The notes below the pieces were generated by a model. The model saw only the letters and a program-made list of their open reading frames with translations. It searched no databases and was not told where the DNA came from. Below are positions 1 through 64,000 of a stretch of DNA of 64,000 nt, one piece after another; within the stretch, counting starts at the first letter, position 1; each line of letters opens with the position of its first letter. This stretch comes from Halotia branconii CENA392 (lineage in GTDB: Bacteria; Cyanobacteriota; Cyanobacteriia; Cyanobacteriales; Nostocaceae): positions 1,653,455 to 1,717,454 of the forward strand of contig NZ_CP124543.1 of the NCBI RefSeq assembly GCF_029953635.1, read 5' to 3'. Both the position numbers and the translations under genes were made by a program.

Positions 1-2151
1 AATCCATCAGTCACACCTGAGACTACTTGGCGAACAGCTTGTTATCAGCGCAAAATGGTTCTGGAGAGATACATCCAGTCAGTAAAACAACTGATTGAAT
101 TATTGAGTATATCCATGCACTGGAGCGATGTCTTACCAGACTTGCTGGAGTCTTTAGAGTTAGATCAGTCGCAGTTGAGTGATATTTATGATTCCCTAGC
201 GCTGCGTTATCGCCAAGAACCTTATCGGCTAAAATTGTCTTATATTTTAAGACGACTGGAAAATACCCGCGATCGCAATCTCGCTTTATATGACCGAGAA
301 ACACCCACCAATGATGATATACCCATGTATCGGTCGGGGTTAGAGTTTCTGTCAGAACTGCGGTTAATTCATCACAACTTAACTGAAACTGGTCTAAGTT
401 GCAAAGAGTTAGAAAATCTGATTTGTCAGGTAGAAATATTTGACTTTAACCTGACTCAGTTGGATGTCCGCCAGGAATCATCTCGTCACTCTGATACGTT
501 GAATGAAATTCTAGAATATCTGCAAGTACTACCCCAAGCTTATAACGAACTATCAGAAGCACAAAGAGTTGCTTGGCTGACTAGTGAACTGCAAACCCGT
601 AGGCCGTTAATTCCAGCAGAATTACCATTTTCGGAAAAAACCAACGATGTTATTCAAACTTTTCGGGTTGTGCGATCGCTACAACAAGAGTTTGGTATCA
701 ACATCTGCCAAACTTACATTATCAGCATGTGCCGCGAAGTCAGCGACGTACTAGAAGTTTTACTCTTAGCCAAAGAAGCAAGACTTTTTGACCCCGCCAT
801 TGCTGTAGGCACAATTCAAGTTGTTCCCCTCTTTGAAACGGTAGAAGACTTACAGCGTTCTCGAAGCGTCATGCGCCAGTTGTTTGAACTACCCCTATAT
901 CGCGCTTTATTAGCTGGCGGCTACCAAAATATCGAAACAGCACATTCATCCCCCCCTGCCTCCCCTGCCTCCCCTGCCTCCCCTGCTTCCCCTGCTTCCC
1001 CTGCCTCCCCTGCCCCCTCTGCCTTTTCCCCCCCCCTCTCCCCCAACTTGCAAGAAGTAATGCTGGGGTATTCTGACAGCAATAAAGACTCTGGCTTTTT
1101 AAGCAGCAACTGGGAAATTCATAAAGCTCAAAAATCACTCCAGACAATTGCCGAAGAATACGGTCTAAATCTGCGAATTTTCCACGGACGAGGCGGTTCT
1201 GTGGGACGTGGTGGCGGCCCTGCTTATGAGGCGATTTTGGCTCAACCAGGTCACAGTATTAATGGACGCATCAAAATTACCGAACAAGGGGAAGTTTTAG
1301 CTTCTAAATACTCTTTGCTAGACTTGGCTTTATACAATTTAGAAACCATTACCACCGCCGTCATTCAAGCTAGTCTTCTACGAACAGGATTTGATGATAT
1401 CGAACCTTGGAATGAAATTATGGAAGAATTAGCAGCGCGATCGCGTCAACATTATCGTAATTTAATCTACGAGCAACCAGACTTTATTGACTTTTTCCAC
1501 CAAGTTACCCCAATCGAAGAAATTAGCCAACTACAAATTAGTTCCCGTCCGGCGCGTCGTCCATCTGGTAAAAAAGATTTAAGCAGCCTCAGAGCCATTC
1601 CTTGGGTATTTAGCTGGACACAAACACGATTTTTGCTACCTTCTTGGTATGGTATTGGCACAGCTCTACAAGAGTTCTTGAACGAAGAACCAGAAGAACA
1701 CTTGAAATTACTGCGTTATTTTTATCTCAAATGGCCGTTCTTCAAAATGGTGATTTCTAAAGCAGAGATGACCTTGGCAAAAGTAGATATGCAAATGGCA
1801 CATCATTACGTTCAAGAACTATCGAACCCTGAAGATATCGACCGATTTGAGAAAGTTTTTGAGCAAATTGCTAACGAATTTTATCTGACAAGGGATTTCG
1901 TACTCAAAATCACTGGTCACAATCAGCTTTTAGACGGTGATCCGGTATTACAGCGTTCAGTGCAGTTACGCAATGGCACAATTGTACCACTGGGATTTAT
2001 CCAAGTTTCCCTACTCAAACGCCTGCGCCAATCCCGGAATATTACTGCTACTTCTGGGGTGATTCACTCTCGTTATAGCAAAGGCGAGTTACTGCGAGGA
2101 GCATTGTTAACTATTAATGGTATTGCTGCGGGGATGAGAAATACAGGTTAA
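1..2151 (+). CDS. ppc: Phosphoenolpyruvate carboxylase, 3' part (5' end outside window)
   Basis: The reading frame is open from base 1, so the true start lies to the left; 716 residues are visible. The enzyme carboxylates PEP to oxaloacetate with bicarbonate, an anaplerotic reaction in the cytosol. Seen: the PEPC signature [13 protein letters not shown] (near 1060-1100), the glycine-rich catalytic loop [14 protein letters not shown] at 1180-1221, and the C-terminal end MRNTG that matches the family's conserved C-terminal NTG. Just before the YSDSNKDSG block there is a Pro-Ala-Ser repeat (9-bp DNA unit) not expected in the family core; it keeps the frame open. Family assignment is very secure. 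Confidence 0.97.
955..1014. repeat. 9-bp tandem repeat inside ppc (Pro-Ala-Ser coding)
   Basis: About six copies of a pyrimidine-rich 9-bp unit (CCTGCCTCC with C/T variants), followed by further C-rich sequence to about 1044. It encodes repeated Pro-Ala-Ser. The unit length is a multiple of three, so copy-number change does not break the frame. Similar C/G-rich tracts occur in spacers of this window (49670, 56710), which suggests intergenic repeat DNA that entered a gene. Confidence 0.85.
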
Positions 2152-2193
2152 ATCAGCGAACACTTCGACAAACTCAGTGCATCGCAGTGAATA

Positions 2194-2220
2194 GTTATCA
2201 AGTGGCTTTTGACTGATAAC
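2194..2220. terminator. Hairpin after ppc
   Basis: GTTATCA and TGATAAC form a 7-bp stem about 45 bp after the ppc stop. There is no clear T-run, so factor-independent termination is only a possibility; it could equally be one of the many palindromic spacers. Confidence 0.3.
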
Positions 2221-2297
2221 TGGTAACTGATATTAGCAACTACACTCCCAGAAACCTTAGAATAAGTAGAGTGTATTTAAATTTATAACAAGTATTT

Positions 2298-2555
2298 ATG
2301 CCTCCTCGCTGGCCTCGTAAACCTGATCGCAAAGACCCAGATTTCCGTAAATTAGATGACCGGATGAATTTTGCTGTGCATGTGGCAGCTGCCTGTGCGG
2401 TTAATTCCGGTTTATGGTTTGCCCAAAATTTGCAAGCTACTACTTGGGAGTGGTTGCCTTGGTTAACGGTAAGTTGGATAGTAATATTGTTGGTGCATTT
2501 AATTTATATTAATGCGATCGCCAACTACTCACAGACACCACCCAAATCCACCTGA
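2298..2555 (+). CDS. Small conserved two-helix membrane protein (2TM domain type)
   Basis: 85 residues. A basic N-terminus (PRWPRKPDRKDPDFRKLDDR) is followed by two hydrophobic segments at about residues 25-45 and 50-72, the second being VSWIVILLVHLIYINAIA. The layout, a charged head then two closely spaced helices, matches small 2TM-domain proteins common in cyanobacteria; their function is not established. It is a stand-alone gene between ppc and the DUF3181 gene, with no strong ribosome site visible. Confidence 0.75.
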   Translation: MPPRWPRKPDRKDPDFRKLDDRMNFAVHVAAACAVNSGLWFAQNLQATTWEWLPWLTVSWIVILLVHLIYINAIANYSQTPPKST

Positions 2556-2677
2556 AGATGGACTGCTAAAGCTAGGGCAATTGTAACCTGAGGTAGTTGA
2601 GTCAGTCTGATAAATTGAGCAATAATATTCAAGTAACTTGAGAGTTCGCGCTCTGTTCTTGATATAGGGTTATTTTG

Positions 2678-2986
2678 ATGGCTAAAACTAACACCGCAGA
2701 ACTACTAGAAGCCCTAGCAGCTGAAATTGGCGAAAACGTTTATATAGACATTGCAAAATGGCATCTTTATTTATCTGATGCCAAGTTACATACTGTTGTA
2801 GCTGAACAGTTGTATCCCTTAATTACTTCTAATGCTGTCAATGAAGATCGGGTTATCAAAGTATTAGAATCTATTTCAGTAAAAATAGGTGGTGGTAGAA
2901 AGGAATTATCTTTAATAGATTTACTACCATTGCAATGTCAGGTCAATTTAGTGGATATACTAGAAAAATATCAACGCGAGATGTAA
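2678..2986 (+). CDS. DUF3181-type conserved cyanobacterial protein
   Basis: 102 residues from ATG at 2678; a TTG one codon upstream is a less likely start. It is soluble and has no signal peptide. The sequence around AAEIGENVYIDIAKWHLYLS and LLPLQCQVNLVDILEKYQ matches my recollection of the DUF3181 family, which is restricted to cyanobacteria and of unknown function. The assignment rests on recognition, not on a search. Confidence 0.8.
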   Translation: MAKTNTAELLEALAAEIGENVYIDIAKWHLYLSDAKLHTVVAEQLYPLITSNAVNEDRVIKVLESISVKIGGGRKELSLIDLLPLQCQVNLVDILEKYQREM

Positions 2987-3193
2987 TTTATATCTTCTGA
3001 AATTAAATAAAACCACTGATAAACACAGGTTAAGTTGATTACTCTAGTGAAATATCTTTTTGTTTATTTAGATTCATATTTACTTTTAATAATTAAAAAG
3101 TTTTAGCATTCCGAACTAAAAAATATTAAATGTGGGCGAGTTTCTATTTCTATCCACGTTCAATTTTCATGCACACCTATGGAGTCTAGGAAT

Positions 3194-3403
3194 ATGTTTC
3201 TGCAACTTAAAGATACTGAAGATTTGGTAAAAATTCTTGACATTCAAGAATTGCTTGATCCAAATAACGATATTGTACACGCACAAGATCAAGAAGGACA
3301 AGAAGAACAGCAGTCTGAGACTTTTAAAAAAGAAAATCTGGTTTTCCCTTCCGGTGAAAAACTGCCACTTTGTTGGTTAGATGCCAACTATAAGAAAGGC
3401 TAA
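3194..3403 (+). CDS. Small acidic hypothetical protein
   Basis: 69 residues. I choose ATG at 3194 because GGAG at 3181-3184 lies 9 bp upstream; an ATG at 3179 would overlap that site. The product is acidic in the middle (a stretch rich in Asp, Glu and Gln) and ends with the hydrophilic tail WLDANYKKG. No domain is recognised. It lies upstream of a bidirectional terminator that separates it from the convergent GTPase gene. Confidence 0.6.
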   Translation: MFLQLKDTEDLVKILDIQELLDPNNDIVHAQDQEGQEEQQSETFKKENLVFPSGEKLPLCWLDANYKKG

Positions 3404-3436
3404 AGCTTCTTAATTTATAAATAGAGCTTTTTGTGT

Positions 3437-3483
3437 CTTAGTGTCTTAGTGGTTGAAGATCTGTTTACCACGAAGACACTAAG
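3437..3483. terminator. Bidirectional terminator hairpin
   Basis: CTTAGTGTCT...GTGGT pairs with ACCAC...AGACACTAAG across a 15-bp loop, between the stop codons of two convergent genes. A TTTTT run follows on the plus strand. The placement fits termination in both directions; the sequence also resembles a dispersed cyanobacterial palindrome. Confidence 0.65.
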
Positions 3484-3497
3484 GATTTTTAAGTCAA

Positions 3498-4538
3498 TTA
3501 CAAAGCTACAAGCTGTGATTCTATTTCTGAGGATTTCAAGTCACGACCGATAAAGACTAAGCGAGTTTGTCTTGCTTCTTCTGGCTGCCAAGGGCGATCA
3601 TAAAATTTATCGAATCGGGTTCCTACTCCTTGCATCACTAAACGCATAGGTTTGTTAAGTACTGCCACAAAACCTTTAATACGGTAAATTTCTTGTTGAT
3701 TTGCTAATGTCTGCAACTGCTGTTGTAATTTTTCTGGGTCAAAAGCCCGGTCTAAAATGACGTGAGTTGAGGTAATTCCTTCGTCGTGGTCGTGTTCTTC
3801 TTCGTTGTCGTGATGACTGGGACGACTGTCTAAGTTGTTTTCGACTGCGGCTTGTAATCCTAATAATATAGATGGATCGAGTCTGCCGCGATCGCTCTCA
3901 ACAATCTTTACAACTCTGGGCAATTCTTTTTTAATCAACTCTTCTACTTGCGCTAATTCTTGGGCATCTACCAAATCAGTTTTATTCAACACCACTAAGT
4001 CTGCACAAGCAAGTTGATCCTCAAATAATTCTTGCAAGGGTGTTTCATGTTCTAGACTATCATCTGCTTGTCGCTGGGCAGCGATCGCTTCTAAATCACT
4101 AGCGAAGGTTCCTGTTGCTACTGCTGCACAATCTACTACGGTAATCACTGCATCTACAGTTGCACCGTTACGAATTTCTTGCCAGCGAAAAGCCTTCACC
4201 AATGGTTTTGGTAAAGCCAACCCAGAAGTTTCAATAACAATACAATCAATGCTATCTCGCCGCTTTAGTAACTGCTGCATCGTCGGGAAAAATTCTTCCT
4301 GCACGGTACAGCATAAGCAGCCGTTAGTTAATTCAAAAATATTATTTTCTGATTCACTACCTTCAGGACAAATTTGACAGGATTGCAAAAGTTCGCCATC
4401 AATACCGAGTTCGCCAAATTCGTTGACTAAAACTGCAATGCGTCGTCCTTGATTGTTTTGTAGCAAGTGGCGAATGAGGCTAGTTTTACCACTGCCTAAA
4501 AAGCCTGTAATTACTGTAACTGGAATTTTTGTAGCCAT
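3498..4538 (-). CDS. CobW-type G3E GTPase (putative metallochaperone)
   Basis: 346 residues. Seen: the Walker A motif GFLGSGKTS near the N-terminus, the metal-binding CxCC motif in TNGCLCC at about residue 72, the guanine-specificity motif NKTD at about residue 185, a His/Asp/Glu-rich linker (SHHDNEEEHDHDE) at about residues 240-253, and the CobW C-terminal domain. Proteins of this family use GTP to load metals such as zinc or cobalt. The histidine-rich linker supports metal handling; the specific metal cannot be told. No B12 riboswitch or clear Zur site was seen upstream. Confidence 0.9.
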   Translation of the reverse strand: MATKIPVTVITGFLGSGKTSLIRHLLQNNQGRRIAVLVNEFGELGIDGELLQSCQICPEGSESENNIFELTNGCLCCTVQEEFFPTMQQLLKRRDSIDCIVIETSGLALPKPLVKAFRWQEIRNGATVDAVITVVDCAAVATGTFASDLEAIAAQRQADDSLEHETPLQELFEDQLACADLVVLNKTDLVDAQELAQVEELIKKELPRVVKIVESDRGRLDPSILLGLQAAVENNLDSRPSHHDNEEEHDHDEGITSTHVILDRAFDPEKLQQQLQTLANQQEIYRIKGFVAVLNKPMRLVMQGVGTRFDKFYDRPWQPEEARQTRLVFIGRDLKSSEIESQLVAL

Positions 4539-4707
4539 TGTTGAGTTGAAGTTTCCCAGAGGTCATGATTTGCACCTCTTTGTATTTTGCCTTAATTGGG
4601 TAAACTTAAAAAACAGCAGGGGCAACTTCCATGCGATCGCCTAATTCTACCTCAGACGAACCCAGGGAAATTACCCCAATAATTTACAAAAATTGATTTG
4701 TGAAAAT

Positions 4708-5424
4708 TTACTCAGCGGTTGCTAGTTCGGTGCTGCCACGTGTGCGACGGCGTGTTAGGCTGTTGTATACCATCACACCAATCGCTTTGATTAAATTGCC
4801 TTCTAATTCTTTGAACAACTTCATGTTCATGCCGAAGGCAGCGTTGGCTTCATCAACAATGCGATCGCTTGTTGCATCATCCAAGGGTAGTTCATCCAAA
4901 GCTTGACGATACTTAGCTTTGAATCCCTTTTCGTCAGTAATATCTGCAAATTCATAGAAGGCTGTACCTTGTCCATCAGACAAGTTCATTGCTGTGACAG
5001 CAATATTTTTGAGAATTTGTCCTCCAGATAAATCACCCAAATAACGAGTGTAAGAATGGGCAATTAGTAATTCTGGTTCTGTTGCAGATATTTCTCTGAT
5101 GCGTTTTACATAAGCTTCACCGGCTGGTGATAGTTTAATTTGTTCGCGCCAGTTAGCCCCAAAATAGTAATTCAGGTCTTGCTCTAGGCTATGCTTACGA
5201 TTGAGTTGAGGAAAGTAAATTTTAGAAACAATTGGGTGCTGACGGTGCTTTTCCATCTCCTCTTCCATTGCCGAATAGACGAAGTAAAAGTTAGCAACTA
5301 GCTTCCGGTAAGAGTTTTTCTCTACTACTCCTTTTAAAAAACACTTGACAAAACCCACATTTTCTGCCATCGTGTGTGCTTTTTTAGTGCCTACACGCAA
5401 CTTGTTTGCTAAATTACTGCTCAT
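4708..5424 (-). CDS. ho1: Heme oxygenase (biliverdin-forming)
   Basis: 238 residues, the normal length for cyanobacterial HO-1. It opens heme to biliverdin, CO and iron using ferredoxin, the first step to phycobilins. Seen: the proximal-heme His region KKAHTMAENVGF near residue 17, and the signature YTRYLGDLSGGQIL around residues 125-140 with the distal helix glycines. The C-terminal tail is basic then polar. It is transcribed in the same direction as the CobW-type gene, with 169 bp between them; a shared transcript is possible but not shown. Confidence 0.96.
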   Translation of the reverse strand: MSSNLANKLRVGTKKAHTMAENVGFVKCFLKGVVEKNSYRKLVANFYFVYSAMEEEMEKHRQHPIVSKIYFPQLNRKHSLEQDLNYYFGANWREQIKLSPAGEAYVKRIREISATEPELLIAHSYTRYLGDLSGGQILKNIAVTAMNLSDGQGTAFYEFADITDEKGFKAKYRQALDELPLDDATSDRIVDEANAAFGMNMKLFKELEGNLIKAIGVMVYNSLTRRRTRGSTELATAE

Positions 5425-5619
5425 ACTAAATTTCTCAACTTTAAAGGGTCAACTACCAAAGTTTTGATTTACTAACAGCTACAAAAGGCCATTAAAAAGT
5501 TACCTTAAAACTATTTGATGAGAATTTATATTAAAATTTTTTAAGTAAAGGTAATTTGGTATCGTTGCTACCTTGTCATATCCTCTTCGGTGAAAGACTT
5601 ATCATTTAGACCGCAGGAG

Positions 5620-5740
5620 GCAGTGAGCGTACTTCGGCTTCGCCCTTCGGCTTGCTTCGACTGCGCGGCAGTTGAGCGAAGTCGAAACTCAGCAACCAAC
5701 GCTCAGGCTAAACTCAGTACAAGACGCTCAGTAACCAGAG
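5620..5740. repeat. Dispersed palindromic repeat block
   Basis: It contains the core CTTCGACTGC...GAAGTCGAAACTC. The 44 bases at 5680-5723 are repeated exactly at 41525-41568. Variants of the core occur near 12525, 20225, 22390, 53375 and 56660. This is a dispersed repeat family in spacers, not a gene. Confidence 0.8.
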
Positions 5741-5771
5741 GGAAAGAGGATTTTCCGATTTTTGCACACAA

Positions 5772-5803
5772 GCGGGAATTATAACTAATTAAGCGGACAT
5801 GAT
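5772..5803. repeat. 32-bp repeat, second copy inverted at 49608
   Basis: The reverse complement matches 49608-49639 in 31 of 32 bases. Both copies lie in spacers beside other short repeats. Confidence 0.8.
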
Positions 5804-6186
5804 GTCAAGAAGCAAAAGTTGAGAAACTTTGTGTCTGCGATCGCAGTTACTGCGCTTTTGCCTACAAATCAACAATTTCTATCTTAAAAAGCACCGATTG
5901 TTAAAGTCTACTTAGCCTTTGAGTAATTTTGAATTGTGTACCCTAGCGATCGCAATCGCAAGTTAAAGTCAGGAATATCACAGCTAAAGAAATATTTTAT
6001 CTAAAAAAATATTAACAATAAAGTAGTGATAAATTTCAGTATTTTCACTTAAAAAATCTGTTGACTAACCGATGGGGATCAAAAAAAGCAGTATATAGTA
6101 CAGATAAACGGTTATCTAACTTGAAATTTTTGAATTAGAGTGTAAAGTGATATTTTCCAGTGTGAGTGTGTGGAGTATTTAAATTT

Positions 6187-7650
6187 ATGGTTTCATCTAT
6201 AACTCGAACTCAAGGTCATTCTATTTCCAGATATGATGGATCTGAAAAAGGTCTAACAAGTAATTTTGGGCTTAATTTAATCTCTTTACCAGCAACTCCT
6301 TTATTTGGCACAGATGGTATTCGCGGCAAAGTCGGAGAATTACTGAATGCGCCCTTAGCATTGCAAGTAGGTTTTTGGACAGGTGTTGTCTTGCGTAATC
6401 ATGCTGATAAATTAGGGCCAGTAATTCTAGGACAAGATTCTAGAAGCTCTGGTGATATGTTGGCAATGGCCTTGAGTGCTGGCTTAACAGCAGCGGGTTT
6501 AGAAGTTTGGCATTTAGGATTATGTCCTACTCCTTGTGTCGCCCATCTAATCAGTTTCAGTGAAGCCATCGGCGGAGTGATGATTTCTGCTAGTCATAAT
6601 CCACCAGAAGACAACGGGATTAAAATTTTTGGTGGGAATGGTACTAAGTTATCTCAAGCATTACAGGCAGAAATCGAAGCGGGATTGCGTGGCAAAATAT
6701 CAGATGCAGGTGGGATGAGTAATTGCGGACGGCATTACTCGCGTTTGGAGTTAATTGAACATTACAGCGAGGCATTGCAACAACCCTTTCACAATCAAGT
6801 TAATCTTCAGGGATTGAAGATAGTTTTAGATTTAGCATGGGGCGCAGCAGTTGGATTAGCACCAAAAGTATTTACAAAAATGGGAGCAGAAGTAATCTGC
6901 TTACATAATGAAGCAGATGGCGATCGCATTAACGTCAATTGCGGTTCTACTCACCTAGATATTTTGCAAGCAACAGTCAAGGAACATAACGCAGATTTGG
7001 GCTTTGCCTTTGATGGTGATGCTGATCGCGTGTTAGCTGTAGATCATATCGGACGAGAAGTTAATGGCGATTACATTCTTTATTTATGGGGATGCTATCT
7101 TCAACAACAGCACAAATTGCCAGATAACTTAATTGTTTCCACTGTTATGGCCAACTTAGGCTTCGAGAGGGCTTGGCAAGAACAAGGCGGTAATTTGATT
7201 CGCACCCCAGTCGGTGATCAATACGTGCAAGCAGAAATGCTGCGGACTGGGGGAATGTTAGGTGGTGAACAATCTGGGCATATTCTTTGCCGTCATTATG
7301 GCATTACCGGAGATGGCTTGTTAACAGCGTTACACATAGCAGCTTTAGTTAAACAAGCGGGTGTTTCTCTGAGCGAAATGGTAGACCAAAGCTTTCAGAC
7401 TTATCCCCAATTATTGCAGAATGTGCGAGTAGTAGACCGCGATCGCCGTTTAGGATGGCAAGATTGTCAACCTTTACAACAAGCGATCGCTCTTGCCGAA
7501 GCCGCAATGGGTGATGCTGGTAGAATTTTAGTCAGAGCTTCCGGTACAGAACCACTGATTAGAGTCATGGTAGAAGCCGCTGATGCTGAACTTGCCAACC
7601 ATTGGACAAATGAATTGGTATCCAAAGTTCAACAACACTTGGCAATCTGA
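6187..7650 (+). CDS. glmM: Phosphoglucosamine mutase
   Basis: 487 residues from ATG at 6187; an in-frame start at 6166 adds seven residues but the MVSSI start fits cyanobacterial homologues as I recall them. It converts glucosamine-6-phosphate to glucosamine-1-phosphate for UDP-GlcNAc, feeding peptidoglycan. Seen: entry motif [12 protein letters not shown], active-serine loop [17 protein letters not shown], metal-binding DGDADR, sugar loop GEQSGH, and the phosphate-binding [14 protein letters not shown] near the C-terminus. About 35 N-terminal residues precede the core. A hairpin terminator follows directly. Confidence 0.95.
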
Positions 7651-7672
7651 ATTAATTAAAAGTAACGCAAAA

Positions 7673-7705
7673 TTCCCCACCCTCAAAGCTTCGTAGAGTG
7701 GGGAA
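7673..7705. terminator. Hairpin between convergent glmM and small ORF
   Basis: TTCCCCAC (7673-7680) pairs perfectly with GTGGGGAA (7698-7705). It sits 22 bp after the glmM stop and 14 bp after the stop of the minus-strand small ORF, a position suited to ending both transcripts. Confidence 0.7.
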
Positions 7706-7718
7706 CTTTCATAATAAA

Positions 7719-7871
7719 TTAGTTGCTCCAGCTTTGAGAGCCAATGCTGTTTAGCCTAGTTCCCGGTGCGAAACAAGCTAACTCTGTTTCTGCTGCTGAC
7801 CAATCCCTTGGATCTGTTACTGGGTCAAACTCCTCTTCATCTGAGTTGTTTGATTGGCTTTCGTCAGTCAT
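7719..7871 (-). CDS. Candidate 50-residue small protein
   Basis: An open frame of 51 codons including stop, read from the minus strand. The product starts MTDESQSNNSDEEEFDPV, is very acidic in its first half, has a single Cys (residue 33), and ends NSIGSQSWSN. The amino-acid pattern is not that of random AT-rich DNA, and a terminator hairpin lies just past the stop. I do not recognise the family. The start codon lies inside the target duplication of a MITE, so the upstream control region has been replaced; the gene may be poorly expressed or dead. Confidence 0.5.
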   Translation of the reverse strand: MTDESQSNNSDEEEFDPVTDPRDWSAAETELACFAPGTRLNSIGSQSWSN

Positions 7872-7874
7872 TTA

Positions 7875-7987
7875 GGCGTTGCATAAATGCGGGATGAATT
7901 AAAATTTTTGACCAAAGCAAAAGATTGATTCTTCGCGCCTTTGCGCCTTTGCGCGAAACAAAATTCATCCCTTGATTCAGCAATGCC
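7875..7987. mobile_element. MITE, 113 bp, 8-bp target duplication
   Basis: The 26-bp ends (left starts GGCGTTGCATAAATGCGGG; right, read inward, starts GGCATTGCTGAATCAAGGG) are imperfect inverted repeats, with about 19-20 matching positions. They are flanked by the exact direct repeat GTCATTTA at 7867-7874 and 7988-7995. The interior contains the common CGCCTTTGCGCCTTTGCGCG sequence. No coding capacity for a transposase. Confidence 0.85.
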
Positions 7988-8155
7988 GTCATTTACCATA
8001 ATTTTGCCTGTTATTCATTTGGCCTAAGCAGTTGCTATAAAATTATTTCCAGCTTTTCTACAGCAGCATTAGTTAATATTTGATTATCTCGTAATTCAAG
8101 TATTACCTCATCAAATACACCATTCTAGCCTCTAGCCCCTTTTCCTACACACTTC

Positions 8156-9064
8156 TTAGGGAATAGAAACCGATCGCAATAATCGCTCAACCACAGTTCT
8201 AGCACTACGCCCACCCCTAGGAATCAGCCGATGGCAAAGAACGTGAGGGACGAGAAACTTTACATCATCGGGAATGGCATAATCACGCCCCAACAAAAAC
8301 GCTAAGGCTTGGGTTGCCCGTTGTAGCGCCACAGTACCGCGGGGACTAACGCCCAATGTGATTTCTTCATCTTGCCTTGTAGCTCTGACCAACTCTAAGA
8401 TGTACTGTTGTAAAGATGTTTCTACTCGTACCTGAGAACAGTATTCACGCAATTGAGCCACTTCTGCCAAGGTAATACAAGGTGATAAATCAGCTACTTT
8501 GGCACTGTATGTGCGTTTTTGCAGCATTTCTAGTTCTTCCGCCGCCGAAGGATAACCCAAACTCAACGACAACATAAACCGATCCATTTGCGCTTCTGGT
8601 AGCGGAAAAGTGCCTTGATACTCTATAGGATTTTGGGTAGCAATCACAAAAAACGGCTGAGGAACTGCACGAGAGACACCATCAACTGTAACTTGATATT
8701 CTTCCATCACTTCCAGCAAAGCTGACTGAGTGCGGGGTGTCGCGCGGTTAATTTCATCAGCTAGCAGTACATTAGCAAAGACTGGCCCAGAGAGAAAAGT
8801 AAATTCGCCGCTTTTGGGGTTCCAAATATTAGTACCTGTGATGTCAGTTGGCAGTAAATCGGGTGTACATTGTAGCCTTTTAAACTTGCCATCTACTGAA
8901 CGAGCTAGGGATTTAGCAAGGAGAGTTTTGCCCACTCCAGGGACATCCTCTAATAGGGCATGACCACCACCTAAAAGGGCGACTAGAACTAATTGTATTG
9001 CTTCGTTTTTCCCAACGATGGTACGAGCCAGATTTTGAGTCAAAGCATCAATTTTTTCTCTCAT
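8156..9064 (-). CDS. MoxR-type AAA+ ATPase
   Basis: 302 residues. Seen: Walker A GVGKT in LEDVPGVGKTLLAKSLAR (about residues 40-55), Walker B LLADEINRA (about 101-109), sensor 1 IATQNP, the arginine-finger region EAQMDRF, and sensor 2 SPRG near residue 243. MoxR ATPases are chaperone-like and often help insert metals or cofactors or assemble complexes; the partner here is unknown because no von Willebrand-type gene is adjacent. It is followed on the same strand by nothing within 450 bp. Confidence 0.92.
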   Translation of the reverse strand: MREKIDALTQNLARTIVGKNEAIQLVLVALLGGGHALLEDVPGVGKTLLAKSLARSVDGKFKRLQCTPDLLPTDITGTNIWNPKSGEFTFLSGPVFANVLLADEINRATPRTQSALLEVMEEYQVTVDGVSRAVPQPFFVIATQNPIEYQGTFPLPEAQMDRFMLSLSLGYPSAAEELEMLQKRTYSAKVADLSPCITLAEVAQLREYCSQVRVETSLQQYILELVRATRQDEEITLGVSPRGTVALQRATQALAFLLGRDYAIPDDVKFLVPHVLCHRLIPRGGRSARTVVERLLRSVSIP

Positions 9065-9174
9065 GTACCACAGGGTAAGAAATTGATAATGGGGTAATTA
9101 AGAAATTGGAATGGAGAATAACCTATGCTTTGCTCTCCATTCCTGGTCTAGTGTTCCCACTTAGCAATCAAAAA

Positions 9175-10206
9175 TCAGCATTCAGTGCGTAAAATTTCTC
9201 TAGCAATGGTGCAATCAAGTTGAATTTGTGTTTTCAAAGCTTCTAGATCAGGAAATTTCTGTTCAGGGCGCAAAAATTCGATCAATTGCACAGCTAGTTT
9301 TTTGCCATATAAATCATCAAACCAATCAAATAAATGTACTTCCACAGATAAACAAATACCATTTACTGTAGGGCGATCGCCTATGTTCATCACACCCAAG
9401 ATTTGAGTAGATGTATTAGCATCTGGCGTTTCACTCACAATCAAAACGCGGACAGCATAAACACCTTTGCGGGGTAAAAACTTATCGGTTGGTAATTGCA
9501 GGTTAGCGGTAGGAAAACCAATAGTTCTGCCCAATTGTTGACCTTGAACCACAATACCGATCAGAGTGTAAGGTCTCCCTAGTAAAAGGTTGGCGTTTTT
9601 AATGTCACCACTTTCTAAAGAGTGGCGGATTAGTGAAGTGCTAATGGGTATATCTTGGGTAGGAGCGTCGTCAGCGTAAGTTTGCAAAGGAACGATGGTG
9701 ACGGGAATTTGATAATTGGCAGCTAGTAATTGCAAGTCTTTAGCAGTACCACGGCGCTGTTTACCAAAACAAAAATCTTGCCCTACGCTAACTCGCTGGC
9801 ATTGCAGTTGTTGCACGAGAATCTTTTTAACAAAGTCTTCAGGAGATAAAGCAGATAGTTCTTTGTCGAAGGGCAGTAGTACTAATTGCTCTACCCCAAG
9901 CGATCGCAATTGTTCAACTTTTTCATCCAACGGTGTTAATAAAGCCCGGCGCTGTCCCGTAAAAAACTCTTGTGGATGGGGATGAAAAGTTACAACTGTG
10001 GAGTATGTATGTTCTTGATTATTATCAGACTGTAGACTACTTTGCACTGACAACTGACCACCAGCATGTAAAACTGGTTGAATGACTCTATGATGGCCAA
10101 GATGCACACCATCAAATTTGCCAAGAGCAACAGCAGTTGGTGTTAGCAGCCCTTTGGTCGAAGAAGCAACCCACACAGAACATCCATTTTGAGACAAATT
10201 TAGCAC
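9175..10206 (-). CDS. ribF: Bifunctional riboflavin kinase / FMN adenylyltransferase
   Basis: 343 residues, slightly longer than many RibF proteins because of a short insert (SVQSSLQSDNNQEH) after the first motif. It makes FMN from riboflavin, then FAD. Seen: nucleotidyltransferase motif KFDGVHLGHHRV at residues about 29-40, ISTSLIR (the ISSTxIR-type motif) near 185, and the flavokinase motif GRTIGFPTANLQLP near 228 with the family's GDRPTV segment. Cytosolic. It is upstream of the MoxR gene on the same strand, 110 bp apart. Confidence 0.94.
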   Translation of the reverse strand: MLNLSQNGCSVWVASSTKGLLTPTAVALGKFDGVHLGHHRVIQPVLHAGGQLSVQSSLQSDNNQEHTYSTVVTFHPHPQEFFTGQRRALLTPLDEKVEQLRSLGVEQLVLLPFDKELSALSPEDFVKKILVQQLQCQRVSVGQDFCFGKQRRGTAKDLQLLAANYQIPVTIVPLQTYADDAPTQDIPISTSLIRHSLESGDIKNANLLLGRPYTLIGIVVQGQQLGRTIGFPTANLQLPTDKFLPRKGVYAVRVLIVSETPDANTSTQILGVMNIGDRPTVNGICLSVEVHLFDWFDDLYGKKLAVQLIEFLRPEQKFPDLEALKTQIQLDCTIAREILRTEC

Positions 10207-10359
10207 TTGGATTCTGGGATTTTAGGTTTATTTAGCCATTAGCCAGAAGCTACCTGATGGAAAGCAAAAGGTAATTACGAATTACGAATTACGCTTTGTC
10301 GCTAACAGCTCTTGATCACCAATCTAATCTAAAATTGATGATTGCTTCGATAGCCACCT

Positions 10360-11256
10360 TTACCCAGAAAACTTGCTGATAGGAAAAGATTCTGATAAAG
10401 AAACTGAGCCAAGAACCTGGAGCCGCATTCCTTCTCTTGCCATAACTGCACCAGGAAATTCTTTGGCTGCTTGTTCGCCGACGCAATCTAAAAAGTCATC
10501 ATTGTGAGCAGGATCGTGGTGATAAATCACTAGAGTTTTGACTTTGGCAGCTTTAGCCATTTTCACTGCTTCTTGCCAAGTAGAATGCCCCCAGCCGATT
10601 TTTGGTGATGATGGTGAGTGGTATTCTTCATCAGTGTAAGTGGAATCGTAAATCAAGATGTCCGCATTCCGAGATAACCACAAAATATTTTCATCCAACC
10701 GATCTGGAAAATGTTCTGTATCGGTGATATAAACAGCAGCGCCACCGTGCCAGTTAACTCGGTATCCGACAGCTTCACCTGGATGGTTTAACGATGCCGT
10801 TTCTATAGTAATATCATTAATATGTATTGGTTGTCCTGGCTTGATGTCGTGGAAATTTAAATTTGCCTGCATAATCTGCAAGGGTACAGGAAAATTTGGG
10901 TGAAGCATCTGGTCATTGAGGCGCTGCTCTATGGTAGAACCATCAGGAGCGATCGCACCGTAAATATGAAAATGATTTCCCTTGACAAAACCTGGCACAA
11001 AGAAGGGAAAACCCTGCATGTGATCCCAGTGGGAATGAGTAAAAAATATATGACCTTCTATCGGCATTTGGGGCAATAAAGATTGTCCCAAAACATGTAG
11101 TCCCGTGCCACCATCAAAAATTAAGCGTTTACCGCCCACTTGCATCTCAACGCAAGGGGTGTTTCCGCCATAACGAAGGGTGTGTGACCCTGGACTGGGG
11201 ATGCTCCCACGAACGCCCCAAAATTGCACAGTAAATTGGTTCTCTATCCTGGACAT
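10360..11256 (-). CDS. Metallo-beta-lactamase-fold hydrolase
   Basis: 298 residues from ATG at 11256; a longer frame reaches 11289 but I prefer MSRIENQFT. Seen: N-terminal FWGVRGSIPSPG, a family hallmark, the metal-binding THSHWDHMQGFPF, further ligands in ITDTEHFPD and IYDSTY, and a late HHDPAHND. This subgroup resembles RNase Z-like or cyclic-nucleotide phosphodiesterase-like MBL proteins; the substrate cannot be told. No strong ribosome site is visible at either start. Confidence 0.85.
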   Translation of the reverse strand: MSRIENQFTVQFWGVRGSIPSPGSHTLRYGGNTPCVEMQVGGKRLIFDGGTGLHVLGQSLLPQMPIEGHIFFTHSHWDHMQGFPFFVPGFVKGNHFHIYGAIAPDGSTIEQRLNDQMLHPNFPVPLQIMQANLNFHDIKPGQPIHINDITIETASLNHPGEAVGYRVNWHGGAAVYITDTEHFPDRLDENILWLSRNADILIYDSTYTDEEYHSPSSPKIGWGHSTWQEAVKMAKAAKVKTLVIYHHDPAHNDDFLDCVGEQAAKEFPGAVMAREGMRLQVLGSVSLSESFPISKFSG

Positions 11257-11524
11257 GGGTATTGCTTGCTGGATTAAGCGGGCGATCAATAACTTTCTTT
11301 TTGGTTAAATCTATGCTGTTTTACTACATTTGAGCGAAAGGGTGTTTATTGGTAAAACAGCATACACTGTTTAAGATTGATTTTGTAAATGCAGGTGAGG
11401 TACTGTCAGGCAGTTACCTGTATTTTGCCAATGTAGGTGTATCATTAATATCAATAACGCTCCTACTTTATAGCCTAAATTTTGTGGTAATGCATTTAAC
11501 TACACTTGATTTAAGGCAAATGAT

Positions 11525-12322
11525 TTAGGGAAGCTGAAACTCCCAATGAGACAATTGCTCCAGTCCATTGGCATAGGTGAGATTGTATTGTAATGGCGTA
11601 ATGCTAATGTAGTTTTTACGGATTACATGCACATCAATAGGTACGTTTTGCAGCAGATTTAAATTTTCTGGAGGTTCCACATCTTCTAAAACTTCTCCAG
11701 TTAACCAGTAGTAAGTTTTGCCACGAGGATCGACTCGTCGATCAAAAACATCAACATAGCGGCGTATTCCCTGACGAGTGAGAGTGACTCCGGCAATTTC
11801 TTCCCACTTCACGGCAGGAACATTGACGTTAAGTAACATTAAACTTGGTAAAGGTTTTAGCGTTAGTTGCTCCACCAGAATTTGGGCAAACTTGGCAGCA
11901 GATTGAAAGTCTTTAGATGTATGACTAGTAAGACTCAGCGCTATGCTGGGAATACCTTCAATAAGACCTTCCATAGCCGCAGAAACAGTACCGGAATAAA
12001 GAATTTCGGTTCCTAAATTTGCACCTTGGTTAATACCAGAGAGAACCAAGTCAGGCGGTGACTCTAGTAAAGCCCACAATGCTAACTTCACACAGTCCGA
12101 GGGAGTGCCATCACAAGCCCAAGCCTTAACGGCGGGATGAAAAATCGACTCCATAATTTCGGCGCGAATCGGTTGGTGCATGGTTAATCCATGTCCAGTT
12201 GCCGATCGCTCTCGATCTGGACAAACTACAGTTACATGATGACCTGCTTCTGCCAGGCAGTTGGCTAGGGTACGAATACCTAAAGCAGAAATTCCGTCAT
12301 CATTACTAATGAGTAATTTCAT
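11525..12322 (-). CDS. surE: 5'-nucleotidase SurE
   Basis: 265 residues. It hydrolyses nucleoside 5'-monophosphates, a survival-linked phosphatase in the cytosol. Seen: the N-terminal metal site [26 protein letters not shown], the conserved [20 protein letters not shown], and the family order throughout. The length is normal. It lies 268 bp upstream of the MBL-fold gene on the same strand; both are probably separate units. Confidence 0.95.
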
Positions 12323-12767
12323 GGATCAATAGTCAACGGTCAACAGTCAATGGTCAACAGTCAAGGGACAATTGTCTGTGTCTGTGATCACAAACATATA
12401 AAAAATTATGTTTGGGCATGGGGCATCTCTATCGGGAATTAAAAATTAAAAATTAAAAATTGAATTGATTCAATTTCATTTTTAATTGGGAATGGGGCAC
12501 TTGTACTGACTTGTGCTGAGTTTCGACTGCGCGGCAATTGAGCGAAGTCGAAACTCAACTACCGCGCAGTCGAAGTAGCGAAGCCGAAGTATTGGGCATT
12601 GGGAATCGGGATCAGGTTTTTCACGGTTTTCAATCAAGGAAAAAGCGATCGCAAAACCAGATCACTTCTAAACTGGTAAACAGAAGTATAGTTTTGACTG
12701 AGGATTTTCCTGTTGCCCGTTGTCTGTTCCCTTTTAATATTGACTAATGACTATTAATTAATAACTA
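12323..12767. other. Repeat-rich spacer between surE and pheS
   Basis: It holds a 7-bp-like GTCAACA/GTCAATG tract next to surE (12330-12365), an AAATT array (12436-12465), and a copy of the CGACTGCGCGGCAATTGAGC palindromic family around 12520-12600. A 69-codon frame at 12538-12747 consists of this repeat DNA and is not called. Confidence 0.6.
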
Positions 12768-13760
12768 ATGACTAGCAATTTAGAGGCTCAACTTTTAGCA
12801 CTACGCCAAGAAGGAGAAAAAGCGATCGCCGCCACCGATACCCTAGAACATCTAGAAGAACTCAGAGTTAAATATCTGGGTAAAAAGGGAGAACTGGGGG
12901 CATTGCTGCGGAGTATGGGTCAAATGAGTGCGGAGGAACGACCGAAAATTGGGGCGATTGCGAATACTGTCAAAGAATCGCTGCAAACTAGTCTAGACCA
13001 GCAACGTGCCGCCTTAGAAGCTGCACAAATTCGCTCCCAGCTAGAAGCAGAAACTTTAGATGTAACAATGCCGGGAATTTTTTCCCCCCAAGGTCGGATT
13101 CATCCTCTCAATGGCATTATTGATCGAGCGCTGGATATATTTGTGGGTATGGGCTATACCGTAGCGGAAGGCCCAGAAATGGAAACAGATTATTACAATT
13201 TTGAAGCTCTCAACACCCCACCTGACCATCCTGCCCGTGATATGCAGGATACCTTTTACCTGCCAGATGGAAATCTGCTGCGGACTCATACCTCATCTGT
13301 ACAAATTCGTTACATGGAAAAAGAAGAGCCGCCCATTCGAGTGATTGCTCCGGGGCGAGTTTATCGGCGAGATAATGTAGATGCCACTCACTCGGCAGTT
13401 TTCCATCAAATAGAACTTTTAGCAATTGATGAAGGACTAACATTTACAGACCTCAAAGGCACGATTAAGCTATTTTTGCAAGCGATGTTTGGCGAGTTAC
13501 CAATTCGCTTTCGTGCTAGCTATTTTCCATTTACCGAACCGTCTGCTGAAGTGGATTTGCAGTGGAATGGTCGCTGGTTGGAAGTAATGGGTTGCGGTAT
13601 GGTTGATCCGAATGTCTTAAAAGCTGTTGGTTATGATCCAGAAGTCTATACAGGCTTTGCTGCTGGCTTTGGTGTAGAACGCTTTGCGATGGTGTTACAC
13701 CAAATCGATGATATTCGCCGCTTGTACGCTAGCGATTTGCGGTTTTTGCAACAATTTTAA
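12768..13760 (+). CDS. pheS: Phenylalanyl-tRNA synthetase alpha subunit
   Basis: 330 residues, the usual length for a bacterial PheS. With PheT it charges tRNA-Phe. Seen: the N-terminal coiled-coil region (about residues 1-95, rich in Gln, Glu and Leu), class II motif 1 around the [14 protein letters not shown] region, [14 protein letters not shown], motif 2 [18 protein letters not shown], and motif 3 [16 protein letters not shown]. pheT is not adjacent, which is common in cyanobacteria. The stop is followed by the control region of a toxin/antitoxin pair. Confidence 0.96.
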
Positions 13761-13905
13761 TTTTTCAGTATTACTACAACTGCGATCGCACTGCTAAATT
13801 TTTTGTCCGCTATTGTGGCTACCTTGGCAGATGCGGCGTGGGAAATTGCTAACCATTCTTTAGTCCAAAGTATAATGCAATTAGTCATCAAATCCTTAAA
13901 TAGCC

Positions 13906-14136
13906 ATGACACTTGAAAATCTTGAAGCTGAAGTCCTTTTGCTTCCGAGGGACTCTCAAGCAACACTATTAGCTCGACTTTTGGAGCGCTTGGGACAAAG
14001 CAATGAGATTGATCAAGAAGTTGCATCTGTCTGGGTTGAAGAGGCTGAACTGCGCGATCAAGCAATGGATGACGATCAAGCCGCTGGAATCCCTGCCGAA
14101 CAAGTATTTCAGCGGATTCGTGCGTCTTTGCAATGA
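13906..14136 (+). CDS. Addiction-module antitoxin-like component
   Basis: 76 residues. The sequence LENLEAEVLLLPRDSQATLL and the C-terminal VWVEEAELRDQAMDDDQAAG resemble the short 'putative addiction module component' family, which accompanies ParE/RelE toxins. The stop overlaps the start of the next gene by 4 bp (ATGA), showing translational coupling. A TATAAT-like box lies at about 13871, 30-35 bp upstream. It would neutralise the toxin and probably repress its own promoter; that role is inferred from the family. Confidence 0.82.
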   Translation: MTLENLEAEVLLLPRDSQATLLARLLERLGQSNEIDQEVASVWVEEAELRDQAMDDDQAAGIPAEQVFQRIRASLQ

Positions 14137-14429
14137 AAACCGTTGTATTTCATCCATTAGCAGAGCAAGAGTTAATTGATGCCGCAGCCTATCACGAACA
14201 GCAAAGACTTGGACTGGGGTTGGAGTATCTAGAAGAAGTAGAACACGCAGTCAACTTTCTCACACGATATCCTGAAGCAGGCTCCAAAGTTCGAGGTTCT
14301 GTGCGTCGCCTGACTTTACCTAAGTTCCCCTACTCGCTATTATACCGTGTGTTAGAAGATGCTCAGATTCGTGTTTTAGCAATAGCGCATCACAAGCGTA
14401 GACCACAATACTGGCTTGATCGAGAGTAG
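14133..14429 (+). CDS. ParE/RelE-family toxin
   Basis: 98 residues. It begins MKTVVFHPLAEQELIDAAAY, the typical ParE/RelE opening with an early helix, continues with ARG/LYS-rich strands (VRGSVRRLTLPKFPYSLLYR) and ends IAHHKRRPQYWLDRE, the family's C-terminal pattern. Such proteins poison gyrase or cleave mRNA; which applies here is not decidable. It overlaps the antitoxin gene by 4 bp. Together they form a complete type II toxin-antitoxin pair. Confidence 0.88.
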   Translation: MKTVVFHPLAEQELIDAAAYHEQQRLGLGLEYLEEVEHAVNFLTRYPEAGSKVRGSVRRLTLPKFPYSLLYRVLEDAQIRVLAIAHHKRRPQYWLDRE

Positions 14430-14489
14430 TTAATGGTGACACTTGCCGTTAGCTTGCAAAAAAGGTCATTTCTTCAAAACTACCATGAC

Positions 14490-14538
14490 TGCGATCGCAC
14501 TGCTGAGGTTATCGGGGCAGATCTCCAGCTTGAGGGAT
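14490..14538. repeat. Relic copy of the 3' end of a Uma2 gene
   Basis: The bases around GCGATCGCACTGCT and the following CAGAT(C/T)TCCAGCTT repeat the 3' end of the Uma2 gene at about 14921-14963. Read on the minus strand the relic would encode QAGDLPR followed by a stop, matching QAGNLPR at the end of the intact gene. It lies between the toxin gene and the next antitoxin-like gene. Confidence 0.65.
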
Positions 14539-14586
14539 AAAAGCAATCACACCTGCGGAGTTCTTGAGAGATATTGGAGCATTGTA

Positions 14587-14841
14587 ATGAGTCATCTGAA
14601 TGTTCAACTTCCTGACTCTCTATACAAAAGCTTGCAGGCATTAGCTGAGCAAGATGGGATTTCGGTTGACCAATTTATCGCGACAGCAGTTGAAGAAAAG
14701 CTTGCGGCACTTATGACTGAAACCTACTTGGAAGATTTAGCGAAGCATGGAAATCGGAAGAAATACGAAGCAGTTTTAGCTAAGATACCAAATGTTGAAC
14801 CGGAACCATACGACCAGTTACCGCCAGCAGAAGAAGTTTAA
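14587..14841 (+). CDS. HicB-like / ribbon-helix-helix antitoxin-like protein
   Basis: 84 residues from ATG at 14587, chosen because GGAG lies about 10 bp upstream; the longer frame from 14443 runs through the Uma2 relic. The N-terminal part (MSHLNVQLPDSLYKSLQALA) is like the arm of a ribbon-helix-helix DNA-binding domain, with DGISVDQFIATAVEEKL as the helices. The acidic C-terminus could bind a toxin. No toxin gene follows it, so it may be orphan or act as a plain regulator. Confidence 0.72.
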   Translation: MSHLNVQLPDSLYKSLQALAEQDGISVDQFIATAVEEKLAALMTETYLEDLAKHGNRKKYEAVLAKIPNVEPEPYDQLPPAEEV

Positions 14842-14937
14842 TATTTGTATTATTTGTTAGCTATTTTTACTTTTTAACAAGTTTAGCCTTTTAGCGACGC
14901 AGCACAACAAAGCGTTTGTGCGATCGCACTGCTAAGG

Positions 14938-15576
14938 TTATCTTGGCAGATTTCCAGCTTGAAAAATCTCTTCAGCGGTTAACTTCAACTCCGGGAAAAT
15001 TGATGATTGGATACGTTCCCCGGAGTTATCACCGCTTCGGAACTGCCTGACTTGGTATTCTCCCTCAACTAACGAGTAAATCGAGATAGTTGGTTGCTTG
15101 GGATTGCCGATAAACCGCCTACCACCCAAAGCAGCATAATCTATAATCCAGTATTCTAAAATGCCTACTGTTTCATAGTCAGCTGCTTTTTTTAAATAAT
15201 CATCTCTCCAATTAGTACTAACTACCTCAATTACTAAGGGAATTGATGCAGTTTGGCTAACAGTTGATTCTTTTTTCCACAAAGGTTCATGTACTAAATT
15301 AGGACGGTTTAATATCAGTACATCTGGTGAATAGGCTGACTCACCTGACAATGGTTTGATGAATGCTGTTTTGGGAATAAAGTAGGGAAGTTTTAGTCGT
15401 TTGATTTCGGCAGATATTTCTAGCGTCAAAAAACCGACAACTTCTTCATGGTCACCTGTTGGGGGTGGCATTTCAAAAATTACTCCGTCATAAAGCTCAT
15501 AGCGTCGTTGTGAATTTTCTGGATACCAAGTGATAAACTCATCAAATGTTACTAATTTGCGTAAGGCTTGAGTCAT
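14938..15576 (-). CDS. Uma2-family putative endonuclease (DUF820)
   Basis: 212 residues. Uma2 proteins have a PD-(D/E)xK nuclease fold and are greatly expanded in cyanobacteria; their biological targets are unknown. Seen: N-terminal FDEFITWYPENSQRRYELYDGVIFEMPP, the catalytic-like YSPDVLIL, and the later IPLVIEVVSTNWRDDYLKKAADY with the Glu and Lys of the fold. The C-terminal QAGNLPR and downstream bases are duplicated at 14490-14538. Members move often, and this one sits beside toxin-antitoxin genes. Confidence 0.88.
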   Translation of the reverse strand: MTQALRKLVTFDEFITWYPENSQRRYELYDGVIFEMPPPTGDHEEVVGFLTLEISAEIKRLKLPYFIPKTAFIKPLSGESAYSPDVLILNRPNLVHEPLWKKESTVSQTASIPLVIEVVSTNWRDDYLKKAADYETVGILEYWIIDYAALGGRRFIGNPKQPTISIYSLVEGEYQVRQFRSGDNSGERIQSSIFPELKLTAEEIFQAGNLPR

Positions 15577-15782
15577 AGTTATTGCCTCTTACCCTTTTTA
15601 TTCAACTAGATTTCTTATATATTAATTAACTATAGCAGTAGACAGATAGTTTAGAACTATCCCTTTGAAGGTGACTTGTAAAATCTATTTTTCTCTTTGA
15701 TATTTCTGTGCCTCTGCGGTTTAAAAGTAATTTTTTAATCACAGAGACGCAGCGAAAAGTTTTTAGGATAGTTTTCCTTTTT

Positions 15783-16169
15783 TTAAAGACTACAACTAAT
15801 AGATTGAATACCATCATTTGAAACTGAAAAATATACTCTGTACTCTGCTGGGCATGTTTCAATTGAGTTACCGTTTCTAATTTGAGTGTCTTGTGAAAGT
15901 CGGCAACTCTGAAACTGTGCTTTTTCATCAAAAGATATATATTCTTTAGCTTGGCAATAAAAATTAGATGAGCCTGAACTAGGGTTGTAAACCTGCACAG
16001 TCATATTTTGACCTAGTATACAATTTGCCAATGAACCATTTGAATAATTACTAATTGTCCCTGATTCACATACAATCGATGCTTGAGCAGGTGAAGAAAC
16101 AGCCAAATTAACTGTAAATAAACTTAGAGAAGAAGTTAATATTGCAAAAGTTTGGTTAGGGAATTTCAT
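15783..16169 (-). CDS. Secreted hypothetical protein
   Basis: 128 residues. A signal peptide is clear: MKFPNQTFAILTSSLSLFTV then a cleavage region ending SSPAQAS. The mature part has six cysteines (the first in IVCESG, the last in ISCSL), which suggests disulfide bonds, and is rich in Ser, Asn and Gln. No domain is recognised. It probably acts in the periplasm or outside the cell. It is monocistronic, with no obvious partner gene. Confidence 0.7.
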   Translation of the reverse strand: MKFPNQTFAILTSSLSLFTVNLAVSSPAQASIVCESGTISNYSNGSLANCILGQNMTVQVYNPSSGSSNFYCQAKEYISFDEKAQFQSCRLSQDTQIRNGNSIETCPAEYRVYFSVSNDGIQSISCSL

Positions 16170-16516
16170 AAATGAAAGACTGACTGATTAATTGTAATCA
16201 TTTTATTAATTTCATTGTTGAAACTCCAATGATTAATTCACCGAAAAAAAGTAAATATAGCTTTAAATTAGTTTAATATTTCCAATTAATCAATTGAGTA
16301 TTGATGATGAGCTTTAACTGTTCTCAAACCTTACATCAGCAATGTGAGGTTTTACCAACAACAAATAAAATCATGATAAAGGTAAAAACTACGTAGAAAA
16401 GCAACCAGTATCAAATAGCATTATTATATTACCTGTATCTACGGATTAAACATTGAGCAGTTGATGTTTCATTCCTATTTTATGCAACACTGAGGCATGA
16501 GTAACATCTCTAGCAA
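16170..16516. other. AT-rich spacer upstream of the secreted protein gene
   Basis: No convincing gene or repeat seen. A 30-codon frame from about 16306 is too short and unsupported. Confidence 0.4.
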
Positions 16517-19500
16517 CTACCTGATTATTTTCCTTTCTGCCAAATATTGATACATTTGCCAACGAGCATCGACTTCAGTTTGTGCTTGTTCTAACAACTG
16601 TTGAGCAAGTTCAGGTTTGCTTTTTGTGAGCATTTTGAAGCGATTTTCTTGATACATTGATTGTTCTACTGATTTTGTCGGCGATCGCATATCCAATTGC
16701 AAGGGATTTTTTCCTTGTTTGACTAACTCTGGATTGTGACGATACAACAACCACCGTCCTGATTCTATCAGAGCTTTTTGGTGATTCATGCCTGTAGTCA
16801 TGTTGATCCCGTGGGCTATGCAATGGCTATAAGCAATAATCAACGAAGGACCATCGTAAGCCTCTGCTTCTAAAAATGCTTTCAGGGTATGTTCATCTTT
16901 TGCACCGAGGGCTATACTTGCTACGTAGACATTACCGTAGGTCATGGCAATCAAGCCTAAGTCTTTTTTGGGTGCAGGCTTACCACTGGCGGCAAATTTA
17001 GCGACTGCGGCGCGTGGTGTGGCTTTGGAAGATTGACCGCCTGTGTTGGAATATACTTCTGTATCCATCACCAAAATATTGACATTACGACCACTGGCAA
17101 TTACATGATCGATACCGCCAAAATCGATATCATAAGCCCAACCATCACCGCCAATAATCCAGACGCTTTTTTTAACTAAATAATCAGCCAGGGATTTGAG
17201 ATTAGCGATTTGAGATTTTAAATTGAAGTCTATTTCTGTAGTTAAAATTTGATCTAAATTTTGTTTTAAAAGTTCTACTCTTTCACGCTGTTCCCAAATA
17301 TCAGCTTCAGATTTTTGTTCAGCAATGAGGATAGAATGAACAAGTTTTTCATCTATTACACTGCTTAATTTTTGTAATAATTCTGCCGCAAATTCTGTTT
17401 GTTTATCCACCGAGAGACGAAAGCCTAAACCGAACTCGGCGTTATCTTCAAATAGACTATTCGACCATGCAGGGCCGCGTCCTTCAGTGTTTGTTGTCCA
17501 AGGTGTAGTAGGGAGATTACCACCATAAATTGACGAACAGCCTGTAGCGTTGGCAATTACGGAGCGATCGCCAAACAATTGTGTTAATAATTTTAAATAA
17601 GGTGTTTCGCCACAACCCGCACACGCGCCAGAAAATTCAAATAAAGGTTCTTGTAATTGTTGTTGCCGAATTTGGTTTAATTTTAATTGTCGTCGGTCAG
17701 GATTGGGCAAATTCAAAAAGAAATCCCAGTTTTTGCGCTCTTGCTCTCGTAAAGGCAACTGTTGTGCCATATTAATCGCTTTACGCAATGGCTCATTTTT
17801 ACTTTTAGCAGGACAAATCGTTACACAAATAGTACACCCCGTACAGTCTTCCGGGGCAACTTGAATCGTAAATTTTTGGTTAGCAAAGTCTTTATCTCTG
17901 GTATCGGTTGACTTGAAAGTAGGGGGTGCATTGATCAACTCATTTGGTTGATAAGCCTTAGCCCGGATGGCGCTATGGGGGCAAACCATAACACATTTAC
18001 CACACTGTACGCAGACATCTGGTTCCCACACAGGTATTTCTTCGGCAACGTTACGTTTTTCCCATTTCGCTGTACCTGTAGGAAAAGTCCCATCGACTGG
18101 TAAGGCACTGACAGGCAATGTATCACCTTGCCATTCCATAATTCGCCCTAGCACTTGCTGGACAAATTCGGGGGCATTTACAGAAATAGGAGATTGTTTA
18201 ATGATAGTGCTGCTGATTTGACTTGGTATGTCTACCTTATGCAAGTTAGCCAGGGTGTTATCCACAGCTTGCAAGTTCATCTGGACAACTTCTGCCCCTT
18301 TCTTACCATAAGTCTTTTTGATCGCTTGTTTAATTTTGGCGATCGCTTCTGCTTCTGGCAAGACACCTGCTAAAGCAAAGAAACACACCTGCATAATGGT
18401 GTTAATTCTTCCCCCCATGCCGCTTTCGCGGGCAACTTGGCTGGCATCAATAACGTAAAACTTCAGATGCTTATCAATAATTTGCTGCTGTACTTTTAAA
18501 GGCAAATATTCCCAGACAGTATCAACATCGTATGGACTGTTAAGGAGCAAAGTTGCCCCATTTGCAGCAGCTTGTAAAACATCAATGCGTTCTAAAAAGC
18601 CCCAGTGATGACAACCGATAAAGTTAGCTTTGTCAATCAGGTAAGTAGAACGAATTGGTTGGGGGCCAAAGCGCAGGTGAGAAACAGTGATTGAGCCGGA
18701 TTTTTTGGAGTCGTAAACGAAGTAACCTTGGGCGTAGTTATCGGTTTGTTCACCAATAATCTTGATCGAGTTTTTGTTAGCCCCAACTGTACCATCAGAA
18801 CCTAATCCGTAGAACATTGCTCTGACAACGCTATCAGGTTCTGTGGAGAAGTTAGGATCAAATTCTAAAGATGTATGGCTAACGTCGTCATGAATCCCAA
18901 CGGTAAAGTGATTTTTCGGTTGGGGTTGGTTGAGGTTGTCGAAGACACCCTTCACCATCGCGGGCGTAAATTCTTTGGAAGAAAGACCATAACGACCGCC
19001 GACAACTTTGGGAAAACGAGTAATTCTGCCACTTCCCCTTTCATCACATACCTCATGGATAGCGGTTACTATATCTAGATACAATGGTTCGCCGGCGCTA
19101 CCTGGTTCTTTGGTACGGTCAAGAACAGCGATCGCTTGTACGCTGATAGGCAATGCTGCCATAAATCTGGCAACATCAAAGGGGCGATAAAGTCGCACTT
19201 TCATCACTCCCACTTTTTCACCACGAGTGTTGAGATAATCTACTGTTTCATGGACGGTTTCACAGCCTGAACCCATGAGTACAATGACGCGCTTGGCATC
19301 AGGTGCGCCGTGGTATTCATAAATTTGATAATGCCTACCTGTAAGTTCTCCAAATCGATCCATAATCCGTTGGACAATCCCCGGACAAGCATTGTAGTAA
19401 GGGTTAGCACCTTCACGGGCTTGGAAATAAACATCAGGATTTTGGGCTGTACCGCGCATTACAGGACGGTCTGGGGTGAGAGCGCGATCGCGATGAGCCT

Positions 19501-20101
19501 GTACTAACTGGTCAGGAATTAGCGATCGTAAATCCTCATCCAAGAGCAATTTCACCTTCTGCACTTCATGGGAGGTACGGAACCCATCAAAGAAGTGCAT
19601 AAACGATACTCGCGCTTCTAGAGTCGCTGCATGGGCGATGAGAGCAAAGTCTTGACTTTCTTGTACCGAAGCAGAACACAGCAAAGCAAAGCCAGTAGCA
19701 CGAGCCGCCATCACATCGCTGTGATCACCAAAAATCGAGAGAGCGTGTGTAGCTAAAGAACGCGCAGCCACATGAACCACAGCACTAGTTAGCTCTCCAG
19801 CAATTTTATAAAGGTTAGGAATCATCAACAATAATCCCTGAGAAGCTGTAAAGGTGGTACTCAAGGAACCCGTTTGTAATGCTCCATGCACAGCACCAGC
19901 AGCTCCCCCTTCACTCTGCATCTGGATGACACTGGGAATTGTCTGCCAGAGGTTGGGACGACCTTCTGCTGACCAAGCATCTGCCCATTCACCCATTGCT
20001 GAAGATGGGGTAATAGGATAAATGGCAATTACCTCGTTTAATTTATAAGCAACACGGGCGACAGCCTCATTACCGTCAATGGTTGCAAAGGTTTGGTTCA
20101 T
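16517..20101 (-). CDS. nifJ: Pyruvate:ferredoxin (flavodoxin) oxidoreductase
   Basis: 1194 residues from ATG at 20101, chosen for its AGGAAG ribosome site 8-9 bp upstream; an upstream frame adds ten residues. It oxidises pyruvate with CoA to acetyl-CoA and CO2, reducing ferredoxin or flavodoxin. Seen: N-terminal TIDGNEAVARVAYKLNEV, two 4Fe-4S sites (CVQCGKCVMVCP and CTGCTICVTICP), proximal cluster CAGCGETPY, and the thiamine-diphosphate region GGDGWAYDIDFGG with NTGGQ. Order and length fit NifJ. A short insert with LKSQIANLKS before the thiamine region is encoded by repeat-like DNA at about 17190-17235. No nif genes are adjacent. Confidence 0.95.
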   Translation of the reverse strand: MNQTFATIDGNEAVARVAYKLNEVIAIYPITPSSAMGEWADAWSAEGRPNLWQTIPSVIQMQSEGGAAGAVHGALQTGSLSTTFTASQGLLLMIPNLYKIAGELTSAVVHVAARSLATHALSIFGDHSDVMAARATGFALLCSASVQESQDFALIAHAATLEARVSFMHFFDGFRTSHEVQKVKLLLDEDLRSLIPDQLVQAHRDRALTPDRPVMRGTAQNPDVYFQAREGANPYYNACPGIVQRIMDRFGELTGRHYQIYEYHGAPDAKRVIVLMGSGCETVHETVDYLNTRGEKVGVMKVRLYRPFDVARFMAALPISVQAIAVLDRTKEPGSAGEPLYLDIVTAIHEVCDERGSGRITRFPKVVGGRYGLSSKEFTPAMVKGVFDNLNQPQPKNHFTVGIHDDVSHTSLEFDPNFSTEPDSVVRAMFYGLGSDGTVGANKNSIKIIGEQTDNYAQGYFVYDSKKSGSITVSHLRFGPQPIRSTYLIDKANFIGCHHWGFLERIDVLQAAANGATLLLNSPYDVDTVWEYLPLKVQQQIIDKHLKFYVIDASQVARESGMGGRINTIMQVCFFALAGVLPEAEAIAKIKQAIKKTYGKKGAEVVQMNLQAVDNTLANLHKVDIPSQISSTIIKQSPISVNAPEFVQQVLGRIMEWQGDTLPVSALPVDGTFPTGTAKWEKRNVAEEIPVWEPDVCVQCGKCVMVCPHSAIRAKAYQPNELINAPPTFKSTDTRDKDFANQKFTIQVAPEDCTGCTICVTICPAKSKNEPLRKAINMAQQLPLREQERKNWDFFLNLPNPDRRQLKLNQIRQQQLQEPLFEFSGACAGCGETPYLKLLTQLFGDRSVIANATGCSSIYGGNLPTTPWTTNTEGRGPAWSNSLFEDNAEFGLGFRLSVDKQTEFAAELLQKLSSVIDEKLVHSILIAEQKSEADIWEQRERVELLKQNLDQILTTEIDFNLKSQIANLKSLADYLVKKSVWIIGGDGWAYDIDFGGIDHVIASGRNVNILVMDTEVYSNTGGQSSKATPRAAVAKFAASGKPAPKKDLGLIAMTYGNVYVASIALGAKDEHTLKAFLEAEAYDGPSLIIAYSHCIAHGINMTTGMNHQKALIESGRWLLYRHNPELVKQGKNPLQLDMRSPTKSVEQSMYQENRFKMLTKSKPELAQQLLEQAQTEVDARWQMYQYLAERKIIR

Positions 20102-20199
20102 GATTTTTCTTCCTGTCTCACTTTCTATCAATTGCTTGGTCTTCTAAACTGCGTGAAGAGAAGAGTTAGAAATAGCCAAAGCCAGGAAGTTAGTGTGTT

Positions 20200-20300
20200 A
20201 TACCAATTCGTACCTCGGCTTACTTCGACTACGCTCAGTACAAGTCGCTCGGCAACCTAATTCGTAATTCGTAATTACGAGAGTCTGACAGAATCTAGGT
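20200..20300. repeat. Short dispersed repeats upstream of nifJ
   Basis: It contains a member of the CTTCGACTACGCTCAGTAC family and an AATTCGTAATTCGTAATTAC tract. The latter also occurs near 10275-10295 and 38262-38283. Confidence 0.55.
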
Positions 20301-20379
20301 TTACAGGTTTGAATCTGTTGCCGAATTTTAGAGAATTGGTGTTTTGTTTTTTACTTTGAAGTGCCAACAGAAAATTGCT

Positions 20380-20409
20380 GAGTTAAAAAAGGAATCTCTT
20401 CCTTAACTC
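20380..20409. terminator. Hairpin downstream of the 56-residue ORF
   Basis: GAGTTAA (20380-20386) pairs with TTAACTC (20403-20409), with GGAA/TTCC extending the stem. It lies about 37 bp past the stop of the minus-strand small ORF, in the right place for a terminator. Confidence 0.45.
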
Positions 20410-20445
20410 AAGCTTTCTAAAGTTTGCCACAGAGGTAAACTGACA

Positions 20446-20616
20446 CTAGTTGCCTGGGTCAGCAGACCCTCCTACAGCACTGGCTCCTGTTTGCAACTTC
20501 TCTCTAGCTTTGGCTATGGAGTAGAACTCAGCACTACTGAAACTCAATATTGACTTAAATGATTTTTTTGAGGGCTTTCGGCTATTAATTGTAATTTCCA
20601 GAAATGCGTCTTCCAT
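20446..20616 (-). CDS. Candidate 56-residue small protein
   Basis: An open frame of 57 codons including stop. The product starts MEDAFLEITINSRKPSKKSF, is basic and Ser-rich in the centre, and ends with a small-residue tail TGASAVGGSADPGN. A hydrophilic charged part followed by a Gly/Ala/Ser tail is reminiscent of leader-plus-core peptides, but no maturation enzyme is adjacent, so this is only a resemblance. A hairpin follows the stop. I do not recognise a family. A weak purine stretch (GGGATGAGAC) precedes the start. Confidence 0.5.
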   Translation of the reverse strand: MEDAFLEITINSRKPSKKSFKSILSFSSAEFYSIAKAREKLQTGASAVGGSADPGN

Positions 20617-21072
20617 GAGTGTCTCATCCCTACTAATTCATCTATTAATAAGTATTAATAATGTACTCAAAAGCTGAAGTCTATAAATGATGAGACTTGT
20701 AGAAAAATTTTGATTGTTTGTGGGGTAGAGGTTCGGGAATGCTTTAAATTTTTATTTTCTGTGAATAATCAGTTTAGTAATGGTTAAATAAATCAAAAAA
20801 AATATATTTTTGTAGCAATTTTATTAAACTTATGAATAATTTAAGATAAATATAGCAATCCGATTTTATGAATGAACATATTTGCATAGGGAGGGAACAG
20901 GGAACAGGAAAAAAGGGATTTAGGGGTGTACTGAGTTTTTCCATAAATTAAATATGAATCCTATATTTTGGCATTACTGAGTTTCCTTGCAGGCAGTGCC
21001 AAAAAGCTGCCAGAGGTTAATATAACAGGGCATTAACAATTATTTTCCATGCCCAATGCCCCATGCCCCAAA
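20617..21072. other. AT-rich spacer with short tandem repeats
   Basis: No gene is seen. Short repeats are present: GGGAACAGGGAACAGG near 20893 and CCCAATGCCCCATGCCCC at about 21052-21069, close to the end of the permease gene. Confidence 0.45.
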
Positions 21073-22218
21073 TTATCTTATCTGTTCATGTTCATGGTGA
21101 TGCTGCCCAGAACCTTTATTTTGGTGATTTTGCCAATGTATATACAGTAATACAGCACCAATAATTGCAAAAACTATATTTAGCCAAAATGTGTAGTCTA
21201 TTTGAAAGCGCACGATTTCAGCTAGATTAGGTCGTTCGCTGGGCAAGATGCCAAAAAAAGCAAATATTCCATGTACAGTTATACCAGCCGCCACCATACA
21301 AACATAAAGTAAACCTGAAAGATAAGCCGCATACTTCCAGCCGTAGTATTTAGCTTGCAAATAAACTACAGTCGCTGCTACTAAGTCAGCACCTAAAAAG
21401 CTCATTACTCCACCAAATGAAGCATTTTTACTCCAAAGCATGGCGGCTAAAGGGACATTTCCCATTGAGCCAATGAAAGTAAAAAAGGCAATAATCGGTG
21501 CGATCGCGGCATTCTCTAAAACTACTAAAAAAGATGGTGAGTTGTTACCTGTGTGCAGAAATAAAGAATCCCAAAAGCTTTGAGGCACAAACACAGAAAT
21601 AAATCCCGCAACCGTAAAGCCAAATAATATTTCTTTGTATGCCATCTTCCATTCCATGAAAAATGCATCTGCGATCGCTTGCCATCCTGACCGTGAGGTA
21701 ATTTTGTCCCACCAACTTCTTCTTCCTTCACCAGACATGTCATGATCCATGCCTTCATGGCTTTGCTGTTGTTCAGCATGATCACGAGCAGATTGAGCTA
21801 GCTGGTCAGGAAACCAAAATTTGGTAATCAGATAAGCATAGACAATCATTAAGATTCCCAGCAGAAAATTACCAACTACAAAATGCCAACTCAGTAATAC
21901 CCAAAGAACGATGCCCAGTTCAATTACCAAATTGGTCGAAGCAATTAAAAAAGATAGTGCATTGACTGGATGCGCTCCTTTGGTTAACACCGAACGAGAT
22001 GCAGCCAGGGCAGCAAATGAGCAAGATGAAGAGACAAAGCCAAAAAAGCTTGCCAATATTGCCCGTTTTGGACCACGCTTACCCAGCAAACGTGCCATTT
22101 GTGAACGAGTAATCAGTACTTGAATCCCAGCCGAGATGATGTATCCAAACATCAATGCCCAAAAGGCTTTCCATAAAATTCCGGCGCTGGTCTTTAAGGC
22201 TTCAAATACTAGATCCAT
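21073..22218 (-). CDS. ArsP/DUF318-type permease, putative metal efflux
   Basis: 381 residues with about eight to ten hydrophobic segments. The N-terminal half contains FGFVSSSCSFAALAASRSVL and the C-terminal half ENAAIAPIIAFFTFIGSMGNVPLAAMLW, which are duplicated half-sites typical of the permease family (ArsP-like, DUF318). Two histidine-rich stretches are seen: a cytosolic loop with EQQQSHEGMDHDM and the C-terminus QHHHEHEQIR. These suggest a soft or divalent metal substrate rather than an organoarsenical, but the substrate is not proven. A 45-bp hairpin repeat lies upstream. Confidence 0.8.
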   Translation of the reverse strand: MDLVFEALKTSAGILWKAFWALMFGYIISAGIQVLITRSQMARLLGKRGPKRAILASFFGFVSSSCSFAALAASRSVLTKGAHPVNALSFLIASTNLVIELGIVLWVLLSWHFVVGNFLLGILMIVYAYLITKFWFPDQLAQSARDHAEQQQSHEGMDHDMSGEGRRSWWDKITSRSGWQAIADAFFMEWKMAYKEILFGFTVAGFISVFVPQSFWDSLFLHTGNNSPSFLVVLENAAIAPIIAFFTFIGSMGNVPLAAMLWSKNASFGGVMSFLGADLVAATVVYLQAKYYGWKYAAYLSGLLYVCMVAAGITVHGIFAFFGILPSERPNLAEIVRFQIDYTFWLNIVFAIIGAVLLYIHWQNHQNKGSGQHHHEHEQIR

Positions 22219-22538
22219 AGTGCTATTCCCTAACTTTATTTCGTTTATCCCGAATTGCTTAAGGTTTTCTTGTTAAGCTCATCCCACCCCTGGAAGGGGC
22301 GGGATTTCGTGTCAGTGGTCAGTAGTCAGTAGTCTAGTTGACGAGTGCTACTGACCACTGACTACTGACACTTGACGGTGGCGGGGCGATGGTTACTGAG
22401 CGTAGCCGAAGTACTATCCCGGACACTCCTTGAAGAAGTGAGCTTCCCGTCGCCTTTTGGTGATTTCACTTTTACAGCTGTTGGGACAGTCGCAACATCA
22501 GCCTTAATGCAGGTGTGTAGAGAATAGCAAGGTATAGA
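22219..22538. other. Repeat-containing spacer upstream of the permease
   Basis: It holds the 45-bp hairpin repeat, an inverted CAGTGGTCAGTAGTCAGTAG / CTACTGACCACTGACTACTG pair (22313-22373), and a copy of the GAGCGTAGCCGAAGTA family near 22400. A further stretch at 22417-22470 is open on the minus strand but has no recognised product. Confidence 0.5.
22272..22316. repeat. 45-bp hairpin repeat, exact inverted copy at 41599-41643
   Basis: The core is CCCACCCCTGGAAGGGGCGGG, here given with its hairpin arms CATCCCACCCC and GGGGCGGGAT. The whole 45 bp is identical, in opposite orientation, to 41599-41643 beside the Atx1 gene. Confidence 0.85.
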
Positions 22539-23432
22539 TTATCGATAGTAAAACTTATAATCCTTTAACAGGGTACTGATTTTCAGTCGAACTGCATGAT
22601 AGAAATATTCGGAATGTTTAGTAAGTTTTTTCAAAACTTTTTGAGAAATTGAATTATGAGAGTTCTCAATTCTTTGCTGGGTTTCAAAGTAATTAAGCTT
22701 TGCGTTACGCTGCGATTGTCCTGATGCAATTCTAACTTTTTCAATCCTATCATCGAAAAAGTCAAGTCCTGTCATCACATCATGCCTGACTGAAAAACCA
22801 GCTTTTGCAGCTGCTAATCCCATAGCATAAGCTGGATGTTTATGTAGATTATTTAATTCAGCATAAAGTGCTAGTTTTTCCCAGTTTTTGAGAAACTGCA
22901 CTTCTTTACCAGAATCTCGTGTAACCACAAATAAAAATTCATTGATCCATGTAATATTCTCAGTATCTATATTTAAATTTAATTTTCTAGCCATTTTTTT
23001 GAGCATTTCAAATTGTTGAATAACGCTTGCTGGCGGTGGATTTGTTTTATTCATGCGTTCTTGAAAATGCTTTAACATGCTGGTACAACTTCTTGCTGTT
23101 ATTCCAGGTAGCCATTGCTGATATTGCGGTACTGGGGCGCAGATTCGTACATCCGCATCAAGATACATACATGAATTAAACATTAATAAAGCTTTAGCAA
23201 TGGCAAATCTGCGCTCATGGTAATGTAAAACTCCTTGTCTATGATGTCCAAATACTAAAATGTTTTGATTAAATTTATATTCGTTAAAATCTTGGGGTCT
23301 ATCAGTATAAAGTATCACAGGAATATGAGGCGCAAATTTTTCTATATCACTGAGAAGATTTTTTGCTAAAGCACGATAAATCTTCCCCGCAGCATAGGTA
23401 CAAAAGCAAAAGTTTCTTTCCCCTGAATCCAT
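22539..23432 (-). CDS. Glycosyltransferase-like protein (GT-A type, DxD)
   Basis: 297 residues from ATG at 23432, chosen because GGGAG lies 10 bp upstream. The frame is open further upstream into the IS element. Seen: NFCFCTYAAGKIYRALAKNL at the start, a donor-site-like YLDADVRICAP at about residue 103, and ITWINEFLFVV. This fits a nucleotide-sugar-dependent transferase of the GT-A fold; donor and acceptor are unknown. It is the last gene of the glycan block and is separated from the rest by the IS630 element and two MITEs. Confidence 0.72.
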   Translation of the reverse strand: MDSGERNFCFCTYAAGKIYRALAKNLLSDIEKFAPHIPVILYTDRPQDFNEYKFNQNILVFGHHRQGVLHYHERRFAIAKALLMFNSCMYLDADVRICAPVPQYQQWLPGITARSCTSMLKHFQERMNKTNPPPASVIQQFEMLKKMARKLNLNIDTENITWINEFLFVVTRDSGKEVQFLKNWEKLALYAELNNLHKHPAYAMGLAAAKAGFSVRHDVMTGLDFFDDRIEKVRIASGQSQRNAKLNYFETQQRIENSHNSISQKVLKKLTKHSEYFYHAVRLKISTLLKDYKFYYR

Positions 23433-23502
23433 GTCGAAGATACTCCCGTTTTCAACTGTCAGCCTTTCCCTGTTTAATATTTTGACAGAAATTGGGATGT
23501 TA

Positions 23503-24641
23503 TACCATTTCACGAAAAGCCTGATACAAATAAAGCATCCAGAATAAAACCCCAACCTGTAATATTCGCAACAATTGATGTGTTTAATTCCTCAAGACGT
23601 TGCCAAATAACTGTTCTTAACTCGTCCAAATTAGCAAAGCATTCCCAACTTAAATTCCTTTTTACTTCTTCCCATAAACGTTCAATGGGATTGACTTGGG
23701 GAGTATGTGGAGGTTGAAATAATAAAATAATATTTTCTGGAATTTTAAGAGTCTGGCTTAAATGAAAAGCACCATTGTCTAATTGAAGTATGTGTATATC
23801 TTCCGGATACGTAGCTGCAAACTGTTCTAAAAAGATATTGAAGCAAGCTGTGTTGAGATGAGAGAATTCCCAAATATAATACTCACCAGTTAACGGCTCT
23901 ACTAAACCATATAAATAGAAATTTTCTCGTTTCCATTGCATGATGCCAATAGGTTTAATGCCACAAAGCGTGATCAGTCTTCCTAATTCTGTTTTTAATC
24001 CTACACGGCTTTCATCACCACACCAGTATCTAATTTCTTTATGTTTATCTTTTGGCTCTATGACGTGTTTTTTTATAACTTCTAGGTATTGTGGCAGTTT
24101 TTTTTAAATTCTAATTCTGCTTCTTCATTGTGTTTTATCCCTACTGCTCTTGGTACTTTTAACTTCGCTTTCATTCGATAGCGTACTGTATCATGTACTA
24201 CTTTATACGACGCTCTCACACCTTGAACCGCTTTCAACCATGTTCGGATTTCTTCATAGCTTTTAAATCCAAATGGCTGTTCAAGTTCTTTTAAAAGTTG
24301 TTCTTTGGTCGAACCATCAATAATTGGCGGTCGCCCTGGACTTTTTTTTGTTGACAATAGACCGTTTATTCCCGACTCTGTATATGTTTTTAACCATCTT
24401 TGCACTGTCACTCTTTCTCTGCCTACGACAAAAGCTGCATCCTGTACCGTTCTTACTTGCCCCATTTTCAGTAAATACAAAGCTTGAACTCGTTCACGGC
24501 TTGATGCTGTTTTCTGTTTGACGAGCAGTTCATGCAACTGTTGGACTGATTCTTTTATTTCGACTTTGGTGACTCCAACCATTTTTACCCGTTCATATTT
24601 ATTCCTAATTTATCTGTATCATACTTTTAGTGAATTGGTAT
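23503..24641 (-). mobile_element. IS630-type insertion sequence
   Basis: About 1.14 kb. The ends are inverted repeats: left TACCATTTCACGAAAAG and right, read inward, ATACCAATTCACTAAAAG, continuing to about 32 bp with about 27 matches. TA dinucleotides flank it (23501-23502 and 24642-24643), the target of the IS630/Tc1 group. The exact right boundary is uncertain by one or two bases. It carries one transposase gene in two overlapping frames. Confidence 0.85.
23510..24582 (-). CDS. IS630-family transposase, two frames joined by -1 frameshift
   Basis: The first frame (24582 to 24082, 166 residues) has an N-terminal helix-turn-helix: QDAAFVVGRERVTVQRWLKT, and the GRPPIIDG linker typical of the family. 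It ends at TAG. The second frame continues after an A8 run (24098-24105): slipping back one base gives LPQYLEVIKKHVIE and leads into the DDE domain with WCGDESRVG, ILQLDNGAFH and NPIERLWEEVKRNL, which supply Asp, Asp and Glu. It stops at 23510. The run of A allows ribosomal or polymerase slippage, as in other insertion sequences. Probably active or recently active because all catalytic residues are present. Confidence 0.85.
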
Positions 24642-24643
24642 TA

Positions 24644-24902
24644 CCAGTCGTTGGGTTGTGAAAAAGCAGGGGAGCATCGGTAAATTTGTCGATGTGTTCG
24701 GCAAGTATCATCATATATGAGAGAGATTGTACAACTGAATTATGCCGATTTGATTTTGAGCAAATCTAACGTTTAATGAATAGTTGTAGCGGGGCGATCG
24801 CTACACAAGTAATAGCAGTTGCAGTAACAGAAGTATGAGATAGTTTAGCCATTACTTTAAACAAATCATTCTATAAAAATGAATGATGATTAATTTATTA
24901 GG
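24644..24902. other. Spacer between IS630 and the first MITE
   Basis: About 260 bp without a recognised gene. On the minus strand an open stretch beginning ATGATGATACTTGCCG (near 24717) runs into the IS end and would join the frame of the glycosyltransferase gene if the IS were removed. One HIP1 site is present near 24797. Confidence 0.4.
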
Positions 24903-25062
24903 GGGTGCATCCCAGTTTTTATTTGACAACAAGAGAATAAGTGTCATTGCGAGGAGGAACGACGAAGCAATCGCATTGACTTGTTTTTAGTCAGAGATTT
25001 TGCGATTGCTTCACTCCACTTCGTTACGTTCGCAATGACGTTCAAAAAAGTAGGATGCTCCC
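24903..25062. mobile_element. MITE A, 160 bp, 9-bp target duplication
   Basis: Ends GGGTGCATCC and GGATGCTCCC form imperfect inverted repeats that extend inward (CAGTTTTTATTTG versus TACTTTTTTGAAC). Inside is the long palindrome GTCATTGCGAGGAGGAACGA ... TTCGCAATGAC. The direct repeat TTTATTAGG flanks it at 24894-24902 and 25063-25071. No coding capacity. Confidence 0.85.
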
Positions 25063-25069
25063 TTTATTA

Positions 25070-25207
25070 GGTCTCTTGCATAAATATTTTTTACCTCACG
25101 CAGAGGCGTAGCGAAAAGTTCCTCGAAGCCGGGTTTCCCGGCGTAGGAAACTTTTCAAGACAGAGACGCAGAGAAAAAGTCTAAAATCAGGACTTTTGCA
25201 AGAGGTC
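25070..25207. mobile_element. MITE B, 138 bp, TA target
   Basis: Ends GGTCTCTTGCATAAAT and, read inward from the right, GACCTCTTGCAAAAGT. TA flanks both sides (25068-25069, 25208-25209), as in IS630/Tc1-type movement. A related copy is at 59770-59856. The interior has ACGCAGAGGCGTAGCG-like sequences. Confidence 0.8.
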
Positions 25208-26241
25208 TATTGAGCGAGTTTATCTTTAAAATTACGATATTTCAGCTTAATGTTACCGACTTTTTTATTGAAAAAATTTGTGCTATTTTTTTGCAGATTC
25301 ATTAGCAAACTGGGATGCCTAAAACTTTTAGGTCTTTGTTCTGGTGACTTGAAATAACGATAATGTAAAAACACATCTCGATATGGAATATTCATATCTT
25401 CACCTAGGCAGAGTTGAGTAAATGCTGATGCACCTATACTCATATAGTGTAGATATGTCAGCCGACGTTCTTGGTCGTATAAAACATTATTTACCACATC
25501 AAACTTAGAAGACCAGTGACTACCTGTTGCCTTCTCTAAGTCATGATAAGCAAAGTTATAGTATGAGATACCACTTTGCAATACCATATAGTTAAATAAA
25601 GATTGATCTGGCCCTCCCAAAGCCATAACTTCAGCTTCACCAGCCTTTAACTTTTCCAGGAGATTTGCTAATATTTCTTGAGAAAAAACATGTTTTTTGG
25701 TCGCAAACCAACCGGCACAAAACACTTTATTTTGTAAGTTTTCTTCAGCAAAAGTCTGGTGTAAAAATTCTAACGGTGCGTCAAAAATATATTTTAAGTC
25801 TGATTTATATTGAAAATCGTGTACTACCCAATCAAAGCTATCTAACTTTTCATAAATGTAGTCTATAGGACTCATTAATAAAGTATCGGCATCAAAATAA
25901 ATAAATTTATCAAAAGAACCATCTAAACCACAAAGTTTGCGGTGCATTGGTAAACGATAAAGTTCTGACAAGCCCCGTTTTCGCCAATTTGTTTGCGCCC
26001 TGGGGTAATTTTTCCATACCTGGGTGGCAAAGTCATCCCAATAAGCTATGGAATTAGAATTTTCAAATAGGGTAACATTTTTTCTACAGGCAATTTCTGC
26101 CCGCACTTTGTCTAGGCGTTCATCGTAAGGAATTACACAAACCGGAATTTCTCTACCAGCATTAACTTCGATGCTGTTAAGCAAAGCTACTAATTGGTCG
26201 TAGACAACATCATTAGCCAGAGTGTAAATACCATTAATCAT
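25207..26241 (-). CDS. Glycosyltransferase-like protein, paralogue 1 of 3
   Basis: 344 residues from ATG at 26241, chosen for AGGAG six bases upstream; it overlaps nothing of importance except 16 bp of its upstream neighbour's stop region. Seen: MINGIYTLANDVVYDQLVAL at the N-terminus, nucleotide-sugar DxD in YFDADTLLM at about residue 117, GGPDQSLFNYM and a C-terminal YRDVFLHYRYF. It is related to the next two genes in sequence and order. I recall a family named after Npun_R2821/R2822 with such features; the sugar donor is unknown. Its stop codon is formed by MITE B. Confidence 0.8.
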   Translation of the reverse strand: MINGIYTLANDVVYDQLVALLNSIEVNAGREIPVCVIPYDERLDKVRAEIACRKNVTLFENSNSIAYWDDFATQVWKNYPRAQTNWRKRGLSELYRLPMHRKLCGLDGSFDKFIYFDADTLLMSPIDYIYEKLDSFDWVVHDFQYKSDLKYIFDAPLEFLHQTFAEENLQNKVFCAGWFATKKHVFSQEILANLLEKLKAGEAEVMALGGPDQSLFNYMVLQSGISYYNFAYHDLEKATGSHWSSKFDVVNNVLYDQERRLTYLHYMSIGASAFTQLCLGEDMNIPYRDVFLHYRYFKSPEQRPKSFRHPSLLMNLQKNSTNFFNKKVGNIKLKYRNFKDKLAQ

Positions 26242-26257
26242 GGGGATACTCCTAATA

Positions 26258-27148
26258 TCAAGTGCGGGCAACAATAAAGGGAAATAAACGGCGAGTCAGT
26301 TTTGGCACAAAGGCGAATTTACCTTCATGTAGATAACGATAGTGTTCCCACAATTCCCAATAGGGACTACCTTTTTTCATCCGCGTTCCAGCCCAGTGGA
26401 GATATTTGAGTCGCTGTTCTCGGTCATAAAGGATATATTCTCGCTGCTGAAAATTTCGAGAACCAGCCCAGCTACCAGCACCTCCCCCTGGAATTTTCAC
26501 GAGATTGCCACGTTTAGCAATCAGTTTGAGAACGAGATAATTAAGAATCGGTTGGTCTGTAACTCCTTCAGAAAAATCAAAATATTCGCGATGTGTAGCA
26601 CACTCGCACAAAGCATCATCCATTTGTTGTTCGGTAATAGTTCCTTTTTTAGAAGCCCAAAAACCACTGTTAAAAACGTCTTCTAGTTGCTCATCTGTAA
26701 ATATTTTTTGTTCTTTTACTAGAGGAGAAAAAATGTTTCGCAACTTATCATTAGCATGGTGATAATCACAACAAAAGAAGTCAACTTCTCTTAGTTTGTC
26801 TAAATTTTCGGCAATTTTTTCAAAGACAACAATATCTGTGTCGATATAAATAAATTCATCTAACGGGCCAAACCAGGCAACTAGCTTACGCATTTTGTTA
26901 GGTAAGGCTAAAAAATCTCGATCAAAAATTTCGCCGATACGATTGGTAAATTTTTCAATTAGTTGGAGGTCAGGAAAAATTTGCACGTTATGTAAAGTTG
27001 CCAGCGTATCTAAAACTTTATGATAATTTTCGTTAAATGGAATGAGATAAACTGGAACTTCTGTGTCGTAACAGCGAATACTATTGAGTAGTGCGATCGC
27101 ATTATCAATTACGCGGTCATTAGCAACTATATAAATTCCCCGATTCAT
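26258..27148 (-). CDS. Glycosyltransferase-like protein, paralogue 2 of 3
   Basis: 296 residues. It shares the N-terminus (MNRGIYIVANDRVIDNAIAL), the motif YIDTDIVVFEK in place of DADT at about residue 95, VTDQPILNYLVL, and the C-terminal ELWEHYRYLHEG with its neighbours. The DTD variant still leaves two acidic residues for metal binding. It sits 8 bp from the third paralogue and is probably co-transcribed and translated with it. It is the most divergent of the three. Confidence 0.78.
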   Translation of the reverse strand: MNRGIYIVANDRVIDNAIALLNSIRCYDTEVPVYLIPFNENYHKVLDTLATLHNVQIFPDLQLIEKFTNRIGEIFDRDFLALPNKMRKLVAWFGPLDEFIYIDTDIVVFEKIAENLDKLREVDFFCCDYHHANDKLRNIFSPLVKEQKIFTDEQLEDVFNSGFWASKKGTITEQQMDDALCECATHREYFDFSEGVTDQPILNYLVLKLIAKRGNLVKIPGGGAGSWAGSRNFQQREYILYDREQRLKYLHWAGTRMKKGSPYWELWEHYRYLHEGKFAFVPKLTRRLFPFIVART

Positions 27149-27156
27149 AAATATCC

Positions 27157-28125
27157 TTAGTTAATCAAGTGGAGTTTCTTTAAAGCTTTAGTTAGCAAAC
27201 TTGGCGGTGGAGCGTTATAAGGTTTGGGAGGATTTTTAAAGATAGGACGCTTCTGTGGTTCGTGGAGATAACGATAATAAAGAAATAAATCCCGATAGGG
27301 AAAATCAATATTTTCTCCGGCACATACTGCTTGATTAACTCTGGGAGGAATACCAATATAATGGATGTAAGTTAATCGATTATCTTGGTCATAAAGAATA
27401 TTGTCTTTTTCTTGAAAATGATTAGAAGTAACAGAACATCCAGTTATTTGATTACTTGGTAAATGATGAGCCAAGTTATAAACTTGTATACCCGATCTCA
27501 TAAACATATAGTTGAGAACTGGCTGATCTCCTGTAGGATAAAGTATTTCTTGCTCACCTGCTTTGAGATATGATGATAATTTGGCTATTTGTTCTTCCGG
27601 AAAAAGGCCTTTTTTAGAAGCGTAAAATCCTGAACAAAATATTTCTTTTTGAATACGTTCTTCGTCAAAAACTTGGAATAATTTAGATGAATTAACGTTA
27701 TAAACTTTATCTGGATGTTTAAATTGAAAATCATAAACTACACAATCATATTCATTTAATTTATCAAAAACTAAATCTAGTGAGTTCATCACTAAAGTAT
27801 CAGCATCCATATAAATAAAGTTATCAAAGGGGGCATCAAAAGCACAAAAGCGCCGATGTCCGCCATAAATTCGGTATTTATCTCTATTCATGCTAGCAGG
27901 ACTAGCCTCTAACATAAATTTATCCCAGCGATTGATGACATCTTGATCATCGTAAATAAATACATTGGGACGATGAGCTATTTCTTGAGAAATGCGTTGT
28001 ATTTGCTCATCAAAAGGATAGATACAAACAGGTGTTTTATCTCCTAAAATTGCATCAATGCTGTTAAGCAAAGCCACGAGTTGATCAAAAACATAATCAT
28101 TACCAAGAGTACAAATACCGTTCAT
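27157..28125 (-). CDS. Glycosyltransferase-like protein, paralogue 3 of 3
   Basis: 322 residues. It shares with its neighbours the start MNGICTLGNDYVFDQLVALL, the YMDADTLVMNS donor site at about residue 112, TGDQPVLNYMFM, and the C-terminal FPYRDLFLYYRYLHEP. Proline-rich C-terminal end. It is closest to paralogue 1. The gap to the upstream gene is only 3 bp, a sign of one operon. Confidence 0.8.
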   Translation of the reverse strand: MNGICTLGNDYVFDQLVALLNSIDAILGDKTPVCIYPFDEQIQRISQEIAHRPNVFIYDDQDVINRWDKFMLEASPASMNRDKYRIYGGHRRFCAFDAPFDNFIYMDADTLVMNSLDLVFDKLNEYDCVVYDFQFKHPDKVYNVNSSKLFQVFDEERIQKEIFCSGFYASKKGLFPEEQIAKLSSYLKAGEQEILYPTGDQPVLNYMFMRSGIQVYNLAHHLPSNQITGCSVTSNHFQEKDNILYDQDNRLTYIHYIGIPPRVNQAVCAGENIDFPYRDLFLYYRYLHEPQKRPIFKNPPKPYNAPPPSLLTKALKKLHLIN

Positions 28126-28128
28126 AAT

Positions 28129-29088
28129 TTATGAGTGTTTATCAACAAAGTTTGATAGCCAATTTAAAAGATTAAGTTTGTGTAAAATGATTTGACGTGC
28201 TTCCGCGATCGCATCTTTGGCAGCATACCAAGCATCAGGTGTAGCAGTCACTTCTTGAATGTAAGCTATACCTTTGGCATCTAAGCTGGGTAAGCGCAAA
28301 AAACTACCAGGTGGTAATAATTTATCAGCTGCTGAACCGCCATAATAAATAGGCAAACACCATGCTAATAATGCATCCCACATTTTCTCACTGACATACC
28401 AATTATTTTCGGCATAGTTTTCAATTGCCAAATTGTAATAATAAGGAGCCATACCATACCATTTATTACCTAATTCTCCAGATTTATTTGCCCATTGAGG
28501 TAAGTCGCGTCCATACAAATCAAATTTAATCTTGCTGGATTGTACCAATTGTAAAAAGTCTAATCTTTGACGATGATTTGCTGTACGATTAATACCAGAA
28601 GTAATCCAACTACAATCAGCAACTTTTTTTGGTGGTGGCATTTCATTTAACTCTCGAAATGAGTTGTTGTGATACCAAATTGCTGGCATATAGTCTGGAA
28701 TAGAAACAAAATCATCGGGGCCGGAAATATAGCCACAATATTTTTGTGCTTCTTGATAATTGCGTTTATTGATGTCGATGACTTCATCTAAGGGTGGTTC
28801 TCGTAAAAGATAAATTACCCGTTCTGGAGGCACACCACGCAGAATAGAATTAATATTAATTTGTGGCTTTTGCTGTTTGCGACGTAATTTATCTAATAAA
28901 GATTGCGGCTGAGGAGGTTTAGGAAAATCAAACTGATACATGAGCAGAAAATCTGGTTTGGGCGCGATCGCTTGCATTTGCATATTGCCCCAAACGCCGA
29001 ATTGATCAGGGGTTTGTTGCCATAACCAATCGGCTCTTTGATCAAGGCTTCGATAGCTGCTAATCATTCCCACAGTTTTTAGATTCAT
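28129..29088 (-). CDS. GT10 (fucosyltransferase-like) protein
   Basis: 319 residues from the first ATG at 29088. The C-terminal half shows the GT10 pattern: KFDLYGRDLPQWANKSGELG, then NLAIENYAENNWYVSEKMWD and ALLAWCLPIYYGGSAADK, corresponding to the conserved donor-binding motif (E-N-Y-V-T/S-E-K) of alpha-1,3-fucosyltransferases. So transfer of fucose or a related deoxysugar is likely, but the acceptor is unknown. The N-terminal half is less conserved. Its start lies 6 bp past the stop of the upstream gene. Confidence 0.8.
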   Translation of the reverse strand: MNLKTVGMISSYRSLDQRADWLWQQTPDQFGVWGNMQMQAIAPKPDFLLMYQFDFPKPPQPQSLLDKLRRKQQKPQININSILRGVPPERVIYLLREPPLDEVIDINKRNYQEAQKYCGYISGPDDFVSIPDYMPAIWYHNNSFRELNEMPPPKKVADCSWITSGINRTANHRQRLDFLQLVQSSKIKFDLYGRDLPQWANKSGELGNKWYGMAPYYYNLAIENYAENNWYVSEKMWDALLAWCLPIYYGGSAADKLLPPGSFLRLPSLDAKGIAYIQEVTATPDAWYAAKDAIAEARQIILHKLNLLNWLSNFVDKHS

Positions 29089-29093
29089 TTGAT

Positions 29094-30308
29094 TCAATTG
29101 TCAGTTGTGATCATAGATGGACGTAAAGATTCATCGACATAACTAATAATTTTTTCGGCTCGATTTTCCCAAGAAAATTGCTTAACAAATTCAATAATTT
29201 CTGGATATCCGTCTACTTGGCGAGGATAATTTTCTAAAACCCATTGCAGTGCTTCAGCGAATTTGTGGGGATTATCTGGTTCACACCAAGCTGCGATCGC
29301 CTGAGTATTTTTAAACTCAGTTAATGAAGAAATTTCTGTAGCCACAATGGGATTTCCAGAGGCTAAATAGTCAAATAATTTCATTGGAGAAGTGAAAGTT
29401 GCCGCTTTCCCCGAACAATGGGGATGAGCTAAAACATCGGCTGCTTGTAGTAAAGATGCTAACTCATCATGCAAAATGTAGCCTAAAAATAAAATATTAT
29501 TAACTTGTTTTTCTTTAGCTAATAGCTGATAATGTTCTACTTCGTGAAGCTTACCACCTGCACAGACAAACTGTACATGTGGCATTTGACTAGCGACATC
29601 AATTAAGATATCAATACCTTTAAATTTTTGTAATGCTCCTGCATAGACTACTAAATATTTTTGGTTGTTTTTAAGTAATTTTTCTCGCCATATTACGGCT
29701 TTTTGTGGCTGTCTAATTATGAACGATTTATTATAACCATTATGCAGTTTAATTAATTTTTCCGGTGGCATTCCATGTTCAATCATGCTCTCTCGGACTG
29801 TATCGGCAACTGTCACAGCAACTTGAAATAGGGGATGATTGACAATTTCTGGCTCGAATTTTTTATCTTCGTGGTGATGATGTTCGTATATCGCTGGGAT
29901 ACCATTTTTAATAGCTGCTTTTACAAAATTCCAGTTCCAAGCATGAACAAGTTTAGTTGTGGCTAAAATATGAAATGGAAAATAATATTTTGTGGTAATG
30001 GTATTCGAGTTGGTAAATTTATTTTTGTAATAATCAATTGGCCAGGGCATTGGCAGAGTCGCCACTTTTAATTTATCTTGGAGATTATAATATTTAATGA
30101 GATTTTCTGGTACTTTTCGGGGTTGGAAAGGACGCAGTAAATTAAAAGGATTAATCGCTTGAATGCCTTGAGTAGGATATATTAATATAGTTGAATAACC
30201 CAAGTTTGCGGCTCCGTTGGCTGCATTTGCCGACTGGATTAAGTGAGCTTCTGGCTTAGGCAATTCTTCTGTGAGAAAGAAATTATAGTTTTTTTGGTTT
30301 TTAATCAT
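29094..30308 (-). CDS. Glycosyltransferase family 4-like
   Basis: 404 residues from ATG at 30308, five bases past the stop of the exporter gene. Seen: N-terminal SANAANGAANLGYSTILI (acceptor-side Rossmann fold), later LVVYAGALQKFKGIDILIDV at about residue 216, LLQAADVLAHPHCSGKAATF and FDYLASGNPIVATEISSLTEF, the donor-site E-x7-E-like region of GT-B enzymes. It probably adds a sugar to a lipid-linked or growing glycan at the cytoplasmic membrane. Confidence 0.84.
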   Translation of the reverse strand: MIKNQKNYNFFLTEELPKPEAHLIQSANAANGAANLGYSTILIYPTQGIQAINPFNLLRPFQPRKVPENLIKYYNLQDKLKVATLPMPWPIDYYKNKFTNSNTITTKYYFPFHILATTKLVHAWNWNFVKAAIKNGIPAIYEHHHHEDKKFEPEIVNHPLFQVAVTVADTVRESMIEHGMPPEKLIKLHNGYNKSFIIRQPQKAVIWREKLLKNNQKYLVVYAGALQKFKGIDILIDVASQMPHVQFVCAGGKLHEVEHYQLLAKEKQVNNILFLGYILHDELASLLQAADVLAHPHCSGKAATFTSPMKLFDYLASGNPIVATEISSLTEFKNTQAIAAWCEPDNPHKFAEALQWVLENYPRQVDGYPEIIEFVKQFSWENRAEKIISYVDESLRPSMITTDN

Positions 30309-30312
30309 AATT

Positions 30313-32559
30313 TTAAACTTTAATAATACTTTCAAATTTTTCTAAATTATTGAGTAAATTAATTGCCGATTGATAAGCTTCGGTAATTAATTCATGTTCT
30401 TCTGGTGGCATTTCCATGAGATTTTCAGCTATAGAATTAATAGAAAAACGCATGGGTTTGAGATACTCTTGGAACTTAACAGCGAAGTGAGCAAAGTTTT
30501 GATAATGGGTAACACCATTGCGACTTGTACCTGACAATGTGTGTAATTGTGTTTTCATTTGCAGATTAACAAGATCTTCTAAAACATCAATAGCATTGAT
30601 AATTCTAAAGGCTGATTTATAAGAATCTTCGATTAATTCTTGCCGTTCTTGAGAATTATCGACCATATCATCCAGTAATAAGAGTAGGAAACCAATCATG
30701 GAATTAAGCCTTGTCCGAATTTCATGACAGATGCGGACTAAGCTTTGTTGTTGTTTAATGGTAGCTTCTGCCCGATCGCCAAATTGCATCGAGTAGAGGC
30801 GTGAGTAGTAACCATTTTTTTGTAAAAGCTCGTCGTGAGTTCCTACTTCTACTACCTGTCCTTGATCTAATACGGCAATTTGATCGGCTTTTTGGACTGT
30901 CGAAAGGCGGTGAGCAATTACCAACGTTGTGCGATCGCGACTTAGATCGTCGAGTGCAGCTTGCACTAAACGTTCGGAGACAGTATCTAAAGCGCTGGTA
31001 GCTTCATCTAAAATTAAAATATCTGGATTTTGTAGTAAAGCACGAGCGATCGCTAATCTTTGTCTTTGTCCTCCAGACAACATTACACCGCGATCGCCAA
31101 TTAAAGTATCAAATCCTTGAGGTAATTTACTAATAAACTCATAAGCATTGGCTCGTTTGGCGGCTGAGATAATATCATCTTCAATCGCATCAACTCGTCC
31201 GTAGGCGATATTATTTTTTACTGAGTCGTTGAACAAAAAAGTATCTTGACTAACAATTCCCATTTGAGCGCGTAAAGATGTCAAATCGAAGTCGCGCAAA
31301 TCTTTACCATCGATGGTAATACAGCCAGATAAGGGATCATAAAATCTTGGTAATAAGTCTGCAAGGGTTGACTTTCCAGCCCCAGAACTGCCTACCAAAG
31401 CTAAAGTAGTACCATGCGGTAAAAATAGGTCTACCTTTTTTAATACCAACTTTTCGTGACCAGGATAGGCAAAAGATAGAGAATTAAAATGTATTCCTTT
31501 TTGTAATTTTGTGTAGGGAACATTACCCCTACTCATTAATGGCTTGTCATAGGGATTTAAAAACTCAGTTACCATTTCTACACTTGTAGAGGTATTAGCA
31601 AAGCTACTACGAACAGAATTTAACTGAGAAATTAAAGGTAGCACCCGCAGGAGAATCAATAAATATGTCAGTAATACTGCTGAAAGGGAAGCAATTTGGT
31701 TGGCAAAAAAAGTCTTACTTAAAAATACAATTAGTAATAAGGCGGTAATTCCCATCACCTCACTTAAAGGTGCGATCGCTTCGGAATTTACCTGAGATTG
31801 AAAATCTGCTTTTTCGCGATCGCGAATTAGTTTTTTGATTCGCAGATATTCTCTTTCTTCGTTTCCTGTGGCTTTGACTAATCGAATCCCATTTAAAGTT
31901 TCCAAGACAGCGATTGAATATGCTTTCGACATATCACTAAGCTGCTTACCAAACTTCTTGGAACGGGAGATAGCATATTGATTTATTAATGTCACAAAAG
32001 ACAACAAAATTGTTGCCGCAATTGTTAACTGCCAAGAAATTGACAGCAACAATCCAATAAATACTAAAATTGTAATTCCTAGAATAATTAACCTAATTGT
32101 ATTACTTATAGCACTCGCAGCCCGACCTATTTCTCCACCAAGACGGTTGATTAAATCACCAACTTTCATCTTGGCATAATAATCTATATCAACTTCTAGT
32201 AATAATTTTAGTCCAGCTTCTCGGATATCTGAGGTCAACATTCTTGATAAAGAACTTGATACCAATGAGCTTGTATAATTAGCCAAGTTTTTTAAACAAA
32301 TTGTCAATATAATCGCCCCAGCCATCACTAAGATGCGATAATCTTCTGGAATACTATCAAAGGGTTGCATAACAGTTTTAATAATAGGAGGCGCACCAGT
32401 TAAATCGACTTCTTGCCCCACAATTCTTAAAACTACTGGCACAATCAAAGCTGTGCTGACCCCATTAAATAAGGCTCCAGAAAATCCTAACAATATAGTT
32501 AGTAAAATCCAGCCTGGATAGGGTTTAGCAAATTTTAGTATTAGTTTCCTGGTAGACAT
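30313..32559 (-). CDS. ABC exporter (fused permease/ATPase) with HisKA-like tail
   Basis: 748 residues from ATG at 32559; typical fused exporters have about 600. About six membrane helices in residues 10-310, then the nucleotide-binding domain: Walker A LVGSSGAGKST, Q-loop VSQDTF, signature LSGGQRQRLAIARAL, Walker B ILILDEATSALD, switch IAHRLS. HepA-like exporters of heterocyst glycolipid or polysaccharide are the nearest known relatives. The extra tail after about residue 600 contains CHEIRTRLNSMIGFL, a histidine-kinase dimerisation H-box with Pro changed to Arg, followed by a second diverged copy around FSINSIAENLMEMP lacking His. No kinase ATP-binding domain follows. Confidence 0.9.
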   Translation of the reverse strand: MSTRKLILKFAKPYPGWILLTILLGFSGALFNGVSTALIVPVVLRIVGQEVDLTGAPPIIKTVMQPFDSIPEDYRILVMAGAIILTICLKNLANYTSSLVSSSLSRMLTSDIREAGLKLLLEVDIDYYAKMKVGDLINRLGGEIGRAASAISNTIRLIILGITILVFIGLLLSISWQLTIAATILLSFVTLINQYAISRSKKFGKQLSDMSKAYSIAVLETLNGIRLVKATGNEEREYLRIKKLIRDREKADFQSQVNSEAIAPLSEVMGITALLLIVFLSKTFFANQIASLSAVLLTYLLILLRVLPLISQLNSVRSSFANTSTSVEMVTEFLNPYDKPLMSRGNVPYTKLQKGIHFNSLSFAYPGHEKLVLKKVDLFLPHGTTLALVGSSGAGKSTLADLLPRFYDPLSGCITIDGKDLRDFDLTSLRAQMGIVSQDTFLFNDSVKNNIAYGRVDAIEDDIISAAKRANAYEFISKLPQGFDTLIGDRGVMLSGGQRQRLAIARALLQNPDILILDEATSALDTVSERLVQAALDDLSRDRTTLVIAHRLSTVQKADQIAVLDQGQVVEVGTHDELLQKNGYYSRLYSMQFGDRAEATIKQQQSLVRICHEIRTRLNSMIGFLLLLLDDMVDNSQERQELIEDSYKSAFRIINAIDVLEDLVNLQMKTQLHTLSGTSRNGVTHYQNFAHFAVKFQEYLKPMRFSINSIAENLMEMPPEEHELITEAYQSAINLLNNLEKFESIIKV

Positions 32560-32604
32560 GTAGGTAATAAATCGCAATAATGTTTGATATATAAATACTA
32601 TAAA

Positions 32605-32712
32605 TTGGATATCATTCTAGCCTCTAGCCCCTAGTTCCTAGTCCTTTTCCTTACTGAAGTGTTTGGATATCATTCTAGCCTCTAGCCCCTAGTTCTTTTC
32701 TTACTAAAGTGT
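32605..32712. repeat. Two-copy direct repeat, about 58 bp
   Basis: TTGGATATCATTCTAGCCTC begins copies at 32605 and 32663; the second is shorter by a few bases. A third partial copy (CATTCTAGCCTCTAGCCCC) is at 8121-8139. It lies between the exporter and the next glycosyltransferase, in the likely promoter region of the exporter operon. Confidence 0.8.
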
Positions 32713-32753
32713 ATTGTACACAACCAAGAAGCGGTATATTAAAAGTCATCTAA

Positions 32754-33911
32754 TTACAGCTGAGAAATTAATAACTCTAAGGTAGAAGCCATCGCCTCTA
32801 CACTATATTTTTCTAGACATCTTTCTCTAGCTTTTTGACCTCGTTCGTTAGCTAAATCTAAATTTTTAAATATCAAATTAATTTGTTCAGCAATTTGTTC
32901 GGGTGCAACAGGTTCAACTAAATAACCAGTATCGCCTAAAATTTCGGGGATATCTCCAACTCGCGTTGATAATACAGGTTTAGCCATTGCCATCCCATCT
33001 GTCAACTTTAACGGAAATTGGGCGCGAGCAGTCAAATTATCTCGCTGAGGAACAACTACAATATGAGCCGCTGCTACTACATCAGGCATAGTTTCTACAG
33101 GACATTTGGGTAATTTGATAATCCAATGTCCCCATTTTTGAATCAGGCGATCGTCATAATTATCATAAGGACTACCACCGACAATTACTAATCTTAAATC
33201 TGGCTGATTTAACTGATCTAAAGCTATTAAAACATCTTCAACTCCTTTATGTGGTCGTGGTGCGCCAGGAAACATCAAAACTCGATAATCAGAAAGACCA
33301 TAACGCTTTCTACTTTCATCAGCATCATATTTATGGGGATCAAACATGGCAGTATCTTTACCATTAGGTACGTAAACACCACCAAAGCGTTCTTGCAAAA
33401 ATTGAGTATCTATTGTGATGGCATTGGCACGATTTACTAAACTTTCCATCCACTTAAGATAAAGCGGATGATCGGGAAATCTTAATGCACCATCTTTTTT
33501 AAAGAGATCTCTATATAATTGCTTCAAATTGGGGCGATATTTCCAGTCATCACCTCCATACCAACTGAGTTCCCAATCATCCATATCTAAAATTACAGGA
33601 CGACTGCTACCGAATTTTTTAATTAAAGATAAACCAAAACTTGTAGGCTTAGGTTTTACTGCATAAATAATATCTCCATCTAACTTATTTAAAACTTTTT
33701 GAGCTGCTAGAAAAAACTCAGGATATTTTTTGCCATTAATGGAAATAACCGAGATGTTAGCCGGAGGAATCGCATAGAGTTCTTTACCGAATAATAATCC
33801 TACAATCTCTACTTGATAATTCAGCTTGTTTAAGACTTGACCTAATAAAAACGCTCGAATTGCACCTCCTCCAGATAAATCACTTACAACTAACGAAACT
33901 TTAGTTTTCAT
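32754..33911 (-). CDS. Glycosyltransferase family 4-like
   Basis: 385 residues. Seen: SGGGAIRAFLLGQVLNKL near the N-terminus, LMFPGAPRPHKGVEDVLIAL at about residue 205, and MAMAKPVLSTRVGDIPEIL near 330, typical of GT-B family 4. A mid-protein WELSWYGGDDWKYRP stretch is unusual. Ends with a short helix. It has its own spacer of about 190 bp downstream and 35 bp upstream, so it is likely transcribed with the GT2 gene. Confidence 0.86.
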   Translation of the reverse strand: MKTKVSLVVSDLSGGGAIRAFLLGQVLNKLNYQVEIVGLLFGKELYAIPPANISVISINGKKYPEFFLAAQKVLNKLDGDIIYAVKPKPTSFGLSLIKKFGSSRPVILDMDDWELSWYGGDDWKYRPNLKQLYRDLFKKDGALRFPDHPLYLKWMESLVNRANAITIDTQFLQERFGGVYVPNGKDTAMFDPHKYDADESRKRYGLSDYRVLMFPGAPRPHKGVEDVLIALDQLNQPDLRLVIVGGSPYDNYDDRLIQKWGHWIIKLPKCPVETMPDVVAAAHIVVVPQRDNLTARAQFPLKLTDGMAMAKPVLSTRVGDIPEILGDTGYLVEPVAPEQIAEQINLIFKNLDLANERGQKARERCLEKYSVEAMASTLELLISQL

Positions 33912-33946
33912 TATATTTACTCACTATGGCTATGATTAATCACCTC

Positions 33947-34963
33947 TTACACAGCTTTTGTTTGCTTTTTAATTCCAGAAAACATAGAGATGATTTTTTT
34001 TAACCGTGGGCCTCTATATTGTTCATAGAGTAAAGATTGAGGAATAATTAGTCTAATTAGGTAAATAATTTTAATTAAAATATTATGATTAATTTTAATA
34101 TTGTTATTTAATAAATAAAAAGGAGGATAAAATATTTTTATAAGTCTATCAAAACTATTTTTATCTTTTTCTTTAATTGCTTCTTTGATTAAAAAAGTAA
34201 TCCCAGGTTGGCAAAAAGTAATCAAATTTTTATGCTTTTTAGCAACTGTTTCATATAAAATAGTATAATAATTCTTCATGTAAAACCAATTATTAGTTCT
34301 GTTAGATTCATGTTTTGTATAAAACGTTCCTACTATAGGTGTATATACAAAATTAACTTCTGCGACTAAAAGATCTAATGTAAAATCTCTATCTTGTAGA
34401 GCTTTAAGATCCTCATCAAACATTTTTTTATTGAAAACGCTTCTGTGCATTAATAAACATTGCTGAAGCAAAGGAAATGGAGAATCTGCTAAAAAATCGG
34501 GCAGCAGTAAGCGTTGTATCAATTTTTCTTTTGCTAGAGAGGAAATAATGTTAGTTTCTCGCTTAATAATATTCTGATTACTATCTAAATACACTCTTTC
34601 ATAATCGCAGTAAAATATTGTATTTTCTGCCGCGACGTTGCTTAAATAATTTAATTGAAATCTGGTTTTATCTTCATGAATCCAATCATCAGGATCTAAG
34701 CATTGAATCCACTCGCCTTGAGATTTATTAATACCTAAATTTCTGGCAGATGACACTCCTCCATTTTCTTTATAAAAATACTTGACTCGTGAATCTCTAC
34801 CCACTAAATCTTCACTTACTTGACGAGTGTTATCAGTTGAACCATCATCTATAATCAGACATTCTAAATCAGTTAATGTTTGGTTCAGAACACTTATAAC
34901 ACACTTTTCTAAATAGTTAGCTCGATTAAAGCAAGGTAAAATAAATGAAACTAATGGAGCCAT
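33947..34963 (-). CDS. Glycosyltransferase family 2
   Basis: 338 residues. N-terminal GT2 domain: VSFILPCFNRANYLEKCVIS, IIDDGSTDNT (first acidic site), ENGGVSSARNLGINKSQG and QCLDPDDW (DxD). The C-terminal part contains LLQQCLLMHRSVF and a basic, hydrophobic tail with NNIKINHNILIKIIYLIRLI, which may associate with the membrane. It is the first gene of the minus-strand glycan block; the spacer upstream would hold its promoter. Confidence 0.9.
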   Translation of the reverse strand: MAPLVSFILPCFNRANYLEKCVISVLNQTLTDLECLIIDDGSTDNTRQVSEDLVGRDSRVKYFYKENGGVSSARNLGINKSQGEWIQCLDPDDWIHEDKTRFQLNYLSNVAAENTIFYCDYERVYLDSNQNIIKRETNIISSLAKEKLIQRLLLPDFLADSPFPLLQQCLLMHRSVFNKKMFDEDLKALQDRDFTLDLLVAEVNFVYTPIVGTFYTKHESNRTNNWFYMKNYYTILYETVAKKHKNLITFCQPGITFLIKEAIKEKDKNSFDRLIKIFYPPFYLLNNNIKINHNILIKIIYLIRLIIPQSLLYEQYRGPRLKKIISMFSGIKKQTKAV

Positions 34964-35454
34964 AATAGATAATTTAATCCTTTAACACTTCTCATAAATT
35001 AATGTATAAAAATAATAAATTTACCCATTGTTAACTAATTTAAGCTATAGTATTTTTAATTAATTTATGTATGCGATCGCTCCTTGCTAATTGTTGAAAT
35101 ATATAAAAAATTTTTCAATTGAAGGAAACACCTTAAAATGAATAATTCTATCAAAAAGGTATTGTTTTTCTGAGTATTTTGAAAGTAGAAAACGACACAA
35201 CAAATTTAACTTCATATTTGTTTTTTACCTAGAGAAATTTCACTGATAAATCAAAAAAGGTTTAGCTATTTTTTATTATATTTTAAGTGTAAGTACGGTT
35301 GTATATTATCATAGCCAATGGTTAACAGAGTAATAAAATTATACTGAACAACTTATAAGTAGTTAAAATAGCTAGTGAATCTAGTTTAGTTACTTACTGA
35401 AGTATACAGTTGTAACGTAATACCGAGTATTTATTGTTAAGGGAGGCAGAAGTA
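34964..35454. other. AT-rich spacer between divergent glycan block and glyoxalase II
   Basis: 491 bp with no gene seen. It must hold promoters for both directions; no operator could be recognised. One HIP1 site at about 35074. Confidence 0.45.
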
Positions 35455-36228
35455 ATGCAGGTAATCCGTCTAGCGGTACTTTCAGATAACTACATATTCT
35501 TACTGCACGACCGCAAACAAAATATTGCCGCTGTTGTTGATCCAGCAGAAGCTGAACCAGTACTTAAACAGCTGAAAGATTTACAAGCAGAGTTAGTCGC
35601 AATTTTCAACACCCACCACCATAGCGATCATGTGGGTGGTAATCGCCAGCTTATAAAACAATTCCCCCAAGTGACAGTTTATGGTGGAGTCGAAGATCAA
35701 GGCAGGATTCCTGGACAGCAGGTATTTTTACAACAAGGCGATCGCGTCAAGTTTGGCGATCGCACAGCTGAAATTATTTTTGTTCCCGGACATACCCGCG
35801 CTCACATCGCTTACTACTTTCCTGCCGACACATCAGACGAACCAGGGGATTTATTTTGTGGTGATACTCTGTTTGCTGGAGGTTGCGGCCGCTTATTTGA
35901 AGGAACACCTACGCAAATGCTGGAATCCTTGAGTAAACTGCGGGCTTTACCAGATAATACCCGTGTTTGGTGCGCCCACGAATATACTTTAAAGAATCTG
36001 CAATTTGCCCTAACTGTAGATAGTGAAAACACTAATTTACAAAGGCGCTTTGATGAGGTGAAAACCTGCCGTAGTCAGGGAGAAGCTACTGTTCCTTCAC
36101 TTTTGGGTGTGGAGAAAGACACCAATCCTTTCTTACGTTGGGAGCAAGCATCATTACAATCTGCTGCCAAAAGTAGCGATCCAGTACAAACATTTGCCCG
36201 GATACGGGGAATGAAAGATAAATTCTAG
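35455..36228 (+). CDS. gloB: Hydroxyacylglutathione hydrolase (glyoxalase II)
   Basis: 257 residues from ATG at 35455, chosen because GGGAGG lies 8-9 bp upstream. It hydrolyses lactoylglutathione to lactate and glutathione in methylglyoxal detoxification. Seen: the metallo-beta-lactamase metal motif [12 protein letters not shown] at residues about 50-61, [25 protein letters not shown] and the C-terminal [14 protein letters not shown]. All are in the glyoxalase II order. Cytosolic. A strong hairpin follows the stop. Confidence 0.94.
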
Positions 36229-36266
36229 TCAATATGGTTTAGATAAGGCTAAAAACTCAGAATAAG

Positions 36267-36300
36267 GTAGGTTGGGTTTCCTAACGTCAACCCAACCTAC
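36267..36300 (+). terminator. Strong hairpin after gloB
   Basis: GTAGGTTGGGTT (36267-36278) pairs perfectly with AACCCAACCTAC (36289-36300). It starts 38 bp after the gloB stop and is followed by TTTACC. It is also a known style of dispersed palindrome. Confidence 0.75.
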
Positions 36301-36439
36301 TTTACCAGACTGTGCTGCATACACATTTATTAAAAATACAGTTATTTGCTGGATGGAAACTAGGTTTTTTCATCTAGCAGACAAACATAACAGAGATATC
36401 AAAATAATCAGTGTTAGTTTATACTATTTTCAATTTTGA

Positions 36440-36503
36440 TAGTGGTTATACTGATTCTTAGGTTCTACCTGGGAATTAGGAAGTGGCTTTGCCACTTCTT
36501 TTT
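36440..36503 (+). ncRNA. Candidate small RNA with intrinsic terminator
   Basis: GAAGTGGC (36480-36487), a TTT loop and GCCACTTC (36491-36498) followed by TTTTTG form a good intrinsic terminator for the plus strand, yet no open frame precedes it. A TTATACT box lies near 36447. The transcript start is guessed. It could equally terminate read-through from gloB. Confidence 0.3.
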
Positions 36504-36587
36504 GTAAGTGGACTATTGTACCAAAAAAGAAATCAAAAAACTAAAAAGCAATTGAAGTTTACTTTTTAGTTTCTTGACTTAACTTGA

Positions 36588-37676
36588 TTAATCGTTAGAC
36601 ATTGATTCTCGCCATTTTTCGTGATTTTCTTTGATTTCTCCATGATGCGATCGCACAAAGTTCCAAGTCCCCCATATCAGCGGTTTTTGTCTTTCTAGAT
36701 GATTGATAAACTGCATAATGGATTGATCTGCTTTGAGTGGAGTTTTCAACTCATACCGAATTGTTTGAAAAATCTTGATATCATCCTGAATAAAGTGGCT
36801 ACCCACAATTTCAGTTAGCTTTAGCACAATTCGATTGTATAGCCAACCTAAAATTCCTTTACGTTTCTTAATTATTGCCCAGGTCTGAGCTTCTGTTTTT
36901 CCTCCTTCGAGGAGACGCATGGCATACATAACATGGATACGCAGAAAATCAACACTAATCGTCACCATGCCAATAGTGCCATACCAATAGCAAATACTAC
37001 AGGTGACAGGACTTTTAGAAAAAGGACGGATCAGTTTAATCAAAAAAGAATCTTCACCACTGTATGTAGTATTGCTAAAAGTAATAGCATTATGATTCAG
37101 TTCCTGTTTCTCAAAAATAATTTCTGATAACATCTTGTGAACTGTACCGAAATGTTGAGCATCAATACCATTAATTGCTACTACATGAGGGTGACAATTC
37201 ATCACCAACCGGGGGCCAAAACTAACATCACAATCTTTATGTTCTAACTCAGGAAAAAACGGTAGAGGTTGTTGCGGAAATTCTCCAGTCCATACCCAAA
37301 TCATGCCGTATTTTTCAGCAGTAGGCCATGTTTTTAACTTTATTGGTAACGGCTCATCTAAACAGGGAATATCAATACATATCCCTTCAGCATCAAACTT
37401 CCAACGATGGAATAAACAGCGTAATTCATTACCTTCAACTTTACCTTCAGCTAAGTGAGCGCCCATGTGTGGACAGTAAGCATCACAAGTAACTACTCTT
37501 CTATCTTTACCACGATAGATTACTAGTTCTCTGCCCAAAAGAGTCATAGGTTTTACTTCACCCACCCGCAGATTTCGAGAAGGTATTACCCAATACCATC
37601 CCTCAATAAAACGCTCTGGGTTATTGAAAGTTTTAGATTTACGGGATGAGATAAAAGTCTGCGAGTTGAAATTCAT
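36588..37676 (-). CDS. Rieske-type non-heme oxygenase
   Basis: 362 residues. The N-terminal Rieske [2Fe-2S] domain has CPHMGAHLAEG and CLFHRWKF, giving the Cys-x-His and Cys-x2-His ligands (about residues 69-90). The catalytic iron site is NGIDAQHFGTVHKM at about residues 169-182, with the Asp bridge. Such enzymes hydroxylate or demethylate aromatic, steroid or chlorophyll-like substrates; this one lacks a clear assignment. No reductase is adjacent; ferredoxin is the likely electron donor. It is divergent from the MerR gene, with a 15-bp palindrome near its start codon. Confidence 0.85.
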   Translation of the reverse strand: MNFNSQTFISSRKSKTFNNPERFIEGWYWVIPSRNLRVGEVKPMTLLGRELVIYRGKDRRVVTCDAYCPHMGAHLAEGKVEGNELRCLFHRWKFDAEGICIDIPCLDEPLPIKLKTWPTAEKYGMIWVWTGEFPQQPLPFFPELEHKDCDVSFGPRLVMNCHPHVVAINGIDAQHFGTVHKMLSEIIFEKQELNHNAITFSNTTYSGEDSFLIKLIRPFSKSPVTCSICYWYGTIGMVTISVDFLRIHVMYAMRLLEGGKTEAQTWAIIKKRKGILGWLYNRIVLKLTEIVGSHFIQDDIKIFQTIRYELKTPLKADQSIMQFINHLERQKPLIWGTWNFVRSHHGEIKENHEKWRESMSND

Positions 37677-37685
37677 TTTTAAGGT

Positions 37686-37700
37686 TTCACTTGAAGTGAA
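37686..37700. promoter_or_regulatory. 15-bp palindrome, candidate operator
   Basis: TTCACTTGAAGTGAA is a perfect palindrome with a single central base, 10 bp upstream of the Rieske gene start and 145 bp from the MerR gene. The half-site form fits a MerR-type operator but no experimental link is known. Confidence 0.4.
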
Positions 37701-37761
37701 GCGGTTGATCTAGAAGTAACATGAGAACTTGATAAAAACAGTTACTTTTAGTACTTAGAGG

Positions 37762-37797
37762 CTAAGATCCCCGACTTCTTAAAAAAGTCAGGGATCT
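37762..37797. repeat. Hairpin repeat between divergent genes
   Basis: AGATCCCCGACTT (37767-37779) pairs with AAGTCAGGGATCT (37785-37797), with an inner loop of A. The sequence resembles a dispersed Nostoc palindrome; it lies between divergent promoters so it is not an ordinary terminator. Confidence 0.65.
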
Positions 37798-37845
37798 TGT
37801 AGTTGACAATATGTAATAATAGTTACGAGACTTGGGAAATCTGCT

Positions 37846-38271
37846 ATGTTAACTCAAAATGAAAAACCGCTTTTAATTGGTCAAGTTACAGATTTGAGTG
37901 GAATCCCTATCAGGACAATTCGCTATTACGAAAGTTTAGGTTTACTCCAGTCTTCAGGACGCACAGAGGGAGGTTTTCGCCAATTTTCGTCTGACGTGAT
38001 AACTAGGTTAGCTTTCATTAAAAGGGCGCAACATTTAGGTCTGAGTTTAGAAGAAATTGGAGAGATTCTTCAAGTTTATGACCAAGGTCAACCTCCATGC
38101 GGTGATATTAAAGAAAAATTAGAAGAAAAGCTTTCACAAATTGATTACCAAATCAATCAACTGCTAACTTTACGGTCTGAAATTGGGGAGTTATTATCTG
38201 GCTGGAAATATATAGATGGCAAACAAGATGATACAATTTGTCCGATTATCCAGCCAAATACTAATTCGTAA
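37846..38271 (+). CDS. MerR-family heavy-metal regulator
   Basis: 141 residues. N-terminal winged helix: LLIGQVTDLSGIPIRTIRYYESLGLL, the classic MerR opening, followed by GRTEGGFRQFSSDVI and the dimerisation helix region QHLGLSLEEIGEILQ. Cysteines in QPPCGD (about residue 85) and TICPII (about residue 132) could bind metal. Its copper-gene neighbours (cupredoxin, CopA, Atx1) make a CueR-like copper sensor plausible. The candidate target is the palindrome upstream of atx1. Confidence 0.88.
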   Translation: MLTQNEKPLLIGQVTDLSGIPIRTIRYYESLGLLQSSGRTEGGFRQFSSDVITRLAFIKRAQHLGLSLEEIGEILQVYDQGQPPCGDIKEKLEEKLSQIDYQINQLLTLRSEIGELLSGWKYIDGKQDDTICPIIQPNTNS

Positions 38272-38329
38272 TTCGTAATTACGCTCACGGACTTGCTATT
38301 TTTGTTTTTTTGACATTTGTGCAAGAGAT

Positions 38330-38839
38330 TTAATCTTTTACTTCCACGATTCCTCGAAACATATTCATGCCACAGGTAAATTGATATTCTCCTGATTTTA
38401 ATGGTGTAAATTCAATTGGAGTAACATTATTGAGAGCTAAATCAGAAGCAATTTGAAAATCAGGTAGCAAAACTTTTTCTAGACAACTGCTGGGATCACG
38501 TCGCCAAAAATTGAGGCGCACAGGTTGACCTGCTTTGACAACTACACGGGCTGGCTGATAACCTCCGTCTACTGTAATTGTCAATTCTTGAATACCCTGA
38601 TTTGCTTGTGCTTGTTGTGCTGGCGATTTACTCAAAAGAAACCACCAAAGTTCCATGCCAATTAATGCTAAACCACCGATCGCCACACCAACTTTTAACG
38701 CCAAAGGTTGCTCAATCCGGCGAAATTGGCTAGTTGATGCTGATGAAGGGGGTGTTGCTGCTAATGCTGTACTCGATGTAGTTCCTAAAAGTAGCCCTAA
38801 ACCAGCCAGGCTTCCCCAAAGCGTTTTTTTGTTGAACAT
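38330..38839 (-). CDS. Membrane-anchored cupredoxin-domain protein
   Basis: 169 residues. Starts MFNKKTLWGSLAGLGLLLGT, a signal-anchor, with a second hydrophobic stretch VGVAIGGLALIGMELWWFLL at about residue 50. The C-terminal cupredoxin domain has VDGGYQPARVVVKAGQPVRL and ends with FTCGMNMFRGIVEV, where Cys, Met and possibly a preceding Cys are copper ligands. It is encoded 19 bp from CopA on the same strand, probably in its operon, and would handle copper outside the inner membrane. Confidence 0.86.
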   Translation of the reverse strand: MFNKKTLWGSLAGLGLLLGTTSSTALAATPPSSASTSQFRRIEQPLALKVGVAIGGLALIGMELWWFLLSKSPAQQAQANQGIQELTITVDGGYQPARVVVKAGQPVRLNFWRRDPSSCLEKVLLPDFQIASDLALNNVTPIEFTPLKSGEYQFTCGMNMFRGIVEVKD

Positions 38840-38858
38840 TGCCTAAACTCCTCTGCAA

Positions 38859-41123
38859 TTATGAGGTGATCTTTGGTTGAAAATTACGTAATCTTAGAGC
38901 ATTAGTCACAACGGAGACTGAAGATAAAGCCATCGCCGCCCCAGCAATAATCGGATTGAGTAACCAACCAAAAATCGGGAAAAGAATGCCCGCTGCTACA
39001 GGAATGCCGATGATGTTGTAAATAAAAGCAAAAAAGAGATTTTGCTGGATATTACGGATAGTGGCACGGCTGAGTTGAATTGCGGTGATAATTCCTTGCA
39101 AGTCTCCAGAAATCAAGGTGATGTCGCTAGCTGCGATCGCTACATCTGTGCCTGTGCCAATAGCAATCCCCACATCTGCCTGGGCTAGTGCTGGGGCATC
39201 ATTAATCCCATCACCCACCATCGCCACAAGAGATTTCTTTAATCCTTCTTGCTGGAGAGATTGAATCATTGCTGCTTTTTGATCTGGTCGAACTTCTGGA
39301 AAAACTCGCTCAATGCCAACTTGTTGAGCGATCGCTTCCGCAGTTTGACGGTTATCACCAGTCAGCATTACTACTTCTAAACCTAACTTCTGCAAAGCTT
39401 TTACTGCTGTGGCTGAGGAAGGTTTGAGCGCATCGGCAATACCCATGACTCCTTCGATTTCTTTATCGACGGCAATCAAAATCACTGTTTTACCAGCGGC
39501 TTCCCAAGTGTCTTTGTATTGCTGGATTGCATCGGTATTAATTCCCAACTCATTCATCCAGCGTTGTGTGCCAATTTGCACAAGTCGATCTGTAACTACG
39601 CCTTGGACACCGCTACCAGCGTTAGCCTCAAAGTTCTTTGCTTGGGTTAAATTCGCTTCTTGAGACTGAGCATACTTCACAACCGCCTCTGCTAGAGGAT
39701 GCTCAGAATTGCGTTCCACTGAAGCAGCCAACTGTAAAAGCTGCATTTCATTGGCTGTACCATTAACAGCTACAAAATCGGTAACTGTGGGTTTGCCTTG
39801 AGTCAAGGTTCCGGTTTTATCCAGCACTATAGTCTGAATTTTGTGCGCTTGTTCTAAACTTTGAGCGCCTTTAATTAAAATGCCATTTTCTGCACCTTTA
39901 CCAGTTCCCACCATCACAGAAGTCGGAGTAGCTAAACCCAAAGCACAAGGACAAGCAATAATTAAGACACCCACTGTTGTAATTGTGGCGAGGGTAAAGT
40001 TACCCATGAAATTAAACCAAATGACAAAAGTAGCGATCGCAATGGCAATAACAACTGGTACAAACCATCCTGTTACTTGATCTGCCAACCGCTGAATTGG
40101 TGCTTTAGAACCTTGTGCTTGTTGCACCAGTTTGACGATTTGCGAGAGAAATGTATCCTTGCCGACTCGTGTTACTCGAAACTGAAAACTGCCAGTTTTG
40201 TTAATCGTTGCCCCAATAACTTCGTCTCCTGGCTGCTTCTTAACTGCTAAACTTTCACCTGTTACCATCGCTTCATCGACTGTCGAAGTGCCTGTAGTCA
40301 CTTTGCCATCTACAGGAATTTTTTCACCAGGACGAACCAAAATCACATCGTTGACTTGAACTTCGGCAATGGGAATATCCATTTCCACACCATCGCGGAT
40401 GACTCTAGCATCTCTAGCTTGTAGTCCAATGAGTTTACGGATGGCTTCAGAAGTTTGTCCTTTAGCACGATTTTCTAATAATCGCCCTAGTAAAATTAAA
40501 GTAACTACAGTTGCGGCAATTTCATAATACACATGAGGCTGCAAGCCTTGAGCAATAAAGAATCCAGGGAAAATAGTCACAAACAACGAATATAGATAAG
40601 CTGCACCTGTACCTAAAGCAATTAATGTATCCATCGTCGCCGCACGACGTTTAAAAGCTTTCCAGCCATTTTGGTAAAAAGCACCACCACACCAAAATTG
40701 CACAGGTGTTGTCAACACTAACTGCACCCAAGGATTATGCAAAAAAGCTGGAATTAGAGGCAAACTCAGACCAGTCATCATCGGTAGTGACCCTAGCATC
40801 AGCACAACACTAATTACAGCCCCTACTACAACTTTTAGGGTAAGTTGACGCTGTTCTGCTAGCCTACTCGCCTGTTCAACATCATCTTCCCCCGATCGCA
40901 TTTCTTCTTGGAGTACAGAAGATGAGTATCCCGCAGCATCAATGGCGGCTTGAATTTTTGTTAAGTTAGTTCGCTGTTGATCGTAACTGATGGTGGCTTG
41001 CTCTGCTCCGAAGTTAACATTGGATTCAATTACTCCTGGAACCGAGTTAATTGCTTGTTCAATATTGTTAGCGCAAGAGGCGCAACTCATCCCTCGAAGT
41101 TTAAGTGTGAGATTATCCATCAT
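38859..41123 (-). CDS. copA: Copper-exporting P1B-type ATPase
   Basis: 754 residues. Seen: an N-terminal heavy-metal-binding domain with [12 protein letters not shown] at residues 12-24, eight membrane helices expected, the actuator TGES, the P1B ion channel [13 protein letters not shown], phosphorylation [11 protein letters not shown], the ATP-binding [10 protein letters not shown], and the hinge [18 protein letters not shown] plus a CxxC head indicates Cu(I). Cyanobacteria have CtaA and PacS as well as CopA, so whether it acts at the plasma membrane or thylakoid cannot be decided. It follows the MITE spacer at 41209. Confidence 0.95.
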
Positions 41124-41208
41124 CGGTGAACCCCTGTAACTGATTGAGAAAAGAAATCAATTTACCAAATAAGGCAAAAGTAAAAAGTAAAAAGGCAAAA
41201 GAAAGAAT

Positions 41209-41392
41209 CAGGACTTACGCAATAACTCTCTGAAACTCCTATTCCTCTGCGTCGCGCCAGTTGCTACAAGTCGGGGAACCCGCCCAACGCACTGGCTTCT
41301 CTGTGTCGCGCCAGTTGCTACAAGTCAGGGAACCCGCCCAACGCACTGGCTTCTCTGCGGTTAGATTTTCCGTTACCTGTGCGTAAGTCCTG
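41209..41392. mobile_element. MITE, 184 bp, with tandem internal duplication
   Basis: The ends CAGGACTTACGCA and TGCGTAAGTCCTG are perfect 13-bp inverted repeats. The direct repeat AGAAT flanks it (41204-41208, 41393-41397). Inside, a 54-bp unit (starting GTCGCGCCAGTTGCTACAAG) is repeated twice (41251-41304, 41305-41358). No coding capacity. Related sequence appears inside the sensor kinase gene at about 46270-46310. Confidence 0.85.
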
Positions 41393-41439
41393 AGAATAAG
41401 AAAAATAGTTAAAAGCTCGTAAACTTAAACTACGCCCTT

Positions 41440-41643
41440 CTCCTGTCAAAGACACTGCGCGCTAAGCGTAGCTTATGCCGTAGGCTTTACGACTGCGCCC
41501 TTTGGCTTGCTTCAACTGCCGCGTAGTCGAAACTCAGCAACCAACGCTCAGGCTAAACTCAGTACAAGTCAGTGCATCGCTGACAACTGACAACTGATCA
41601 CTGACACGAAATCCCGCCCCTTCCAGGGGTGGGATGAGCTTAA
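41440..41643. repeat. Dispersed repeat cluster upstream of copA / downstream of atx1
   Basis: It includes the 44-bp sequence identical to 5680-5723 (here 41525-41568), GACACTGCGCGCTAAGCGTA-like repeats, and the 45-bp hairpin repeat at 41599-41643, the inverted twin of 22272-22316. Confidence 0.8.
41599..41643 (-). terminator. 45-bp hairpin repeat, possible terminator of atx1
   Basis: The hairpin ATCCCGCCCC / GGGGTGGGAT sits 4 bp after the atx1 stop codon. On the minus strand the hairpin is followed by TTTCGTGT. As it is an exact copy of a repeat elsewhere its terminator role is inferred only from position. Confidence 0.5.
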
Positions 41644-41646
41644 AAA

Positions 41647-41841
41647 TTAAGTTGCTGGATAACCAGCAGCAGCTAATGCATCCTTGATTGCTGTTGCTGA
41701 AGCTTGAGTATCTACACTTACAAGCTTGGTTGTCGGATCAGCTTGAATGATCGCACTAGCATCAATTGTCTTCACTGCATTAGTAATGTTGTTGGCACAA
41801 GCAGAACAAGCCATGTTGGGAACTGTGAGTTGGAGTGTCAT
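41647..41841 (-). CDS. Small copper chaperone (Atx1/CopZ-like HMA protein)
   Basis: 64 residues from ATG at 41841; a longer frame to 41895 runs into the operator region and lacks support. Seen: MTLQLTVPNMACSACANNIT, with the Cu(I)-binding Met-x-Cys-x-x-Cys motif, and the ferredoxin-like fold pattern ending LAAAGYPAT. It passes Cu(I) to P-type ATPases such as the neighbouring CopA. A MerR-type operator and promoter lie upstream. Confidence 0.92.
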   Translation of the reverse strand: MTLQLTVPNMACSACANNITNAVKTIDASAIIQADPTTKLVSVDTQASATAIKDALAAAGYPAT

Positions 41842-42168
41842 AGATTTACGTCCGATAAATGTCAGCAGTTGGCGATTTGATAATAACTCCAGCAAATTTG
41901 GGAATCTGTGGCTGAGAAGACTTATACGCCATCGCAGACATTTATTCCTGCTGGAAGTCGTCTTAAGTTTTATCCTAATCTCTCTAGTTAACTAGAGAGT
42001 CTATTAATATTTACAAATCTTAAACTAAATTTTAAATCTGGCGATCGCATCATCAATAACCGTGTATTTAGTGAGAAAATAACCAGAAAAAAGCGATCGC
42101 GTCCAACAATGCTATCAAGAGTTGAACTGCCTACGAAATTTGGTAGTGCTGAGTAATTAAAGAAGAGT
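41842..42168. other. Spacer upstream of atx1
   Basis: 327 bp with no gene; it contains the operator described separately, two HIP1 sites near 42045 and 42095, and otherwise unremarkable AT-rich sequence. Confidence 0.5.
41972..42003 (-). promoter_or_regulatory. MerR-type operator and promoter upstream of atx1
   Basis: The perfect 20-bp palindrome CTCTCTAGTTAACTAGAGAG occupies 41980-41999. On the minus strand it lies between a TAGACT -35 box (41998-42003) and a TAGGAT -10 box (41972-41977), a 20-bp spacer, the stretched form used by MerR regulators. The gene start is about 130 bp further on. The regulator is inferred to be the MerR protein at 37846. Confidence 0.65.
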
Positions 42169-42867
42169 TCAAACTAACTCTACTGAAGCAGTGCCGAAGC
42201 GATAGCCTTTACCATAGACTGTGTGAATCAGTGGAGTTTCACTACCTACCTCAATCTTGCGACGTAGTAGGCGAATTAATGCTGCTATTACATTGCTACT
42301 TGGTTGCTCGCCATCATGCCACAGATTTTGCATAATTTGGGCGTGAGTCAAAAGCTGTCCAGTGTGTTCCATAAAATATTGTAATAACTGGCTTTCCTTT
42401 TGAGATAGTTCAATGATCCGTCCTTGGCGATAAGCTATTTGGTTTTCGTAATCAAGTTCTAAGTCAGCTACAGTTAAATGTCCTGTTGGAGTACTGTATA
42501 CCTCCACACCAGAACGCCGTAATAACGCACGGACTCTAGCTAGTAACTCTCGCAGTTCAAAAGGTTTAACTAAATAGTCATCTGCACCAGCATCTAAACC
42601 TTCTACACGGTCATCTAAAGTATCTTTAGCTGTGAGAAACAACACAGGAGTAGCTTTACCTTGGCGACGTAATTCTTGGCAAATTTCCAATCCTGTTTTT
42701 CCTGGTAGCATCCAATCTAGAATTAGTAGGTCATAACTGCCTACTTGGACAAGCTCACTGCCACTTGTACCATCATAAGCGGCATCTACAATGTAACCCT
42801 CACGAGTTAACACACGACTCAAAGGGTTAGTTAATTCAACTTCATCATCAACTAATAAAATTCTCAT
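42169..42867 (-). CDS. rppA: OmpR-type response regulator, RppA-like
   Basis: 232 residues from ATG at 42867, chosen because MRILLVDDEVEL is the usual start. Receiver domain with the Asp in LLILDWMLPGKTGLEICQ (about residue 51), KPFELREL with the conserved Lys, then a winged-helix DNA-binding domain ending with HTVYGKGYRF. Sequence resembles RppA, which in cyanobacteria responds to redox or metals. The expected kinase RppB is not adjacent here. It is divergent from hisG. Confidence 0.85.
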   Translation of the reverse strand: MRILLVDDEVELTNPLSRVLTREGYIVDAAYDGTSGSELVQVGSYDLLILDWMLPGKTGLEICQELRRQGKATPVLFLTAKDTLDDRVEGLDAGADDYLVKPFELRELLARVRALLRRSGVEVYSTPTGHLTVADLELDYENQIAYRQGRIIELSQKESQLLQYFMEHTGQLLTHAQIMQNLWHDGEQPSSNVIAALIRLLRRKIEVGSETPLIHTVYGKGYRFGTASVELV

Positions 42868-42990
42868 GCTGCTTGTGGTAAGCAATCGAGATATTCTCAA
42901 TATAAATGAACTGCTAAGACAAAGACACTTGCATTTATGGGTTTTTCCGATTGAGCAAAGTGTCCATAGCTAAGGATACCAAGAAAAATA

Positions 42991-43635
42991 ATGCTAACTG
43001 TTGCGTTACCAAAAGGGGAACTACTTAAAAATAGCATCCGCCTACTGCAATCTGTAGGATTGGATTTTAGTGCTTTTTTAGATTCAACAAATCGCCAACT
43101 GCAAATTACTGATGCTAGTGGGCAAGCTAAAGGCTTACTGGTACGAGGACAAGATGTACCTGTGTATGTAGAATACGGTCAGGCACAACTGGGTATTATC
43201 GGTTACGATGTACTGCGAGAGAAAAAGCCGCAAGTTGCACATTTAGTTGATTTGCAATTTGGGTACTGTCGCATGTCAGTAGCAGTCAAAGCATCTAGTG
43301 CTTATAAATCGCCTTTAGATTTGCCAGCTCATGGTAGAGTAGCCTCTAAATATGTCAATTGCGCTCGTGAATATTTTCACAGTCTAGATTTACCTGTAGA
43401 AATAGTTCCGTTGTATGGTTCAGTAGAACTAGGGCCGATTACAGGAATGTCAGAGGCGATCGTGGATTTGGTTTCTACAGGGCGAACTTTGCGCGAAAAT
43501 GGCTTAATTGAGATTACAACTTTGTATGAAAGTACAGCACGATTAATTGCCCATCCTCTCAGTTATCGCCTGAATATGGGTAATCTCAGCGATTTAATAG
43601 AGAAACTGCGAAAAACAGTTTTAATACCGATTTAA
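42991..43635 (+). CDS. hisG: ATP phosphoribosyltransferase, short form
   Basis: 214 residues, the short HisG form which needs the regulatory subunit HisZ. It starts histidine synthesis by joining ATP and PRPP. Seen: [20 protein letters not shown], the [21 protein letters not shown] strand-loop and the PRPP-binding [18 protein letters not shown]. It lacks the C-terminal regulatory domain, as expected. No other his genes nearby. Confidence 0.95.
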
Positions 43636-43653
43636 CCTTGTTAAAAATATCTC

Positions 43654-43680
43654 AAGAATCATGGGTCTGCCATGATTCTT
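43654..43680 (+). terminator. Intrinsic terminator after hisG
   Basis: AAGAATCATGG (43654-43664) pairs with CCATGATTCTT (43670-43680) over a 5-base loop, 18 bp after the stop codon. Confidence 0.75.
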
Positions 43681-43893
43681 GTCTGAAATAATAGTAAACA
43701 ACTTTTTGATTCAAAGGAGCTAATTAATTTGTTTACACTATAATTGTCCTTATAGCAAAAATTCGGTACTTGCTTAATAAAATTTCAATTTTTTTTTAAA
43801 TCTATAAATAACAAGATAATTAATCTTTAATTAGATTAATCATCCAAAATACTTACTAAATTTTTTTAACAACTTTTTAATACAAATAAATTA

Positions 43894-46650
43894 ATGGAAT
43901 TTGAATTTAATAACGAAGAGGTGAGACTTGCAGCTTTGCGCCAGTATCAGATACTTGATACTGAACCCGAAAAAGCTTATGACGATATTGCCCAGTTAGC
44001 TGCCTTTATTTGCGGTACACCCATAGCCTTGGTAAATTTTCTTGATGAAAATCGTCAGTGGTTTAAGGCAAAAATAGGGCTGGATGTCCCAGAAATGCCC
44101 CGTAGTGTAGGTTTATCTTACCTTTGCCAAGAGCGAAGAGATATCGTTATAGTTCCAGATACGTGGGCTGACAAAAAGTTAGCCATAAATCCAGCAGTAA
44201 CTGACTATCCGTATATACGATTTTATGCCGGAGTACCATTAATCACTCCTCAAGGAGATATGTTAGGAACTCTCTGCGTAATTGACCATATTCCGCGAGA
44301 ATTAAACCAAAAACAAATAGATGCACTGCTAGCTTTGAGCCGTCAGGTTATTAGTCAACTAGAGCTAAGGCGAAATTTAGCTGAAGTATGTCATGTTTCT
44401 GCGGAACAAAAACAAACAGAAGCACTGCTACAACGCAGTCAGCAAGAACTAAGAGACTTTGTAGACAATGCTACTGTAGGAATGCACTGGGTACAAGCAG
44501 ATGGCACAATTGCTTGGGCAAACAAAGCAGAATTAGATCTTTTAGGCTACACACCTTCTGAGTATATCGGGCATTCAATTACTGAGTTTCATGTTGATCC
44601 AGATGTGATCGATGATATTCTGCAAAGGTTGAACAGAAATGAGATATTACAAAATTATGAGGCTCGGCTGCGATGTAAGGATGGCTCAATTCGCTATGTT
44701 TCGATTAACTCGAACGTATTTTGGGAAGATGGTAAATTTATTCATACGCGGTGTTTTACCCGAGACATTACTGAGCGTAGACAAGTAGAAATTGCTTTAA
44801 AAGAAAGCGAACAACAATTAAAGTTAGCTTTTCAGGCTGCTAAACTTGGCTCTTGGCAACTAGCTTTACAAACAGGAGAGTTATCTATATCTAATCAGTG
44901 CAAAGAAAACTTTGGCTTGTCTTTAGAAGCGGCATATTCATATAATGATTTACTGGCATGTATTTATCCTGACGATCGCTCCTACATGCAAGATTCAGTT
45001 AAACAAGCTCTTAAGAATAAGTGTGATTATGAAGCAGAATACCGCAGTATCTGGTCTGATGGTAGTATTCATTGGATATTAGCTAGAGGCCGAGGAATTT
45101 ATTCCCCTGATGGTAATCCTACCCGCATGATTGGTGTAACAATGGATATCACCGATCGCAAGAGTGCAGAAGAGGAATTAAAACGGCAAAACCTGCGATC
45201 GCAATTATTCGCAGAAATTACTCTGAAAATTCGTGAATCTTTACAACTCGAAGAAGTTCTGCAAACCACAGTCACAGAGGTACAAGAACTACTTCAAGCT
45301 GACCGAGTTTTAATTTTTCGACTCCAAGCTGATGGTTCAGGAACAGTCGTACAAGAGGCAGTGCTACCTAGTTGGCCTGTAGTTCTAGGACAAAATATTC
45401 TCGACCCCTGTTTTCGGCAAGATTATATAAAAAAATACCGTCAAGGAAGAGTCAGTGCCATTGTAGATATTAAACAAGCTGATATCCAAGACTGTCATCG
45501 AGAATTTCTTCAGCAGTTTGGTGTCAAGGCTAATTTAGTAGTACCAATTCTTGTAGGGGAAGGTATTTGGGGCTTGCTAATTGCCCATCAATGTGCATCA
45601 CCCCGGCATTGGAGCAACTTTGAACTAGAACTATTGCAACAGCTAGCAAACCAAATTGGTATTGCTTTATCTCAAGCACAATTATTAGAACGAGAAACTT
45701 GTCAACGCCAAGAACTAGCTCGGTCTAATGCCGAATTGGAACAATTTGCTTATGTCGCTTCCCATGATTTGCAAGAGCCGTTGCGAATGGTAACTAGTTA
45801 TTTGCAGCTATTAGAGCGCAAATACAAAAGTCAGCTAGACAAAAATGCAGAACAGTTTATCAGCTACGCTGTGGACGGGGCGCGGCGGATGCAGTCTCTA
45901 ATTAACGATTTGTTGAATTATTCCCGTGTTAGTACCCGTGGACAACCCTTCGAGCAAGTCGATTGTACAGCGGTTTTTGAACGGGCGATCGCTAATCTGA
46001 AATTTGCTATTGAACAGAGTGAAGCAATCATCACCCACGATCCTTTACCTGTAGTCATGGCCGATCCTACCCAACTGACACAGGTATTTCAAAATCTCAT
46101 CAGTAATGCAATTAAATTTCGTCAAGAATTGCCACCACAAATTCATATTAAAGCAATAAGAAAAATAAAAGAAGAAGAGCAAGAAAATAAAAAACTTTAC
46201 CCACAAGGAGATAAAGTTTTCGGGCATAGGCAACAGGGAATGGGGCATGGGGAAGAATTTACCAATGATGCCAGTTGCCTTACGTCGGAAAACCCGCCCA
46301 CGGCACTGACTCCCCTATGCCCTATGTCCCAAGCGGCGGGAGGAGCAACCTCGACCATCCATGAAGGAATGGAGTTTCCCACCGCTTTCAATGAATGGTT
46401 GTTCTCAGTGAGCGATAATGGAATTGGTATAGAAAGCCAATATGCAGAACGTATTTTTGTGATTTTTCAACGTTTACACGGTAGAAGTAAGTACTCAGGC
46501 ACTGGAATTGGCTTGGCAATTTGTAAGAAAATTGTAGAACGCCACGGCGGTCGTATCTGGGTCGAGTCGAAACAGGGTCAAGGCTCAACTTTTTACTTCA
46601 CTATTTCAGATCAAGCAGGTCAAACTACTTTACAAGGGATTTGTAATTAG
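43894..46650 (+). CDS. Sensor histidine kinase (GAF-PAS-PAS-GAF-HisKA-HATPase)
   Basis: 918 residues, soluble. Domains in order: GAF (about 20-165, ends GTLCVID), PAS (about 180-300), PAS/PAC (about 305-430, TMDITDRK), GAF (about 440-600), HisKA with phospho-acceptor His in [11 protein letters not shown] (about 625), and HATPase with N-box [12 protein letters not shown]1 DNGIGIE and [12 protein letters not shown] near the end. A 75-80 residue stretch between N and G1 boxes (about 756-836) is encoded by intergenic-type repeat DNA. Followed by a single-receiver gene and a hybrid kinase. The signal sensed is unknown. Confidence 0.9.
46160..46400. repeat. Repeat-derived in-frame insertion in kinase gene
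   Basis: It contains GGGAATGGGGCATGGGG-like repeats and a segment CCAGTTGCCTTACGTCGG followed by CCCGCCCACGGCACTG, similar to the unit in the MITE at 41251. The encoded low-complexity stretch replaces the short ATP-lid loop. Confidence 0.65.
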
Positions 46651-46791
46651 AAACTTCCAAGCAGGTAAGCCAGACCCGCGAAACAGTATGCTGGACTCAC
46701 CATAAAAAATGCCTAAAATTCTCCCAAAAAGCTAATTACGAATTAAAAATATCCAGTCCGGTTAACAATAGTGAATAATACATCAGCAATT

Positions 46792-47217
46792 ATGCCTATT
46801 GAGGTTTTGTTAGTAGAAGATAATCCTGGCGATGCCCAACTCACGCGGATTGCTCTGGAAGATAGCAAAATCTCGGTTAATCTGAATGTGGTTGAAGATG
46901 GAGTGGAGGCAATGGCATTTTTGCGAAAACAAGAAAAATATGCTAAAGTTCCACATCCGGATATTGTGCTACTCGATTTAAATCTACCTAGAAAAGATGG
47001 ACGAGAAGTACTAGCAGAAATCAAAACTGATGCTACTCTCAAGCGAATCCCTGTAGTTGTTTTAACAACTTCCCAGGCCGAAGAAGACATACTCAAAGCT
47101 TATAACCTTTCTGCTAACTGTTATATAACCAAACCCGTTGACTTCGATCAATTCGTTAAAATTGTACAGTCCATAGAAGATTTTTGGTTTGCGATTGTAA
47201 AACTGCCACCGGAGTAA
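46792..47217 (+). CDS. Single-domain response regulator (Rcp1-like)
   Basis: 141 residues from ATG at 46792; a GTG at 46771 is an alternative. Receiver domain only: [13 protein letters not shown], the phospho-acceptor Asp in [17 protein letters not shown] (about residue 60), [12 protein letters not shown] and the Lys in YITKPVDF. Such small receivers are partners of phytochrome-like kinases. It lies 120 bp after the kinase gene and overlaps the hybrid kinase start region, so the three genes probably work in one relay. Confidence 0.9.
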
Positions 47218-47222
47218 TGGCA

Positions 47223-49514
47223 ATGGCAGGTGAAATTATTAAAGTTTTATTAGTTGAAGATAACCCTGGTGATGTTTTTTTATTGCAAGAGTTATTAAAA
47301 GAAGTAACTACTGTGAGGGTGGAGTTGCAGCCAGTCGAGCGACTGTCTGAAGCCCTTGAGTGCTTAGTTAGCAAGAGTTTTGATGTGATGCTGTTAGACC
47401 TTTCTTTACCTGATAGCCAGGGAATAGAAACTTTTCTCCAGGCGACTCGCCAGGCGAAAGCAACTCCCATTATTGTACTAACAGGTTTAGATGATGAAAC
47501 CTTAGCACTCCGGGCAATGCAACAAGGAGCGCAAGATTATTTAGTTAAGGGAAAAGTTACAGGCGACTTGTTAGTGCGTTCTATGCGTTATGCTATCGAG
47601 CGTCAGCGGGTAGAAGATGCACTGCGACAAAGTGAAGAACGCTTTCGGGTTGCTCTAAAAAACTCCCCCATTTTTGTTTTCAACCAAGACAAAGATTTAA
47701 ATTATACCTGGGTTTATAATCCCATTTCTGGATGGACAGTCGAAGAAATGTTAGGTAAACATGATTTCGATTTGATTCCAGCTAAAGATGCTGAGCGTCT
47801 AACTGCCATTAAACATAGTGTGCTGATCAATGGTATTAGTACCAGAGAGGAAATATCTATAACTACTCCCCAAGGAATTAAATATTATGATTTGACCGTC
47901 GAACCATTACGCAATGAATCACAAGAAATTATCGGCATCACCTGTGCCAGCATTGATATTAGTGAACGTCAAAATGCACAGCGCGATCGCCTATTAGCTG
48001 AAGAAAAAATCCGCCAACAAGCAGCACTATTAGATGTCACCACTGATGCTATTTGTTTGCGTGATTTAGAAAATAAAATTATCTTTTGGAACAAAGGTGC
48101 AGAAAATCTCTATGGCTGGAAGGCTTACGAGGTTTATGGTAAAAATGCCAGCGAGGTTTTACTTAATGAACCTTCTCCAGAATTTGATGCCGCTTTATTA
48201 AATGTGATTACCAAAGGCAAGTGGCAAGGCGAGTTAACAAAAGTTACCAAAACAGGTAGAGAAATATTAGTTGCTAGCCGTTGGAGTTTGGTAAGCGATG
48301 CTTGGGAGAAACCTAAATCAATTCTTTCTGTAGATACAGACATTACTGAAAAGAAACAACTAGAAGCACAATTGTTTCGTGCCCAACGCTTGGAAAGTAT
48401 TGGTACCCTAGCTAGTGGTATTGCTCACGACCTTAACAATATCCTGACACCGATTTTAGCCGGGGCGCAACTTCTACCATTAAAATTCCCCGATGCAGAT
48501 GAACGAACTCGACATCTTTTGGAGATTTTGGAAATTAATGCCAAACGTGGGTCAGATTTAGTCAAGCAGGTTTTATCGTTTGCAAGGGGTGTAGAAGGTA
48601 AGCACATCACCTTGCAAATCAGACATTTAATTACAGAAGTAGCCAAAATTCTCAAAGAAACGTTTCCCAAATCTATCGAAATTTCTATCAATGTTCCGCA
48701 AGATTTGTGGCTAGTTTCTGGAGATACTACTCAACTCCATCAAGTGTTGATGAATTTGTGCGTTAATGCCCGTGATGCTATGCCTAATGGTGGTATTTTA
48801 ACCATCTCTGGGGAAAATCTTTTTATTGACGAAAATTATGTTCGCATGAACCTGGAAGCAAAGATAGGATCATACACAGTGATTACTGTTGCAGATACGG
48901 GAATTGGGATTCCTGCTGAAGTTTTAGATAGAATTTTTGAGCCATTCTTCACCACAAAAGATGTGGGACAAGGTACAGGTTTAGGGCTTTCCACTGTACT
49001 GGGTATTGTTAAAAGCCACGGTGGTTTTGTAAATGTTTATAGTGAGGTAGGAACTGGAACTTATTTTAAAGTGTACTTACCAGCCGTTAAAGGAACAGAA
49101 ACATTCAGCACAGAAGTAGCTAAACCACTTTTAGGAGATGGGAAACTGATTTTAGTTGTAGATGATGAGTCTGCAATTCTAGATATCACCAAAACATCCT
49201 TACAAACTCACCAATATCAAACTCTGATTGCGAATGATGGTATTGAGGCGATCGCCCAATATGCCCAACATGCAGATAAAATCAGTGCTGTACTCATAGA
49301 TATCATGTTACCGACATTAGACGGTTTTACTGCGATCCGCACTTTGAAAAAAATTAACCCCCAAGTCAAAATTATTGCTACTAGTGGACTAATGTCCAGC
49401 AATAAACTAAAAGTATTGACCGACATTGGTGTAACTACTTTTTTATCAAAACCCTACACTATTAATGAATTATTGCTGACTTTGCAAAAGGCACTCAATC
49501 AAAAAAGGCGATAA
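47223..49514 (+). CDS. Hybrid sensor kinase (REC-PAS-PAS-HisKA-HATPase-REC)
   Basis: 763 residues from ATG at 47223, chosen because GGAG lies 8 bp upstream; another ATG at 47217 overlaps the previous stop. N-terminal receiver: [15 protein letters not shown] with the Asp in FDVMLLDLSLP; two PAS segments (about 150-270 and 275-390); HisKA SGIAHDLNNILTPIL; HATPase with MNLCVNARDAMPNG, DTGIGIPAEV and GTGLGLSTVLGI; C-terminal receiver VDDESAILDITK with the Asp in AVLIDIMLPTLDG. All key residues present. Confidence 0.9.
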   Translation: MAGEIIKVLLVEDNPGDVFLLQELLKEVTTVRVELQPVERLSEALECLVSKSFDVMLLDLSLPDSQGIETFLQATRQAKATPIIVLTGLDDETLALRAMQQGAQDYLVKGKVTGDLLVRSMRYAIERQRVEDALRQSEERFRVALKNSPIFVFNQDKDLNYTWVYNPISGWTVEEMLGKHDFDLIPAKDAERLTAIKHSVLINGISTREEISITTPQGIKYYDLTVEPLRNESQEIIGITCASIDISERQNAQRDRLLAEEKIRQQAALLDVTTDAICLRDLENKIIFWNKGAENLYGWKAYEVYGKNASEVLLNEPSPEFDAALLNVITKGKWQGELTKVTKTGREILVASRWSLVSDAWEKPKSILSVDTDITEKKQLEAQLFRAQRLESIGTLASGIAHDLNNILTPILAGAQLLPLKFPDADERTRHLLEILEINAKRGSDLVKQVLSFARGVEGKHITLQIRHLITEVAKILKETFPKSIEISINVPQDLWLVSGDTTQLHQVLMNLCVNARDAMPNGGILTISGENLFIDENYVRMNLEAKIGSYTVITVADTGIGIPAEVLDRIFEPFFTTKDVGQGTGLGLSTVLGIVKSHGGFVNVYSEVGTGTYFKVYLPAVKGTETFSTEVAKPLLGDGKLILVVDDESAILDITKTSLQTHQYQTLIANDGIEAIAQYAQHADKISAVLIDIMLPTLDGFTAIRTLKKINPQVKIIATSGLMSSNKLKVLTDIGVTTFLSKPYTINELLLTLQKALNQKRR

Positions 49515-49607
49515 AAACTTCATCCACAAGGGGATAGAGTTTTGTTAGTGGTCAGTGGTCAGTGGTCAGTTGTCAGTTGTCAGTAGTGTAATAAAGATGT
49601 TTTTAAT

Positions 49608-49639
49608 ATCATGTCCGCGTAATTAGTTATAATTCCCGC
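49608..49639. repeat. 32-bp repeat, twin of 5772-5803
   Basis: Matches the reverse complement of 5772-5803 with one difference. It is preceded by a GTCAGTGGTCAGTGGTCAGT tract (about 49548-49588). Confidence 0.8.
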
Positions 49640-49669
49640 ACCTATGTAAAAAGCATGAAACCCTCTTTC

Positions 49670-49753
49670 CCCCTGCCCCCTGCTCCCTGCTCCCTGCTCC
49701 CTGCTCCCTGCTCCCTGCTCCCTGCTCCCTGCTCCCTGCCCCCTGCCCCCTGC
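49670..49753. repeat. 7-bp short tandem repeat (CTCCCTG/CCCCCTG)
   Basis: About eleven copies of a 7-base unit. This is the classical heptanucleotide short tandem repeat described in heterocystous cyanobacteria. No coding use is evident. Confidence 0.92.
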
Positions 49754-49791
49754 GGTCTTAATGGATAAGTCTTTACCCGAACACGATATGA

Positions 49792-50298
49792 TTATTGTCT
49801 GCTGAGTGTTTGATTACAGAGGGCGATTGTAAATGCCGTTGCTGCTGCCAGTGCTGCTACTGTGCGGACATGGTTCCAAAATGTCCAATTGGTGAGGTAT
49901 CTAGCCCACAGGTTAGCACCTTCAACGCTATCTGGTTTAGCGATCGCTAGTGCATCGTTCAGTGGTACATTAAACGCGATCGTCACTAAAATAGTGCCAA
50001 TTAAATAAAGCAAGCTGCCGATAAGTAAGTAGGTAGCACTAGGTTGATGCCACTTTAATATCGAGTCAATTCCTAGCAAAATGCAAGCTGTAGCCGTTCC
50101 AAACAGCGCCACCATAAACAACGGATTAATCGCTGTGATATTAATGGATTGCATCGCAGTAATACCCTCTTTCGGTTCTAATCGTGCAAGGGCATTCATC
50201 ACGAAAGTCGAAAAGGCAAAGAAGATGCCAGCCACCAACCCACAGCCTAGGGCTGCAAAAAGCGTCACAGGAAAACGCAAATTGTCAACAATCATCAT
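49792..50298 (-). CDS. DUF1772-family membrane protein
   Basis: 168 residues with four hydrophobic segments: FAALGCGLVAGIFFAFSTFV, INPLFMVALFGTATACILLG, ATYLLIGSLLYLIGTILVTI and a final one ending FTIALC. The pattern and NVPLNDALA plus WARYLTNWTFWNHVR match the DUF1772 (anthrone oxygenase-like) family as I recall it. No catalytic role can be shown. It is transcribed toward the tandem repeat and lies downstream of the PerR-like gene on the same strand. Confidence 0.8.
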   Translation of the reverse strand: MMIVDNLRFPVTLFAALGCGLVAGIFFAFSTFVMNALARLEPKEGITAMQSINITAINPLFMVALFGTATACILLGIDSILKWHQPSATYLLIGSLLYLIGTILVTIAFNVPLNDALAIAKPDSVEGANLWARYLTNWTFWNHVRTVAALAAATAFTIALCNQTLSRQ

Positions 50299-50349
50299 AC
50301 TTTAGTTTGATTTTAAAGTTGATATTAATTCATCTATCGTAATCAGGAA

Positions 50350-50772
50350 TTAATCAACTATACAGCGATCGCACAAACCCTGAACTGTGACTTCATAAGT
50401 CTCACCACGCAAACCAGGGCGGAGATTTTTCATTTCTATACACTGAAAATTATTCCAGGCGATGTCTTCAATAGCACCACATTGGCGACAACAAAAGTGA
50501 TGATGAGGCTCCACTTTGGCATCATAACGAGAAACCCCTTGCTCTAGCAACACCTCCCGCACCAGACCTACTTCTCGCAATGCCTGCAAAGAACTATAAA
50601 TCGTCGCCTGCGATGAGACGGGAAAATCTTTATTGAGTTCGGTGAGGATTTGCTCAACTGTAGGATGGTCGGCACGAGATAACAAATTTGCATAGACCGC
50701 AAATCGCTGAGGGGTCACTCTCAAACCCCTAGACTTTAAGGTTTGAACAATTGCGCTTGCTTGTTGCTGCAT
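50350..50772 (-). CDS. Fur-family repressor, PerR-like
   Basis: 140 residues. N-terminal winged helix (LKSRGLRVTPQRFAVYANLL; SSQATIYSSLQALREVGLV), then a metal-binding region PHHHFCCRQCGAIEDIA and a second pair GLCDRC. CxxC pairs hold structural Zn; the His cluster would hold regulatory Fe or Mn. Divergence from a peroxiredoxin gene argues for a peroxide-responsive PerR (FurC-type) rather than iron Fur. It probably represses that gene and itself. Confidence 0.88.
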   Translation of the reverse strand: MQQQASAIVQTLKSRGLRVTPQRFAVYANLLSRADHPTVEQILTELNKDFPVSSQATIYSSLQALREVGLVREVLLEQGVSRYDAKVEPHHHFCCRQCGAIEDIAWNNFQCIEMKNLRPGLRGETYEVTVQGLCDRCIVD

Positions 50773-50799
50773 ACTTGCTGCTGCATTTGATGATATATT

Positions 50800-50840
50800 A
50801 CCTAATTATAATTCATATTAGTAATAAATTAATATTATGT
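50800..50840. promoter_or_regulatory. Candidate PerR-box region
   Basis: TAATTATAATTCATATTAGT and the following AATAAATTAATATTATG show inverted AT-rich half-sites near the PerR consensus, between the divergent regulator and peroxiredoxin genes. The region is AT-rich anyway so chance matches are easy. Confidence 0.35.
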
Positions 50841-50969
50841 TTAACTTAAAAATATGCTTAAGTATTTATAACTATTGAATATTTATTAAATCAGAATTAT
50901 TCTGATTTACAAGCTGTAAAACGCAACCACAAGCTAACACACCCATTAATTGAGAGGTTCAATATAGCT

Positions 50970-51512
50970 ATGATCACAAAAGTTCCTAACGTTGTATTTA
51001 AAACCCGCGTTCGTGATGAGTCCATTGGTGGATCAAATCCTTTCCGTTGGCAAGATCTCACCACTCAAGAAATTTTCGGTGGTAAGCGTGTTGTTGTATT
51101 TTCACTACCTGGAGCTTTTACTCCTACTTGTTCCACCTCACACCTTCCCCGTTATGAAGAACTCTACGCAGATTTTCAAGCTTTAGGGGTGGATCGAGTA
51201 ATCTGTGTATCTGTGAATGATGCCTTCGTCATGTATCAGTGGGGTAAACAACAAAATGCGAAGAATGTTTTCTTGCTTCCTGATGGCAATGGTGAGTTTA
51301 CCCGTAAAATGGGGATGTTAGTTGATAAACATAACTTAGGCTTTGGAATGCGCTCTTGGCGTTATTCAATGGTAGTTAACGACGGTAACATCGAAAAAAT
51401 GTTCGTTGAGCCGGGTTTTGAAGATAGTTGCGCCACAGATCCGTTTGAAGTCTCAGATGCAGACACTATGCTGGCTTACCTCAAAGAAGCTAAGACCGCC
51501 GTTGCTGTTTAA
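50970..51512 (+). CDS. Prx5-type peroxiredoxin
   Basis: 180 residues, with a GAGAGG ribosome site upstream. It reduces peroxides with thiols. Seen: the peroxidatic Cys in [15 protein letters not shown] (Cys54) and a second Cys in [10 protein letters not shown]. The long N-terminal segment and [11 protein letters not shown] fit type II/Prx5 enzymes, which often use glutathione or glutaredoxin. The next gene encodes glutathione reductase, supporting a glutathione-driven cycle. Confidence 0.9.
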
Positions 51513-51608
51513 ACTTTGACAGAATTTAAATACTTTACACGATATCAATAATATGTAGAGGTGTGGCAATGTCGCATCTCTACAAAAAATCTCAACCCTG
51601 GTGGATAC

Positions 51609-52979
51609 ATGAGTTACGATTTCGACCTATTTGTAATTGGTGCAGGTTCCGGTGGTATTGCGACTGCCAGACGAGCCGCAGAATATGGTGCTAAGGTAGG
51701 GATTGCTGAGTTTGACAGACTAGGCGGAACCTGCGTTAATCGTGGCTGTGTTCCTAAAAAGTTAATGGTTTACGCCTCTCATTTTCCTGATTTATTTGAA
51801 GATGCCCAAGGCTATGGCTGGAGTCCAGTCAAAAGTACTATGGATTGGGAAAAGATGATTACGGCAGTCAACAATGAGGTGATTCGCCTGAATGGGATTT
51901 ATCAAAAAATGCTGGATAACTCTAAGGTGGAACTTTTAGAGGGACACGGCAAATTTGTGGATGCTCATACAATTGTAGTTGGCGAACGCCAAGTAACCGC
52001 AGATAAAATTTTGATTGCCGTTGGTGGTCATCCCATTAGACCCAATATTTTGGGAATTGAACACGCCATTACTTCCGATGATATTTTTCACCTCAAACAA
52101 CAGCCCAAACGCATGGTAATTTTGGGAGGAGGTTATATTGGTTCAGAATTTGCCTGCATCTTAAATGGCATGGGAACTGAAGTTACCCAAATAATTCGGA
52201 GTGACAAAATTTTGCGTGGCTTCGATGATGATTTGCGGACTGAAATTCAAGAAGGAATGGCTCATCATGGAATCAAGATTGTCCACAACAGCGAACTGAT
52301 TGCGATCGAAAAAGATTCAGAAGGAATTAAAGTTACAGTCCGCGGGAATGCTAAATCTGAGGAATCCGACGAATTTGAAGAAACAGTTGTGACTGATGCA
52401 GTCAGTTTAGCCGCGGTTGGTCGCAAACCAAACACTCACGAATTAGGTTTAGAAAATACCAAAGTCAAGCGTCACGATGGAGCAATTGTAGTTGATAAAT
52501 ACAGTCAAACAACTGAAGAAAATATCTATGCAGTTGGAGATTGTACAAATAACATTAATCTAACTCCAGTAGCAATTAATGAAGGTCGGGCTTTAGCAGA
52601 CACCTTATTTGGTGGTAAGTCTCGGATCATGAGTTATGAAAATGTCCCTACAGCTATCTTTACAACCCCAGAAGCGGCAACTGTCGGACTAACTGAGGCA
52701 GAAGCCAGAGAACAATACGGTGATGCGGTGAAGATTTATAAAAGTCGCTTCCGACCAATGTATTACACCTTAGCTGGTAAAGACGAAAAAACCATGATGA
52801 AATTGGTAGTCGATCAAACTACCGATAAGGTGTTAGGAGCGCACATGGTAGGCACAAGTGCCGCAGAGATTATTCAAGGTGTAGCGATCGCTGTTAAAAT
52901 GGGCGCAACCAAAGCTAACTTTGATGCCACAGTAGGGATACATCCTACTTCTGCTGAAGAATTTGTGACTATGCGATAA
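51609..52979 (+). CDS. gor: Glutathione-disulfide reductase
   Basis: 456 residues from ATG at 51609. The frame reaches 51561 but the upstream codons are not conserved in type. It reduces oxidised glutathione with NADPH. Seen: FAD site VIGAGSGGIATARRAAEYG, redox-active GGTCVNRGCVPKK, NADPH-binding ILGGGYIGSEFACIL, second FAD motif YAVGDCTNNINLTP and the C-terminal active-site HPTSAEEFVTMR. Separated by 96 bp from the peroxiredoxin gene in the same direction. Confidence 0.94.
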   Translation: MSYDFDLFVIGAGSGGIATARRAAEYGAKVGIAEFDRLGGTCVNRGCVPKKLMVYASHFPDLFEDAQGYGWSPVKSTMDWEKMITAVNNEVIRLNGIYQKMLDNSKVELLEGHGKFVDAHTIVVGERQVTADKILIAVGGHPIRPNILGIEHAITSDDIFHLKQQPKRMVILGGGYIGSEFACILNGMGTEVTQIIRSDKILRGFDDDLRTEIQEGMAHHGIKIVHNSELIAIEKDSEGIKVTVRGNAKSEESDEFEETVVTDAVSLAAVGRKPNTHELGLENTKVKRHDGAIVVDKYSQTTEENIYAVGDCTNNINLTPVAINEGRALADTLFGGKSRIMSYENVPTAIFTTPEAATVGLTEAEAREQYGDAVKIYKSRFRPMYYTLAGKDEKTMMKLVVDQTTDKVLGAHMVGTSAAEIIQGVAIAVKMGATKANFDATVGIHPTSAEEFVTMR

Positions 52980-53065
52980 GAGCCTGTTGAAACAACTAGG
53001 GTTTACACCATTTCACTAAATATTTGAAACAAATGATTGGTCTTTAATTCTTTCCCCCTGGTTAC

Positions 53066-53358
53066 CTACGGTGTACACACAAGTCATCTAAAACTGCCCC
53101 ATTGACTAACAATGCGATTGTATCGGCTGACAGTGCCAATGTCTCGACTAACAATGCGATTGTATCGGCTGACAATGCCAATGTCTCGACTGACAATGCG
53201 ATTGTATCGGCTGACAATGCCAATGTCTCGACTAACAATGCGATTGTATCGGCTGACAATGCCAATGTCTCGACTAACAATGCGATTGTACTGGCCTGCA
53301 AAAATTAACCCACCTGACGTTACACAGCAACTCTAAAAGACTTGTGTGTACACGCTAG
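53066..53358. mobile_element. 293-bp element with 10-bp target duplications carrying a tandem array
   Basis: The ends CTACGGTGTACACACAAGTC (left) and CTAGCGTGTACACACAAGTC (right, read inward) are inverted repeats continuing with lower identity for about 32 bp. The perfect direct repeat CCCTGGTTAC flanks it at 53056-53065 and 53359-53368. The interior is mainly the 42-bp array. No transposase. Confidence 0.85.
53100..53290. repeat. 42-bp tandem repeat array (2 x 21 bp)
   Basis: About four and a half copies of a 42-bp unit, each unit itself two related 21-bp halves, sharing the pattern GCATTGTTAGTCGAGACATT / GCATTGTCAGCCGATACAAT on the minus strand. It is open in several frames because the period is a multiple of three, but is not called as a gene. 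It has no spacers, so it is not CRISPR. Confidence 0.9.
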
Positions 53359-53453
53359 CCCTGGTTACTGAGCGTCTTGTACTGAGCGAAGCCGAAGTAA
53401 GTCGAAGTATGCTCCCTGCTCCCCTGCTATCTACTTGTATCAATTTAACGGTA

Positions 53454-54911
53454 TTAGGTCATCGGCAATGTCAAGGTAAATGCGGTTTGCTCGTCAGATA
53501 TGGAATTTAGGGTAAGATCGCCCCGATGGGCGCGGGCAATTTCACGAGCTAAACTCAGTCCTAGTCCAATTCCTTCAACTTGTCGAGTACGCGCCGGATC
53601 GCCGCGATAGAAGCGGTCAAACAGGCGATCGCGATCGCTTTGGGGAATGTTTTTTGATGCATTGGCGATCGTAATCTGGATATTTGTGTGCATTTTCTTT
53701 ACGTAAATCTTGATCCAGCCGTTGGTAAGATTGTATTTGATGGCATTACTCAACAGATTTTGCAGAACTTGCATGAGTAAATCGCGATCGCCTTGTACCT
53801 TTAGTCCAGCAGGAATGTCAGTTTGCAAACTTAAGTGAGGAGCCAACAGTTCCACATCCTCAACCATCTCCATCAGCAACTGAGAAATATCCACTTCAAC
53901 TAAATACAAGCTCATTTGTCCTGCATCTGCTAGAGATAGCAGCAAGAGTTTCCGTATAATTCCACTCAGGCGGCGTACTTCATCCAAAAGATTGCTTAAG
54001 CGCTGTTGCACTTCACTTCCTGAGTCAACTTGTTGCAAAGTTCTTTCTAGTTCGCCTTGCAGAATAGTCAGCGGGGTTTTTAGTTCGTGGGCTGCGTCAG
54101 CACTAAAACGGGAAGCTTGAGTAAAACTGCGTTCCAGGCGTGACAGCATTTGGTTAAACACCTGAATCAATTCGACAAACTCAACATCAGTTGTACCAAT
54201 GGGAATCCGCTGATCTAGCCCTTTAACTGTCACCTGTTGAATTACACCCGTTAATTGAGCGATAGGACGCAAAGCCCCAGCAGAAATTAACCATGCTCCC
54301 ACCGCAACGAGTAGCAACGCTATCGGAATGGAAACAAAGAAGATATTGCGAATGCTAGCCATCTCTTGATTGACCAATTGCAGGCTCACAGCCAGAGCAA
54401 CCTGACTATTAGGAAATTTAACGGTTCCAATTCGCCAAGTTGTTTTTGTTGTTTGTAAAGTCACCAATTGCGGAGCAAGTGGGCGAAAGGGCGGTATATC
54501 TAAGGATGGATTTGGTCGTTCTCTAGTTGGGGGTGGTGGTATGGGTGTTAATTGAAGACGCTGAAGTAATAGGCGGTTCACCTCACTATCCGCAGGTAAA
54601 GAGTTAAATTTATCAACTGTCTTACCGTCGGCATCAAGCACTAACAAGGCGATAGGGGTTTTGGTATTGGTTCCGAAGCCGGGTAATAATTCTGGGCGCA
54701 GAGGCGTTAGCGCAGCCTCTCGTAAAGATCGCTTTCTTTCTGGTGGGCGACTAGCGCGCATTAACTGATTTAATAGTTCTGCATCAAGGCGGCTAATCTT
54801 GGCATTGTAAATCTGAAACCAGGAGACTGCACCAAACCCAACTAATGTACTGCCAGCCAGAGCCGCAGACAATAGAGCAATTCGGAGTCGAAACGATCGC
54901 AGTTGTTTCAC
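53454..54911 (-). CDS. Membrane sensor histidine kinase
   Basis: 485 residues, start GTG at 54911, overlapping the regulator's stop (GTGA). Two membrane helices: IALLSAALAGSTLVGFGAVSW (about 10-31) and FVSIPIALLLVAVGAWLI (about 195-212), enclosing a periplasmic domain with a Pro-rich stretch. HAMP after the second helix; HisKA ADAAHELKTPLTILQ; N-box LQNLLSNAIKYN; IGLGLSLAREI. It pairs with the upstream regulator in one operon. Resembles heavy-metal or stress sensors, but the ligand is unknown. Confidence 0.9.
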   Translation of the reverse strand: MKQLRSFRLRIALLSAALAGSTLVGFGAVSWFQIYNAKISRLDAELLNQLMRASRPPERKRSLREAALTPLRPELLPGFGTNTKTPIALLVLDADGKTVDKFNSLPADSEVNRLLLQRLQLTPIPPPPTRERPNPSLDIPPFRPLAPQLVTLQTTKTTWRIGTVKFPNSQVALAVSLQLVNQEMASIRNIFFVSIPIALLLVAVGAWLISAGALRPIAQLTGVIQQVTVKGLDQRIPIGTTDVEFVELIQVFNQMLSRLERSFTQASRFSADAAHELKTPLTILQGELERTLQQVDSGSEVQQRLSNLLDEVRRLSGIIRKLLLLSLADAGQMSLYLVEVDISQLLMEMVEDVELLAPHLSLQTDIPAGLKVQGDRDLLMQVLQNLLSNAIKYNLTNGWIKIYVKKMHTNIQITIANASKNIPQSDRDRLFDRFYRGDPARTRQVEGIGLGLSLAREIARAHRGDLTLNSISDEQTAFTLTLPMT

Positions 54912-55591
54912 AATTGAGATTCTGGTTTGCGAAACCGATAGCCAACACCGCGAATACTTTCAATCCAACTGACTTCATTGATGGGGTCAATTTTTTTACG
55001 GATGCGCTGGATACATACATCCACAACATTGGTGTTGGGGTTAAAGTCGTAACCCCAAATATGTTCTAGGATTTGGGTACGGGTAAAAACTCGTCCGGGA
55101 GAGCGCATCAGATATTCCAACAAATTAAACTCGCGGCTGGTAAGTTCAATTGCCTTTTGATTGCAAGTAACTTCTCGCGCGATGCGATCAAGTTTGATTG
55201 GCCCAACCGCTAAGAGATTTTGGCGTTCTCCCACACTCCGACGCACAACCGCATGAATCCGAGCCGCTAACTCTTCTACAAAAAACGGCTTGGCAATGTA
55301 ATCATCGGCTCCTAAGTTTAAACCTTCCAGGCGATCATCAAGTTCATTACGAGCCGTCAACAAAATTACTGGAGCATTACGACCTTCTCGCCGCAGTTGT
55401 TTGAGAATCGATAATCCATCTTTTCCCGGAACCATAATATCCAGAATAATCGCATCATATTCGTTATCCAATGCTCGCAGATATCCTTCATCACCATTGT
55501 CACAGTAGTCTACGACAAATCCCTGCTCCTTCAGCCCAGCCCGGACGAAGTTAGCAATTTTTGCTTCATCTTCAACAAATAGAACGTTCAC
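54908..55591 (-). CDS. OmpR-type response regulator
   Basis: 227 residues. Receiver: VLFVEDEAKIANFVRAGLKE, Asp in AIILDIMVPGKDGLS, Lys in YIAKPFFVEEL. C-terminal winged helix with TSREFNLLEYLMRSPGRVFT and IRGVGYRFRKPE. It is the first gene of the two-gene operon and is similar to CusR/CopR-type regulators; metal response is only suggested. Confidence 0.92.
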   Translation of the reverse strand: MNVLFVEDEAKIANFVRAGLKEQGFVVDYCDNGDEGYLRALDNEYDAIILDIMVPGKDGLSILKQLRREGRNAPVILLTARNELDDRLEGLNLGADDYIAKPFFVEELAARIHAVVRRSVGERQNLLAVGPIKLDRIAREVTCNQKAIELTSREFNLLEYLMRSPGRVFTRTQILEHIWGYDFNPNTNVVDVCIQRIRKKIDPINEVSWIESIRGVGYRFRKPESQL

Positions 55592-55856
55592 AAGTATTTA
55601 TTACTTTATTTATTGCTTTATTTTAAATTGATTACTCTTAAGCTGAAATTACAAAAGTGTAATTGAGAAACTAGGTCAGCTGTCATTTTGGGGTGGCTTA
55701 ATCAAAAATGTAAACACAATAATTTTTGAGGTCAAAGAAGAGGCAGAGGGGCAGGGAGCGGGGAGCAGGGGAGAAGACCCCATCTATGAATGGAAGGGCT
55801 TGGTGGGGATTAAATCCCCGTCCGAGAACAAATTATGAATACTTACAATAGACATC

Positions 55857-56627
55857 ATGAAAAACAAAAATCGCCCATTAAGTAGGATTTTGAGCCGAAG
55901 AGAAGCACTCGCTTTATTTAGGGCAGCCGGAACTGCAATACTTGTAGTGGGATGCATACCCAGAAAGTCTGGTTCTACACAAGCCCCATCTGGTGCAACT
56001 GTCCTAGCATCATCATCTACACCTGCCTGTGTTGTCAGTCCAGAACAAACTGAAGGGCCATATTTTGTAGACGAAAAGCTCAACCGTTCCGATATCCGTA
56101 CTGATCCAACGGATGGTTCGGTGAAAGAAGGCGTACCACTACAACTGACGCTGAACGTTTCTCAAGTTGGTAGTAATGGTTGCACACCTTTAGTGGGTGC
56201 GATTGTGGATGTTTGGCACTGTGACGCGTTGGGTGTCTATTCGGATGTGACAGACCGCAGTTTTAGCACTGTCGGTAAAAAGTTTCTACGCGGCTATCAA
56301 GTAACCGACGCGAAGGGAAATGTGCAATTCACAACCATTTATCCTGGTTGGTATCAAGGTAGAACTGTGCATATCCATTTTAAAGTCCGCACAAATGGTA
56401 CATCACAACAAGATTACGAATTTACGTCACAGCTATATTTTGATGATGCAATCAGCGATCGCGTGTACACCCAAGCACCCTACGCCAGTAAGGGACAGCG
56501 CACACAAAAGAATGCTGATGACGGAATTTTTCAAGATGGTGGCGAACAAATGTTGCTCAAGCTTACCCAGAACGGACAAGGTTATGCAGCGACCTTAAAT
56601 ATTGGGCTTGATACCGTTTCACTTTAA
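55857..56627 (+). CDS. Intradiol ring-cleavage dioxygenase-like protein, exported
   Basis: 256 residues. The N-terminus has a Tat-like or lipoprotein-like signal: LSRREALALFRAAGTAILVVGC. Cys at residue 33 may be lipidated. The C-terminal domain is the intradiol dioxygenase fold: EGPYFVDEKL near 65, then Tyr of ALGVYSD, and IYPGWYQGRTVHIHFKV, giving Tyr-Tyr-His-His Fe(III) ligands. Members cleave catechols; a secreted form may act on extracellular phenolics. Its cyanobacterial role is unknown. Confidence 0.85.
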   Translation: MKNKNRPLSRILSRREALALFRAAGTAILVVGCIPRKSGSTQAPSGATVLASSSTPACVVSPEQTEGPYFVDEKLNRSDIRTDPTDGSVKEGVPLQLTLNVSQVGSNGCTPLVGAIVDVWHCDALGVYSDVTDRSFSTVGKKFLRGYQVTDAKGNVQFTTIYPGWYQGRTVHIHFKVRTNGTSQQDYEFTSQLYFDDAISDRVYTQAPYASKGQRTQKNADDGIFQDGGEQMLLKLTQNGQGYAATLNIGLDTVSL

Positions 56628-56639
56628 AGTTGATACATT

Positions 56640-56760
56640 TGGGCAAGCAGGGGGCAGCACTTCGACTACGCGGCAGTTGAGCGTAGTCGAAACTCAGTGA
56701 CCGGGGCAGAGGAGGCAGGGGGAGCAGGGGAAGCAGGGGGCAAATGGTAATTTTCACGCC
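56640..56760. repeat. G-rich repeats interrupted by a palindromic repeat
   Basis: GCAGGGGGCA-type repeats flank a copy of the CTTCGACTACGCGGCAGTTG family at about 56660-56702. Confidence 0.7.
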
Positions 56761-56806
56761 TTTATTTTCTAAAATTAAGTAGAACGGCGTAAATAATTAA
56801 AGGTTT

Positions 56807-56852
56807 GTAGTGAGGACTTTAGTCCTCAAAGAAGGGCTTCAGCCCTTACTAC
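56807..56852. repeat. Three-way-junction palindrome
   Basis: Outer stem GTAGT/ACTAC encloses two inner hairpins: GAGGACT/AGTCCTC and AAGGGCT/AGCCCTT. It lies between the dioxygenase and pentapeptide genes, which are convergent, so it may end both transcripts. This form is a dispersed cyanobacterial repeat. Confidence 0.8.
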
Positions 56853-56913
56853 GAACTGAATTTTAATTCTTTTATATTGCTTAACATAGTTTGGTTTTTT
56901 CTCGCCGACTTAC

Positions 56914-58998
56914 TTATCCCAAACCGAATAGTTGAGAAATTATTGGTAATAATTTATTCGCTTCTTCTACCAATTTAGCGACAGTAGGTAAGCCAGAAAA
57001 TAAACCTTTCAACATCGTGATGGCTTTTTTTGCTGTCTTTTGCTTAGTGGGTTCTTGTTGCGGATTTTTACCAGCTTCGGCTAGAGTTTGCACTTGTTCT
57101 AAAGCATCGGCTTTGTCTTCATCAGATAATTCTGATGACTGAGAAATTGTCGCTTGTAACTGTGTCAGTAATTCTTTAATTCCTGGCTTGTCACCATCTG
57201 AGGAATCAGGTAACTCATTAATCGCAATATTCACATTGCCGCTAATTGTTCCCAGATTGGCAACAGAACCACCACCCGCAACACCGCTAACATTACTGCT
57301 ATTTTGAATATTAATGCCGCTAATATCAGACACTTTATTATCTCCTGCTATATGATATTTGGACTGCTGGAGTGCAGTTGTGAGCATAATTTCTAAACTA
57401 CGAATGCGATCGTCTTTTTCTATAAGTAGTAATTGCTGACTTTGAGATAAAGCTTTGAGTTGATTATAATCATCAAAATATTCTGCGCTCAATTGTGATT
57501 TATTAATTCCTGCCGCAGTTGTGGCGCGGAGTAACAAGTTATCATCGCCGCGTTTCTCCATTGCGACGATTTCTAACTCAGCTTCGGGATGATTTTCAAC
57601 AAGGTTTTTGAAGGCAATAGCAACAGCGCGGGGGTCAACGCCTTGATTGTGATAAAGGTCGAGGGTGTCAAAAATTGGCTTGATAAATTCTGCAAAGTCG
57701 CCGTCTTGAAATACTTCTTGGTGATTATCTGGTTTGCGGAGGGGGTCGGGGTTGGTTTTAGTGGGTAAGCGCATGAAGATATATTCACACCTCACGCCAT
57801 GCAGTTTAGTTTCATTGGTAATGCCCCAATCTTCAATGAATGCACCTGTGAGGGTTGCGCCTGTGAAATCGGTTGCGTCAAGTTGGGTTTGTTTGAGTTT
57901 CGCTCTGGATAAATCAGCATCTTGCAAATTAGCTTCGCTGAGGTCAGCACCGATAAAGCTGGCATCTGCTAGGTTAGCTGATTGTAAGTTGATACCCCGT
58001 AGATTTTGGCGATCAAAGTTTTTATCTTGTCCTTGTCCGGTAACTAGCAGTTTACGTACTTGTGAGTTTTGCAGATAAGTTGAACCAGAGCGAACGCGGT
58101 CAAGCATTTTGACTTGATGCCAATAGGTAAGGGTAAGGGTGGCGTTGCGGAAATCTGTACTTTTGAGTTTAGCTTGGGTGAAGTCGGCATTGGTCAAGTT
58201 AGCGTTACGAAAGCTTGTACCACCTGTAGCGGCGAATGCAATAGCGACATCACGAATTAGGGAATATTTTTCGTTTCCTTTCATCGCTTGCCAAGCGATG
58301 TAAATGCTCAATAACATTCCGGCAAAGGCTCCGGCAAAGGCTCCGGTGATGGCGAAGGTGAAGGCGACAGAGAAAGCAAAGGCTCCGGTAAAGGCTCCAG
58401 CAAAGGCAAAGGCGACAGCGAAGGCAAAGGCTCCTGCGACAGCTCCGGCAAAGGCAAAGGCTCCGGCGAAAGCAAAGGCTCCTGCGACAGCGAAGGCGAT
58501 AGCGATAGCGATGGCTCCTGCGACGGCAACGGCGATGGCGATGGCAATGGCTCCTGCGACGGCGACAGCGACGGCAACGGCGATGGCTCCGACGACGGCA
58601 ACGGCGACGGCAACGGCGACGGCGACGGCAACAGCGACTAAACCAGCTGTTAATCCCTGACGAGTGGTGATGAAGTAGAAGGCAATCAAGACGATTAAAG
58701 CAACCCAGCCTGGAATTTGGTTTTCTAGAGATGAGCTAAATACCTGCGACACTAAGAAACCATTAAAAGCCGATAAATATCCTGATAGTTCCGACAATAA
58801 AAACGAAACAAGAACTAAACTAATTACCCAACGTTTTTGTAATCCAGCTTGAGAGTAACTGAAGTTTGCATCTGTGAGGTTAGCACCGCTAAAGTTTGCC
58901 CCTCGAATATCGGCATAGCTAAAGTTTGCACCTACAAAGTCTTGTCTACCCTTGAAGTTGCGTCCTCGGAGATTTTGACCGGAGAAGTCTAAAGCCAT
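56914..58998 (-). CDS. Pentapeptide-repeat membrane protein with Ala-Val-rich tract
   Basis: 694 residues from ATG at 58998. N-terminal pentapeptide repeats (VGANFSYADIRGANFSGANL), two hydrophobic helices, then residues about 118-232 made almost only of Ala, Val, Ile, Phe and Gly dipeptides (AVAVAVAV, GAFAFAGAFAFAG), which would form several membrane helices. A second pentapeptide block (FRNANLTNADFTQAKL; SANLADASFIGADLSEANL) follows, then a charged region, NIQNSSNVSGVAGGGSVANL and a C-terminal helical domain ending LLPIISQLFGLG. That C-terminal domain recurs in cyanobacterial signalling or conflict proteins as I recall. Function unknown. Confidence 0.8.
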   Translation of the reverse strand: MALDFSGQNLRGRNFKGRQDFVGANFSYADIRGANFSGANLTDANFSYSQAGLQKRWVISLVLVSFLLSELSGYLSAFNGFLVSQVFSSSLENQIPGWVALIVLIAFYFITTRQGLTAGLVAVAVAVAVAVAVAVVGAIAVAVAVAVAGAIAIAIAVAVAGAIAIAIAFAVAGAFAFAGAFAFAGAVAGAFAFAVAFAFAGAFTGAFAFSVAFTFAITGAFAGAFAGMLLSIYIAWQAMKGNEKYSLIRDVAIAFAATGGTSFRNANLTNADFTQAKLKSTDFRNATLTLTYWHQVKMLDRVRSGSTYLQNSQVRKLLVTGQGQDKNFDRQNLRGINLQSANLADASFIGADLSEANLQDADLSRAKLKQTQLDATDFTGATLTGAFIEDWGITNETKLHGVRCEYIFMRLPTKTNPDPLRKPDNHQEVFQDGDFAEFIKPIFDTLDLYHNQGVDPRAVAIAFKNLVENHPEAELEIVAMEKRGDDNLLLRATTAAGINKSQLSAEYFDDYNQLKALSQSQQLLLIEKDDRIRSLEIMLTTALQQSKYHIAGDNKVSDISGINIQNSSNVSGVAGGGSVANLGTISGNVNIAINELPDSSDGDKPGIKELLTQLQATISQSSELSDEDKADALEQVQTLAEAGKNPQQEPTKQKTAKKAITMLKGLFSGLPTVAKLVEEANKLLPIISQLFGLG
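58300..58645. repeat. 6-bp/12-bp tandem tract inside the pentapeptide gene
   Basis: Repeated GGCGAC/GGCAAC and GGCTCC/GGCAAAGGC units. It encodes the Ala/Val-rich tract on the minus strand. Copy number in multiples of six keeps the frame. Confidence 0.85.
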
Positions 58999-59142
58999 GT
59001 GTAGTTTGACGGGGTTGAGCAAATTTTACTACACGCTTAAGTTTGTTAATTCCAATATTTCTCTATTTAGCCTGATTAGTCCTACGTGAAGGCAAGGGAA
59101 CAGGAGAAATAAAAACAGGCTTATCTGAACTGTATTGACTAT

Positions 59143-59333
59143 TAATACATCGCCTTGCATTGTTAATGTATCGTCCTGCACTGTTAATGTATTGCCCCGC
59201 ATTGTTAATGCATCACCCCGCATTGTTAATGTATTGCCCCGCAATGTTAATGCATCGCCCCGCATTGTTAATGTATCGCTCTGCATTGTTAATGCATCAC
59301 CCCGCATTGTTAATGTATCGCTCTGCATTGTTA
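59143..59333. repeat. 21-bp tandem repeat array
   Basis: About nine copies of GCATTGTTAATGTATCGCCCC-type units (written here without the terminal base variants), each 21 bp. It lies just upstream of the pentapeptide gene. The unit shares GCATTGTTA with the 42-bp array at 53100. It is open in two frames but not called as a gene. Confidence 0.85.
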
Positions 59334-59373
59334 AATTGAACAAAAATATTTACAGTTATTGCAAACGTCATAG

Positions 59374-59592
59374 CTACATGCAGTCTTTGAGGTCTTCTAA
59401 GGGTGCGTCAAAGTCAGCAGCCATAGTAAACATACCTTTCATGGTTCCCGCTTGGCGATATTTTTGGGGCGGCGTTTCGGAGGGTGATGTCTCAGCATAT
59501 TTAGCTGCAAGGTATTCGGCATAGTGAAGAATTTCGACTTGGAGATTTGGAGGAAGTTTATCGAGAGTTGCAATTAGTTGAGGTGGGATCAT
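59374..59592 (-). CDS. DUF2281-like small protein
   Basis: 72 residues from ATG at 59592. It starts MIPPQLIATLDKLPPNLQVE, a helical opening with LHYAEYLAAKY, and ends AGTMKGMFTMAADFDAPLED, the DUF2281 C-terminal pattern that resembles VapB-type antitoxins. No toxin gene lies beside it. It may be an orphan antitoxin. Confidence 0.78.
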   Translation of the reverse strand: MIPPQLIATLDKLPPNLQVEILHYAEYLAAKYAETSPSETPPQKYRQAGTMKGMFTMAADFDAPLEDLKDCM

Positions 59593-59769
59593 CGGCTTAT
59601 CTATAGAAGTGTATATATTTTTTATGATGATCGATCTTGCGACGGAGGCTTTAAGAAGCGCCAGCATTGCCTCTACCTAGCTGGGCAAATAGGCGCTAAA
59701 ACATAAAAATCATTGCGATAGTCAATCTCCCTGTTCATTCTTCCAGTTTGTTCCAAAAGACAAACTTTA

Positions 59770-59856
59770 GACCTCTTGCAAAAGTCGTTACTTGCGCTCT
59801 TTTCTTTGCGCCTTTGCGCCTTTGCGTGAGACAAAAAAATATTTATGCAAGAAGTC
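59770..59856. mobile_element. MITE-like element related to MITE B
   Basis: Ends GACCTCTTGCAAAAGTC (left) and GACTTCTTGCATAAAT (right, read inward). TA is on the left (59768-59769) but TT on the right, so the target duplication is not intact. The interior has CTTTGCGCCTTTGCGCCTTT. Confidence 0.55.
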
Positions 59857-59858
59857 TT

Positions 59859-62800
59859 TTATACAGGAATCTCAATCAAAAATTCTGTCCCTTCACCCAA
59901 AACTGAATTGCAACTCAATTTACCAGCATGAGTTTCTTCAACAATTTGTCTGGCTATGGCTAATCCCAATCCCGTCCCTTTACCAACAGCTTTGGTTGTA
60001 AACAAGTGGTCAAATATTTTTTGTTGTACTTCTTCACTCATTCCCTTTCCATTATCAGTAATAGCAATTTTCACACCTTCATTCTCTTGGAAGGTTTTAA
60101 TTGTAATTTGATTGGGATTAGCTTTAATTTCCGGTAAACTTCGACCTATATTTGATTCATCTAAGGCATCAATGGCATTAGCAAGAATATTCATAAATAC
60201 CTGATTTAACTGCCCAGGAAAACATTTAACTTGGGGTAATTCCCCATAATTAGTTATCACTTCAATTGCTGGGCGTTGTGCATTTGCTTTCAGGCGATGT
60301 TTGAGAATTAAAATAGTACTATCGATACCTTCATGAATATTAAATGGCACTTTGTAATCTTTATCAGCGCGGGAGAAAGTTCGTAAACTGGTGCTAATAT
60401 TTGTTAATCTGTCACACGCCATATTCATGGAATCAATCATCTTGGGTAAATCTTCTAAGCTATAATCCAAGTCGATTTCTTGGGCGTGGTTGATAATTTG
60501 ATTGCCTGGATTGGGAAAATTTTCTTGATAAAGTTTTAAATGTTCGATAATATCCATCAGGCTGGGTTTTGCTTGTTGCAGACTAGCATAAATAAAACCC
60601 AAAGGATTATTCATTTCATGGGCTACCCCTGCTACTAAGTTCCCCAATGCCGACATTTTTTCGCTTTGGACAATTTGTAATTGTGCTTGTTGTAAATCTT
60701 GTAATGCTTGCCCGGTTTGTTGATAAAGTTGAGCATTTTCTAAAGATATCGCTGCTTGAGAAGACAGTAAGTTAATTACGCTCAGGCGATCGCCCTTGGC
60801 GTTGGCGGAGCGATCGCTGTTAAATACCCCTGGAATCATTTTATTTTCTAAATAGAGAATCCCCAGAAAATGACCTTGATTAATAATCGGAGTACAAAAT
60901 ACACTTTGGGGTTGGTGTAACAACATATATTGGCCAATTAAACCGGGAATATCTGTTTTGCAATTATCTATGACAACTGAATTTTGAGTATTTTTGACGT
61001 AATTGATAATATTTACGGGAATATCTGGACAATTATCTAATGGTTGCGCTCGGAGACTTGTTTCAATTTCCTCGTGCTGGATAAAAGTAATTGCTCGTAC
61101 TTGCCAAATATCGCCGGACACTTGCTTTAACGGGCAGGCAAGTCCATGAGTTGATTTCTCAACTTGAACGGACTGCCCTTGTTCTTGGGGAAGTAGCAAT
61201 ACAGCTTTTCTCGCGCCAGAGTTTTCTAAGATAATCCGGGTGAGACTGGCGATGAGTGTATTTAATTCCAAAGTACTGGAAATAGCTTGAGCCGCTTTCA
61301 GGGCAGAGGTAAAATCTAAAACGTCGGAAATATTGGTGCTGTCGGTGCTATTGTTACAGGTAGATAAGAGACTCCCATGAGTAAGAGTTTCTTGAGGGTT
61401 GGGGTTGAGTCGTTGCTGTTGCAGAATAAGTTGCAGTAATCGGGGATAGCGTTGTTCTAAATCGGTAACTTTGGCTTTTGCTCCCCACCGGGAATAAGCA
61501 TAGTAGGCGGCAATTAAATAATCTTTGGCAATGCGTTCTTTGCCCCATTCGAGATAAAATTTGGTGGCGAGTTCGTTGGCGAGAGCTTCTTCATTAATAT
61601 ATTCGTGTTTCTTGGCAAGAGCGATCGCGCGATCATAGTTTTCTATCGCTTTGGCTCTATCTTCCAAGACTCGACAACGTTCTGCAACAATCAAGGTGCA
61701 ACGGTGAGCTTGATTGCTCGATGCATAAGCTGTCCACCCGTTAAGTTTTTCTAGGTTAGCAGCAACCCGCTCTAGAATACTTGACTGTTCGGTTTCGCTG
61801 GCATTTGCATAAAGCGCTAATTGTACTAAGGCATCGTAGAAGTAAAAAAGCGGAACGCTCATCAATCCTGCCATGCCGCGCAAATACGGGGCTGCTAGAT
61901 TGGCGTTTTCCAACGCTTGTTCGTAGTGTTGAAACAAATAGCAAAGTATCAGCTTATTTAAATAAACTTGGTGCAGTGCCGTTACTTCACCCGTTTTTTG
62001 GTAAAGCTGAATCATTTCTCGCTCGTCGCAGTATTCACCAATTAACACCTCTGGCTGGGTTGACTCTCCTAATAAATTCACGACTACCTGATGGTAAAGA
62101 CTTTGGGTGTGGAGATAAGTATGCTGGCGTAGTTGCTGCATCACGCGGCGATGATCTTCTAGTATTTGCTTGAGGTCAGACAGTTCGCCACCAGTAAAAT
62201 AAGTATTATGGTCGTACACGAGCAGGCTGAGTGCTGCCAGATTGAAATCACCAACTTCTAATGCACTGGTGTATGCTTGCAGTAGACCTGCTAGAGAAGT
62301 TTTTGCAGGTTCTTTCCAATGTTTGAAGAAGCAATTAAAGTCAAACAGGGCTGCGGCTATATGCTTGGGTGACTGGAGGTATTGCAGGAGTTTCATCTCC
62401 AGCTGTCCAAAGCAATAGCCCGCTTCAATATTACCCAATATGGCAATCAACATTAACCCATACAAACCGTAGGCATGAATCGATTCTGATGAATTTCCGT
62501 ACTGCACCGATAGATCGAACTGCGCGAAGACTACTAGAGGCATGAGGTTGGGAGCAGCTTGATAGGCAGGCGACATGATGGTAGACAGAATCATCATTGC
62601 TGCTTTTTTGTCCGGCGCAGTCATTGGGGGTAAATGCAACAAAGATTCTATCGCGCGATCGCTTAGTTGAATTTGGGTATGCTGGAGTGCTTGTCCAATG
62701 TCGGCTGGGGTGGGCTGCTCTGGCAAATGTACCCCCAGAGGTTCGAGGACTTTTCGCGCCAGTTCCAGGGCTTCTAAAAGTTGGTTTTGCGCCATATAAG

Positions 62801-64000
62801 CTCGAATCTTCGTGTCGTAAACGTTAATTCGATCAAGCCAAGAACGGGCATGAGCGAGTACAATCTCAGCGAACTGCTCCATTTGTTCAAAGTTAGCGTA
62901 CAAAAAAGCACAATTAGCTGCACCTTCATAGAGAACGAGGGCGAGGGTATAGTGGTTCTGCCAGCAATCGCCCTTCAATAAAGAAATGCCCGTGTTGAAA
63001 TAGTCTAAAGCTGCCCCATAAGCCGTTGCACCCTTAGCTTTCTGTCCAGCCATCAAATTTAACTGTACGAGTTCTTGTTGTTCTGTTTCATCCTCAATCA
63101 GAGATATCCCCTTGTTGAGATGATTAGCGATCGCAAAAATCTGTTTATCCAGTTCGTTGACACTGGTTGCTTTTTGCAGCAAACGTCCAATCTGGAGGTG
63201 AGTAATTTGCTTTTCGGCTTCTGGAATTAGAGAATACGCTGCTTGCTGAACGCGATCGTGCAAAAACTTGTATGTCACAGTCTCTGGAATTTCTGGAGTA
63301 ACTATTTGACTTTCTTGCCCGACATAAAACTTATAAACTTCACTAATCGGTAAAATCAACCCTTCTTGCAACGCTTTCCACAATTCACCAGCTATTTCTA
63401 TCTCTGAGTGTTGCGAAACAATTGCCAAAGTTGCTAAATCAAATTGACTACCAATACAAGCAGCTAACTGTAATATGTGTTGAGTAGATGGCGGCAGTTT
63501 TCGTAATTGCAATGCCATAAATTCAACAACATCATCTGTAACTGCTTGCTGAGTTACTCGTGCAATATCGCATTGCCAAAACCCTGACTTAAAGTTAAAT
63601 TCAATCAGTTGCTCTTGATGTAGCGCTTTGAGAAACTGCGTCGCAAAAAACGGATTACCTTGAGTTTTTTGATATATCAATTTAGCAAGAGGCAAGGCTA
63701 AATTTTCTGTACATTTGAGCGTGTTAGCAACTAACTGATTCACTTGAGCGTGATTTAGAGGTGCTAAAGTAATCGTATTAATCGCTGCTTGGGTTTTTTG
63801 AATATCGCTCAAAGTCAATATTAATGGATGTGCTGGATTAACTTCGTTATCGCGATATGCACCAATTAATAAAAGATGACTTGTATCAGTCATTAATAGC
63901 TGCATTAAATTTAGTGATGCCGAATCTGCCCATTGCAAATCGTCTAAAAACATCACTAACGGATGTTCGGCGCTAGTAAAAACTTTAGTAAACTTTTGAA
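59859..64000 (-). CDS. Large trifunctional-type sensor kinase, C-terminal part
   Basis: The frame is open to the right edge, so the N-terminus is outside; at least 1380 residues are visible. Seen: a Walker B-like MFLDDLQWADSASLNLMQ of the AAA/NB-ARC-type domain, a long helical middle with many TPR-like segments, GAF (about residues 880-1060), HisKA VAGVAHEMNNPLGFIYASLQ (about 1100) and HATPase DNGKGMS ... GTGLGLAIARQIVEE. This matches the cyanobacterial kinases with an N-terminal Ser/Thr kinase, AAA domain, GAF and histidine kinase. The Ser/Thr kinase domain is not in view. Signal unknown. Confidence 0.92.
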   Translation of the reverse strand, partial: QKFTKVFTSAEHPLVMFLDDLQWADSASLNLMQLLMTDTSHLLLIGAYRDNEVNPAHPLILTLSDIQKTQAAINTITLAPLNHAQVNQLVANTLKCTENLALPLAKLIYQKTQGNPFFATQFLKALHQEQLIEFNFKSGFWQCDIARVTQQAVTDDVVEFMALQLRKLPPSTQHILQLAACIGSQFDLATLAIVSQHSEIEIAGELWKALQEGLILPISEVYKFYVGQESQIVTPEIPETVTYKFLHDRVQQAAYSLIPEAEKQITHLQIGRLLQKATSVNELDKQIFAIANHLNKGISLIEDETEQQELVQLNLMAGQKAKGATAYGAALDYFNTGISLLKGDCWQNHYTLALVLYEGAANCAFLYANFEQMEQFAEIVLAHARSWLDRINVYDTKIRAYMAQNQLLEALELARKVLEPLGVHLPEQPTPADIGQALQHTQIQLSDRAIESLLHLPPMTAPDKKAAMMILSTIMSPAYQAAPNLMPLVVFAQFDLSVQYGNSSESIHAYGLYGLMLIAILGNIEAGYCFGQLEMKLLQYLQSPKHIAAALFDFNCFFKHWKEPAKTSLAGLLQAYTSALEVGDFNLAALSLLVYDHNTYFTGGELSDLKQILEDHRRVMQQLRQHTYLHTQSLYHQVVVNLLGESTQPEVLIGEYCDEREMIQLYQKTGEVTALHQVYLNKLILCYLFQHYEQALENANLAAPYLRGMAGLMSVPLFYFYDALVQLALYANASETEQSSILERVAANLEKLNGWTAYASSNQAHRCTLIVAERCRVLEDRAKAIENYDRAIALAKKHEYINEEALANELATKFYLEWGKERIAKDYLIAAYYAYSRWGAKAKVTDLEQRYPRLLQLILQQQRLNPNPQETLTHGSLLSTCNNSTDSTNISDVLDFTSALKAAQAISSTLELNTLIASLTRIILENSGARKAVLLLPQEQGQSVQVEKSTHGLACPLKQVSGDIWQVRAITFIQHEEIETSLRAQPLDNCPDIPVNIINYVKNTQNSVVIDNCKTDIPGLIGQYMLLHQPQSVFCTPIINQGHFLGILYLENKMIPGVFNSDRSANAKGDRLSVINLLSSQAAISLENAQLYQQTGQALQDLQQAQLQIVQSEKMSALGNLVAGVAHEMNNPLGFIYASLQQAKPSLMDIIEHLKLYQENFPNPGNQIINHAQEIDLDYSLEDLPKMIDSMNMACDRLTNISTSLRTFSRADKDYKVPFNIHEGIDSTILILKHRLKANAQRPAIEVITNYGELPQVKCFPGQLNQVFMNILANAIDALDESNIGRSLPEIKANPNQITIKTFQENEGVKIAITDNGKGMSEEVQQKIFDHLFTTKAVGKGTGLGLAIARQIVEETHAGKLSCNSVLGEGTEFLIEIPV

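Follow-up and report, generated by a model that had tools for sequence, protein, structure and literature searches.

A hypervariable hydrophobic module, encoded in many lineages by in-frame hexamer arrays, in a family of cyanobacterial pentapeptide-repeat proteins

Results

Organization of the gene and its protein

The window, a 64,000-nucleotide stretch of Halotia branconii CENA392 DNA, carries on its minus strand an ORF that runs from an ATG at 58998 to 56914 and encodes 694 residues. Reading from the N-terminus, a pentapeptide block is followed by two helices and a tract of 116 residues, after which come a second pentapeptide block and a C-terminal region that is uncharacterised. Pentapeptide membership is met, with PF00805 scoring 97.6 bits over four stretches against a Pfam cut-off of 20.2; the structure model and Foldseek agree, and Pfam and the model both place pentapeptide blocks on either side of the tract. 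None of three more specific families was reached: HetL (NF047416) gave 62.3 bits against a cut-off of 260, the Alr5209 family (NF052603) 71.4 against 125, and the Qnr family (NF033086) 43.2 against 240. The alignments used for structure prediction had 51 and 35 rows; the model of residues 2–420, from the 51-row alignment, has a mean pLDDT of 72.6, and its numbering is the protein's minus one.

The N-terminal pentapeptide block (residues 2–50; 58849..58995, minus strand, as for the other parts of the protein) is a predicted quadrilateral beta-helix with its best PF00805 stretch at residues 20–49, modelled at pLDDT 87–97 by blocks of ten and with one strand residue per five. Two conserved helices (residues 55–114; 58657..58836), seen in the alignments and modelled at 54–86 and 90–113, end in a positively charged anchor. 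They are followed by the dipeptide (Ala-X) tract at residues 115–230 (58309..58656), a degenerate in-frame hexamer array that forms a hypervariable hydrophobic module. The alignments define a conserved, charged end of this module (SIYIAWQAMKGNEK; 58264..58308), beyond which Pfam, the model and Foldseek place the second pentapeptide region at about residues 260–409 (57772..58221). Across the tract the model gives helices at 115–147, 155–181, 189–203 and 209–238, and a further helix at 242–258 leads into the second beta-helix region. Confidence is mostly above pLDDT 87 in the beta-helix blocks and below 50 over 146–225 of the tract.

The remainder of the protein comprises a conserved region at about residues 395–545 (57364..57816), for which there is no Pfam family and only a low-confidence model, and a mostly helical domain at about residues 569–694 (56917..57294), whose helices, starting near residue 586, have pLDDT values of 72–91 in blocks of ten. 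A search of the C-terminal part against PDB sequences found no relative (best E 0.27), and no PDB fold was matched at E≤0.001 with a model of mean pLDDT 58; a known domain in this part was rejected on these results. The C-terminal domain resembles the PADLOC profile PDC-M14B, the best of three profiles, at E 7.5e-6, with residues 569–690 aligned to profile positions 155–265 of 267. A match over the whole of this candidate defence profile was not met, and the similarity to its end may be a lead, but only that. The first-pass annotation had described a C-terminal domain of unknown role, and apart from this weak similarity it is still uncharacterised.

The tract of the window's copy

All 49 alanines of the 116-residue tract fall on one parity, and D, E, K, R, H, N and Q are absent. 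TRF reported periods of 6, 12, 18, 24, 36 and 48 bp over 58318–58638; since the 6-bp row (25.8 copies) has only 71% matches, the array is degenerate rather than perfect. Codon purity over A, G, V, F, I and L is 0.736, where the remainder of the gene predicts 0.464; none of 500 resamplings attained the observed value, which lies above the 99% point (0.667) and below the maximum (0.775) of 3244 windows from other ORFs. In a stricter test, coverage by exact 18-mer repeats is 0.32 versus a mean of 0.144 for synonymous shuffles within the tract, with 6 of 200 shuffles attaining it, so that by exact repeats the window's copy meets the definition of a coding variant-repeat array only at the borderline. 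The first-pass annotation had proposed about 115 alternating residues, encoded by a 6-bp repeat and lying between pentapeptide blocks; this held, with the qualification that the array is degenerate in the window.

Within its own genome the tract DNA matched nothing except itself. The same genome holds two further long relatives, L003, with a non-repetitive hydrophobic region, and L002 (1501–3555), a second family member broken by an internal stop codon; another place, L005/L007, has fragments only, with two stops in L007. Long ORFs in other frames overlie the tract at 58304–58660 (plus strand) and 58308–58631 (minus strand), and are likely by-products of hexamer periodicity, not genes.

The tract as a predicted membrane module

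Insertion of the tract into the membrane, which the first-pass annotation had also proposed, is a prediction that rests on high hydropathy and a low-confidence helical model. In 51 repetitive tracts, an average of 82% of 19-residue windows exceed a hydropathy of 1.6 (this analysis and that of unit order left out the 34-residue tract L039). Positive charge is found at both ends of the hydrophobic module, and we therefore infer that both pentapeptide blocks are cytoplasmic and that the number of crossings is even. An alternative reading is that the alternating small and hydrophobic residues form silk-like beta-strands and not membrane helices. Two-residue alternation and (GA)n stretches resemble silk-type repeats, and the alternation here is strict, with (GA)n stretches in L027 and L192, for example. 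Against this reading, the model gives helices, if with low confidence, non-repetitive relatives at the same place look by eye like ordinary transmembrane segments, and the hydropathy windows are as high as stated; we consider it very unlikely.

As regards hydrophobicity, repeat units follow one another almost at random (mean z −0.21, n=51; 3 tracts above 2 and 5 below −2). The possibility that regularly spaced glycine-rich units form loops was rejected, as hydrophobicity is not clustered beyond unit shuffles.

Distribution and sampling of the family

At E≤1e-40, 157 of 192 genomes within the family have a homologue. Among genomes sampled from the order the count is 117 of 243, among those sampled from the phylum 46 of 292, and among plasmid records 27 of 72,556. 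Carriers known by name include Nostoc, Cylindrospermum, Calothrix, Fortiea, Komarekiella, Desmonostoc and Amazonocrinis. Profiles of the flanks yielded 146 distinct tracts in three extractions. The first gave a tract at 120 of 139 loci (97 distinct) and none at 19 (L003–L010, L045, L047, L049, L113, L114, L128, L129, L133, L134, L135 and L139); the second gave 26 new tracts from 38 loci, with 7 duplicates and 5 loci not matched by both anchors; and the third gave 23 new tracts from 31 loci, with 8 duplicates. The 18-mer shuffle, codon dictionary and RNA folding analyses cover 97 tracts, and codon purity was scored in 123. Among the loci missed by the profiles, L113, L114 and L134 have the same soluble domains and, between the pentapeptide blocks, a different, non-repetitive hydrophobic module without visible similarity. 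At L128 (Nostoc sp. KVJ20) the reading frame shifts inside the tract, at about 5377–5696, through a sequencing error or a real break.

Tract lengths range from 34 (L039) to 191 residues (L196), about 107 being typical. The 57 repetitive tracts average 104.0 residues (sd 15.5), the 37 intermediate ones 114.7 and the 52 non-repetitive ones 107.9 (sd 11.1), with no difference in length between the repetitive and the non-repetitive group (Mann-Whitney p 0.28). At least 95% of alanines lie on one parity in 42 of the 57 repetitive tracts versus 7 of the 52 non-repetitive ones. Content spans AVAVAV, GAGAGA, ALALAG, AIASAI, AFPFPF and ordinary hydrophobic sequence, and in strongly alternating tracts the non-alanine positions are mainly G, V, F, I and L.

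Hexamer arrays and fixed codon dictionaries

The 57 most alternating tracts are in-frame arrays of a few hexamers (GGAGCC, GTAGCC, TTCGCC and others) that use mostly one codon per amino acid. With few units, variable order and number, and silent positions shared beyond chance, the family's repetitive tracts satisfy the definition of a coding tandem-repeat (variant-repeat) array. Pooled over 97 tracts, alanine is GCC at 70% inside and 19% outside, and glycine is GGA at 82% inside and 30% outside, while GGC, GGT and codons ending in G are rarer in tracts than in the rest of the genes. Individual dictionaries can be close to absolute. GTA, GGA, TTC and GCC are nearly the sole codons of the L027 tract; alanine is GCC at 48 of 48 positions in L058 and 59 of 59 in L189; and L153, built from almost nothing except GTAGCA, GGAGCA and TTCGCA, has 54/54 alanines as GCA, 24/24 glycines as GGA and 27/27 valines as GTA, with all four alanine codons in use outside the tract. 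An assembly artefact is thought unlikely, as the pattern recurs in many genomes, including the one-contig genome of L189.

Codon purity is 0.838 in the 52 repetitive tracts among the 123 scored, versus 0.466 expected from the rest of the same genes. It lies beyond all 500 same-gene resamplings in 85 of the 123, made up of 49 from the 52 tracts that alternate most, 27 from the 33 intermediate tracts and 9 from the other 38, and 43 of 57 repetitive tracts exceed the maximum of the 3244 other-ORF windows. Alternation correlates with the use of GCC and GGA (Spearman 0.70 and 0.69, 97 tracts), and, at each even spacing between 2 and 40 codons, two copies of the same residue are encoded alike more frequently than synonymous shuffling gives. 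Exact 18-mer repeat coverage is unmatched by any synonymous shuffle in 22 of 97 tracts; 36 of the 97 have no repeated 18-mer, 3 of these being strongly alternating. Runs of at least eight GC-phased hexamers occurred 218 times in 871,504 bases from 148 overlapping sequences, half of them (109) on the tract strand, the other 109 on the strand opposite a tract, and none elsewhere; the scan was limited to these sampled bases, and the other genes of whole genomes lie outside it.

One feature counts against array drift as the source of the dictionaries: glycine is mostly GGA in all 70 scored tracts with alternation of at least 0.20, whatever the alanine codon, and drift of arrays alone does not predict such uniformity. 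It is possible that selection set the dictionary, favouring codons that keep a long mRNA (or single-stranded DNA) of high GC content and low complexity from folding on itself, the repeats being a by-product of the few codons allowed. In support, when native tract RNA is set against 15 synonymous recodings, it folds more weakly than any of them in 69 of the 70 tracts with higher alternation and in 14 of the 27 with the lowest; the window's tract folds at −83 kcal/mol compared with −151 kcal/mol when recoded, despite its higher native GC content. The rarity of GGC, GGT and G-ending codons and the use of GGA for glycine even where alanine is GCA point the same way, and with alanine fixed as GCC only 23 of 367 random one-codon dictionaries fold as weakly (12 hand-picked tracts of the 97). 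Against it, GCC strengthens structure on average relative to GCA in 12 of 12 tracts, in L121 by only 0.4 kcal/mol; between 0 and 35% of all random dictionaries fold as weakly as the native one or more weakly in the 12 picked tracts; and the main valine codon switches between GTA and GTC at least 17 times among 50 tracts, as copying from a local founder predicts. Because GCC is not the least-folding alanine codon, selection on mRNA structure is insufficient as the whole explanation. It remains a possible rival for part of the codon pattern, in that avoidance of self-pairing may shape which glycine, valine and leucine codons survive, but not the choice of GCC.

Change between relatives

Codon alignments were obtained for eight of nine requested pairs, the remaining pair having no tract. 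In the five repeat-bearing pairs all 18 gaps are even, of 2, 4 or 6 codons, whereas the non-repetitive pairs show two one-codon gaps (L033/L104), one four-codon gap at the edge (L090/L097) or none (L095/L096). Even gaps are partly favoured in alignment by the alternation itself, and the counts of alanine parity are the firmer evidence. The gaps in repeat-bearing pairs also keep the frame, but codon alignment left the frame no freedom to vary. In L074 and L088, whose flanks are near-identical, 24 of 122 tract codons have changed versus 11 of 285 flank codons (Fisher p 9e-7), and the tracts differ by three gaps of 2, 4 and 4 codons; one of the two genomes (G085) is listed with 38% contamination.

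On a FastTree of C-terminal flanks from 121 of the 123 tracts, the repetitive or non-repetitive state changed at least 22 times (33 intermediate tracts being left out), and the valine codon switches given above were counted on the flank tree as well. Recombination between tract and flank would inflate both counts. In L034 and L122, silent sites have changed at 0 of 96 positions in the tract versus 43 of 284 in the flanks, the tract being the more conserved, and the two are not neighbours on the flank tree. As the tract is shared and the flanks are apart, tracts may also be exchanged by recombination.

It could be argued that the diversity stems chiefly not from slippage but from paralogues and strains exchanging tracts, or entire membrane modules, with one another. 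The L034/L122 pair, the different modules of L113, L114 and L134, and the plasmid copies support this. Against it, pure arrays with their own dictionaries and the even-codon gaps of close pairs point to local repeat dynamics, and we regard exchange as an unlikely main source.

Within species no tract variation was seen in the two small sets available, L202–L204 (non-repetitive) and L205–L206 (intermediate), whose tracts are identical; neither is a pure-array set. The first-pass annotation had suggested that tract length may vary between strains, and this held between species, over the 146 tracts, and was not seen within the species sets examined. Its proposal that the hydrophobic segment grew from a 6-bp repeat is supported between species by lineage-specific codon dictionaries and by L074/L088. 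An invariant tract with non-repetitive codons in relatives would have refuted it; non-repetitive relatives exist, and the tract is not invariant.

Upstream array, leader and neighbourhood

A 21-bp tandem array lies 143–335 bp upstream of the start codon (59142..59334, minus strand) and accompanies the gene in most orthologues examined: of the 34 orthologues with enough sequence, 28 have such an array in the 450 bp before the gene, versus 3 of 21 more distant relatives. Arrays were seen in L011, L026, L030, L116, L121, L137 and others, with units that differ between species. In 24 of the 28 there is a stop-free, seven-codon sense frame, and minor-base fractions at the three codon positions in 24 arrays are 0.117, 0.148 and 0.166; in the window's array the third position varies least. 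Given this codon-position variation, the array is not clearly coding, and it was rejected as a coding leader.

About 80 bp before the start codon (58999–59080, approximately) look conserved in orthologues. By eye, many orthologues show an inverted repeat in this leader, GGTGAGC...GCTCACC, which flanks GTGTAGTAAAATTT and may be an operator over a promoter; in the window it is imperfect. Rfam gave no match upstream of the gene at E≤1, and a regulatory role for the array or leader is at present a guess. Another 21/42-bp tandem array, with units resembling those of the upstream array, is found at 53104–53290, and 7-bp tandem repeats occur at 49547–49584 and 49671–49753; heptamer tandem repeats are typical of Nostoc intergenic DNA. 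The neighbours common to 17–18 of 40 named loci are what we take to be an NDH subunit-like gene and a flavoprotein-like gene. Besides the family gene, only one of the window's ORFs within 50001–64000 is shared, with 3 loci.

The arrays might also be considered an adaptive contingency locus, with a length tuned by selection within populations. In favour, 6-bp units keep the frame, lengths vary between close relatives, and a second tandem array lies upstream of the gene. Against it are the absence of within-species variation in the two small sets and the similar lengths of repetitive and non-repetitive forms, the latter suggesting tolerance over tuning. We think it unlikely.

Discussion

Between conserved anchors, this family carries a module that is hypervariable in sequence, clusters near 107 residues in length and is, in many lineages, encoded by an in-frame hexamer array. 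Between species the sequence of the tract differs strongly, with much smaller changes in total length and in the remainder of the protein. We propose that the tract is a hydrophobic helical module under low constraint, which hexamer expansion has created anew time and again and point mutation has worn down, a reading to which we assign a probability of about 0.65.

According to this proposal, the protein would be a membrane-anchored pentapeptide-repeat scaffold. We infer that selection keeps mainly the length and hydrophobicity of the module, so that the DNA could grow, shrink or be rearranged in steps of whole hexamers, through slippage or unequal recombination. A new hydrophobic module would thereby arise repeatedly, and point mutation would turn the array into ordinary, non-repetitive sequence. 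Specific function would reside in the soluble domains, for which a role in scaffolding or partner binding may be inferred; the biochemical role is unknown. Several observations weigh against the proposal, among them the pLDDT below 50 over 146–225 of the tract, the degeneracy of the window's array, its borderline exact-repeat coverage and its codon purity below the background maximum, the tracts without any repeated 18-mer, the L034/L122 pair, the uniform use of GGA and the identical tracts of L205 and L206.

A bolder reading is that coding hexanucleotide arrays have repeatedly given rise to a membrane domain in one protein family of a cyanobacterial order, that selection acts on nothing except length and hydrophobicity, and that the array may be hypermutable in living populations. 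This reading rests on the module of about 107 residues, written repeatedly in a few hexamer words, the fixed silent positions with varying residues and the near-random order of units, and as a whole we judge it slightly less probable than its contrary.

How membrane segments originate from nothing is an open question, for which a single host protein, in this family, supplies numerous natural replicates. One site is occupied by pure arrays, by half-decayed ones and by modules that look ordinary, all of similar length and with related flanks. This makes the route from microsatellite to membrane domain measurable and tests, in nature, the amount of sequence that a membrane module needs. A fixed codon dictionary with variable amino acids is the reverse of the usual pattern, and is a further puzzle that distinguishes the copying of repeats from selection for RNA structure.

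Both the pentapeptide family and tandem repeats in coding sequence have been described before. In the open-access PMC papers searched, we recognised no case of a family in which hexamer arrays renew a membrane module; subscription papers and preprints lay outside this search. Foldseek matched the model, through its pentapeptide blocks, to the Nostoc pentapeptide structures NP275/NP276 (2j8k), HetL (3du1) and Alr5209 (6omx), with low TM-scores over the whole model; these proteins are not known to have a membrane module. HglK, a cytoplasmic-membrane protein of Nostoc/Anabaena PCC 7120 described as having four N-terminal spans and 36 C-terminal pentapeptide repeats (PMC8145042), also combines predicted membrane spans with pentapeptide repeats in one cyanobacterial protein. 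Its layout of N-terminal spans followed by C-terminal pentapeptides is not that of the present family, where pentapeptide blocks stand on both sides of the hydrophobic module and an additional C-terminal region comes after them, a comparison that concerns layout only and not sequence. Like the phase-variable simple-sequence-repeat (contingency) loci of Neisseria and Helicobacter, these genes have short tandem repeats tied to them; in contrast to those loci, the 6-bp units keep the frame, so that no on/off switch is expected, and hypermutation has not been shown. Minisatellite variant repeats are arrays of a few unit variants. Variable coding tandem repeats of this kind (PMC3899988) share with the present tracts an in-frame array of few unit variants that change in order and number; the present tracts differ from them in having a 6-bp unit and in encoding a hydrophobic, probably membrane-spanning module with a length near 107 residues.
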